56,534 bases of DNA from Paraglomus occultum (lineage: Eukaryota > Glomeromycota > Glomeromycetes > Paraglomerales > Paraglomeraceae), in assembly GCA_910592205.1 (NCBI GenBank), contig CAJVPJ010000051.1, forward strand, positions 1 through 56,534, given 5' to 3'. The position numbers were made by a program, and so were the translations under genes. Positions within the stretch are counted from its first letter, which is position 1. The number at the start of each line of letters is the position of its first letter. Below are positions 1 through 56,534 of the stretch, one piece after another. The notes beneath the pieces are model-generated. The model had not been told where the DNA came from and did not search any database. It saw only the letters and a program-made list of their open reading frames with translations.

Positions 1-1040
1 CGTCTCCTTTCTTCCGCACTCTAAACCATTCTCCATCAGATAAATGTTGATAGATGTTGTATCAAGACTAACTGCCAGCAAAGCCCCGTTTTTCGATATT
101 GCTAACACTGGTGTATCAAAACCAATTAGACTCGGATCGCCTTGGTGGTGGAGGTCGAAAAGATGCCATCCGTCACGTAGACTGTACACACGAAGTATTT
201 TCTTCTTTGGCTCAGCTTCAAAATACACATCTGATTTGATCATCCTCGCTAAAAATTGAAAGTAAACTTTGCGCTGTAGGCCTTTCCACTTATCCTTCAT
301 ATTGTGTCTATATGCCCTCGGGATATCACGCTGCCATACGCTAGTCTCATCTAAGGTCTTGTATGGTTCTGTATGCTCTGGATCAATTTTATAATGAAAG
401 ATGCCTTCTTCATTTGATATCGTCAATAGCCATTTACCCTCGTCGGTATCCGATACAAAATTAACTACGCCAGCAACCTCATCTAACGGTGTTTCTATCC
501 TTAACCATTTATCGGCATTCTTACGATCCATCACAAGTACATATGTAGAGCTGTGATCATGCGAATGGGTGCTCCCATGCGATCCGAAGCCGAACGTCTT
601 TTTTCTAGAAGAGCTTCCAGATTCTAAATCAGAGTTTGTTTCAAGAGTTATTTCCTCAGTTGGAAAATAGGAAAGCGCAACCAAAGTCTTTTCATGAACA
701 TTCGCATTGGATATGGCAAGGCTCCATGTTGGCATATCGGAACTTGGGTCGTAAGCTGCTTGCATATAGTTTGCATTGATTGTATACGATTCATCGGAGA
801 CTTTGGAGATTTCATTTCCGTTGACTTTGTGCGCTGTCAGATATCCAACGATCTCTCCTTTGTCTTTTTCTTTTAAAATAAAATTGAGTGGGGGGTATAA
901 ATGAGTTGAACGTTAAATAAGTCTGTAATCGCTATCCTTTTGATGAACTTACGAATGCTCAATTTGACAGCTTCTTTTCCATTATTGCTTATGGCGATAT
1001 GATATCGCCATCCTGGTTTAGAGTAATAGTCTTGCTCCAT
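1..1040 (-). CDS. Beta-propeller-like (WD40-type) protein, 5' part, runs off left edge
   Basis: Two exons are visible. Exon 1 (1040-953) starts with ATG and encodes 29 residues ending KLSI. A GTAAGT donor follows, and an acceptor at 871-870 restores the frame into exon 2 (869 to beyond position 1). The product reads at least 318 residues without a stop. It contains repeated strand-like blocks (PGWRYHIAIS, KWLLTISNEEGIFHY, LRVYSLRDGWHLFD, ALLAVSLDTTSINIYL) resembling the blades of WD40/beta-propeller proteins, and a His/Ser-rich loop (GSHGSTHSHDHSS). Large families of such propeller-type proteins, some fused to ion-channel domains, are known in arbuscular mycorrhizal fungi; membership here is inference. 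The C-terminus is outside the window. A degenerate copy lies at 3134-3670, so this locus has been duplicated. Confidence 0.65.
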
Positions 1041-2177
1041 TCATGCGGCTTTCCAACCTTTTCTCTCTCAAATGCACTATTTATAATTCATGATTAACTT
1101 TATAATTGTGAAACGTGCATGTCGATATGACATGTAACCATACTGGTTGATAATCACACTTTGTGCATCGTTACAACACAGTTACCATTATAGTCTGCCC
1201 TGATCGGTCTTGATAAGACATCCTTCTATTGAAGTCACAATTAGCAAATTGACAACTTCATTTGCAATATGGAATGGGCAATTTGGTGATTTATCTTTGG
1301 GTGTGAATTCGTCTTTCTAGTTTGTGACACGGCATGACTTTATAGTAATTGACGTGTACCTGTTTAGGGTCGTCGATCATCTCGTCGTGTAACGGTTCGA
1401 ATGTGCAGGGTCGAGCAGAGCGCCCAGATAGTGAATGCCAAGAATCGAACAGATTTACGCCTAACATCTCTATGGGAATGTACTTGCTGTATTTAGTGTT
1501 ATCAATTAAGCAGGTCTGCGATTGTGATATACTTCTTACACTATGCACCGATATCCTATGAACAAGCATTTGTTCTTTGCAGATAACGTTGCCCAATGGC
1601 TTTAACGTGATTGATGAATGGATAAAACCAACCCATTGGTTTAGAGTTCTGTTTTCCCACGATCCGGGTCACTCGTCCTTTGATACATGTTTAACAAGGC
1701 TTCGTCGCGTTCCTTTGGTATACGTCAAATAGACCCCGTCCTCGTACTTCAAATTACAGTAGTAGTGGTCATAAGTACGGAACCCAAATTTGGGCAAACG
1801 ATTTTGAAAGTTTCCATCATTATACCAGTATCCTTTTCTTTCGGTTTTCCGTTATCATTGCCGTCACGAGTATTTTCGCAGAATGTGAAATAATCGATGC
1901 TTATTATTTTGAAAAGCGCCTTTCTTCTTCTCAGGCTTCTTTTTCATCGTTCCTAGGCGTTATTCATCGTCACTGGTTTTAATTAGATCTTGTGTCAAGT
2001 GAGAACGCCCTCCAGTGATTAAAGATTTCATCAAATCGAGTCCACTTCGAGTAGACTCCATTACCATTCATCAAGATAACGTTAGTAATTTGATGTTTGA
2101 TTCATCGATCTATAGCCACTTTACAGGGATCAACTGGCCATTAATGTGCCATTTGAGATTCTGTAAATAGTAACAGG

Positions 2178-2700
2178 GATCCTACCGGTTGTGCTTCAGG
2201 ACAGGAATAATCAAACGCTTTGAGATTTTCCCTGCGATATAGTGTATCTGTAAAATTTCAAATCAATCGGATGCCTACAACAAATTTTACAAACATCTGT
2301 CTGAACTGTTAAAAACCATATAAAACCGACGCTTATTAGGGACATAAACTTTTAGAAATCCATATCTCCACCTTGTTTCTAAACTATTTGCATAATTTTT
2401 TCTTGCTAATTTTACGTTCTCGGAAAATTAGGAGGAATCTGTTACTATATTTGGGGCATGTCTAAAACGGAGCAGATCCCTCGCAATTCCATTGGTCAAA
2501 TTTGTATGGCAGCCAATAAAACTGCAAATACAGGATCACGTTCTGCTCCGCTTTAGCCTTTCCCTATATTTGGCATGATACATCAATTATCATTTATTAT
2601 TTGCAAATTTTTAGTAACTTTTGCCGTAAGCATCCGATCGATCTGATTTTACACATAATCAGGGTTTGTAAATTACAACCGGTAGGATACTTATGACTGC
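2178..2700. repeat. Imperfect inverted repeat, arms about 100 bp
   Basis: The left arm around 2178-2275 contains GGATCCTACCGGTTGT and, further on, TGTAAAAT...ATCGGATGC. The right arm, read on the minus strand from about 2700 to 2612, contains GTATCCTACCGGTTGT and TGTAAAAT...ATCGGATGC. Identity is patchy, with a shorter middle in the right arm. The pair encloses the MITE at 2445-2573. It could be the ends of an older element into which the MITE inserted, or a fold-back duplication. Confidence 0.5.
2445..2573. mobile_element. 109-bp MITE with 22-bp inverted ends and 10-bp flanking direct repeats
   Basis: The direct repeat CTATATTTGG occurs at 2445-2454 and again at 2564-2573. The 109 bp between them begins GGCATGTCTAAAACGGAGCA and ends with the inverse of GGAAAGGCTAAAGCGGAGCA. 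Terminal inverted repeats match at about 18 of 22 positions, exactly abutting the direct repeats. A target duplication of 9-11 bp is characteristic of Mutator-like (MULE) elements, so a non-autonomous MULE-type MITE is the best reading. There is no coding capacity. Confidence 0.6.
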
Positions 2701-3133
2701 TACTGTATGTACAACATAGGCGTTTACGTCTGGGTGGCGCTCCCATATTTGTATACAATTCCTTCCGATAAGAAATTGTCATCTGTCATCTAATCATACA
2801 CCTATTATCTTATTATCGTCCGGGACCCATGATTATATCTTCATTCATCAAGTCATCTTTGAATTTCTTTGCTATCTTTTAGTTTAGGACGGTAAAAGAA
2901 ATAAATACATATAGTTTGAATACTCTAAATCTTTTTGAATCCCAATTGGACCTTCTTCAGAATTCCCCTTTGTCTGTGACATAATGTCATATTGCCAGCC
3001 CATCTGACGCCATAAAGATTCGGTCTTTTATAAAAGAAGTAATTCGGCAAATTATTTCTATATTTCTATCCTGTCTGTACGTGAAGAACTTCCATACAGT
3101 AGCCATTAGTTCGTGTGTCTTCATTAGCTTCTA

Positions 3134-3670
3134 TTGATGAATTCAATATATTCTATGCGATTTCGATATATCTTTTTTCCGCACTCTGAACCATTCCGAG
3201 CATTACTCTCCTTTGCGACGCGCCCGCATCAAATAATATTGACAGATGTTGATCACCTTGATCGAAAAGATGCCACCCATCACGTAGATTGCACATACGA
3301 AGTGTTTTCTTCTTTGGCTCAGTATGCCCTCGGAATATCACCTACTATACGCTAATTCATCCACGGTTTTGTATGGCAGAACATTATCATAATAAAGATT
3401 CCTTCTTCATCTGATACTGTCAGTAGCCACATATCCGAGTTGAGGTGCGATACACTCATCTAATAACGTTCTTATCCTTTCCATTTAGCAAGATTCTTAC
3501 GATCCATCACGAGTACATACGTAGAGCTGAATAATTTTGTTTCGTAGGCTATTTCTTTAGTTGGAAAATACTGAATAGGAAAGCGCAACCATCATTCGCA
3601 TTGGAGATGGCTAACTCCACGTTGGCATAGTAAAGTTGGGTCGTAAGCTCCTTGTATATACAATTTTGGA
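3134..3670 (-). pseudogene. Decayed partial duplicate of the beta-propeller gene at 1-1040
   Basis: This stretch aligns in order with about 1-770. Shared blocks include the Phe/Pro region near TTTTTTCCGCACTCT at its left end, AAAAGATGCCA[C/T]CC[A/G]TCACGTAGA, TTTTCTTCTTTGGCTCAG, TTAGTTGGAAAATA and GGTCGTAAGCT. Several segments present in the intact gene are missing and the reading frame is interrupted (the surviving minus-strand frame at 3153-3341 covers only the LRDGWHLFD block). This is a tandem duplicate that has lost coding capacity through deletions. Confidence 0.7.
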
Positions 3671-4434
3671 TGAAAGTGGAAGGCTTAATCCCGCGTTAGA
3701 GGGTAATTACAACAGGAGAATGTGTGATCACGTTACCATGCGTTTTGTCGATCGTTTCCCTAATCTGTTAGTCTAGCAAGTTAGGACCTGTATACTCTGA
3801 GCCGCCGAAACGTAGAAGGCTTAATTACTATCTGTTATCAGTGAGCTGTCACTTTACGCTTGTACTTCTAATAATGTAGGGAGTATCCTGTGCATAAGAA
3901 ATAGTCATGCACCTACATGCGATTGTGGGAAATGGAGTATCGTGACGTGCATATTAGATACGCATTGGTTGTATAATTGTTTATTGTTTTTGAAGCATGT
4001 TGTGGAAATGTTCAGAAGATATCCGAGTCAAAGTAGCGAAAGCTACACTAACTACTGTTTGTAATTTAGATTACCTTCCTTTCTCCAACCATTCAACAAA
4101 ACTGCAGATTGAGTTCGTGGTTAGTTTTATTACATTCTAATTTATCATAAATTCTGTGTGACTATTATTTTATAATTATATAAGGTTATGTAAATGTTTT
4201 ATAGCATTAAAAAATGTTATTTTCCTAATTATAAATCAAACAGAACAACCGATAAAGACGGCGCCACTTGCAAAGACTGGCACTAACAAACAGCTATTAC
4301 TAACAAACGATACGGCACTAAAACCAACAATATTTTGACTGCACTAAAGCCTTTTTTCTCCTAAGGTACAGAAAGCACTAATACTAATAATACTCACTTC
4401 TTTTCCTTTCCCAAATTACGAACACTCAACTTCT
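3671..4434. other. Intergenic, no gene seen
   Basis: AT-rich spacer downstream of the minus-strand gene ending at 4435. Around 4268-4390 the short word CACTAA recurs (GGCACTAAC, GGCACTAAA, GCACTAAAG, GCACTAATA), a loose degenerate repeat without clear periodicity. Confidence 0.5.
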
Positions 4435-5406
4435 TCAGAAACCCGAATTAGGGGCAACAAAAATCATTGAATTCTGGGTATCGGTTCGTGGGCTGATACA
4501 ATCCCCATTGACGCTCATTGGACCAATTCCATTTGTTACCTTTCCATCCATTCCGCCTATGTTGTCCATCCCATTCATATTCTGATCGATTGCAGAGATT
4601 CTGTATGTGATAATTCCGTGTGTATTTCCGACTCCATTCACGGTGTTTTCTGTTTGCGCATGTCCTTGAACATGACCCTGTCCATTTCCATTTCCATTTG
4701 CAGCATTCCCACTTGTGTTCCCAGAGTTGACGCTCGCATTTCCATTATTCCCACCACTATTACCTTTGTTCACAGCGCCATGCCCGTTTCTACAATACGG
4801 CGCAATTAACTGGAAATACCCCGGTCCAACACTCCCATGATTGTTTCCTCCAGGAATATACCCGTACTGCGCAAACTGGCCGTATAAATTCGCTTGCTGT
4901 CCCGGGAAACCCTGTGATGGAAACGTTGGTGAGATATGATACGATTGCTGCGTCAATGGAACTGTGTTGGGAATGGGAGTAGGCGGATTGCCTAGAGGAT
5001 GCGGATGCGGGGTGGGATATGGCCCGGATTTATAGTAATAGTTGAAGACTAGCGTGAGCGATGTTCGAGAATTATAAGTGGATAAGGATCCATAGCAAGC
5101 GAAGCAGTAGCGTCAGAAGGGTAGAATTGTATTAAATTGAGATGTAAGTAAAAGGGGTCGAAAGAAGACGATGCATATGAGTTGATTAGTAGTTGGTGTA
5201 AAAAAACATAAAAAGAGGGAAGACAATGACAATAAGAAACTAGTACCATGACTTTCGCATGAGTTACCACCGGCTGCTCCGTAATTGTATGCTCCGCTAA
5301 AAGTACTGAAATTGAGTGTGAATAAAAACATTAAAACATTGCAAATGGCAATTGAGGCGTTTTTGCGAATCGTAAACTTAGTTTCGTTAATGTCTCGATC
5401 CCCCAT
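4435..5406 (-). CDS. Two-exon Gly/Asn/Pro-rich protein with N-terminal hydrophobic segment
   Basis: Proposed exon 1 is 5406-5268 (ATG; 46 codons plus one base, donor GTAACT). Exon 2 is 5048-4435 (acceptor CTAG at 5050-5049). The frame is continuous and gives 250 residues. Residues about 18-38 (ASIAICNVLMFLFTLNFSTF) form a hydrophobic stretch that could be a signal anchor. A Tyr/Pro-rich linker follows (YYYKSGPYPTPHPHPLG), then an Asn/Gly run with repeated GN, SGN and NGN units, and a C-terminus with NMNGMDNIGGMDG. No catalytic domain is recognised. The composition suggests a secreted, wall-associated or membrane-tethered low-complexity protein, or a disordered regulatory protein. The splice model is by eye; exon 2 is the more secure part because it stays open upstream of the first in-frame TTG. 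Confidence 0.5.
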
Positions 5407-6714
5407 GATTTTCCATGACTATGTAAACGATCGTCCTTCCGTATACTTCTCACTCACTCTCCTCCCTATTCACCTATACGACTTTCTTGGCGCGTTCGGG
5501 TCACCTTTGACCGAACACCCATTAGGTCCAGATACGTGAGTTGCTTGCAATCCCTTTGGTCCTTTAATTATGTCGAATTCGACCTTCATCCAGATCATCG
5601 TGTACCCAACGATTGGGCGAGTGTGATACAATCGAGGAGAAAACAGGCGCAGAACAGGAATAAAGTGAGTATCATTATGATTACAGCGGGTATCATTAGG
5701 AATAGAAGATCGTTACGAAACAAGTGGTAAATCATTAAATTATTGTGTTGGGTCGATGACTTTTCGTTGCAGAACGTGCATACATACCTCTTCTCCCTAT
5801 TTCGTCGTACAAGACAATAAGATACAGCGTATAATATTAGTAAATACCAATATAATATACATGTGGCCTAACAAGTCACAAATGCAATCATAAACCCCGG
5901 CCTCAGCGCTGTTTGTACCTCAGCAAGACTCTTGAATCCACCGTCGTTGTGAATAGCGGTGTGGTGTACGAAGACTTTTTTTTTTGAAAGAATAAAGATA
6001 AAACGATAAATCATAAGATCATAAACGAAACAAATTACTCAAATTTGATGTTTCATATTCAAGCGTTGAGAGTGTTGAGGTGTATTCAGATATAAATGTA
6101 CTCGGCCACATTTCTCATAACTTAATGAATCACGCTTGAATACTGTAACAACTGAACGAGTCTAGCTAGACTCATTTATGGGCATTTCTTAATAAATATT
6201 CTCAAACAAAGTTAAATCTTGTAACGCTGTTTTCTCTCCAAGTCTCTCCTCTGTATGTTCTCTTACCCTCAAGTTTATTCTCTTCAAAGTCAGTTGGAAT
6301 AATAAAACCATATCCTTTTTGGCTATTGAAAAACTTGACGCGACCAGTTTTACGGCCTGTGGAAGCAGTCATTATTGGATTCTTCTACGATGCGTTGATT
6401 GATCTGATACGCAATAAAGTTAATAGTACGAGTGCGGCCTGAATGGCGCAAGAGTATTTTAACGTAGGATAAGAATGAAAAAGAGGGGAAAGGAAGAGAG
6501 ACGGAATAGAGAGTGTGAAACAAGTGGATAAGTATGCGGCAGAGAGTGAAAGAAAAGTGGGAGAGAAGGTGAAATGTTTTAAGAGTATTTGTATTCGATC
6601 CGAGGTGGCGGTGAAAGTTGCCTTGTTGTGATATAGTGTGATTTTGATTGATTGTCTAATGACGTGTTTGATGATTATACCTAAAATATACAACAATCAA
6701 TTCCTAACGAATGA

Positions 6715-6792
6715 TACTCGGTAATTGGAACAACTAAAGCAGGCTGAAACATATCACAAGTCCAGGGGTTCAAACCTAGATACCCCAGTAAT
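6715..6792 (+). repeat. tRNA-like remnant or SINE head (B-box motif)
   Basis: The sequence GGGGTTCAAACCTAGAT at about 6765-6781 matches the RNA polymerase III B box (GGTTCRANNCC) and can form a T-arm (CCAGG/CCTAG, four of five pairs). An A-box-like CGGTAATTGGA lies about 40 bp upstream. The 3' end reads GATACCCCA, but no complementary 5' acceptor strand is seen and no clean anticodon arm forms. It is therefore not a functional tRNA; a degenerate tRNA or tRNA-derived SINE is possible. Confidence 0.3.
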
Positions 6793-7719
6793 CTTAAAAC
6801 TTAATCTAACTGTAAAAGAGATAAGCCATAAAACTTGTATTTTTAAAACATGAATTCTCACTGTTAACTTTCCGTTTCTGGTCAGGAAGATTGTTATTTT
6901 CACATTGAATTATCACACCCAAGTAACTCACTGTCCAAATTAATGTTTAATCATCCAAGGACAAAATGCGCCTATGCCCAATCACATTTTATTGGTTAAA
7001 ACTAATAAATAAAGAAAGATGCATATATCAATGATACGCTTTTTTCATATCAACTTAAGCAGAACAAAAACTTACTTATTCTTTTTGTAGCCCATTATTT
7101 ATTTTTCTCATGTTCGAAATTTCAGTAAGACATTCTGCGCGCCTCACTCAAATGGGTTATGTGGTCGAGTCCGCTATTTAAATTATTAATCAGGTATCGT
7201 ACAAATTAATTCTTGAGCCAGTTGTTGTATTATACAGCAACAAGTATTTAAAGCAAGACTATGGTTTTAATCCGGTTCGTCATAGTAGTCATTTTTGTCG
7301 ACATAGCTCGTTAATATTGTATTTTATTGGACTCTGCAACAAGAATTTTATTCAATCAAACCGTATTAGTATTTGCGTGCAATTATGATGTAGCATATAC
7401 CAGGTTGCAAGTTATCATATGTTTTATTCAGTGGTAATTCTTTGAGGTAAGCTCCGATATGTTTTTTTTTGTTTGAAACGGAAAAAAGCCTTGATGTGGT
7501 ATAACCATGGTTAACTATTAATAGAGAATTTTATTTCACGCCCTAAATGCGATTATGAGAATAGATTAAAAAAGTTATAGCACTTTGGATCGTATAGGTG
7601 GTGCCATCCTTTTCTTTCCTTTCGCGGTAACCTTCGTATCTAACACCTATGTATAAATCACGATGCGTGTGGGGACTCACATCCGCGTCTGGTGTTGGAA
7701 TCTTGGCTAAAGATTATGC

Positions 7720-8034
7720 TTAATTCCATAGATACAAAGAATTATCAAGATCAACTGATAATAATGATGGCCGAATGTTTATCCTATAATTGACAAAGTC
7801 TTCTAGATAATATCTGTAGACATTATTTAAACATTGTTGATGGTAGACAAACCGCAATTGTTTAAAGGGCTTGCGAAGGGAAGCTAGTGAAATGACTAGC
7901 CTTCCTTCGTAAGTCTTTGGCCAAGGTAGAGAGAGTATGTTAGACACACATCGACTGTTAAATAGCATGTTTACACTAACTGTTCCATGAACGTACATAT
8001 ATACGTTACCATTGAACAGTGGGCTCACCGACAC
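7720..8034 (-). CDS. Uncertain open frame, possible terminal exon
   Basis: A minus-strand frame of about 104-115 codons that stays open slightly upstream of 8034 until a TAA. Residues look protein-like (SLASLRKPFKQLRFVYHQQ, YRYYLEDFVNYRINIRPSL) and it ends SLYLWN, but there is no recognised domain, no ATG at its start, and no upstream exon that I can join. It may be a terminal exon, a decayed gene fragment or a chance frame. Confidence 0.25.
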   Translation of the reverse strand: MSVSPLFNGNVYMYVHGTVSVNMLFNSRCVSNILSLPWPKTYEGRLVISLASLRKPFKQLRFVYHQQCLNNVYRYYLEDFVNYRINIRPSLLSVDLDNSLYLWN

Positions 8035-9093
8035 ACTTGTCCTGACTACGAAATGTTCATCATTTTATTGTAAAAGAAAAAGCTTTCATTTGCAGGCGAC
8101 AATTCAATTTCATATTTGCAAGAAGAACTGTAGAGGATTTGAGAAAAAGAAAATAAAATTTGCATGCAACTAAATAAACTCGAGCGTAAAATTTGATCAA
8201 ACAGCAATCCTATGGAATTTAAATATTAACACAATTTCAATTCAAAACATGATGCGACTAATTTAATCCATTAACTTAAAGAGTCAAAAACATTTCTCTT
8301 GTCGGATGGAAATTAAAGAGGAATACCTGCTCCCTCGATTGATTGATAAAAGAAATAGTAAAAAGTAAAAACTTAAGATTCATTAATTACAGATAAGCCC
8401 CGTTTGTACATTCCAGATTGATTACACTCATTACTATCTATGATAATTAAAAATAAAAAGGTCAAAGTTCTTAAAGTTTACAAGTTCGCAGGAAGCGCGT
8501 GTTGTGCGTTTAACTCCCATTACTCCCCATATATCCCGTATTCCCTTCTCACTCGTCCGTCTCCTCCTCGTCTCCCTTGTTTTTTTCTTTTTCTTCCACC
8601 TCTCTTTTCAATCCAAATCTGATGCAATTATATTTGATATATATATATGTATAATATGTATGTATGTATATATATTCGAAAGAAAGGACTCTGATCCATT
8701 CACAAATTAATAGTTTCGATAGTTTATATACAAGCAGGGAAAATCTAGCATTACACAACCAATATGAACGATGAGCAATAAGCATCGTATAAACGTCAGA
8801 GAAAATATCCATATAATCATAAAAAAAAAGTATTACGCTCGACGACGGCAAAAAGTACAAGTTCGCTTATCGACAAAACATTCTTAGACGAGTTGAAGAA
8901 CAATAAGCGTGGAGATAAAAGAGCACTTCTGAAGTGATATTATTAAAAGAGATAGACATCCCATATAGATGTAAAATATAATGCAATATTGCTTTCCGTC
9001 CTCTTATTCCTTTCCTCATAACTTTTTTTAATATCCCAGAGAAAAAATCCGACTCGATTCCTTTTCTTTTTTCATCGTGCCCCAATTACAAAA

Positions 9094-10389
9094 TTACCTC
9101 CCTCTCCTGGGCGGTTGTTGACTTCCCATACTTCCCATACTACCCATAAATCTTCTATGCCCATTGCCCGCTCCTGGACCATTATAAAACCCCGAATACG
9201 CCATCTCGCCATACCCATCATATCTTGGTGGCGGCGGATGTATCTCACCGTACGGGCCTATTCCATACCCTGCAGGTGGTATCATCAGTGTTGTGTAATA
9301 TCGTGGCTCTGTTGCATCATATGCAAGGCTATAGACCGGATGGGAATTGGATGATGCAGATGAAGATGCAAGTTTATTCGCCTGGGATTGAGAAAGTCCT
9401 TGGCGGGAGCTGCGTTGATGTCGTGGGCGTTCGGGAATTGTATGTGGTTGTTTTTCCTGTTGTTGTAAAGAATGCGTGCGTGATTGGGAAGTATTATTAT
9501 ATTGTGTTTTCTGGGAATTTTGTTGAACATTTGAATATGAAGACGAGGTAGGTGAGGATGATGTTTGTCGCTGATTTTGTCTGGGTTCATTAACCGATGA
9601 TGTTGATGCTGATGATACTGTTGATGATGATGATGTTGGTGTTGTTGATGTTATTGCCGTTGTCGTTGTCGTTGTCGATGTTGATGTTGTTGCTGATGTC
9701 GATGTTGTTGGTATTCCCGCCTGCCATGTTTGTCGCTTACTGGCAAGTAGCTCTTTCTTCAACTCTTCACTTTCCTGTTCGCGTAAGCGCTTACTACCAC
9801 TTGCGGCATCATTTTGCGAATTCATCTCTGGTAGTGGTCCTGTATTCTGTCTCACTTTTTTCGTCTTAGGCGCAGCCTCCTCCAATTTTTCCCCATTGTC
9901 CATTGTGCTACTCTCTCCAGTATTCTTATCCTCGGATGATACTGTTGCTCCCTTTCCAGTTAGTCCATCCTTTCCACTCCCGCTAGTTTCTCCAGACGCT
10001 GAATTGCCGCTCTCGCCTTTTTTAATATTACCGAATACCCAAATATTTTTAGCAAGATCCGTAGTATTATGCTCTCTTGTGCGATGGTAAACAAACTTAT
10101 TCCATATCGTAAAATAGCGATTACATCCATTCCAAGTACATACTACAAGACTAGTGTCATAAATGTTTGCTTTATATCCAACACATCTAGAAATATCGTC
10201 GTCGGTGGTAATGGTATCAATGATAGTAGTTTTACACGGTGCGTATTCAACAGCCTTAATTATGTTCTCGGCTGGCCTGCTGTCTATTGGATCTGACGAA
10301 GATTCCTCGTTATCCGAAGAACGCTCCGTGATCGAGCGTGCAGCCACCGTGGCGGGTCTTTTACTTCTACGACGTGGGAGGTTCTCCAT
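9094..10389 (-). CDS. Single C2H2-type zinc-finger, low-complexity nuclear protein
   Basis: An uninterrupted frame; I take the start at ATG 10389 (MENLPRRRSKR), giving 431 residues. The frame extends upstream to 10443 with an in-frame ATG at 10434, which would add a hydrophobic leader; the basic RRRSKR start fits a nuclear protein better. Residues about 78-101 hold C-x4-C-x12-H-x4-H (CTWNGCNRYF...HRTREH), a single classical zinc finger. The rest is disordered: a Ser/Gly/Thr/Glu region with a possible nuclear signal (PKTKKVRQ), a long Thr/Ser tract (STSATTSTSTTTTTT and neighbours), a Gln/Ser region, then a Pro/Gly/Tyr-rich C-terminus with GSMGSMGS and a terminal RRGR. Probably a transcription or chromatin factor; DNA targets are unknown. 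Confidence 0.65.
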   Translation of the reverse strand: MENLPRRRSKRPATVAARSITERSSDNEESSSDPIDSRPAENIIKAVEYAPCKTTIIDTITTDDDISRCVGYKANIYDTSLVVCTWNGCNRYFTIWNKFVYHRTREHNTTDLAKNIWVFGNIKKGESGNSASGETSGSGKDGLTGKGATVSSEDKNTGESSTMDNGEKLEEAAPKTKKVRQNTGPLPEMNSQNDAASGSKRLREQESEELKKELLASKRQTWQAGIPTTSTSATTSTSTTTTTTAITSTTPTSSSSTVSSASTSSVNEPRQNQRQTSSSPTSSSYSNVQQNSQKTQYNNTSQSRTHSLQQQEKQPHTIPERPRHQRSSRQGLSQSQANKLASSSASSNSHPVYSLAYDATEPRYYTTLMIPPAGYGIGPYGEIHPPPPRYDGYGEMAYSGFYNGPGAGNGHRRFMGSMGSMGSQQPPRRGR

Positions 10390-10825
10390 TCTTCGTTCCA
10401 CGAGTAAACCAAAGAGAAATAATAATAATGTCATTTTTATCACGTGAAATAAGGTTTAAAGTGATACGGTGAAACCTGATCGAAGTGAGCTAACGCAACG
10501 TTTATTCATAAATAGAATTCATGATGCACCTTTTCAATAACCTAAAAATCTTGATTTTCGCAGAAAGCTAACTCAATTTGTTTACGTAAGCATTGTGGTA
10601 AAAAAAAGAGTATTCCCTACGGAACTTATCGAATAATAAATTTACAATTATAAACATTCTTGTCATGTCTTTTTCTTGTCAAACTATATTTCTTGGTAAG
10701 TTGATCAAATTTGCTGAGAAATAATCAAGGAAATTGATTTGCTCAACGATTATGAATCCATTCTGAAAGAAAACCAGTTTACTGAATAGAAAAATAATTG
10801 CGTTTTTCATAAATTGATATATACA
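10390..10825. other. Upstream region of the zinc-finger gene
   Basis: AT-rich sequence that should hold the promoter and 5' leader of the minus-strand zinc-finger gene. No specific element can be assigned. Confidence 0.4.
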
Positions 10826-11612
10826 GTCAACTCTCTCTATACTGGCACGAGTGTTTTAGCAGAACCTGCTCAGTCTCAGAGAACTTGAATCAAACCGTCA
10901 AAATCGAATTTATTTTACAAAATAATAGTAAATTCATTATTAAAAACTTATTATTATTGCGTAATATATGTTGATCACATGATCATCAATGAATCCCTTT
11001 ATACAGTCACCCCTCCTTCGAGTCACTGGTTTTGCCCGGCCCAAGTGTGTGACTGTAGGGGAGGTCGACTGTTATGCCGAAAGGTTTGGGCAGCATCAAT
11101 GATCCAGTATAGACGAAATGTTGCAGGTAAATATTTTTATGACAATTAAAAACCTCATATAATAAAAAAGAGTCTATTCGTGCTTGTTTTTTGTTTGCAA
11201 TTCCACCTTTCTCTTTGATGCACGAAACGCTTTTAGCTCATTATAATTTATCTCTATATCACCCTGCATCTTTAGTTAAAACGGTGGGCGTTGAGCTGGT
11301 TTCACCATTATTATTATCTTCTTCTTCTGCAGGCAAAAATAAAGAAATAATTTCATCATCTGTTACCATTTCATCATCATTTGCATTTTTATCATCAACC
11401 GTTATATATTCCGTGGCGGTTATCAACTGATAAACTGTTTAACATTTAATCGTATGACTGAAAATCGTATGACTAAAATCGCATGCTGACAATGAGAAAT
11501 ATTGTACGATAGACGCTACTATTACAATTCGGTATAGCGAGTGAATTTTAAATATTAAAAAAAAAGGGCTTCGGTATAACGTGAAATTCGGTATAACAAC
11601 TGTACTGCGTAT
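10826..11612 (-). mobile_element. Relic of a pogo/Tigger-like DNA transposon with a nested palindromic insert
   Basis: The left edge TACAGTCAACTCTCTCTATACTGG and the right edge (inverse TACAGTTGTTATACCG, with several CGGTATAAC words at 11,530-11,600) resemble ends of pogo-type elements. On the minus strand, 11,430-11,190 encodes an acidic tail (EYITVDDKNANDDE, VTDDEIISLF, PAEEEDNNN) ending at a stop, typical of the C-terminus of Tigger/pogo transposases. The DDE core is missing. Between 11,004 and 11,073 lies a palindromic piece: ACAGTCACCCCTCC against the inverse ACAGTCGACCTCCCC. This looks like a second small element nested inside. Confidence 0.5.
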
Positions 11613-12181
11613 TGTTGTGCATATATGAGTTATTTTTGCCTAGATTCAATATTTGCACTAACCATACATACTAATAATGATTGTTATACTGCCATAAAGA
11701 CGCTCAAGATTGCTTTACGTGTTTAAAATAATCTTTGTTTATTGCCAAAGAAAAAAATCAAGCTTACGTTTATAAGCGTATGAGGTTATTATAAAAGCAA
11801 CAAAATTTCTCTTCATTCATACCTAACAATTATCAATTTAAATTGATCGCAAAATCAGTCGTAAAAGCCACTTTAACTTAAACAAATTAAAAATGCCCGC
11901 TTTCGCCAACGAATTCTGTTGTGTATTAGTGATCGGAGTTCTCCTCGACTTCATGCTCTATTATACAAAATAAAAGGTTAAGATCGGATATTAGATCTTC
12001 TGGAATTTCACCAGATTATATGAACTTCACGGCATAAATCAAAAAATTGATAAGATAATCAATTTAATCGAGCCTAAATAATAAATCAAGTAAACCACTC
12101 GGCAAACGAAGTTACTTGTCAGACGTCGAAGAGCCTTAAAAACTTATTTGACAAAAAGGCTCGAATTTTTTATTTAACAAA
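11613..12181. other. Intergenic, no gene seen
   Basis: AT-rich spacer between the pogo-like relic and the small frame at 12,182. Probably more transposon debris, but no motif supports a specific call. Confidence 0.35.
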
Positions 12182-12397
12182 ATGGCGGTTGAAATTTATA
12201 AGTTGCTCAATAAACAAAAGGCCATCGCTGCATCAACAATAAGACATTTTTATCTTCGAAAAACAACTCCATGGAAAAAGACTATTGAAGCAATCCAACG
12301 TTGGATCGACAAAGAAAAGAAGGAAAACGTAAACTACTCAGATGGGGAAAATAAAAATGATGAAATAGATAATAATGATAATATAGCGATAGTATAA
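12182..12397 (+). CDS. Small frame, possible transposase or DNA-binding fragment
   Basis: A 71-codon frame with ATG. Residues 1-45 are helix-rich and basic (EIYKLLNKQKAIAASTIRHF, TIEAIQRWIDKEKKE) and then turn acidic (DGENKNDEIDNNDN). The first half is compatible with a helix-turn-helix of the sort seen in transposase N-termini, and it lies close to the transposon relic and just upstream of a hairpin element. No family is firmly recognised; it may be a remnant. Confidence 0.3.
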   Translation: MAVEIYKLLNKQKAIAASTIRHFYLRKTTPWKKTIEAIQRWIDKEKKENVNYSDGENKNDEIDNNDNIAIV

Positions 12398-12416
12398 AAG
12401 ATAATGAAATTTAAAT

Positions 12417-12505
12417 TTACACCAGAGTGACTAAAGAATAGGTTATACTCACAAATGGCTTTGGGTCCGAGTATTTTCCTCCCATGTAATCACTCTGGTG
12501 TTTAC
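12417..12505. repeat. Short hairpin/MITE-like element
   Basis: TTACACCAGAGTGACT at 12,417-12,432 is mirrored by AATCACTCTGGTGTTTAC at 12,488-12,505, an inverted repeat with an 11-bp perfect core (ACACCAGAGTGA/TCACTCTGGTGT) around a loop of about 55 bp. TTA/TAA-like bases flank both ends. It could be a tiny non-autonomous transposon. Confidence 0.5.
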
Positions 12506-13694
12506 TATTATTTATATTTCAGAGCGCGCATTCGATAATCGAATAATAAAATTTATGCTTACGAAGAAATTGAATTATTTTTACGTTGTTTGCCTTCTTT
12601 AATTGTATTGTGTCAAAGTAGTGAACGTGGTCAAAGCTCAATAAATGCCTTCAACAATTTTTTATCAACAAGTCAAAAACTATAAAGAATGCTAAACTGC
12701 TTTCACTTACCTGTCTTTTAATTTTCATTTTTTCTTGGTTTATCATAAGTTGGTGTTAATGCTCGTTTTTTAGTTATAATTTTCCTTTCCTATTGATAAA
12801 TTTCATAAGTATCTAAATATTTCTGGAGAATTTTGGTGTCATTCATTTTAAAAATATACGGAGCAATTTTTTCTCCTTGTTTCTTTTTAGAATGCTTCTA
12901 ATAGTGCTGTAATTCTTTGGTTCCATAGTAGACTTAATGTAAATTAATTTTATATTAATATTTTTATATAGGAACAATTTTTATATTAATTATGTTATGG
13001 TTTATATTCATCACATTCCGGTATGATAAAGTGAACATTAAAATTAACAAGTCCATGAACACCATTATTACTTTTCAAACCGTCATCAGTCAAGCCTCTC
13101 ATTTATAGAATGTTCACTTTGTCTGGTTTTGTTGCAGCATGCCCCAAATATACCTCAACTACGTATATCGTTTAAGAATTAGCGCATCAGGCTAATAAAT
13201 ATCAGCAAATCTGCCTCATAGAAGCTCATCCAACGTGAACATTGTCTGAGACAAATGCAGTAATTTTCGAGTTCTAATCCATAGAATTATGTTGTAAGAA
13301 CAAGACAAATAAGCAAGACGGTCACCAAATTTTTTACAATACACGGGGAGATTTGAATTAACCAATAGAATTCGTCAGGATTAACTGTAAAATTCTTCGC
13401 TATTACATCACGTGCCATATTCTTGTCAACCCCTGATGTTTCACCAAGTTTGCCCACCATCAAATCGCATCAATTCATCTTCATCAGTAATAAACATCCT
13501 AGTCATCAAGCCCAATCTTGATTTTTCTCCACGTTTGATATACCGTCTTTCCAACTTGGCCTTTGCTCTCCAGATTGGTCGGCTTTTATCTTGTCTTTCA
13601 TCACGACAGTAATCGTCTTTGTGTTTCCTTGATAGACAGAGCATCGACGTTGAAGCGTTATTGTTACTTTGTGTTATAAAAAAAAGTATCGGAA
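12506..13694. other. Upstream region of VMA3, no gene seen
   Basis: AT-rich spacer that becomes less AT-rich after about 13,390. Open frames on both strands at 13,412-13,746 overlap the VMA3 leader and have no splice or domain support. Confidence 0.45.
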
Positions 13695-14853
13695 ATGGCT
13701 GATTATTACTGGTATGTGGTGAATAGATATTATTTCGTTTTCGCATTGAGACAAAGAGGAAAATAATAAGAGTTTGTATTACTTGTAAATGATATAGTCC
13801 GAACTATGCCCCAATATTCGGTGCTTTAGGATGTACTTTTGCTATCGCATTTACTAGTAAGTTATGGATAGATTCGTGGTCGTGAGTGGCGATAATGGTC
13901 TGTCTTTGTTTGCGATATAGCTGAACACACAAGGCAGCAGCATTTAGCGTATATGAAAAGTACTGTTATTGTCGTTATTCAGCTAAATGATCGTATTGGC
14001 AACTCGATGCATTAGATACTTGGGAGCGATAATAATAGATGTGGTATAAATTTGTCGTTTAATCGTATCCTTTTGGAAATTCATAGGCTTTGGAGCAGCA
14101 TATGGTACAGCTAAAGCAGGAGTTGGTCTATCAAAGATGGGAGTGTTACGTCCGGATCTTGTAATGAAAGCTATTGTTCCAATTGTTATGGCTGGTATTA
14201 TCGGTATTTATGGATTAGTCGTTTCGGTACTGATTTCCGATGGACGTAAGTAATTGAGCGTTAGGAGAGAGTTACTTGTATCGGGTAATCATAACGAGCC
14301 GATCAAAACTTTTGAACTATTCTGTCGACACTATTTATTTAATATAACCACCTTTGGCTTTCATCCTTAGTGAAACAAAGAATGGCTTTATATACGTGAG
14401 TAACCCAATATTTACTTCATTTGTAACTAGCAAAACATCCTCATGATGTTTTTTTAAATTCTCCGGCATTTGATGTGAAACATCTCATTATTTTATTCAT
14501 TTCTAACCCACATTGCTTTGCAGTGGATTTATCCAACTGGGTGCTGGTCTAAGCGTAGGATTGTCCGGACTTGCTGCTGGTTTTGCTATTGGCGTTGTTG
14601 GCGATGCAGGCGTACGGGCTACTGCACAACAACCAAAGCTTTTTGTTGGAATGGTACGTAACGTCATTGATCAAACAAGAATGATGTTGTATACCATTAA
14701 TACGTATTAACTCGAACGGGTGTTTTGTATACCGCCTTGTCATTTTCTTAGATTCTTATTCTCATTTTCGCTGAAGTCTTGGGTCTTTACGGGCTAATCG
14801 TCGGGCTGATTCTGAATACCAAAGCAAGCGGTGGTGATGTTGGATGTAGCTGA
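13695..14853 (+). CDS. VMA3: V-type proton ATPase subunit c (proteolipid)
   Basis: Six exons join in frame: 13695-13711, 13798-13856, 14087-14245, 14371-14395, 14524-14653 and 14752-14853, giving 163 residues. All introns are GT-AG. The start is [17 protein letters not shown]. It encodes four transmembrane helices in two tandem proteolipid halves ([17 protein letters not shown] in the first, [20 protein letters not shown] in the second). The essential proton-carrying glutamate sits in helix 4 ([11 protein letters not shown], residue 138), as in the family. The length matches the usual 155-165. It forms the rotor ring of the vacuolar membrane proton pump, which acidifies vacuoles and endosomes. 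The C-terminus ends GGDVGCS. Exons are short and unusually well supported by protein conservation. Confidence 0.95.
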
Positions 14854-15583
14854 GGTGGATAATGGATTTTTTATATACAGAGAGGATCTGTTGTATGGTA
14901 CTGTTAGTTTATTGTTTAATTTACTGGGAAAGGTTAACCGTCAACAAATACATCAGTTATCTTGTAAATTAAAAACGTACAAGGAAGATTTGAGAACGAC
15001 TCTGAGGATAGGAGCGTCAATACATATGTTTATTTCTGAACGTTCTTGCAATTTTTAATGATGATATTATGGCATGCTGCCAACAAGCCCCCAGAGAGAT
15101 TTTACAGAAATGTTTCGGGATTCACAACTGAAATACACTCACTCTGCTTCATATCGTCAAGTTATAGCTATTTGCGCTTCCTATGTTCAAGTACAGCATT
15201 ATAGTCAACAAGACCAAATTAATTAAAAGTGAGCATCAGATACTATTTATCTAAATTGTAACGTGTTCGTTCAATACCGTGATCCGTGTTGCAGCTAGTA
15301 AAAATATTATACATTTTATGATTAACGACTTATCTTCATTGGAATCTCAAGGGCCATCTCGGTCAATAAGAGCTGATTCAAAAAGAAAAAAGTTCTGCAT
15401 GATTGTAATTCATTTTATGGAAGAAGACGAGCAGGATTGGCCTTCTGAAGCTTGTATATATATTGTGGATTGGCCATTTCTAAACGTTTTTATTCAATTA
15501 CTATCTAAAAGTCGCACAATATTATAATAAATGTTAACCTATTTCCTTTTATGATTCTGAATTTCCCCCCGGGGATCGCAGTT
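14854..15583. other. Spacer between VMA3 and DHFR
   Basis: 730 bp containing the VMA3 3' region and the DHFR promoter on the same strand. Frames at 14,831-15,058 and 15,279-15,527 have no domain similarity and are probably chance. Confidence 0.5.
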
Positions 15584-16364
15584 ATGGCATCCTGTAAACC
15601 GCCAAACTTTGCACTCATTACTGGTAAGAACTTATATATGACTTTTTCTTTTTTACAAGCGTGTTTCGAATGTCTCTCGATCATCGTGTGTTCTGTTATC
15701 CGTAGCCACTACGCCCAATTGGGGTATCGGATTGAACAATGATTTGCCATGGAAACTAAAGGCCGATATGTCATATTTTACGCGAGTCACAAAGCGTGTG
15801 CATGGAATATCACCAGAAGATACAAGCAAGACAATACAAAATGCTGTCGTGATGGGAAGAAAGACTTGGGATTCGATACCGCCCAAGTATCGACCGTTGA
15901 ATGAGCGATTGAATGTGGTGCTGTCGCGTAGTGGGAGCGTTGTATCACTTGAGAGGTGACCAGGAAGACCTGTTTGGAATATTTTTAATTCTTTTACGTT
16001 TGTTTCTTACCACTTCTTTGTCTCGTGTAGTCCCAACCTAAGCTTCCCAAGTTTTTCAGAATCAATAAGACATTTAACGTCCTTGCCCGATATCTTTCGT
16101 ATCTACGTTGTTGGTGGGTCTCATATATACCGGGAAGCTATCAAGTCATCAAATTGCACTCATATTCTTCTTACTCGAGTATACCATCAATTTGAATGTG
16201 ATACCTTCTTCCCCGAAATTGATGAAAACATCTATGGGCTAGCAGAGCATGAGGATTTGGTGAGATTTGTGGGCGAGGATGTACCCAAGGGACGATTAAG
16301 TGAGAACGGGTTGGAGTTTGAATTTTTGCTGTATGTTCGAAGGGAAATCTTGGGGGAAAGATGA
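15584..16364 (+). CDS. DFR1: Dihydrofolate reductase
   Basis: Three exons: 15584-15623, 15706-15955 and 16031-16364, in frame, 207 residues. It reduces dihydrofolate to tetrahydrofolate with NADPH for thymidylate and purine synthesis. Diagnostic pieces are visible: N-terminal FALITATTPNWGIG and NNDLPWKLKADM (substrate loop with the acidic catalytic Asp in the ADM helix), the NADPH-binding VVMGRKTWDSIP, and the central IYVVGGSHIYREAI. The C-terminal strand block FEFLLYVRRE closes the fold. The length fits fungal DHFRs (about 190-210). Intron 2 splits the codon after SLE; its GTGACC donor and TAG acceptor join to SPNLSFPSF. The gene converges on the homeobox gene, whose stop is about 330 bp away. 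Confidence 0.95.
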
Positions 16365-16692
16365 GCATGGAAATAAAAAACGACCATGTCTAATTGACTT
16401 TCCCATAAAAATCAACAGCTTGCATCAATCTTTGAGTGTATTTTCAACATAGACCTCTTGTTTATTCACGAAATAAACTTTTTTATGCTTTGAAATACAA
16501 GTTTAAACCGTTTTACGCATACAACAGAACACTCCATAAATACCATAACAACCAATCCAAATAATCCAAACGAATGACATGAAATCTTTTTTTATCACCA
16601 AACGGCCAAAGCAAAATTCCACTTGAAGGTTGAAATCAATCCGAACGCGCGTTTTCATTGTTCTCGGCCTGGACGTTTTCGATCCCATCCGG
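16365..16692. other. Convergent 3' region between DHFR and the homeobox gene
   Basis: 328 bp between two stop codons on opposite strands, so it must hold both 3' untranslated regions. It contains AATAAA at about 16,373 and other A-rich words that could serve DHFR polyadenylation. Confidence 0.5.
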
Positions 16693-18178
16693 TTAATAAC
16701 CCTGATAGTATTCTCTATATTCATACTGAACCCCACATTCGTTTGCAATTATCTCATCATTTATACGTCCATAGCCTAATCCACACTCGACTTGGTACGT
16801 ATGCCTTTCATCAATTCCCAATACGGCACCGGCAAACGGCGTGATAGCACATACAGGTCGCGGAAAGAAATTGACTTGGTTTACACTATATTCGCCGCAT
16901 TGATTGTATCTACTATATACATCGTGTCTATCGTAAGCGGCATAACCGTCAATGACATCCATTCCATGCTGATAAGGCTGATAATACATTTCCTGGACCG
17001 TTAGCGGCGGCGGCGGCGGCTGCTGTTGCTCTTGTTGTCGTTGCTGTTCCGGTATCATATTATATAATACATTAATATTGTTGTTATATCCAGGAGGGAT
17101 CCCTGCCATACCGTAGTCAATGTCTGCCGCATTCGAGTCCTCGGCAATCCAATACGAAGATACTGCTTGAGAAGATGATACCTGAGGTGGCGGATAAGGT
17201 GAAGGAAAGAAGGAATGGCACGGCAAACAAGATGATAAGGGAGTGACAGCATACATGTGTGTGTTTGGATGTGTACATGTTGGTATCGATGGCGAAAGAC
17301 TCTGAGAAATAGAAGCAGTATTGATGGGTAATGGTACGGGTGCGATCGACGTGGAAATGGAAGAAGGCATTTCCGGTAACAACGGGTATGATAGTGATAG
17401 TGGGGGCATGTATGTGGGTTCGACGGCATAATTTTCTGGAAGAGGTTGGATTTGGGGATATTCGGAAAAATATATCAAGTTCTGAGGATATTTTAAAGAT
17501 TGATTCAGGGAAATTTGAGATGGAACTAAAAAAAAAAAAGAAGTGCTGCTTAGTCGCATTGCTTTATCATGTAAGGATAAAAAAAAAGCCACCCAGTAGG
17601 GAAATTCATAATAGACGTATTCTCTATACAGCACGCTAGGCATGACTGTATGAATAATTAATACATCACGTTCTCATAAATCCAAAAAGCTATACTTACC
17701 GCAGTTCTCATGTTTGACGTAACTGCTCGGCTCACTCCACTTCAATAACTTTTCACATGTCGCCTTTCTTTTGTTAGGTGAACGTTGCTTACAGACTTTG
17801 TTGACATTTTCAATTTGACTAGCATTTTTATGCCCCTCACTGATGGATTTGGACATTAACAACGACGTATCGGCTGTATCGTTCGATGTAAATCCTCTAA
17901 AATTATCATGATTGACCATCATATCCTGTGGTGTAGCTGGACAGACTAACGCGTCGGTATTTTCATCAGAAGTGGGCGGGCATGAAGCTGTTTCAAAGGA
18001 CATTTCATTGGGTCTATTAGTAATCAAACCCCTCGGGCTCTCGGATGGATTATTCAGGGCTTGATTTTTAAATTGTTTCTCGCCTGGTCTATCGATACGT
18101 TTCTCTTCGATTATGTTGTCAATCGATTTATCGGCCGTTGTTGCCGTTGCTGTCGTTGCTGTCGTTGCTGTCGTTGCT

Positions 18179-18218
<40 letters not shown>

Positions 18219-18861
18219 CTACCGTTGCTACCGTTGTTGCCGTTGTTGCTGCCGTTGCTACCGTTGCTACCGTTGTTGCCGTTGTAGTCGTCGTCGTTGT
18301 TGTTTCATTCTTATCGTCAGTCAAGGATAAATTTCTTGCGGTTATTGTTATATCCGGTTCTTGGTTTTGCTCGATATGTTCTGGGTCTAGCGTCAATGTC
18401 TTTGCTTTGCTTGATTTTGATTCGGTCTTTGGCCCAGTATCCCTCTTGACTTTGGCTCTTCGATTTTGAAACCACACTTGGATTGCTCTTGATGACATAT
18501 TGAGCTGTTTTGCTAAATCGACCCGTACATTTTGGGTTGGTTTTGAGTTTTCTTCAAACACAGCATTAAGTATGGTTGTTTCTTCCTCCGTAAGTCGTCG
18601 TCGTTTTTTTACTTGTCGATATGCAGGAGGAGGTATTGTTGGAAGTTGATTTTGTGGATAGGAAAAGGAATTGACTGGTTCTGGTGAAGAATAGACAGAA
18701 GCCTCCTGACTTAATTGATCAGTGTCAGCGGTATTATCAGGGGTAAACTCTTTGGCAGGAGCTTTTTGTGGTTTATGTGGAACTGCAGTAAGCATCTTTA
18801 ATGGATCGATGGCCGTATAATTGTGTGAAAAGCAATGAAGTGAAAAATAAAGTATGGCCAC
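16693..18861 (-). CDS. Homeodomain transcription factor with Thr/Ala repeats
   Basis: Exon 1 runs from 18861 (or more likely ATG 18795, MLTAVPHKPQ) to 17700. A GTAAGT donor is followed by a poly-pyrimidine acceptor at 17527-17526, and exon 2 is 17525-16693. The 18795 start gives 642 residues. A canonical 60-residue homeodomain (residues about 63-120) begins KKRRRLTEEE and ends in recognition helix IQVWFQNRRAKVKR, with Trp48, Phe49, Asn51 and Arg53 all present; it is not the TALE type. Next comes a long run of Thr-Ala-Thr-Val units (18,140-18,310), then disordered sequence. Exon 2 encodes a Pro/Tyr/Gln-rich tail (EQQRQQEQQQPPPPP) that could be an activation region. The frame stays open through the intron, so an alternative form reading into it cannot be excluded. 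Confidence 0.8.
18130..18312. repeat. In-frame triplet/15-bp minisatellite within the homeobox gene
   Basis: Repeats of GTTGCTGTC and GTTGCCGTT units (plus strand) encode Thr, Ala and Val runs of the homeodomain protein on the minus strand. All units are multiples of three, so length changes keep the frame. Copies differ mainly at third positions of the minus-strand codons. Confidence 0.85.
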
Positions 18862-21121
18862 ACTAGCATTTGAGTTTAAAAGGGCATTGAAGCCAATTAA
18901 ATGGCGGTATATACGTTAACGACGATAAATGAGAAATTGAGGTGTTATTAAGCGTTATGGGTTTATGTTTGTTTCGTAATAGTGTAGACTAATCGATGAG
19001 GAAGATTGACAAGTGCGAGAGAAGATTTTCAACGGCATCCCATCTCGTCGGTTTGATGCACTGTGCCATCATATGTCATGGAAAGACCTCGTGGGCTTTT
19101 GGCTTACATGTACTTTATCACGGCGAACGTAAACAATTTATCTTTTGCTTGTGATAAATGACTGATGTGCATTTCAAAGATTGCCAGCAAAATCAAGGTC
19201 CGGTGATGGCCGCTAATGTAACATTTCGAGAGGTTGAAGGCAGAACGGGCGCAAGTTGCTAGTTACCCTTAAAGCCGAATATATTACCATCCACTGCTCT
19301 GAATAAATAAAGCTTATATTTATGTGATGGTCTATTGCTATTACATGCTTCCTGTGCTACATTATAATAACGCTAACTACAATATCGCTAGTGTCGTTTT
19401 TAGTTTACTCTCGTTAATGACTGTGGCTTCGCACTAATGACTTACGTGGGTATTATAATTACTATAAGCATACAAATTTTCAATCACTATTTCGGGAAAT
19501 TTTAGCCGCGAAACGTTTAAGGAAAGACGTTTCAGATCTGATGCATTTTGTTCATCATTTGGTATTCTTAATTCTCAGCAGAGGTCTTGTCTTCTATTTG
19601 GATAAAATGATTATACGGATCTCGTCATTTTTACGTGTTCGAGAACCAACTATCTTGGACTGACACTGAAACTCTTATCACAAGCAACTATTACTACCAA
19701 TGTCTTCAGCGTTTATTAGTGGAAAAAAGCGCCAATTCCAGTACAAAGACGCGTTTATATTCTTTCACCAGATGCACACCCAACCATGCGTTAAATGCAT
19801 GACGTATGTATCTGGAGACACGTGAGACTTAATAAGCGATTTTCATTTTTATCATTATGACACCTAGATTACTTACTCTTCTGAACCAGAATGTGCAAAT
19901 ATCAATTTAAAATGCTTTGGTATTTCATATGTGTACGTATTTCAGTTGTCTATTTGATGTACAATGTAAGACATATCTGCGTTCTGTATGTAATAGTAAC
20001 GAAATGAACAAATAATAATAAATCAAAGCACTTTGAATGCCCATGTCATTACTCTTAACCATTGAAACACTTTACAAAATGAGATACTGAAAGTAGATGT
20101 AAGTTTCCCATCACTCATAGTCATACAAAATGCAGACATTTTTACTCAATTTTAGGTAAAAATTCAGAATTATGGATTAAACATGGTTAATCACATGTTT
20201 ATTGGATGCAGTCAACTGCTTATCTCTCAAAATGACACATGCTGATAAAAGAGAACTATGTTACAACAAACTTAAAAATAAAAAATAAAAAATAAAAAAT
20301 AAAAAATTTCCTAAGCTGTGATGGCATATTAATTTGCTTTATCTTATTATGTTGGTTTATTTATTATTGACGTAATAGTATATGTGAGGCAGAAAAACTA
20401 TCTACCTTCACACTTTTTAAGTAAAATTTGAATTGGTAAACTAATAACATTAATTCTTTTGTCCCCTTTTTTCTTTAAAGCAAAATGTGCATGTTACATG
20501 TGTAGCGGCATACAGAACGTTTTCGAATTAAGACTAAAAGTGTCCAGGTCTTTTCACACTTCTGATGTACTGAGGTCCAAAATTATAGCTAGAACATATG
20601 AATAAAAGTAAGACAGCAAGGTGACATATTATTATCCCATGTACCAATTGAATGTTAACAAAAAGCAGACTTATACTCAGAAAATCAAAGGCCTTCAAAA
20701 AATGTGTAGAATTTACTTGTTATAATCATAACCGTTACAATTTAGATTGCGAAGTTAATATTAATTAAAAATTGGTCAATCTTAAAAGGCAAGTGATTAC
20801 ACAAACACGCGAAGATAACATAAACACGGGCGATCGTCAATACACGCAGACGTCACGAAACGACAGACTTTTTTAGGTCATTTAGTACTAACATATGGGT
20901 TGCATCTAACATGTAAATATGCAATTATCTCGACAACTAAGCCACTACAATCATACAGATATGGATTTATTGTCATCCAATCGTTTAAGTCATGAATGAC
21001 GTCGAAGTCACGCTACTGTCAAAACAACATGTTTATGTTATTGTTTATTTATTATTGTTATAATATTTTTAATTGAGCTTGATCATAAACATTTCATTTC
21101 AACAACTTTTACAGTCCACCA
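18862..21121. other. Divergent intergenic region upstream of the homeobox gene
   Basis: 2.26 kb between the minus-strand homeobox gene and the plus-strand gene at 21,122, so it should hold both promoters. It contains a short A-rich tandem repeat (20,271-20,307). No coding frame is supported. Confidence 0.5.
20271..20307. repeat. TAAAAAA heptamer tandem repeat
   Basis: About four and a half copies of a 7-bp TAAAAAA unit in the intergenic region. A simple repeat with no evident function. Confidence 0.8.
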
Positions 21122-21868
21122 ATGTCAAAATCTCAGGATTCCAATAAATTTTCACCGCAAACGCAAATTCAATCATCCAATCTTCCATGTCAAACGCGTC
21201 CGGCCGTACCTACTTCAACTAATTCGACTCGAAAGACCAGATCGTCTCGGCGCACATCTATTATACCATCGGATAAGTTGAATCCTTTATCCCGCCCACC
21301 GAAAGTAAGCGATGTCACGTGGAATCGTCTGACGGAACGTAATACTGAAAGGAATAGACTGTATAGATGCAAAATTCGTGTTCTAGTCATCCATAAGGAT
21401 GAACCAAGGCCAACAAGTCCTTCATCGACATGTGAAGAGTCTAAAATTTTAGACCAAAACAGCGATATGGATAGCGACGTGGACAGTAATAATGACAATG
21501 AGACAGATAGCGATGATTGTGAAGGACGGGAAAATGATTTTGGAGATAAAAAAGTTCGATGGAATCGTAAAGAGTTAGAAGCACCGTCTCCCGCTAGTAG
21601 ATCAAGTCCAACCACTGCTAGGCAAAAGCCTATAATTAAATCGTGTCTTGCTTCAGCGGTATGTACTAGTCATCCCAGGAGCAAAGTGCAAACTTTTCAT
21701 ATCATATATTTAAAGCAATCCAACCATGTTACTGTTCATCGTATTTAGAATCCACCAACGGATCGACTCGGTAACGTCCTTGATGCAGACAAAAGTCTCT
21801 CACCGATTGTAAAACGAGGAACGAGAATCATAGTGAAACGAATCAGGTACAATGACGAATCGGAATGA
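21122..21868 (+). CDS. Acidic Ser-rich protein of unknown function, probably nuclear
   Basis: Exon 1 is 21122-21658 (179 codons, donor GTATGT) and exon 2 is 21749-21868 (acceptor TTTAG, phase 0), giving 218 residues. The N-terminal half is Ser/Thr/Arg-rich (RKTRSSRRTS). The central region is strongly acidic (DSDVDSNNDNETDSDD). A basic/aromatic motif follows (KKVRWNRKELEAP) and then KPIIKSCL. Exon 2 ends with PIVKRGTRIIVKRIRYNDESE. The KVRW motif resembles the RVxF-type docking motif of protein phosphatase 1 regulators, which is only a suggestion. The exon-2 tail looks constrained compared with the rest. An AG at 21,114-21,115 just upstream of the ATG could mark a further 5' exon or leader intron. 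Confidence 0.6.
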
Positions 21869-21979
21869 AGCTTTTTAATTGCAGGAATACGACAGATCGA
21901 GGAGAATGGTTTATTAAATGAGAAATAAACAATTATATTATAACTATCTCAGTCAGATTTGTCCTTGCCACCCAAAGAA

Positions 21980-22118
21980 AGTAGTCTGAATCGAGTTACA
22001 TCTCATAACGATACCCTTCATAGATTTTCCACTAGTGAGTCGCGTTCTGACCATAAACACACCCATAATAGTTCAGTTATGCCTCGAGAAGGAACGGCTT
22101 CATGCTAGATATCGTTGT
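21980..22118 (+). repeat. Direct repeat, copy 1
   Basis: It begins AGTAGTCTGAATCGAGTTAC and ends near TTCATGCTAGATATCGTT. Copy 2 lies about 850 bp downstream in the same orientation. Shared blocks include CTTCATAGAT, TTCCAC[C/T]AGTG, CGCGTTC and GGAACG[G/A]CTTCAT. Confidence 0.7.
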
Positions 22119-22830
22119 ACCTTGAACGTTAGTGTCAACTAAAAAAAATGTAGGTATCAACACGAGCACGTAGGCATCAATATAACAATGATAATGTGGT
22201 AACGCGCCAGGAATGGATAGGATGCCACTTCCATGTAAAGTTATAGAAACTCTCGATGGGAGTTACTACCGTCTTGATTGTGTTAGACAGTTGTTACTTG
22301 GTAGGTGAAATGGAAACCGTAAGTGCATAGTTCTGAAACTTGAGACGCGAATATCACTTAACGGCGGCTTCCCGATTACAAAGTTTCGCCGTTGCAAGTC
22401 TAGTTGCACGGCTGGGCAATAGGAAAGCAGGTGCCGCTTGCAGTTCTCATCGTCATTCTTGTACTAACAAAGATAGTTTGACATTCAGATTAGAATAAAA
22501 ACATTTATTTACAATCATCATATTTGCGCGGTGGCAGGTGACAAGATGAACCAATAACAGTCAACCTGATTTCAGGGCCAGAACATATATTAAGAAGGGT
22601 TTCAATTATATGACAAATAAAATGTCTTTGGATAACCTCAAGTCCTAGAAAAAGTCCTCCTTGAGCTTTTCGCTCGGGTCTCTGAACAGAGGAGGAAATA
22701 GAGAAAGTGATGAGATGAAAGGGATAATATGTAATCGATGGACTAAAAACGTGCGATACAACATAAGGAACTATGTAAGTGGAATACAAAGAATAAAGGA
22801 AAGAATAGGGGGAAAAGACCCGAACGAAAG

Positions 22831-22988
22831 AGTAGTCTGAATTGAGTTACATCATGTCTGATGCCTCACGTATTGCACTTCATAGATCTTCCACCAGTGG
22901 GCCGCGTTCCAACCACAGACACTCCCGTAAAATCTGTCGTCCCTTGAAAAGGAACGACTTCATATAAGAAAATGCTGGGTATCGTTTC
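22831..22988 (+). repeat. Direct repeat, copy 2
   Basis: It begins AGTAGTCTGAATTGAGTTAC and ends near ATGCTGGGTATCGTTT. Base changes and small indels separate it from copy 1. It is followed by GGTCTCAGCTAGAGAC, a small hairpin, and at 23,122 by GAGCTTTTCGTTCGGGTC, which also occurs upstream of copy 2 at 22,663. The repeating unit may therefore be about 0.45-0.85 kb. Confidence 0.65.
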
Positions 22989-23442
22989 TGGTAACCCACT
23001 CCTCACTCTCGTAAGGGTCTCAGCTAGAGACAAATAATGGTTTTTCTCAGACCTTCACCAAGGGTTGTACTTAATGACCGGAACTCTTTAAAAGTCCAGT
23101 CCGTGTGTTTGCCCTTTACGCGAGCTTTTCGTTCGGGTCGTTTATCCCCCAGAAGAATAATGGGTGATGCAAAAAAAATTAAAGAGGAAAATAACGTAAT
23201 ATTAGATTAAAACAAATGTAATTAAATTATGCAAGCCCGTATAAGGAATCGAGTATAAATAGAACGGATCTATAAAAAATGGGGGGGAGGGTGTTGAAGG
23301 GACCGATTATGATATTTTGCGGACGTGAACTCAATAAAGTAAAAACGTTACGATATATTAAAGAATAAATATTAAAAAGGATATCATCATGTCGGTTGCT
23401 TCGAATCGAATCCATATAAAACGTCCAATCATGTACAGCCTG

Positions 23443-24381
23443 TCATCTCACTTCCAGATTGCTCTCATCTTCTTTAATTTCGCTTTTATAATATACCTCG
23501 TTCTTTCTTATCATTCTCAATAGCACCGCAACCAACCTCATAAACTCTTTGTAATGTTCCTCGCCAGTTTCTTCCTCACTAAATCTAGCCTTTTCATACC
23601 CCTCAACATACAGTCTTCCTATTCTTTTATCTATCAGCCTGCACTCGACAAGATAGTCGATATATCTTTGGATTGTCATTGATGGATGCCGAACAATTGA
23701 GGTAGATTTCTGGACTGCCTGTTCGATGATGACTGCGGTCTGACGAATTGATGTCTTAAAGTGGATGTTTGCAAGGGATGTGCCAGGTCGGCCCCATCCT
23801 GGTTGAGTAGTATCTTGGCTAGGTTGTGACGCAAGCGCTATACAGCAGATGTCGGCGAGGGATTTTGTTATGTACGAATGGACAGACTTATTACAATCGA
23901 GTACATAAATGAAAAGTTAAGATAGGATTGGGACGGAAATCTAACATGCGCGGTGAACAGATGGCGACACTTACTCGAGGGATATCCTCCTCGCGTATGG
24001 GTACATACGATTTGGGTATATTATTTAATGTTTTCCGTGTGGTGAACAGGCGACTAAGGCCTATTGTTACAGCAAGAAAACCCTAATATCAATAGAATAC
24101 AGAGACAAGAAAGATTATTAGTGAAGTATTTTACAATAGAGCTCGTATTCTTGTGAGCAGCTGCAGCAGGTATATTATCTACATTTATTGGCCGCTGCTT
24201 CCTTTTTGATACTTACCAAGAGTAAATAAGCAACTGCAATAATAGTTAAGTATTCTATCCTTTTCGTCTCATCTTTCCAAGCTTCGAGAATAACGTCAGC
24301 AGCTGATAAGAATAAGGCAGCTACTGTTATTAGAGCAAAGAAGATAAATGAAGTTGTGTAGAGAATTTTCATGAGAAGCAT
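23443..24381 (-). CDS. DLT1: Dlt1-like two-transmembrane fungal protein
   Basis: Three exons: 24381-24217, 24082-23975 and 23886-23443, all phase 0 with GTAAGT-type donors, giving 238 residues. Exon 1 encodes two membrane helices (ILYTTSFIFFALITVAALFL and LTIIAVAYLLL) separated by a short AADVILEAWKDETKR loop. Exon 2 gives the SRLFTTRKTLNNIPKSYVPI block. Exon 3 starts VHSYI, contains GWGRPGTSLANIHF, and ends with a helical region (TIQRYIDYLVECRLID, VEGYEKARFSEEE, EFMRLVAVLLR). The order of blocks fits the fungal Dlt1 family (defect at low temperature), membrane proteins of poorly defined role. The assignment is from memory of the family pattern. The unused MTIQRYIDY start in exon 3 is internal. 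Confidence 0.75.
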
Positions 24382-26306
24382 TTTGGGGGGTTGATTTACC
24401 CAGGATCGGCATCAAGAAAAAAAAAGAATGAGCACATGACTACTTATACTGCTGTACTGTGTGACAAATTTGACATAAGTACTGCATTAATTATAATAAT
24501 AACTGGATAAGAAAGTTTAATTATTACTATTATTTTGTTGTAACTCTTTTAAAAGCGTATTATAAAAACTTTTTTTATTTTTTAGGAGCAATTGGGCTTG
24601 AATTCTTGATATTCTTGGGCATTTAATTCATCACATGTTTTTATACCAGTATTATTGTTAGTATTATTGTTAGTATTAGTATTAGTATTAGAGTGTAATA
24701 GCATTCAAATCTAGTAGGCATTGAACAAAGTATGTCCAGTGGTGTATAATAATAATAAAGAAGTTTATGGTTAGGGTCACTATATTAATATTAACACGAG
24801 AAGTTAAACCATTGAGGCAGCTTTGGCAGACATTTTAAATTGGAGTGAAAAGCATAAAACAACGTACAAGTGGCTCTCGGTATAAGAAAGTGATCGGGAG
24901 CCATAGTAAAAATCTTAGAATCCTTCTTATACCGAGAGTTTATATAGTAATTTTCTTATATGGAGATAATTTTATATAGACTGTTTTTCAGCTCAACTTT
25001 CGTATATCAAATTTTAATTAGTGTTTCTTATATCGAGAGCTTCTTATTATTATATCGAGTTTCACTTGCATATGTAATTGTTGTGTTATTATGAGGATTT
25101 AGAGGTGTTATTAATATCAATATTAAGTTTTTTACTTGATAAAATACAATATCTTGCACACTCGATTAATACTAATACTCATTAAAATCATATTACAATG
25201 TTCCCAGTGAAATTGAGTAGTAGCAAGCTTTTGATTCTTTATCTTTGTCAAAAGTAATAAGAACACATTTAGCTATAGCATTCTAATGTTTTTTGATGTA
25301 TTTAGTTTTCTGCAAACCTACAAACAATAGCCATATATTATGCTTATCTTGTAGCAAGCAAAACCTGCACAAAAAAGACAAGGATAAAATAGTTAGTCAT
25401 GTTTAGATAGATGCAAAAACGATTGGTTGCTGAAAACTTTTGTTGAAATATGTCCCTTGTCAAGCGATGTCTCTATGATAAAAAATCACTTACTGAATTT
25501 CTATGAAATAACACGTCTACCATACCATCTTCTATATGAGATAAAGGAGCGTTAATCACATGATAGTACGTATAATGATTTGCGAGACAAAAGAATGCCG
25601 CAAGGACGCGAATTGGTGCGTTGCACCTTTTTACGGAATTCGAATGTTTATCTGATGGCTAGTCTCGATAAATGCAAGCCGTGAATTTTGGGATTGCTTG
25701 AAAAAGAAGTTATTTCTAAAGAGAATATTATTTACTTGAAAAAATTGGATTTGTCAAAATATTGTTCAGCAAAAGACAAATGTTTGTCACTTGTTCTGTA
25801 AATTCATTGCGTTAGTTAATCATTATCACTCGCAAAATGAGAGATGGAGGAATAGCTAACGATTAATATCGATATGGTTTTTTTTTTCATGAATTCTTCA
25901 ACGGTTAACTTGCATACGATGTTGCAATTGCCGTCACGTTTCCGATGATATAATTGATCGTGCTGTTCCAGATTTATCGGCGCGGGGCTTACTGCAATAT
26001 TAATCCATTGGACTATGCTTATTCGTTATTCCCATGTCTCAGTTCAATCGTGGGACGTGTCAATTGTATTATAAAATATGTAGTCATCTCTTCATCGAAC
26101 GAGATCACGTGAAATTATAAGCAAAAGTCGTTTTATCCTGTCATGTAAATCATCGAACGTTAATTTATTGACCTGATGGTTGAATGGTTTGTCTTTTTTT
26201 ACAGCTTTGGTAACCGAGCATCATCGGTTGCAACTTATTTTACAGAATAACTTATTCCTTTTGCCTAACAAAGAATAGCTGAACCATTCATCATTGTTCC
26301 AATGGA
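24382..26306. other. Intergenic, AT-rich, one transposon-like palindrome
   Basis: 1.9 kb without a supported gene. It holds short trinucleotide-like TATTAG/TATTGTTAG runs at 24,650-24,700 and the inverted-repeat element at 24,866-25,072. Confidence 0.5.
24866..25072. mobile_element. MITE-like element with CTCTCGGTATAA ends
   Basis: The left end reads CAAGTGGCTCTCGGTATAAG. The right end, inverted, reads CAAGTGAAACTCGATATAAT. An internal inverse copy (CTTATACCGAGAG at about 24,931-24,943) and a further CTTATATCGAGAGC lie inside. The TATAC/TATCG 'CTCGGTATAA' ends are typical of Tc1-mariner/pogo-derived miniature elements. No coding capacity. Confidence 0.5.
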
Positions 26307-26555
26307 ATGATTGAATCAACACAATACTTTCACCTAATTGACTATACCCAGACACATTGGTGGTTGCTTTCGCGATGGGAAGAAATTTTCGACTTCTTTG
26401 TAACGCTAGTTTCTTTTGTCGCTCTCTTTATAGTTCCTTATCTGATTCCATACAATGGGAAGTTGCATACTAATCGAGTTGCTCCAATAGTAAACACCAA
26501 AAGGTACCCACTTTTTATTTATATTACAAAAAAAAAAGCGAGACGATACGCTTAA
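26307..26555 (+). CDS. Possible exon of a small membrane protein
   Basis: An 82-codon frame starting MIESTQYFHLIDYTQ, with one clear hydrophobic helix (EIFDFFVTLVSFVALFIVPYLIPY) followed by a polar tail (NGKLHTNRVAPIVNTKR). A GTACCC donor could follow KR at about 26,502, so the last residues may be intronic. No family is recognised and no other exon is confidently joined; a poly-T/ACAG acceptor at about 26,195-26,203 lies upstream. A small membrane-protein gene is plausible but not proven. Confidence 0.35.
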   Translation: MIESTQYFHLIDYTQTHWWLLSRWEEIFDFFVTLVSFVALFIVPYLIPYNGKLHTNRVAPIVNTKRYPLFIYITKKKARRYA

Positions 26556-27841
26556 ATTCACTGCGGACACTCTAAGAGTTCCTTATCGTTTGCATTACAT
26601 ACTCGTTTTAATGATTGTTGGCCGTTCGCAAGACATTTACCAACCAACAGATCCCACCGCCTGTATTACCTACTTGTAATTCAATTATCCTGAATTGCAT
26701 CTATTTGATAATAACAAACCGATACTTGTAAACTGTATATTGCTCTCGTTAAACGCTTTCGTCCAGAGATACCAATGGATGCATATTTTTAACATTCTCC
26801 TTCTCGTCATAGAAACTAACACTGCAATGTAATCATATGATTTGGCAGCAGCCTATATTACTTGTTAGCACCATCACAAGCACCTTTTCCTCACCTCCCC
26901 CCGTTGATATCACCTAATAATTTTTTTTAATCGTGAGAATGAAAACGACCAGAAGCACAAATACACAGCCGCAAATAATAAGCCGGTAGTGATAATCGAG
27001 ACTATTGTTACCGCAAACCAATATGGCGAGGATTTTCTGGTTCTACAGGTTAGTATTCCGATCTAGTATAGTCACTTATCGGGTTACCGACAAGAGAATT
27101 TCAAATCACAGTGTCCAATACAAACAGGCCCTTTTTTTTTTGTTTGTTTATGTTGCAATAAGATGTGAGTAATGTGAGTATCGAGGCAAGATGACGTACA
27201 GCCGCACGATCATACGTAGGCAATGCTGGCAATAGAAAGAGCATGGTCGATCCTAATGAAAGAACGCAGAGCGAATGATCAAATGATGATTCATTCAAAA
27301 AGTTGTATACACGTGACAGCCTTTATAAAACTGCGATTTGAACGTCTATCTCTAGATCAATGTTATTTATTAACTTCCTTTCTTGCTCATTCCGAATGAA
27401 TAACGACCCTTTTACATTAATCCTTTTGTCTTTCTCCTTTTATTAACTTGCACAATTCTTTTTAAACTAAATCTACAAACAGTAATAATTGACCGTAAAT
27501 CAAGTGTGACTACTCTGCTGAACTTGGATGTGGGGCTGTATCTACTCGTGAAAGCAAACAAGTGATGTGCAGTTATGTAAGTGCATGCCACATTGTACCA
27601 AAAGTAGAATCTTTGAAGAAGGGAAGTTTCTAGGTTTTAATAACATAGTTATTTCTTAGTAAACTACCCGATTTAACCTAAATTTAGCAAGTACGAAAAT
27701 GGAAAGCTTTAATAAACTAAGTAAAAGTACTATGTGAAACAATCGGGATTTCACACAACATTCGTCCTTCCTACATCACAAGCCTAAAATGACACATGTA
27801 AGAGGAAAAAAATTTTTTTTTCCCCACATTCAAACGTGAAA

Positions 27842-27985
27842 ATGCGGAGAGAGAAAGACACAGTGCATTTCGAACAAGACGGTAAACTGGTTTCCGTTTT
27901 CCGCTACAAAGAATTTCTGCAAGATGCTGGTTTAGTAAGAGATTGTGCGGTGGTACACGGTGAAACTAATAACACGGATGAATGA
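27842..27985 (+). CDS. 47-codon candidate small ORF
   Basis: ATG at 27,842 to TGA at 27,985. The peptide has a globular-looking mix (EKDTVHFEQDGKLVSVFRYK, EFLQDAGLVRDCAVVHGE) rather than the low-complexity output of surrounding DNA. It could be a short gene or an exon. There is no homology and no splice partner that I can show. Confidence 0.25.
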   Translation: MRREKDTVHFEQDGKLVSVFRYKEFLQDAGLVRDCAVVHGETNNTDE

Positions 27986-28940
27986 GAGAAAAAAAAATAG
28001 CAAATTAGGTTTAGTGAACTAGATGATGTGATTTAGTGATAAGAGTCACATATCATGTGAATTGATCGATAGATACGACCGAGCTATTATGTGGTTCTTT
28101 ATACACACATACAGAACGACAAGATGCGCGATGTGAGCGTATGATGTACAATGTATGGTGTATGCCGTATGATGTATGTGTATGCTCCACAGTTCCAATG
28201 ATACCCCGCAATGTGAATAGGTTCTTTATTTTTTTCTCGAATGTCCTAGCGTAGACGCTCGTATGGTTTCGAACTTTTTCATTTGTTTCACGCAATCTAA
28301 CTTGTACAACACCCCACAGATCAACTGCTTTTCATTATGCGAGGTCTATAAAGAAGGTGTTTCTGATAAAAATAGGAAGGTGATAGTTATCAAGAATGAA
28401 GCTTACACGACAGAGATTGTGTTATAGCGGAGGTGGGGGTGATGATCGTTTGTGAACAACGACACAAAGCTGCACAGTGGAAAAAATATTTAGTGATCTA
28501 AAATTGTATCATAACTTGTGCATGTATAACAATGGATATCGGGTATATCCGTTCCTAATGCAAGGGAAATTAGTCTCGCTATGAATCACCTATAGTTGAA
28601 TGACTTTGCAGGGCGTTCTTGCATACTTTTGTTTAATACGAGTATATAAACTTGTCAAGTCATTGTAATAATCGATTACTACGGTTCATTGTGATTATCA
28701 TAACCGATTCTTGGAATGCTTCCGTAATTTCGATCTATAGTGATTGCCTCATATGGAACATAAAACAGCTAGACGCTCTATAGACGTTAGGTATATTAAT
28801 ATATCATGTTCAGAGAATCAAAATGTTCACGTGCCCAATACCCCAATCTCACATCCTCTCTTTACCCTCATCCCATTAGTTTATAATACGCGATATCAGG
28901 TTTTATGAGAGTTGAAAAAAACGACAAGACAGTTTATTTT

Positions 28941-28985
28941 GGTGGGGGTGGGTTCGGTGGGTGGGTTCGGTGGGTGGGTTCGGTT
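28941..28985 (+). repeat. G-rich 13-bp minisatellite, G-quadruplex-capable
   Basis: Three copies of GGTGGGTGGGTTC (first copy with two extra G) followed by GGTT. Six runs of three or more G lie within 45 bases on the plus strand, which meets the usual G-quadruplex pattern. Confidence 0.85.
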
Positions 28986-31879
28986 AGACTATCGTTGTCT
29001 TTTTTCCTAACGATTGACCAGGTATGAAAGTGACAAGAACTATGAACGCAATCTCTTCTCAACATTACTGTATCATACTGAATTTCACAGGTCAACAGGA
29101 ATGTCTCAGCTTTTGCCTTATTTCGCAGTTATGTGAAAAGATAGTAATCCTCTTTTTGATGCTCTACGAGTTACGCGTACGAGATGGGGGAGCCAGTCTT
29201 GAATAACTGTCGCTCGCTCGTAACGCCAGTACAACCTGGTCAAACGTATACGCCGTCGGAACGCCCTTTCAACCTACATTCGATCGTATAACAATTTTGC
29301 GTCGTTATTAGTGGTCCGTCACAAACGTTTACCTGCCGTATTTCCGTCTCGTAGTCATAATGAGAGCAGTTTGGGCGTGTGCGGGGCCTTGTTAGAAAGA
29401 AAAAAAAGGGGGGGGGGGGAGGAGGAAGAATAACTAAATTGAAGATGGTGTGGGAAGCAATTGGACCTGGTATGAAGACAATGTAATAGTCGTATATGGA
29501 TATATGATGGCACTGATATAAAATAAAAATATCGAGAGATAGATACAATGATCATTATGTATTATGTTTGCATCTATAAGTGACAATGCTTCCCAAACTT
29601 TTTTCCAATCAACAGAGAACAAGGAAAAAAATTTTCCACGAAACGCCAATTTTTTTTTGTCATAAGCCACAAAGAAGAAAAGTCATTCCATAGAAAGTTA
29701 AACGGATTTTTGATTGTTTCCGTATATATAAAGAATATAAGTATTCGGTTACAGTTTAATAGAATTGTTGGCGTTGGTTGAATAGCGCAACAATGGGAGA
29801 ATGAGAAAGAATGGGGCGATTTAATAAAGTGATTTGTTCATTATGGTTGACCCGAATGTGATACTTAAAATGAGATAAACATACGTATGTGAAGAAATAT
29901 CGCCCTAAATAATGAACAGAGACCATATGACTCGGTGTTTATCATATTATTATATGCTGAGTTTTTTGAGTTTTGTTTTTGTTATCAAAGCACGTTTTAA
30001 CCAAATAAAAAATAATGGCCTGAGGGTGGATCACAAAATATATTAAATCATATAATAATAATACCATTAAATTATATTATAATAATTAGATTAAAGTACA
30101 ACGTTAATATATAGTACATTATATATTAATATATATATTATGTATTTTATATATACTATGCGAATACATGTAACAAAATTGTACAAGATAAACATAGTAA
30201 CAGTTTTCAAACGTTGGTATATATTCATAATTGTTGACATGAAAACTATTATTATTATTATTATTATTTACTTCTATTCTCATCGATCTGTTACAGAAGA
30301 AAAAAAAAAAGTAAAGCCACACATTCTCATCAATAGACCAGTACATACTTGTCTTGACAGATGTATGTCAAGGCTTATGCGAACAGACCCCACCCCCAAC
30401 CGACACACATCTCTCCCATACACCGAATACACACTAGCTGCACTCATACAGAATGGTGTATATGTGAAAGTTGTTAATCTTGTATCTCGTATTGATAGAT
30501 CTATATCGCAGACAGTGTGCAGATTGTTGAAGGATGTCAAGTCGATAAACAGCAACTTTTGGCACTTTTCAATCGGCTTCCCACAGCTCAGAGTGTGTGG
30601 GGTGCATATGTTGCAACGTTCAACAAATACAAGATCATTCACAATTACAGAGAACGCAGTAGACTTGTTCGGTTGTGATGATCAGACGTTTATATTAATA
30701 TTACTTGGATGCTATTCTATGTTTGCTTTTCCTCTTTTGCTCGTCCACATTCTCTCTCTCTCTTTCACTCACTCACTCTCACTCACTCTCTCTTTTTTTT
30801 TTTTTTTTTGCTTCTCCTTGGCTCTAACGATCACCGCTCCCTTTCCCATCAAAATTTTTTTGCTAAAACTTGTTTGATGCTTCTGTTTGTGTATCAGAAT
30901 AAATCTTATGACACACTTTACTCCTTTTTTCCCATAGTTGGTAAGCTCGAGCGACAATCACCCTAAACAAGCTTAATAACTGAGGTGGTACTATCAGATA
31001 TTAATATCTAAGATTCGTATCGATAAACCGGAGCACAGATAGATGTTTATTCAATTTGCATGACTGGCAAAGTGCCCACTTACCATATATAACAATTGTA
31101 CGTTATTCACTCTGCCTAAACCGTATTTGTTTCCCCAACTTTGCCTATTTTCTCATCCTGAGAATTTTATACCGTACCTCTTCGATACATGCGCTTTGTA
31201 GCATAAACATTTTCTCATACTTGACAGCTACGGGCTGTGAAAAAACGTAAAACGGTTGGAAAAAACTCGAGTGCGTATAGGTCAGATTGATGGGCGAAAC
31301 GCAAGTTTCATGGCTGATACTCGGGGAAAAAAAACCAACTATATAATATTATGTCGTACTATTATTGTATGCTACACAGCGAGTAGCCCGTTTGTTTGCG
31401 TCTAACCGATGCACAAACTATGAAAACTTTTTTACAGTTTGGATGCTGTATCTCCGAATATTAGTGATTGACGGTTACTTTTTTTTTTCCTTGCCAAAAT
31501 TACGTTTGAAAAATTTGTCTTGTAATACCTTTAACAAAAACAAGCGTCTGTCTGTTATCCCCAACGAAGTTCAATGATGACTAATTGTTATATATCATCA
31601 ACAATGGCTATATTGCATTGTACATGCAAACTTAGATTGCCGACATGCTTGCTTGTTTAGAGATAGATAGAGGAAAGAGAAAATTTTGCTTAGTCAAACT
31701 ACTTGTTTAGGTTGATTCATTTGCCACATTGTGCATTTAAGTGTCAGGTGCCCAGTTGCGAAAGGGGTGGAAAGTTTGCCTATACTGCACTATTAGAATT
31801 GCTTGGCTTTTGGCTATTTCGGACATTGTTACCCGTTACTATAATTAACATCGTCTGTTACTAAGTTTATCCGTCTCTA

Positions 31880-31915
31880 GTATTTGTATTTGTATTTGTA
31901 TTTGTATTTGTATTT
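31880..31915 (+). repeat. Perfect GTATTT hexamer repeat, six copies
   Basis: Six uninterrupted copies of GTATTT (36 bp) in non-coding sequence, followed by a C-rich stretch. A simple repeat; it is not the TTAGGG telomere unit. Confidence 0.9.
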
Positions 31916-34900
31916 GACCCCCACCCCTTCCCCAATTCATCTGTTCATCCTTTGCCTAATTCAAACCCCGACCAGTTAAACTCAGTTCCTTGAATCTCCG
32001 ATATTACAAAATCTGCTTTCATCTAATATTCATCTTTGGTTGCTGTGCAAATAGCTTTTTTTTTTTCACCATCTTTCCACCGTCGTCTTCTTTCTCAGCC
32101 ATAAACCAAAGCCGGATGCAACTAACTACGCCAATGAAAACAACTGATAAAGAACAATATGATATGTATGTATGAAAAGTTTTTTTTTTTCGTATCATGT
32201 AACACAATGGTATGCAAAATCGAGCTAGCCGAACTCTTGATTTGAGCAAGGGCAAATGCATGCGGCAATGAGAATAAAGAACCCAAACTAAAAAAGAAGG
32301 TGGCTGGCTTTGTGTCGCAATTGAAGATGGTAACTTGCATTTCAAATCAATGTGATGGCCCCATCGATGTTATTATTATCATTATCATCGCCCATGATTA
32401 AATCCCAATAAACAAAACTACTTTTATCGCTGAAAAAAAAAAATCTATTTTTCGAAAATGTGTAAGTTTAGCCTGATAAAGAGTGGGACTGATATTGGTC
32501 ACGAGCACATGCAGAGTCTTAAAGGCGTCCAAATAAAAAAGTTTTTCCCAAATAGTGACTAGGATATCATAATGGTAGGACTAATTACTACTATTAACAA
32601 CTTTTTACTAAAGATGTAGTAGTAAATTAACACTGGGTTTCCTCTCCATTATTCACTATATAAGCAAAAATCTCACACATACTATTTCTGCCGTTGAATC
32701 CCAAGTTATTAAAAAAAACTTTCTCATTGCGTTAATTTCCGATCACGATGGTTGCTTACGTCATGGCAGGACCAATTAACAAGCTATGACCATTGTTTCA
32801 AGGGTTGGTTATCATATACTCAAAAAGCCGATTATACGTGCTAATTAATGTTAAGGTTAATGCACTTGGGGGCAGGTAAGTTATGACAATGCTTTCAAAA
32901 CGATGATTATGGTTATGTGTCATGGCCACATCATGTTATGGTCAGGCCATAGCCATATGGATAGCTAATTGCTCGTATCATGATAAAATTGATAATAATA
33001 ATATAATATGATTGTTTTGCTATTGTTTATTCAGTTAAGCTTAAAAAGTGACTAAAGGGTCCTTTTTCATTGTTGAAATACGAGTTTACCCGATTAATTT
33101 CCAGTTTATTCCGTTGAACAAAGTCGGCATATGACCTTTTGCATTTGTGTTATTATTTGATCAGCGTTTATCCGTAAAATTCAGCAAAATACCAAAGTTT
33201 ACAAATAAATAACAACTTTAATTTATTGGTAAGGGACATGTTTACAATAATTGTACATTGTTTATTCGTATTATACCATTTCACAATTACTAAATAAAGA
33301 ATACAGCTGTTGTATTAACAAAATTTTTACAAGCAATTTTTCTTTCTTTTTTTTTCAAACCTCTTTCTTTCTTTCCTTTCTCAATATCCGTCAGCATGGT
33401 TGGGGAAGAAGGGGTGAGGAGTTGGGATGGAGATGGAGATGGGGTGAACCGCAGAATGTTTGTTCTCTATCAATCTATTTCGGCATCATATCGTTTTCTG
33501 TTTGCGTAATTTTTTTACGCCTTAAAAGTGTATGGGACCACAATAACCAAAATACAGGGTAAAGAAACAATTGCTTGGACTACAATAATAATGAGGATAT
33601 GATGTGACCTTCGAGTCATAATTATGATATGTCATTACTTTGTTGTTATTGTAGCAGTTATTACTATTTATTACTATTTACTATCATCATCATTATTATT
33701 ATTTCTATTGCTACTATTAAGTATTTAGTATTAACTCTTACGCATATCAGTATAAACATTACACACTCGTACATAATTATATATATATGTGATTACACAA
33801 TACCCAGATTTAGAATCCCAAAAAAAATTTTTTTTCACAAACAAACGTAAACAATAACGGTTTGGTAGACGTTAATGATAAGATTTAGAGTCGGTGATGA
33901 TATTAGTATCAAAATGCAAGGACCATTCACTCTATCATCACAAGTCTCATTTCGCTGTGATATGTCTATTATCCCATATACAATACATAACTAATAATCA
34001 TTATAACTCGATATCTAACAGATTTGCCCGGACATATCCTTGGCACATGGTCTAACACACAATTAGCCTACGTTCCATAGAACGAATCTTTTTCCTTCCA
34101 TTGCTGGCGTGGTAAATTGTTCATATTCTACTGCTAATCATCAATATTAATACGCTGCTGCTTATTACAATAAGGGGAATGGGACATCTTAAAAGTTCTC
34201 ACCGCAAGATTATGTGACTATCAATCTATTTGTTGTCATTATTGTCAATGTCGTTATTATTATTATTATTTATTGTTGATGTTGATGTTTTCAGTTAAAT
34301 GTCATTATCTTTTCTCCGAACTTTATCTTATCTCTTTGCATTTTTGCTTACTATTGAAACACATAAACCCTTCTAAGTCATAAGACTCGACTGAGCACTG
34401 ACCGAGAACGTCATTTGTGTGTTTGTATAACAAACAATCACTTATTGATATAAACAAATCGTACAATTACTATTACTGATTTTATCATCATTCGCACCCC
34501 ACTCGGCGAGGAATAATACACAATTTACACTACTAAAGATCATACGCGTTGATGCGTACATTGGGGAGATAAGAAACGCGTTATGTAAACATTGGGGGAA
34601 AGGTAAAGCCTCCCCCCCTTCTCCTTACAACAAGTTATGGTTTACGATCCGAGAATGCAAACAACTGTATCTATTTTCATCCGACTTGCACAAAACACAC
34701 ATAACACCTCAATTAACAATGACGAAATAATTAGAGAGTGACAGGAAGAATAACCTGCTTTGTTCATTGTTAATCTGGTCATATTGATAAGTGCATCTTT
34801 GAAGTCTAGGCTAGAAGTGGCGTAATGCTATACTTGGATGTTTTACAAAAAAGTGTTCCATTTTTTCTTTCCAGGAAAAAAAAACGGGGGGGATATAAAC

Positions 34901-37029
34901 GCAGACATGAATAATGGCTATACATACCTATTATTATCTAGTAAAGATGGCGGGATCTCTATCTTTATCTTTCTTTAGTCTCAAATCGTCACAGGTTTTG
35001 CAGCCTCACACCCCCCAGTTCTGTTATCTCGCCTCACTCGATGCATCAAAATCATCACAACCACTCCATATAATTTGCAAGTTGCAGAATATATGCGAGG
35101 ATAAAGTTGTACATCTACAGAAGAGAAAAAACAGGAATTGAAGGAAATTAGGAAACAAAGGGGTCAGCAGGGAATTGTTTATGAGAGAAAGAAAAAGGGG
35201 AAGGAGAGGAGTAGTAGATGTAGGAAGCAAGAGTGGAAAGTAAAGAATAATGAAAGTTGGCAGAAACAAAGCATCAATGAACAAGATAGAAACAGAGTAA
35301 TAAACGATATCTAAACTCGACAATTGAACTATAGTATCATTATTAATGGTCTAATTTCACTTACTGTTATTTCATTTATTTATTCTGTTGTAATTGTAGA
35401 TGCATGTATGCAAAGCCTGACTTTGTGCATATGGGATTATCAATTTACGGAATAGTACAAACTATTAATTGAAAAATACTGAACTGCCTCTTCCATCGTA
35501 TGAGTAAATCATTGCGGGGAAGTCGACATATTGAAAATGGACATGCAGCTGTGCGTTGCAAATATAGTGTGAGTGAATAAGACAAAGATAGGATAGATAG
35601 AAAGCAACAAGACGGTAAATGGGTTAATGAGAAGAGATTTATGATTGGTTTATAGACATCGCGATGAACAGAAATTGTCACCATCAGACAGGTTGATTAG
35701 CTGTAATCTCGACTAGAAAAAGTTTGCTTTATTTAAAAACAGTTCCGGACCATTCAGTAGTTCTCACATTGCAATAATTTTTGCCATATCCAATTAATTG
35801 TAACGTCATCCCAGTATCCTTCAGCTGTGCCTACATGCTCGCTGACGCAACTATTTTCATGCATCACTTTCCGAGTAGAATTTGTTATTTAGCTGGACGT
35901 GGAAATAGAGAATGTAATGACAGAGAAAATGTACGTGGGTGTGTATACGTGGGTGTACGTATGGATGTGGAATGCGTGAGATGTGTGTGGGATGTGTTTG
36001 TTGATAGTATAAAGATGTCTTGTAATAATAGTGTTGGAATTCAATAACATTAAAGATATCTGGCCTGAATAGTAAGTAGATTGGTTGGGCTACAATCTAG
36101 TTTTTACTTTACGATGCATACAGTTGTAAAAAAAAAAATTTTTTGTGAAACGAGAGAATCCATTGAAAAGGGGTGAGTAGGTTATAATAATATTTAATAA
36201 TAATAATAAGTAACAATAAGCGAAATATAAAGGTTTTTTTTTGTTTGTTTGTCTTTAAGTTTTGAACTATAAATTTTTTAGACGTATCTCAACGTATTAT
36301 AGAACAGGACTGTTATATTCTTCTTTGTCCTTTCCGAACATATCTTCGCTATACAATAATATATGTTGTAAAAGTACATTTCTTTGCTTGCGCTTTGCAG
36401 ATAATTTCTGTAAAGACTGCAGACTGCCGCATATAATACTCATGTAATAATAGGGATCTATTACAGTTTGAGTCTTTTTACTTTTGTTAAAATACTTTTT
36501 ATTTTATTAAACAGCAAGTCTGTTTTAGCTCTACTGGAAACGCATTCTCTGTTCATATCCTATTCTTTCGATGTGTATATTAACGTAATGTTAAAATACA
36601 CAAAATACAATCTCCCGACATTTTTTTTTTGTAATTGAGTTGATGCACAAGCTATTGTATAAATTTTATACGGACTAATATATCACACCCCCCAACCCCT
36701 GGTGCAGAATTTATATAAAAAGACTCGAGTGATGCACAACTTTTCATCCATCTGGAGTCTTTTCCGCTTCCGAGATATATAAAAGAAACCCGATATCATT
36801 TTTTTAATCCTTGCTTAAGGCTACTATTCCTCGGCTTATAACACTATTAATCAAATTACATAATTTGTTCTACTATATATACATATTCCTTTGTACATAT
36901 ATCGTGTATTTTATGTATTAATTAGACATTCTGTCTGTCTTGTCTGTCTGAATGATTCAAAATATTTTCGTTGAATTTATACATAATAATCCCTTTTACA
37001 TCTTGTAATTAATCGTCTTTTACACAGAG

Positions 37030-40000
37030 ATGACCTCTACTTCAGTCCGGTATGTAGATGGAATGTTGGAAAATGAATGAATGAAATTTAATCAATTTGC
37101 ATTCTCAACTCTCTCTCCCACTTTCAATAACGCAATTCGTCTCATTTCTAATCTCTACCCTCTTCTCATATATGCAGGGTCGCTTTGAGGATACGTCCTT
37201 TGAGCAACAAGGAAATACAGCAAAGATGTGATCCATGTATTACAGTAATAGAAGGCGCTCCCCAAGTGCTCATCGGCACCGACCGTTCATTCACATACGA
37301 CTTTGTCTTTCCGTCAGAAACTCAACAGGATGAAGTGTTCGATGACTGCGCAAAGCCTCTTCTCGACAAGCTCATGGAAGGGTAAGCAAACAAGAAAAAA
37401 AAACTGTTACTTTTGGTCGTTTGTGTTATTACGTAATGTATAACAGCACAGTGTATATTACACAAACAAACTGACTCGTTACATAACCAAATTATCTACC
37501 CCTCCCCCCGTACCACACACAGTTATAACGCTACAATATTAGCATATGGGTAAGTAAAATTCCAACAGTTTTTCTATTCGTTTATAAAATAAAAAGTACC
37601 CATTTTTTAACATACCAATATGGTGATATTATGTATAGTCAAACAGGTAGTGGCAAAACATATTCCATGGGTACTGCAATAGATGGCGCTACTATCCCTC
37701 CAGAGCATCAAGGTACATACTTTTACTATTCATTGATTTCCATATTGTAATATTAACTGTTTACAAAAGGTACTTATCCCGCACATTATTTGAACCGCAG
37801 GTATCGTCCCGCGTTCTATCTATAGTCTCTTTGGTGAATTGGAAGCAAAAAAGACCAAACATCCAGAATTTTCCTATGAAGTATTTGTAACCTTTCTCGA
37901 ACTATACAATGAGGATTTAATTGATCTGCTAAATATTCAAACTCATGACAATAAGAAAGCCAAGAACGAGTTAATGATTAGAGAAGACGCTAATGGACAG
38001 ATATACTGGGCTGGAGTAAAGGAAGTCCCTGTGACATCACCGGAAGAAACATTAGAGTACGTGTCAAACATCTATCGATGAAGCACAATAATACGCCCAT
38101 ATGCTAACCATACTTTAATATTTTCAACAGTCAATTACGAAAAGGTTCTCTATGTCGTACTGTGGCATCAACAGATATGAACCAAGTATCATCACGATCA
38201 CACGCCATATTTTCACTGGTGCTGAAGCAGACAAAAATAGAGGACCCAGAAGAAAACAAAGAAAATGAACCTGAACAAACTGAACCACAAAAGAAGCGTA
38301 ACAGCAAAAAAGCATCAGCAAAAATAACATCAAAATTCCACTTTGTTGATTTGGCTGGTTCAGAAAGAGTGAGTTTCCCCCCTCCCCCCCCTTCTTTTTT
38401 TTTCGCTTCTATACATACCATCTTTACATTTGCTAACCCCGTACAAACTATACAATTATTAGTTAAAGCGGACAAACGCGGTGGGCGATCGTGCAAAGGA
38501 AGGCATTGCCATCAATGGTGGTCTTCTTGCATTGGGCAATGTAATCAGTGCACTTGGCGATGCATCACGCAAAGTCACCCACGTCCCATACCGTGACTCC
38601 AAACTGACTCGACTTCTTCAGGATTCCCTCGGCGGCAATTCTCAAACTCTTATGCTTGCCTGTGTGTCGCCGGCCGACTCTAATTTTATGGAAACCTTAA
38701 ACACCCTAAAATACGCCAACCGTACTCGTAATATTAAAAACAAAGTCAGTGTCAATGAGAGTTATGGTGAATCTTCAGTAGAAATAAATCGTTTACGGTC
38801 ACAAGTCAGTCAGTTGAAGATGGAATTACAGACCCTTCGCGCTGGCGGCGTAGACGCAGAAGTTGCTAGGAAGTACGAAGAAGAGATAAATCGTCTCAAG
38901 GGCGAATGTGGACAATTAAAGATGAAGATGGCAAATACAACTCAAGAATTAAATGAAATACGTGCTCATCGAGATACTTTGTTAATGGAGATGGATTTGA
39001 ATAAGAACGCTGGGTCTATGACTGAAGAAGAGCGAGAGGCAAAAATAAAATCACATCCTGTTGTACAGCAATATATCGATCAAATATCGGAACTCAAGGC
39101 CCAAGTTTTCGACTTGCAGAACGCACAGGTGAAACCCGTTCAAGTCGCACCAGCTCAGCCAATACATTCTCAGTCATCGCGGAAATCGTCATTTGCCGGA
39201 AATTCATCCAGGGACAAGGGACACATAAAATTCTATGAACAAGAAAACTCTCGTCGTCATGAGAGCAGTCGACACGATAACGCTGACCTTTCTGGTAGCG
39301 ATGATAATAAGAGACATTCAAAGAAGAAGAAGAAGAAATCCAAGAAATCAAAGGGATCAAGCAAACATCGTGCAGCCGGTCATTTCCCGGTTGAAGGCGA
39401 GGAAGCACGAGGTCAACTAGAAACGCAAGCCGAACATGAACCAGTACGGTCGTTCGTCAAGCCTGCAGTTCTAGATAAAGTTAAAGGACTATTTTCTGAC
39501 CTGCCTCCGGATACAGAAGATTGTGATGATGATAACGAAGACCTCTCGGCAGATCCTCAGGACGATTTTGAATACACTGATAGCAATGGCCAAAAGGTAA
39601 CTCGAAGGCTCCGACGACGCAGCGTCAAGGATACTCTTGAGAAAGCCAAAGAACAGATCCGACAAGGTCTATTGTTTATAAAGAATGGTGGCTCAGTACA
39701 CGATGATCCTGTTCTCGGTCAATTAGTAAAGACACCATCTTCGACAAAGAGTGAAAGCTATATTGACCAAATGTTGGCTGGAAAGAATGAAAAACGCCGA
39801 TCGAGCAGCGTGTCATTCAGCGATATTCCGACAATGGACGTTCCATCTTGGCAAGAATCAAACCCTCCTCCGCAGCAACAGACTCGTCGTGCTTCCAACT
39901 CTAGTCGATCTGTCAGTTTCTCAGACCAACCAGCATCTCCTCACTCCACCAAGTCTTCACAGGACAGTACCGGAGGCTCGTCTCAACAGAATGCCATTGC

Positions 40001-42452
40001 ACTCAAGAGAATGTTGCATCAGATACAGGCCGACATTGCCGTTAAGGAAGAACTGGTGGCTCAACTAGAACGCGCTGAACAAGAATTCCACTATATGCGC
40101 ACTGCCTACGAAGAGAAACTGGTTCATATGCAAGAATGTTTGATCCAATTACAACGTGAGCGTGAAATTGCGGTGAAGCGTGCTGCTAACTCGGGTGTTA
40201 GCACCCGCGACAAGAATTCAATCTTGACTGAATTAAAGGCGCGATATGAACACAAGATGAAGAAGCTCATAGCCGAAATTGGTGATCTACGTCGTAAATG
40301 CAACGAAATAACGCAAACCCATCAGACGGCCAAGACTCAAAATGAAACGACCATGCGAAACATGCGTATCCAAATCGAACAGCTCAAAGCAGAGAAATTA
40401 CGTATGGTCAAGCGGATGAAGGCCGAAGCCGATCGTGTCCGAGAAGTGACTGAACGCACTCAACGGGAGATTCAGAACCTCAGGCGTAAGGCAAAGTCAG
40501 TTCAGACTGAAAAGAAGAAACTTGAACGCCAGACAGAGTCTCAAAGACTAATGCTTGAAAAGAGAACCAAAGACATGCTCAAGGCGAACAGCAAACTAAA
40601 GTCTGTAACGTCACTGTTGAAACAGACTACGACGCCGAAAGCTATAGCAAAGGTATTCAGACAGAACAGGCGAAAGACAAGCATAGACTTGGAGAAAGAC
40701 AGCCCACCTGGAAGTCGCCGTACCTCTGACGAGATTCGCGCAATCGAGGAAGAGATATATGCCAGTGGTTACGATAAGAAGAAACTTCTCGATACTGCTA
40801 TATTCCAATTCATTTCTGGTAAGCAGTCGCTGGCGATGATGGACGAAATGGTCAAGAAACGTGATGATCTAGTCAACGAGAAACAAGAAGCTCTTAATGA
40901 ACGCGAAAGGATAATGGCCGAAAACTGCGACGAGCATGGAAATCTTGATCCGTCTAGCGAAGCAATGGCCCAGGATTTGGAAGACAATATTGATATGATC
41001 AACTCTGAGATTTCATATATCAATGCTAAACTGAGATCACTGCAAGCAGAAACGGCTCGTAACGCCAAGCCCGAAAGCGAGTCACGAAGGAATAGTGAGG
41101 ACGTTAATCAAAAGGCAGCTCAACAAACCAAAGGTACTACCAACACTAAAGAAAGACGTAGGGGCAGTGGGGGTGGCAAGAAGAAGTTCTCCATCTCACA
41201 AATACAGAGCGCCACTCCTGAAGCCGCATACGATTTTGCAATGACTATACTTCGTAACCTGGATTCGTTCGAAACTCAAGCAATAGTAGAGTCGTTCTTC
41301 AACGACATTGTCAAATTACGAACAACCGACTGGTCAGCCCAAATGACGTTGAAAGATCGAGAAAAGACTATTACAGACCTACGAAAGACGCTATTGGCAA
41401 TGCGCAGAGCGGCAGTATTAACAACGGTTGAATACGAGAAACGCAACAAGGTGCTAGAAGATGAGATGAGACGTGGATCGTTGCATTCGGAAAATCGTAC
41501 ACCAAGCCCGATATCACCTACCACTTTGGAATTACACATGACTGATATTGAAAACGACGCAGTCAACACGATGGACTTCTTTGATCGCATTTACAAGCAA
41601 GTCGAAGCGGAAGTAACATCGCCGGGACCGATCACATCGGAAAACCTTCACGATGCTCCGATAGGCAAACCATCAAGCAGAACGTCATACTTCCACGATG
41701 ATTCCTACTTTGACTCTCCCACGGTCTACTCGCCTCATTCACCGAGAGACTTGCCCAGCTCTAAACGCAACAGCTTTGCTCGTGCTCCACTGCCGCCAGG
41801 ATGGCTCAAAGACCCAACCAAGCGCAAATCGTCATCGGGGTCGGGCCAATCTGATTCACGCCGAAACTCTCAACAACATGATCGCATACCAGACTCGCGA
41901 CGCGGTTCACAGCAATTGGATCGTGGATACGAATCTGCTCGATACACGGATGAAATAGAAAAGAAGAGCTCGCTGGGCCGAAGTGGGTTGCATTGGACTG
42001 ATTCAATGGACACATTACATGACAAGTACGCACCCGACAGCCCCCGCACGCCGGGAGAGAAGCCACGACGAGATATACGAGATCGACGAGGCTCATTACG
42101 CGACTCTCATAGCAGACGAAACAGTGTTAGCAGTTTAGGCTTGTACAATGATCGCGCTCCAGATGGCATGCGAGAACATCGTGATAGCGGGTATTATGGA
42201 TCGGTTGACAAGAAACGAATGGCGAATATGGCACGCAGAGGCTCCAAAGATCTTTCACATATGCGTCAGAACTCGTACGGTGGTGCGCCTGATGACGATA
42301 ACGTCAGTGTATGCAGTGATCGATGTGTCCATACGCGATCGAATACTCCGGATATTCCAAACGTATTTGATCGATTATCGCAGTCTCATACGTTATCGAG
42401 CAAGTATCGTGACAAGAGACTACAGACTCCTGAACCAGTATACGCCACATAG
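37030..42452 (+). CDS. Kinesin-4-type motor protein
   Basis: Seven exons: 37030-37049, 37178-37381, 37523-37549, 37639-37712, 37801-38056, 38131-38368 and 38463-42452, all GT-AG, giving 1,602 residues. The N-terminal motor (residues about 1-360) has P-loop GQTGSGKT (84-91), switch I NQVSSRSH, switch II DLAGSER (267-273), and the family-typical [26 protein letters not shown] and [28 protein letters not shown]. These last two point to the kinesin-4/KIF4-KIF21 group, plus-end motors acting on microtubule length and spindle or cargo organisation. Next come coiled coils (about 373-492, 782-999 and 1027-1135), a Lys-rich block (about 557-577, [16 protein letters not shown]) and a disordered tail. 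The tail carries about 15 R/K-R-x-S/T sites. The first exon encodes only MTSTSVR. No frame breaks. Confidence 0.92.
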
Positions 42453-45400
42453 TCGGTCTAGTTCGAGTAATTAAGTATTTACATCCTACGTTCGGACTAT
42501 ATTCAAAAAAGAAAAAAAAATCTTTTTTTTTTTTACTTGTCTATATACCTTTTTTCTAATTGTAGATAATTGATATTAACCCCTTCCCCTTTTTTTCTCT
42601 TTTATCGCTGTCAAACAAACAAACAAAAAAAAAGCCTTGACAATGATTTGACGTGATGTCAATTTCTTTAATTCTCGAAGTATCCTCGACAAAAAAAATT
42701 TATCTTTTCTTTATTTTATGTATTATAATATGGTTATTGGGAATTAGGTTGTAGTTTTATTGAAAACGTATAAAAAAAAGAAAGAAAAGTTAAATCTTTG
42801 ACAATAAAAATCTACCGTTGTATCTAAATGTTGTATATATCTATTGCGTAATACGTCATTTTTTGCAAAACAAACGATGACTTACTACTCTATATGAAAA
42901 TGAGTTATTCTAACCTTTACGGTGTCCGGATCGCAAAATATACACGGTTGTTGATTACACACAACCCGCAAATTCTACGGTCCTTATGACTAGTGTGATA
43001 TTTCGTAATTTGTGGGGATGGTCCAAAGATAATGGGAATCACACGAGGTGACAAAGTGACAGAATTTTAATGTGGGGAAGAAGAGAAAAGTGATAAAAAT
43101 GTACGCGAATTGAAAGTCAAAAGACATAGTATACACATTCCCCAGCTCATCCTATACATTTTTTTTAGCCCAGTGGCTCACCTGAGGCTTACTTTGAACT
43201 CGCGCACCCCCCTTTCCGATTCTTACCCATACTAGCATCACCTCATATCCCCTCTCTAATCATACCCGATTTAACTTTCGTTTAATCATCACACCCGTAT
43301 TGTCTTTTCACATAATCACTAATCTACTTATCTAAAATAGATCCGACCTTCCCACAACCTGACTTCATTCTGCATCAAGGGTCATTTGTTTTGCTGTTGA
43401 TGTATTGTTTCAAAACAATGGTGAAACTTTATTTTACTAATTGAGTTTAGGAGGATCTTATTGTGTGAACACAACTTATCTTTGCGGCTGAGGTCATACT
43501 GCAAAAAATTTTAATGGTCTTTGTTTGGGGGTGGCGTCGTTGCCTTTTTCGTGTTTATTGTGTGCTGCAAGCGAAAGCGGAGGAGGTGATAAGTAGGAAC
43601 AATGGCAGAAGAAGAGAAAGAAAAGAGGCATGAACGAACGTATATAGGACTCGACGTTTGCTAGAATTTTTTCACCGAGTTTTTATTTGACATGTCGTGT
43701 AAAGCATTACAGATAACAGACGTAAACATCACATGTAATCTATCGGCTATTGTGAAGAATCAGTGTCACGACAGAGACTCCGGGCAGATATCACACAAGA
43801 TACAAACATAGGAGCACAAATGCTGTGAATTGAGTTGGGAAGCAAGCATTGCCCCGCCTGCAGTTCATTTGCCGTACATAGTTGTGCATTTTCCGTACAT
43901 TCATTATGAGGTGGGGCTATTACAAAGGTGGCTAGATTTAGATCAGTCTGTCGTCTCATGTAATCGCACAATAATAATGCAAGTTGTATTTTTCACAAGT
44001 CTCATTATATTCGGAGAAAACTTCCATCTTGGTCTGTTCATCTCCAAACAAACAGGTTTTCGAACCGGAATTTGCATATGTAATTGTTGTGTACGATAAA
44101 CAATTTCTATAATTTAATGCAACAAGCGGACAAAGATTATGGCAGACTAGGGCAAGATAAACAGCTGACATGATGAAGTATCGTAAAGACTGAACAGTTA
44201 TATTAGTCGTTAGTCAGGGATTGACGTTATAGTTTCATATAAACTAGAGCCAAACTGCAATATTGAAAACGTATCATCAAAACGCAGTTTTAAAAAAGTT
44301 AAAGTTTTGTACCAGTTCCGCAAAGAGATAAAATTCTAGATAACAACTTTAAGCGTGTTGTGTAATGAGATTGCGTTTAAGATAACCGAAAGTAATATGG
44401 TGTAAAGATTGACACCAACGGTCGATTTTATTATTAATCAACAAATCCGTAGTGACATTGCTAATTCTCGTATGCTTTTCGTGCTTTGGTAGTTCTGCTT
44501 AGTAAGAATTGTATATTACTACGTGAATTAATTATGCACTGACCAACTTTAGCCACTTTGGGCTTATTTCTCCACATTAACAAATGGCTGGGACAGTAAC
44601 ACATTGGGGGAAAATGTTAATATACATGATTGGTATGGTTTTATTCACCAAGATAACATATTATCCGTTTCCATTAATATTATTACGCTAATATTTAGTT
44701 TGCAAATAAATGATAACACAGAAAACGTAAGCAGAAAACAACCATCGGAAAATGCCGAGTTGTGCGTTGGAATAAATGCCGGTTGATGCGCCATCACAAT
44801 CGCCCAACCTAATCAGTTTTGTCTCACTTTAAAAAACCAGCCCAAATACGGCCAGTCCAGGTTTATGCATTTATATGCACGCACATCTCTAATAATGTAG
44901 AATGAACAATATGAGTGTCTACAATGTGGATTATGATGGCAAGTGCGAAGAATGATTCTTTGTTTATGAGCAAAAAGAATCGAAAAGCAGTTAATTGGCT
45001 ATGGTAGTGCATAAAACTTGCAACAACACTCGATCAAACAGGGTTGGCGTGTCCATTACATAATCCTATCACTAATCCGGATATCTATTGAATGGCGAAT
45101 AGCCAATTCCGGTATTTTACGGGTTTTTGTTACAAACAACTGGTATTTATCGCCGAAAGGTGGTAAGTTACACGCAATGCTGGTTGTAGTTGTCGATTGA
45201 AAAAAAAAAGCCTGCACTTTACGCCCAAGAACTGATAATGGACAGTTTGTATAGTGCGACGATTAATAAATGATCGGCAATCTCAACTAATACGTACATA
45301 GTGTCTAAAGCTTGCCGTAAACCTAAGTATTGAAATTCTTGATCTAGATAATCGCTGATATTACAATTGATGATATAGAATTAGTAGAAGCAGACAATTA

Positions 45401-46363
45401 ATAGTATTGTATAGTCGTCATGGAAAGTTGATTAACTACCGGTAGTAAAACAGTAATAGTAATATAATAGTAATAGTAATGAAGTAGACATGTCAATTAT
45501 TGAGTCACGTGAATCGAGTATACGGGAAAATTCTAGATGTTTAGTTCATGCTTTGATGAGACCCTATATTGACTTTGCATTCTTAAGTTTTGTTAGTCTC
45601 AAAATTTAGCATAGTAAGTTTACATGTTTACTCTTAAGGTAAAATTCACATTTGCAAATAAACAAACTTCCCAGCCATTATTTGTCAAATCGGTTGAGCT
45701 TAGCGTGAAGGGCTATTAACAAGAATAATTTATTCCAAATGCTTAACCAATTTTTTGTTGAATTGTACGAGAGTGTGTCGAAGGTGATTAGCGGGCAAAG
45801 TGTCATAGTCGGAGGAGAGACGCATACTTTTCAATGTTGGAATAATGGATGAGCTAGCTAACAAACGAACTCAAAGTGCATAGACATGTGTGATGCTTAG
45901 TTAACTTATATGCAAACCAATAGAGAATTTTGGATATAGCAATAGCAATGGTGTATATGAGCAGCAACACACGTTTATAGCACTTGCTTTAATAGATTTT
46001 CGTAAAGTTATAATAAAAAAGTCACTTTTTTATTGTCGACATACGAATGGTGTAATTTGTCAGAATTAATGACATGTTTGTCTTCAAGATTAGGGTGGGT
46101 GGTAATATAAAACGACCAGATGTGTAAAACAGTTTTCTTGTAAAGAGAAAAAACCCAACAAAATGTACACTAATAAGCAGAGCGTTGATAGTAATCAATT
46201 AAAGAGACAGGAATAACTTGAAGACAAGCAACCAAAACTAAAGTTAGCTGTACAAATAAAGTTACTTTTTTAATCACGATTAATTTATTCATAATGGGTT
46301 AGGTGAAGAGCTAAGAAAAGAAAAGGGTAACGTTTGCATACGCGTTTTTATAATCCATTTCAG
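42453..46363. other. Kinesin 3' region and gene-poor spacer
   Basis: The first 350 bp is T- and A-rich with several AATAAA-like words (for example AATAAAAAT near 42,804) and probably contains the kinesin 3' untranslated region. The rest shows no supported gene. Short frames at 43,747-44,171 lie on opposing strands and lack domains. Confidence 0.5.
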
Positions 46364-46565
46364 GGTTTGTAAACAATTCTTTGTGTACGATAGACAATAC
46401 AGTAAAGTATTTATTTACTACTACGGTCCAAATCGAAAGTCTCATACTTCAGGACATTATCATAATCAAAACAAATATAAATATTTGGAACACTTGGCCT
46501 TCCTATTTGACATGCTGCCACCTCAGCTCGCGAGTGCTGGTGCCCACAAACGCGGGAAATATTAA
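46364..46565 (+). CDS. Orphan terminal exon
   Basis: After a TTTCAG acceptor, a frame of 66 codons plus one base runs to TAA. The peptide looks like real protein: CKQFFVYDRQYSKVFIYYYG, then HYHNQNKYKYLEHLAFLFDM, LPPQLASAGAHKRGKY. GC content rises locally, as in other exons here. No upstream exon is convincingly joined in 45.8-46.35 kb. It may be the last exon of a gene with distant exons, or a fragment of a repeat-family gene. Confidence 0.35.
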
Positions 46566-48310
46566 TATCAGGTGAGCATTATCAAATAATGATTGGTCGC
46601 GAGGGACGTTTGGAAATAAAGTGTTAGAATAATGAATGAAATAATAGTATAAACTCATTATATAATTGTTTTTATGGAACATTAATAACTGTTATTTACT
46701 ATGCTAATGTGGGTTATTATTATGTTACAATTTTTGATTTTGATATAAGGTTGCCCCAGTGACTAGCAAGACATGTTATGGAACAATTGTTTTTTATAAA
46801 AAAAAATTAACCGAAGGCGTTGCCACGATACATGAAACGTATTTGTTATTCTTTAAATCAACACTTTGCATGTAAATTAGGAGACAAATAAAGAGTATTT
46901 ATTTATCGATGTTTTGTAGCAACGTTATGGCAACTAATAAGAAAAGCGTAAGAAGTGTTCAATTAGAAAAAGACTGCATACAAATGCTTAAAATTTTTGC
47001 AACACAATAAAATACAGATACTTTGCTCATTCAGCGAAAGTGGAAAGGGTCTACAAGGAAGTAAATAAATAAACATTTTACTATCTACAAGTAACATAAA
47101 CGACAATATCAACTAATTTTGCAAGAATCTGTAAAACACGCATGATGTAAGTCTCTCAGAATGTTGACAATGATTTACTATTACTATTTTATCAGATAAA
47201 GTTCTTAAACTAGATTTTGCCTCAATAAACGTAACACGCACAAACTGTGGTTTGACGTAAAACAGTAGGGCTGCTACTGGGACAGAAGTTAACGTTTTAG
47301 TCTATAGCCTCAAACACTTTTCTGGAAATATTCTTTTGTCATAAAAGTATTTATAATTTAGTAATTAATTGTTCGTTATTGTAACGTGTCTTCTGCTAAC
47401 TGGTTTCTTTACATCTTTAATCTCACCATTTTTGCACACAGTTATGGTTTGTATTTTTTGACATGTATAATGTAAAGTAGATTGTGGTTTTAGTTACATA
47501 ATTATAAAACTGACTAGACTTTGCAGACCAGATAAAATAATTTTTACTTACACGATTTAAACAAAAAGTGTGAGAATATTACATTACGTTATTTCTAGCA
47601 ATAATAACAAAAAAGAGGGTAATTTAAAAAAGCTCAAATGTTCAATGAAAGCTTTAGAAAGGACGTGGCTGACAGTAAGGTTTTGAATTTACTATTTATT
47701 TTACACGAAAAACATGCAAATATGCATTTAAGTTAACACATTAAAGCTTTATAAGTATTAAAAAAACTCGCGTATTTATTAATTTTCTGAGGCAATCAGT
47801 TTTGTATAAACTTTGACGCTGTTTTAATATTGCGTAAAAAGTATTATCAATACATAAATGTGTATTGTGATAGGTTAGATTAATGGCTGTCCGTTGTGCC
47901 TTATTATTCGCTTGAATCTGGGTAATACCGATGCTTGATTGTATATAAGCAGACTCGATAAGTCTGTTACTACGCGTGCTCTGCTTATCGAATTTGCACT
48001 GTATTTCGAGAATAAAAAATAAAAAATATATATATATATATATTTAAGTCTTGGCAGAATGCTCTTGATATACACCTGTGAAAAACATTCAAAATCTGGT
48101 AAATTTAATTCTTTACCTGACTCTTATTAAATTAGCTATAATTTATGCTTTATATAAAAGATTGTCAAAGTACACAGATACTTTGGTTTGATATTGTTTT
48201 CACATCTATTTGTCTCTGTTCATTGTAAAGTGTCTTTGCTGTAAAGAAATAATAACAGTATAGATCTTCTAGTTTTCTACAAAACCAGTAGTATTAGGCA
48301 CAGGTAATTG
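46566..48310. other. Intergenic, AT-rich
   Basis: No supported gene. A short AT dinucleotide run (about 48,027-48,043) is present. Confidence 0.5.
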
Positions 48311-48858
48311 TTAGTTTGGCAATTGTTCAATTAGTTGAATTTGTTTCATGGATGTATAATCGCGTGAGGTCGTCCGTATTATACCATCGGATTGTGTGAA
48401 AAATACTTTCGTCCCTGTTAACATCTGCGGATGAGAGCTGTAATCATCAATATCAAAAGATATAAACCAAATGCTAATAATACTAATAACGGTGGGCTGG
48501 ATCAAAAAGCTTGAACACAAAAAACCAAATAAAGCAATGTTGTGCTAGATTACCAAAAGTCGAACCCTTCTTTTGTAATGCTGGAATGTCAAACGGCTGC
48601 AGTTCAACCGTTTGAAGTAGTAATAAATGAATAAATAAAAGGCCGGCTACATCCGCATTTACTACCGATAAATATGTGCCAAATATGTATGGCATATGCA
48701 AATGATCGGTATATATAAAATTTGAATACAAAGCACATAAGAAATGTTCTGACTGGAATACGGCGATAAAAACATTACTTGAAAATAAAGATGCGAACGA
48801 CAAGTCCGTTTGAGCTAACGTTCTAGCTTTTCCTCGTAAAACTTCAGGTTGAATTTCT
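48311..48858 (-). CDS. Probable multi-pass membrane protein, 3' exons
   Basis: Two exons fit together. The upstream one (about 48858-48666) starts after a CACAG acceptor and encodes EIQPEVLRGKARTLAQTDLS and a hydrophobic stretch (FASLFSSNVFIAVF, ALYSNFIY). A GTAGTA donor follows FGTYLS. The next exon (48544-48311, after CTAG) is phase 0 and continues with HNIALFGFLCSSFLIQ and TVISIISIWFISF, then a polar tail to TAA. The joined piece has at least three membrane-like segments. A frame also stays open through the proposed intron, giving a different C-terminus, so the model is tentative. No family is recognised. An initiating exon upstream (perhaps within 48.9-49.3 kb) is not identified. Confidence 0.4.
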
Positions 48859-49158
48859 CTGTGTAATGGTCAATCTGTTTTCATTCAGGGTTCAGTAGTT
48901 AATGGTGACCAGTACACAAACCGCCACATTTTTTTTTCATCTAATCTCATACACAATAATCACATTGTTGCATTATTCAGTGTCTCCCGTAAATTTCCAG
49001 CTGAATTAACCGTTATTTACTTGCTGACTCTTTCACACGATGAACAATGTAAACCCACAATACCGATCAGAGCGACAGGGGTAAAAGGGTCGTGAAGAGT
49101 AAGGAATGTTATGAATACGGGTGTGATGAAGAGAAAGGGTCACTTCTAATGCGAGTTC

Positions 49159-49193
49159 CCGAATATACAGATCAGAGTGTATTCGGGAGCTTT
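49159..49193. repeat. Short hairpin
   Basis: CCCGAATATAC and GTGTATTCGGG form a stem with one mismatch around a loop of about nine bases. It lies in a region with an open minus-strand frame (49,033-49,260) of no recognisable content. Confidence 0.5.
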
Positions 49194-50496
49194 TGATGCT
49201 ACCCCTCCAAGACACAAACGTCTCGACTTGCATGCTTTCGATAATAATAAAAGTAAACATGTTACTTATTATTTTGATCTACACGCATGTTAGAAGCAGT
49301 TCCAATAATCTAAGAATTCAACTTTCGCTTGTTCGTCTCCCATTGTCTGACTGTTGAAAAAAATTTTTCATTTATTTTCCTCTGCTGTTGCACCGAAAGG
49401 GTAATTAGTGATCGAAATGGAGTTGGGCTAAGCCCCATTCGGATAATACGCAGCAGTGAATATTAAAGGTAGAGTTGGACAAAGACCGTAAATTGGGGGA
49501 AATGTGGGATATTATTAATAGACTGCTGTACTCACTGTTGATGGGATTTTAAGTGGGAACATTACTAGCTACGTTTGATTAATGTTGAGGCTTGTGCTTT
49601 TCGTTCTGTTAGTAAAGGGGAAAGAGAAAAAAAAATATGTTTACATTGTCGTAGTTTTTGGGTTAACGAATTTAATATCTAAAGATTATATCTATCTAAT
49701 TGATGGGTTGTGTGTTACCGTAATCTTTGTCGACATCATATTACATAATGATTGCCCTACTCATGTGACATGTGTCAAAAAGAGTGATCAAACGTTCGGT
49801 AATAAAACGGTGACTTTTGGATCATATTATTCGTGACTCGCAAATCGAATGTTTTGATATTTTGTCAGGCAAGTTTATTTACGATAGAGTTGAATACTAA
49901 AACCTGTCTATCTAAAAACGAGGCTTTTAGTCAGCTTGCGGTCTGATTTCCGAAACTAGCAGAAGAAAAACTGACGGTCATTCGATGTCAGCATAATACG
50001 TTGACCAGACGTCAGAATCACGCAGTAATGAGGTTACACCAATTTTAAGTCCATCCTCAACGAAGACTGAAAAAAAAAGAGTTTTTGGCGTTACTCATAA
50101 TGCGTTTGTTAGTAACTTTTTCACAAAACAAAAATAATAACCCGTGAATGCATTACAAATCCGAAAGCTGCATATTGCTCGAATCAATTACGTAAATTCA
50201 CTTCTTTTTATTTTTTATAATAATAAAGTATGAGGCTCGACAAATAATTACATCTACTGTACGGTGAACCTGCTCTATCTATACAGTAAGCGTCCAGTCA
50301 TTTTGAAGCAGTTTTGAAAGGCGCGATATTTAGGTGTAAAGAAATGTTAATGTCGAATTAATATTTATTAAATCAATTTAAACTCATCCAATTAAGAACG
50401 AGTTTTATTACTATTACGTTAATATTTAATTTAATAAATTAAGAATATAGTTACATTGTTTTAATAGTATGGTGCGCCAACTCTATAAAACCACTT

Positions 50497-50635
50497 GTCT
50501 TTAAAATCTTCAGCTCAATATAGAGGCTTTTTTTTTGGAAAATCTGCCAATAATTATGTTTATTGCGACATGCTTACAAAGTTACTGGCTAGTTTGTCAT
50601 AAAAACGGCTCTACGTTGAGCTGAAAGGTTTAAAC
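50497..50635. mobile_element. Inverted-repeat (MITE-like) element next to the bacterial block
   Basis: AAATCTTCAGCTCAATATAG on the left is matched by AAACCTTTCAGCTCAACGTA read inversely from the right. About 45 bp at each end can be aligned at roughly 75 percent identity. TTTTTCAGCTCAAC also occurs at about 24,985 within the other MITE-like element, suggesting a shared family. It lies about 200-700 bp from the boundary with Mollicutes-type DNA. Confidence 0.45.
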
Positions 50636-50846
50636 TTGGAGTACATTTTATAAGCTTTTCCGAAAAATTGGTGAAAGCGATAGTGATTCGTGTAGCTCGT
50701 GTGACGTGGGATTTTCTGATTAATATCTCCCTATAAAAAGTCGAGGCGAAATAACAGAAACTAATCAACATCTAAAACTTTATTCAATAACTCGTTAATG
50801 TGATTTATACTTCTTTACCGTCCACTTTCATAGCAGCCGCAGATTA

Positions 50847-51281
50847 CTAAATACAGGTAAAATCAAATAGTGGCATTATTTTTGTTCTGCCCACCCGCAT
50901 TATCACAAGTAATTTTTCACCTTTGTTCAATTTCTTGATTTCATCGAATACCAGGATCAGTGTACCATTAGGGGCCTTTGCCAATAATTTTATCTTCATC
51001 GAGTATGTAATTAATTTGTTCGCGTACTGCCTCATCTTGAATACCAAAAAACGAGCAAGGATTTTGAATTTTGTAATAACATAACACTTTACCAATTCAT
51101 TAGCATAATCACTAACCCATAGGCAACAATTGCTTTTTAGAATGTCCTGCTCCGTAATAAATTGCTGACAAATGCCGCAGGAAAATTCCTTTAAATAGTT
51201 AGTTAATCGTTCAGCCTTTTTTTTGTTTAGTTTCTCAACCACTCAATTTTTTAAAATCTCTTGCATTTGTTGTTTCAACAT
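50847..51281 (-). CDS. Small protein of unknown function, probably Mollicutes-type
   Basis: From ATG 51281 the frame reads 144 residues if the single UGA (51245-51243) is tryptophan. With the standard code it starts only at GTG 51242 (131 aa). The N-terminus is a Lys/Gln-rich helix. A Cys-rich piece follows (CGICQQF, SNCCLW), then basic hydrophobic sequence ending FDFTCI. TGG is also used for Trp. The UGA, the AT-rich codons and the neighbours to the right suggest this is the first bacterial gene. If so, the boundary with fungal DNA lies at or left of about 50,850. No family is recognised. Confidence 0.45.
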
Positions 51282-51424
51282 CTCTACTTGACTTTCAACT
51301 TTGGTTTTTTTAAGATTTAAGTGTCTTTGTTTGGGATTTTACCGTAAATATTATTATTTTTAGGACAAGAAAAAAAGTTTTAGGTAGAAGTTGCCTAAGT
51401 AAGTATTTTAAAATACAATATATT

Positions 51425-51682
51425 ATGAGAGGACACAATGTAAATATCTACTTTTCCGAGAAAACTTATAATAAAATTAAGCCTTTAATCGCTCAAAGAA
51501 AAGTCAGTGAGTTTGTTAATCAAGCCGTAGAAAAAGAACTAGCCAAAGAGCAAAAGAAAGAAAAAGCCGAGTTAAGAAAAAAGTTAATCGCTGCTTACCA
51601 AAGACAAGCCAAAAATAAGAAATTACAGGCTGAATTATCTTTGTGAGATAGCATATCAGGAGACGGCTTAAATGACAGGTAA
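51425..51682 (+). CDS. Antitoxin-like small protein of a type II toxin-antitoxin pair
   Basis: 85 residues when UGA 51644-51646 is read as Trp; under the standard code it would end there at 73. It begins with a short strand-helix segment (NVNIYFSEKTYNKIKPLI, SEFVNQAVEKELAKE) typical of ribbon-helix-helix-type antitoxin DNA-binding ends, then a Lys/Glu-rich helix that would be the toxin-binding part. Its 3' end overlaps the start of the downstream toxin by 11 bp in a different frame, the usual layout of co-translated antitoxin-toxin operons. Such antitoxins bind the toxin and repress their own promoter. Confidence 0.65.
51656..51674 (+). promoter_or_regulatory. Shine-Dalgarno site and start of the toxin gene
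   Basis: AGGAG at about 51,657-51,661 sits ten bases before ATG 51672. A bacterial ribosome-binding site inside the end of the antitoxin gene supports translational coupling and a bacterial origin. Confidence 0.6.
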
Positions 51683-52061
51683 AAAACAGAGTAATAAGGC
51701 ACTTCCGTTTCCAAAACAAGGAGAAATCTGATTAGTGAAATTCCCACCTACCAAGGAAGACCGCAAACCAATCCGACCTTGCTTAGTAATTAGTGATAAT
51801 ATCCAAAACGAGTATGCTAAATGAATAGTAGTTATCTCTCTAACTACGGAAGATATTAAGACCATTGAACCCTTTGAAGTTTTTGTTGAGAATACACCAG
51901 AAACTGGACTGGATTACCCCAGTAAACTCCAATTAAATTATCCCTGCACCATTGATCGAGTAAGATTAAAAGAGCATTTAGGAGTTTTAAATAGAAAAAG
52001 AGTTAGAGAACTAAGGAAAGCCTGACAGATTGCTTTTGATAGTGAAAATTGGGAGTGGTAG
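51672..52061 (+). CDS. MazF/PemK-family toxin-like protein (UGA read as Trp)
   Basis: ATG 51672 to TAG 52061, 129 residues in the Mollicutes code. Three in-frame UGA codons (codons 20, 51 and 118) stand where Trp is expected; two TGG lie at the C-terminus. The first UGA falls in the family motif at the start of the fold (GEI-Trp), followed by RPCLVISD, both hallmarks of the MazF/PemK/Kid endoribonuclease fold. Members cut mRNA when freed from the antitoxin. Length is slightly above the family's usual 105-120. In a fungal nucleus the first UGA would truncate it after 19 residues, so it would not be expressed as a functional toxin there. The frame is otherwise intact. Confidence 0.7.
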
Positions 52062-52085
52062 TGGTTTAAAAAAAATAAATAAATT

Positions 52086-52277
52086 ATGCCAAAGAAGAAA
52101 AAACTGCTCACACTACCAAAAGAAAAGCTAAAAAAACACAATTACGACGAGGAGAAAACAAAAAAGGAATTAAATAAATGAATAAAAATAGTAAAAATAA
52201 TATTATCACACGACAATACAGTAATTTCACTAATTACTAATTTTAAAAACTTAAAAAAACAGTTGTTAGTCTGTTAA
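52086..52277 (+). CDS. Small Lys-rich hypothetical protein
   Basis: 63 residues if one UGA (after ELNK) is read as Trp. The N-terminus is very basic (MPKKKKLLTLPKEKLKKH), then hydrophobic. It lies between the toxin gene and gatB on the same strand, 24 bp after the toxin stop. It may be a real short gene of the same operon or a chance frame in Lys-rich sequence. Confidence 0.35.
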
Positions 52278-52325
52278 AATTGGAATAGATAACACTTTAA
52301 AAACAACAAAACAAACTTATAAAGA

Positions 52326-53865
52326 ATGGGTAATCAAGAAGAGAAATCATTAAAAATTTTACTAGGCTTAGAAATTCACATTACCCTTAACAGTCAAAAA
52401 AAAATCTTTAATTGAGAGAACACTTATCAGGGAGATATTTCTCCCAACAGTCAAGTAGGTCCATGAGAACTAGGCTATTTAGGAGTTTTACCAATCATTA
52501 ATCCTGAAGTTATTTTACTAGGGTTAAAATTAGCCTCTGCCTTGGAAATGAAAATTAACCAAACTATCCTTTTTGACCGCAAAATCTATAATTATTTTGA
52601 TTTACCAAAAGGCTACCAAATTACTCAACAAGAACTTCCCTTTGCTAATTCTGGCTACTTGCCAATTGTTAAAGAAAATACAATAAAAAAAATACCAATT
52701 AAAACTCTTCAACTAGAGGAAGATACTGCTAAAAGCATTTACGATAAAGAAGGAATTAAATTAGATTTTAATCGGGCGGGTAATCCCTTAGTCGAGTTAG
52801 TCACTGAACCAATTTTTTCGGAAGTAGAAACAGTTTTAATATTCATCAAGCAACTCCAAAATCTTTTGCGTTATTTAGAGGTTTCTGAAGCCAAAATGGA
52901 AAAGGGACAATTGAGGGTAGATTTAAATTTTTCTTTGAAATTAGGAAATAATTATTCCACACCACGCTATGAAATCAAGAATCTTAATTCACTTAGTAAT
53001 ATCGAAAAGGCTTTAAAGCATGAAATTAACAAGCACCAACTGTTATTTTCTCAACAAAAAAGCCCTCCCGCTAGCCAAACACTAGGCTTTGACGAAGCTA
53101 AGCAAATTACCAATGCTAATCGTGAAAAAACTGACTATTTCTATTTGCCAGAATTTAATATTCCTCCCATAAGACTGAAAAAAACAGAAATACAAAAAAT
53201 AAATAAAAATTTGCCGAAATTACCTTGGCAACATTGAAAAGAAAATAAAGGAAATAGATTTAGAAACTGCTAAGACACTTCTCAAAAACGCACTTTTGTT
53301 GAAAACTTTCGATTTTTTAGAAAAGAAAGGACTGACTAAAAAGGAAAGTAAAAATTGAACCGCCTTTTATCTAAATTATTTATCTCCACATTTTGAAGAA
53401 AAGAATATTGATTTATTTGCTAAAAAATGAAAGTCTTACTCTGGACTGTTTGAATATTGAAAAGAAAAAAAACTAGACAATAAAGAGATAATTGAAATAG
53501 TCCATTCTCTTTTAGCAACCAATAAAACTTTTCCTACTTTGGTGAAAAAATATGATAAAAAAACAATCATTAATAAGGATTTAATAGAAATGGAATTAAA
53601 AAACTTATGAAATACTGAATTGGAAAAAAAAGTTATTACCGATCAGCAACGAGTTCAAAATTACCTACTGGGACAAATAAAAAAAAAATTTCCTGATTAT
53701 CCTTTAAAAGAAATCATCGGAACTATTATTAACTTTCTTAAAAAAAAAGAATTAAAAAGTGGGAAAAAAGACTTTTCTAATAATTCAAAAATTCTTTTCA
53801 ATTATCAGGGGAAACGGTTAGGCTCCCCACATCTTTATAATAGAACAACAATTAAGAAAGAATAA
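52326..53865 (+). pseudogene. gatB: gatB, Asp/Glu-tRNA amidotransferase subunit B, frameshifted
   Basis: Part 1 runs from ATG 52326 in frame to about 53,234. Part 2 continues in the +1 frame from about 53,230 to TAA 53865. Together they make about 515 residues, near the family length (about 480). The subunit serves GatCAB, which converts Glu-tRNA(Gln) to Gln-tRNA(Gln). Matches include LLGLEIHITLN at the start, FDRKIYNYFDLPKGYQITQ, DFNRAGNPLVELVTEP and LRVDLNFSL. The C-terminal tail (VITDQQRVQNYLLGQI) resembles the YqeY-like tRNA-binding end. UGA for Trp occurs at codons 30 and 47 and at least four times in part 2. The zinc-site Cys residues of many GatB are absent (GPWELGYLG region). gatB is normally essential, so a frameshift implies a dead copy or a sequence error. 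Confidence 0.8.
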
Positions 53866-53908
53866 CATTTTAAAACCCTTATTTGTTAACTGAAAACACT
53901 TCACATAA

Positions 53909-53944
53909 GGAAAAACGGAAATTTAAATCCGGTTTCCTTTTTTT
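53909..53944. terminator. Rho-independent terminator between convergent genes
   Basis: GGAAAAACGGA and TCCGGTTTCC form a stem with a small bulge around an AATTTAAA loop. The stem is followed by TTTTTTT on the plus strand and preceded by an A-rich stretch on the other side. It lies between gatB (ending 53865) and the convergent surface-protein gene (ending 53964) and could serve both strands. This is a bacterial-type signal. Confidence 0.7.
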
Positions 53945-53963
53945 ATTCGTCCTTTATTTAAGA

Positions 53964-56534
53964 TTACTCTTCCTCTTCATCACTACTGTTATTTTTCATG
54001 AAATAAACAATAGCGCCAACAATTAAAGCAATGCATGCAAAGATCGTAATAATTCCTAATGGAGTTTGATAAAAAGGCTTATCTTTATCATTATTGTCAT
54101 TAGGAGAATTAGTTTTTTTCATCTCTGAAACTCGCTCCCTAACCTCCCTAATTAATTCATCAATAGTAACTCTTTCTGTATCTTCTAATCCCTCATAGAC
54201 TGTTTTAGCACTACCATTAGACTGGAATTTTTGCAAGCTAGTTAATTTCCCTTCAAGAGCATTTACTTGACTATTATCAGAATAATCTGGGTCAGTTTTC
54301 AAATTAATTTTATTTCAGAAATGATCAACCAAATTTGTTAATTCAGTCACTTCCGGAGAAGTTGGCTTGCTTTTTAAACTAGCAAGTAACTTTTTCCGAG
54401 GAAAGAACTTTTTAGTGAAAACTTTTTTTTGTTCATCATCAAGTCCTGTGACACTATTAAAAGCCGTTTCTGCTTCATTTACTTTATCTTTGCTATCTGC
54501 TTTATCTAACTTAATTTGCTCAACAATTTCTCTTATTTTTGCTTCAAATTTACCCAACGCCTCTAAAATTGTTTCTGGATAACCTTTGCCAGCAGGATCC
54601 TTTTTTACTTTGTTTGCAGCAGTTCAAGCACCAGTAGATCCTTTTCTTAATTTAGACAAATTAACATAAACTTCATTACCTTCCTGACTATTTTCTTTCT
54701 TACCATCTCCCTTCTTGGCTTCTTTAAGGATTTTAACCACCTTTTTAAGCACTTCCTTATCACTTTCAATACCAATAATTACTTGGTCGAAAGACGTTTT
54801 AACTTCATTACTATCAGCTGCTTTACCTAAAATTTCACCAATTGCTTTTTTTAAATTCTCTTTAACTGTTTCAATACTATCATCGCTAACATTCTTAACT
54901 TTTTCTCATGCTCCATCACACAATTTTACATTACCATCTTTAAATTCATCATCATTAACCAAATCTCAGGCAGTTTTTTGTAATTTCTTAATTGGGTCAG
55001 TTTCGGCAGTTGTCAGTGCTCGGTAAGCCGCTATTTTATTTTTGGCCGCAACTTTTTTATCGTTAGTAGCATTATCATCTTAGGCATCTTTCAATACTTT
55101 TACTATTTCCACTACTTCTTTGAATCTTTTATAACCCTCTGAATTTGCATCACCTTTTCCTCCATTACTTCCAATTATTTTTGCACTAGTTCATAATTTA
55201 GCAAATTTATTACCATAATTGGCACCTTTAGCAGCATCTATCTCATTTTCTAAAGCAGTTTTTATGCCTAAAAGAACATTAATTTGGTCTTCTCAACATT
55301 CCCAAATTTTCTTCTTATTCGGGTCGCTAACATTATACTCTGTTTTCAACTTTTCTGCCTCTGCCTTTTTTTCCTCTGGAGTAGATTTACCCTTAGCTGC
55401 TTCATATTTTTGAGCAAAGTCATATACTAGATCATAAGCTGCCTTAGCTTTAGTTCTTGGGTCATTCGGACCCGTGTTGGTGTTGGTTTTAAAATTACTA
55501 CCAGCTCAATTAGAGCTACCTTTAATTTCATCACCACTCCTATCATATAAAAAAGTAGTCCCAAAATCTCCTGCTAATAATCAACCAAAATAAAGATTTA
55601 AATGGTCTAAGGCACTTCTTGCCGGGTTTACTTTATCACAAAAATGTTTATACACGTAAACTTTATTACTACCCACTGTTTTTTCTTTTCAACGGTCATC
55701 AAGATACTTGCTACCTGGTTTAAAATAAGCATGTCCGAAAAAGATTAAGTCAATTGCTTCATCGACAGTTGGAGCCACCTCAGCTACCGCACACAAATAA
55801 GTTGTTTGTCCATCTTTCGCACTTTTTACAGCAAAAGGAGTTGATGAAGTTGGGTCATAAACTGAAAATTACCGTATAGGTCGCCATGACCAGTAAAAAA
55901 GTTACTGTCATTAGAAAAATCTTCTATTTTATAACCTCGAAAATCCTTAATCGTTTTGTTAGCATCATACTCCTTCAAATCAAGAAACAACAAAAATCCC
56001 ATCAACGCAACTTTTAGTGATTTTGCCCGCATTGGCAGCCTGCCCGCCAAATTCCAAGTTTAGATTTTCATTTGCAGCACTAATTTTTTTGTCATTTTTA
56101 CCAAGGGAAACCGTAACACTATTAAGTGCACCAACCGTTTGATTGACATCAAAAACCGGTACTCCTCTATATTTACCACCCTTAATTGTGAATATTTTAG
56201 CATTATTAGTTAAATAGTTGGTATTAGCTACTACTTCTGATGCGGCTGTATCCGAAATATTATTGAGATTTAACCATTGAGCATTACCAGTTAATTTACC
56301 ATAATTTGCTCCTACCCCTTCATCTGTTTTGTGAACAGCCGATTTTGCTGTTTGCTACGGAATTACTTAATTGGTCAAAATTCCACCCCGAGTATTTTGG
56401 ATCGGGTGACAAGTTGGTGAAACGCATGTATTTTGTGACTCATTTGTATAACTTAGATTCGAACACCAACTTGGTCACTTGATCATAAATAGTGACAATT
56501 CGCGAGTAGACGTCTGAGAGGGAAATGGAATACA
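53964..56534 (-). pseudogene. Large Lys/Asp/Glu-rich surface-type protein with C-terminal membrane anchor, broken
   Basis: Read right to left with UGA as Trp, one long gene spans at least 2.5 kb and continues past the window edge. From about 55,855 down to 53,964 the frame is continuous except for a TAA at 55,082-55,080. Left of that break it is helical and charged (for example EGYKRFKEVVEIVKVL, KEVLKKVVKILKEAKKGDG, two similar blocks that hint at repeats). The last 35 residues hold a hydrophobic helix (GIITIFACIALIVGAIVYFM) and an acidic tail (SSDEEEE), giving a C-terminal anchor. Frame changes are needed near 55,855-55,875, about 55,965-56,040 and about 56,340-56,360. No family is recognised; a surface-exposed or secreted endosymbiont protein is likely. 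UGA and TGG are both used. Confidence 0.6.
56352..56534 (-). other. Higher-GC end segment, origin unclear
   Basis: The last about 180 bp are visibly richer in G and C than the preceding Mollicutes-type DNA. On the minus strand one frame is open throughout (SLSDVYSRIVTIYDQVTKLV, then PDPKYSGWNFDQ) with a single UGA between YK and VTK. That favours a UGA=Trp gene, perhaps the N-terminal part of the surface protein after a frame break. The plus strand is also open over about 120 bp (WSKFHPEYFGSGDKLVKRMY), so a return to host DNA cannot be excluded. Confidence 0.4.

Follow-up and report, generated by a model that had tools for sequence, protein, structure and literature searches.

Endobacterial DNA bounded by fungal repeats on a contig of Paraglomus occultum: a probable insertion into the nuclear genome

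When fungal and bacterial sequences are joined on one contig of a fungal genome assembly, it must be asked whether the join exists in the nucleus or arose when the DNA was amplified and assembled. A contig of the arbuscular mycorrhizal (AM) fungus Paraglomus occultum raises this question. The window, i.e., the whole stretch of DNA analyzed here, is the complete contig C51 (56,534 bp), and the genome that was searched comprises 32.3 Mb in 1,408 contigs. The smallest contigs met in it were about 10.1–10.2 kb long (C1377 and C1372), and the comparisons below cover contigs of approximately 10 kb upward. Short contigs seem to have been left out of this set, and arguments from absence are therefore limited, as competing continuations could sit in them.

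The original prediction was that fungal DNA passes into DNA of the Mollicutes type at about 50,850, and that this junction is either a true nuclear insertion or a chimera. Such a junction is present on the contig, and the partners were correctly named as an AM fungus and its Mollicutes-related endobacterium (MRE). The boundary itself must be displaced by approximately 200 bp to the right: the sequence of 50,824–51,051 is still fungal, and DNA of the MRE type begins near 51,052. The order on the contig is a truncated fungal repeat (M), a piece of another fungal repeat (A), the MRE DNA, and a third fungal repeat (B). Thus, three breakpoints are found on one contig: 50,823/50,824, 51,051/51,052, and 56,329/56,330. 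The features are as follows.

50,462–50,823, + strand: fungal dispersed repeat M with an internal palindrome; copies on C291, C44, C245, C78, and other contigs.
50,824–51,051, + strand: internal piece (228 bp) of the fungal dispersed family A, cut on both sides; identified from genome copies.
51,052–56,329, no strand assigned: segment of probable MRE origin (5,278 bp), identified from genes with UGA for Trp, MRE relatives of gatB, and matches to MRE contigs.
51,425–51,682, + strand: antitoxin-like gene with one UGA; ORF under code 4.
51,672–52,061, + strand: PemK/MazF-type toxin of a toxin-antitoxin pair, with three UGA; PF02452, E = 2e-20; open under code 4.
52,326–53,748, + strand: gatB with a frameshift near 53,250; PF02934 (GatB_N), E = 3.3e-82.
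53,964–56,329, − strand: surface-type protein with a C-terminal hydrophobic segment; read from frames, without an intact homologue.
56,330–56,534, + strand: left terminus of the fungal dispersed repeat B, identified from genome copies; the contig ends inside it.

The left side had been described as fungal DNA with the standard code and introns, and this description holds. A KIF21-like kinesin at 37,161–42,449 matches the P. occultum protein P0121 in five tblastn pieces, which are separated by gaps as introns would give, and the kinesin ORF of 38,463–42,452 is 98% identical to the P. occultum protein 6617_t. The Pfam matches on this side (homeodomain, kinesin, and NICE-3) are eukaryotic, and a nuclear RNase P RNA is located at 22,821–23,135. 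The left flank is unbroken in the contig from the kinesin through repeat M, whose 362 bases lead up to the junction. An inverted repeat previously noticed near the boundary proved to be real (50,500–50,533 and 50,601–50,634, 79% complementary), and it lies inside M.

The structure at the left junction was clarified by comparing the copies of M and A. The M copies of C291 and C44 stay alike for 120 bp beyond 50,823/50,824, the point at which the window departs from C291; thus, M is cut off there in the window. The A piece was found at no fewer than 40 places in the genome, the window included (40 of 130 candidates were scored), and its coding sense, judged by eye, presumably corresponds to a DDE-type transposase. 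Seven other A copies were compared. All of them extend approximately 400 bp or more further to the left, and to the right five of the seven extend more than 800 bp, one (L006) approximately 70 bp, and one (L004) not at all. Since the other copies extend beyond it, the A sequence of the window is an internal fragment that was cut at both ends. Both of the fungal repeats that adjoin the left junction are, in other words, truncated at it. The best A match is that of C122 (98.7%), with three mismatches at 50,834, 50,854, and 51,049, and 194 bases of A are identical between the two. This identity probably exceeds the k-mer length, and the connection of the left flank with the MRE DNA across A therefore depends on read pairs; any alternative pairing across A still puts MRE DNA beside a fungal repeat. 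A second copy of the fungal left-flank site was not found in the contigs of approximately 10 kb upward, where all 19 candidates were scored; the rows of this search were M copies 69–87% alike and one exact run of 26 bases. For the uniqueness of the flank we use this search and not the one with 40 of 130 candidates scored, which was rejected as proof of it.

On the right of the A piece, the predicted compact genes with UGA for Trp were verified. This is best illustrated by gatB, in which all eight Trp codons fall on Trp positions of its relative P0001, and seven of the eight are TGA. The gene is read in one frame to about residue 309 and then continues in another, where 113 of 165 aligned residues are identical. 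Among the best 120 of 5,066 gatB relatives, the similarity was 86% for the best one, P0001 (unnamed), 81% for P0004 of Candidatus Moeniiplasma, and 79% for P0012 of GvMRE. Many proteins of AM-fungal assemblies rank high among these 120, and those high-ranking relatives that bear a name are MRE proteins. When gatB was compared with genome contigs, the best 80 of at least 587 relatives were at most about 42–43% identical and bore no MRE titles; another such scan of genome contigs gave no relatives. MRE contigs also match the segment directly: C853 matches 51,252–51,311 (60 bp), and C1324 matches 51,559–52,085 (a 530-bp match). For 51,052–51,251, no MRE homologue was found among the loci compared. 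In the antitoxin-like gene, 25 amino acids are identical to a frame of C1324, and Pfam gave no family above the cut-off. The terminator signals that had been claimed for the right side could not be confirmed as a characteristic of it: two were counted, as compared with a mean of 2.7 (sd 1.8) in shuffled sequences. The promoter-like sites of the right side were not in excess either (24; shuffled mean 20.3, sd 5.1).

As read from its frames, the surface-type protein is broken by frameshifts at about 55,985 and 55,830 and by a UAA stop codon at 55,080–55,082, and its frame enters the junction with B. Its pieces gave nothing above the Pfam cut-off, and an open frame on the MRE contig C89 is weakly similar to it (E = 2e-5). 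The only database homologue among 8,000 candidates was P0242, a model of this same contig. This partial P. occultum gene model (6619_t) was built on the MRE-type sequence of 53,964–56,329 and spans the frame breaks. In total, one stop and three frameshifts are distributed across the MRE genes, i.e., the MRE DNA is degraded.

The right junction coincides with the terminus of a repeat. Sixteen of the 26 rows of B begin at 56,327–56,330 of the window, and none begins earlier. Pairwise comparison of 15 B loci, the window included, revealed that the copies stop at the same edge within approximately 14 bp; 12 loci, again with the window, have unrelated left flanks, and the other three start 19–26 bp inside. 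Two contigs, C1006 and C792, break off after exactly the first 77 bp of B, over which they are identical to the window. The usual k of SPAdes is 77. The k-mers given by Malar et al. (2022; PMC9453076) for a run of their own were 21, 33, 55, and 77. As the 77-bp ends resemble a k = 77 graph vertex common to B insertions, they suggest that reads linked the MRE DNA to B. No other continuation of the MRE flanks was found in the contigs of approximately 10 kb upward, with all 29 candidates scored. Because the contig ends inside the fungal repeat B, the MRE DNA is bounded by fungal sequence on both sides: M and A on the left, and repeat sequence only on the right.

Three further short MRE pieces were found between fungal stretches on other contigs. 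One is a 163-bp fragment of the MRE antitoxin at 25,419–25,581 of C402 (5420–5582 of L018; E = 1.3e-30). C922-like sequence is found on both sides of it, that on the left amounting to only 33 + 25 bp, and the C922 relative does not have the fragment. At one Trp codon, TGG of the C402 fragment stands against TGA in the copy of the window. Another is an insertion at 131–271 of C1377 (L139) relative to C113, which contains two MRE bits. They match C853 at different places and on different strands: one is 98% identical over 56 bp (E = 9.9e-18), and the other is a weak match of 83% over 47 bp (E = 2e-4). A 13-bp sequence of C113 occurs on both sides of this insertion, at 118–130 (with one difference) and at 272–284 (exactly). 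The last is a 55-bp MRE-like piece at 6,914–6,968 of C334 (415–469 of L140; 89%, E = 1.8e-11), which lies between stretches colinear with C1372 and beside a low-complexity palindrome. Comparison with an empty site is cleanest for C1377 against C113, and less clean for C402 against C922 and for C334 against C1372. The inserts were placed by local matches, as global alignments located them poorly. As a control, 12 MRE loci (43,436 bases with spacers) were compared with 17 fungal loci (118,705 bases), and no match with E < 1e-6 was obtained. When positions 1–50,823 of the window were compared with the MRE loci, eight rows were obtained, all of which fell on a CT-rich simple repeat at 30,748–30,793. 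The three short pieces bear on whether insertions occur in this genome; the case of C51 is not proved thereby.

Some weaker similarities were also observed. A 53-bp stretch of C48 (15436–15488; 1501–1553 of L137), lying in a stretch of about 40% GC, is 83% identical to the MRE contig C89 (E = 1.5e-6), and judging from this match it is possibly another small insert. Weak MRE-like matches are also present on C1136, C1305, C707, and C18.

The assembly contains MRE sequences on contigs of their own as well. C537 (22.4 kb) carries a full bacterial 16S gene beside ORFs with in-frame UGA, and C89 (46.8 kb), C853, C1324, C662, and C1222 are MRE contigs by their gene content or by matches to these. The assignment of C89 is based on a polC match and six further stretches. 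Free MRE DNA was thus sequenced together with the fungus. An earlier argument, that the join must be nuclear because the assembly holds no MRE genome, was dropped once the 16S and polC genes had revealed these contigs. A search of the assembly for DnaA gave no match, and a search for gatB gave only the window copy and one 43-residue match on C839. On C89, a valS-like frame (2538–4004 of L122 with 2–430 of L121; by eye) looks shortened, and only a C-terminal piece of polC is present (1474–3060 of L121); these broken genes may reflect either the plasticity of MRE genomes or more degraded MRE DNA. C1324 (L017) has several P-loop GTPase-like ORFs with in-frame UGA, some with leucine-rich stretches by eye.

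The history of the sample determines how seriously a chimera must be taken. From the style of its protein names, we take the assembly to be that of the single-nucleus set of Montoliu-Nerin et al. (2021), and both its source and its method are our assumption. As described in that paper (PMC10512289), sorted nuclei were amplified by MDA, samples negative in bacterial PCR were chosen, sequencing was done on HiSeq-X, and pooled, normalized reads were assembled with SPAdes 3.12. The word "occultum" is absent from the main text of the paper. Malar et al. (2022) cite the work of Montoliu-Nerin and colleagues for P. occultum and P. brasilianum. Their own P. occultum assembly (DAOM 240472) was built from pooled spores with metaSPAdes/SPAdes, and clusters with bacterial matches were taken out ahead of the final assembly. 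Longley et al. (2024) report MREs in 19 of 389 assemblies, with which the free MRE contigs found here agree. The separate MRE contigs and, if the assembly is the published single-nucleus one, its MDA-amplified nuclei are the reasons for which a chimera deserves a serious hearing.

A chimera would have arisen if MRE DNA was sorted along with the nuclei and then became joined to fungal DNA, either while the DNA was amplified by MDA or when the assembler met A or B. The free MRE contigs and the MDA and SPAdes workflow of the presumed source paper would allow this; the 194-bp identity with C122 offers a place for a misjoin inside A, the contig ends in B without reaching unique fungal DNA on the right, and chimeric MRE-fungal assemblies are mentioned by Longley et al. 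(2024). However, separate artefacts would be needed at the M-A, A-MRE, and MRE-B joins, the last of them precisely where a repeat ends. Neither side was found to continue in another way among the contigs of approximately 10 kb upward, and the sampled MRE loci carry none of the fungal repeats that were compared (0 matches). The three other contigs with short MRE pieces are also hard to fit, since chimeras would not restore the fungal colinearity around a bacterial fragment. We therefore regard a chimera as unlikely.

Two other explanations accept part of the structure. The MRE segment might belong to an MRE replicon that gained fungal repeats from its host, only the join to the chromosome on the far left being an artefact. 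Genes of host origin are known from MREs (Longley et al. 2023), and A and B do adjoin the MRE DNA directly; nevertheless, not one of the fungal repeats compared occurs in the 43 kb of sampled MRE loci, and the left flank runs without a break in the contig through M to the kinesin, which makes this origin very improbable. Alternatively, the DNA may have been transferred and put to use, the fungus now employing the MRE toxin-antitoxin pair or gatB. Under code 4, no stop interrupts the PemK/MazF frame, and a gene model (6619_t, P0242) is annotated on the MRE part. In the nuclear code, however, the three UGA of the toxin and the seven of gatB are stops, gatB is frameshifted, and the P0242 model crosses the breaks of the surface-type protein. 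Functional transfer is accordingly hardly credible.

The reading that we prefer, with a probability of roughly 75%, is a real nuclear insertion that arose through break repair and that, as the nucleus reads UGA as a stop, is inert. It is favored by the fungal repeats at both ends (the right one at its terminus), by the lack of any other continuation in the contigs compared, and by the MRE pieces on three other contigs. Of the two possibilities originally proposed, the evidence of both-end repeats, broken genes, and three other pieces thus favors insertion; it does not amount to proof. The degradation of the genes was also considered as proof of nuclear residence, and it was judged weak for this purpose: pseudogenes are common in MREs, whose genomes are described as rich in them (Longley et al. 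2023), and valS and polC on C89 are broken too.

By such an insertion, a fragment of the MRE genome would have entered the P. occultum nucleus and been caught in a repeat-rich intergenic stretch. The DNA may have come from lysed endobacteria and reached the nucleus, where end-joining repair of a double-strand break could have captured it, and the 228-bp A piece would be filler in this repair. Repeat B may have been inserted later into the MRE piece, or may have been joined in the same repair. The MRE DNA would since have been inert and decaying, and its expression is not expected, as gatB alone contains seven UGA codons that the nuclear code reads as stops. The inserts of C402, C1377, and C334 look like products of the same process, that of C1377 with a putative 13-bp target duplication. 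It seems rather probable, if somewhat less so than the insertion at C51 itself, that the P. occultum nucleus holds a population of MRE sequences, ranging in length between about 50 bp and more than 5 kb, caught at broken repeats over time. This would represent a continuing flow from the symbiont to the host that is silenced by the UGA difference.

If real, this flow from bacterium to host is the reverse of the direction in the reports on MREs cited here. Host-derived genes in MRE genomes were described by Naito et al. (2015) and Torres-Cortés et al. (2015). Longley et al. (2023) treat transfer from fungus to MRE, and hits confined to Glomeromycotina are set aside there as possible MRE sequence. 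In a survey of horizontal gene transfer in an AM fungus (PMC5982333), the donors given are not known MREs, and a route through unsequenced endobacteria is left open. A 2026 review (PMC13315312) refers to inferred gene transfer from endobacteria in Mortierella and to possible transfer to hosts in Zoopagomycota, and the title of a Gigaspora paper (PMC7732545) names a domain with a bacterial signature. Among the open-access titles and abstract openings that were examined, no report of a nuclear insertion from an MRE into a fungus was found, and the novelty of the present case is provisional. Nuclear MRE inserts, if they can be dated, would record past infection as fossils do and could serve in the debate on the early versus late invasion by MREs. 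Importantly for annotation, such inserts warn against taking all MRE-like sequence found in fungal assemblies for contamination. Dropping or retaining whole contigs fails for mixed ones, and 6619_t was modeled on just such a segment.

Finally, the proposed insert can be compared with known systems. It appears to resemble numts and nuwts, in which pieces of the genome of a resident organelle or endosymbiont lie without function in nuclear DNA and are attributed to break repair. Here, unlike in those cases, the donor belongs to the Mollicutes, lives inside an AM fungus, and reads UGA as Trp; this comparison draws partly on general background. The host-derived genes of MRE genomes involve the same partners, and there the transfer is in the opposite direction, from the fungus to the bacterium. 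A parallel in material is provided by the Mucoromycota assemblies of Longley et al. (2024), in which MRE DNA is likewise present in fungal assemblies, as it is here on C537, C89, and others. In that study the MRE contigs are treated as extractable bacterial sequence, whereas in P. occultum a single contig carries MRE DNA together with the fungal repeats that adjoin it.
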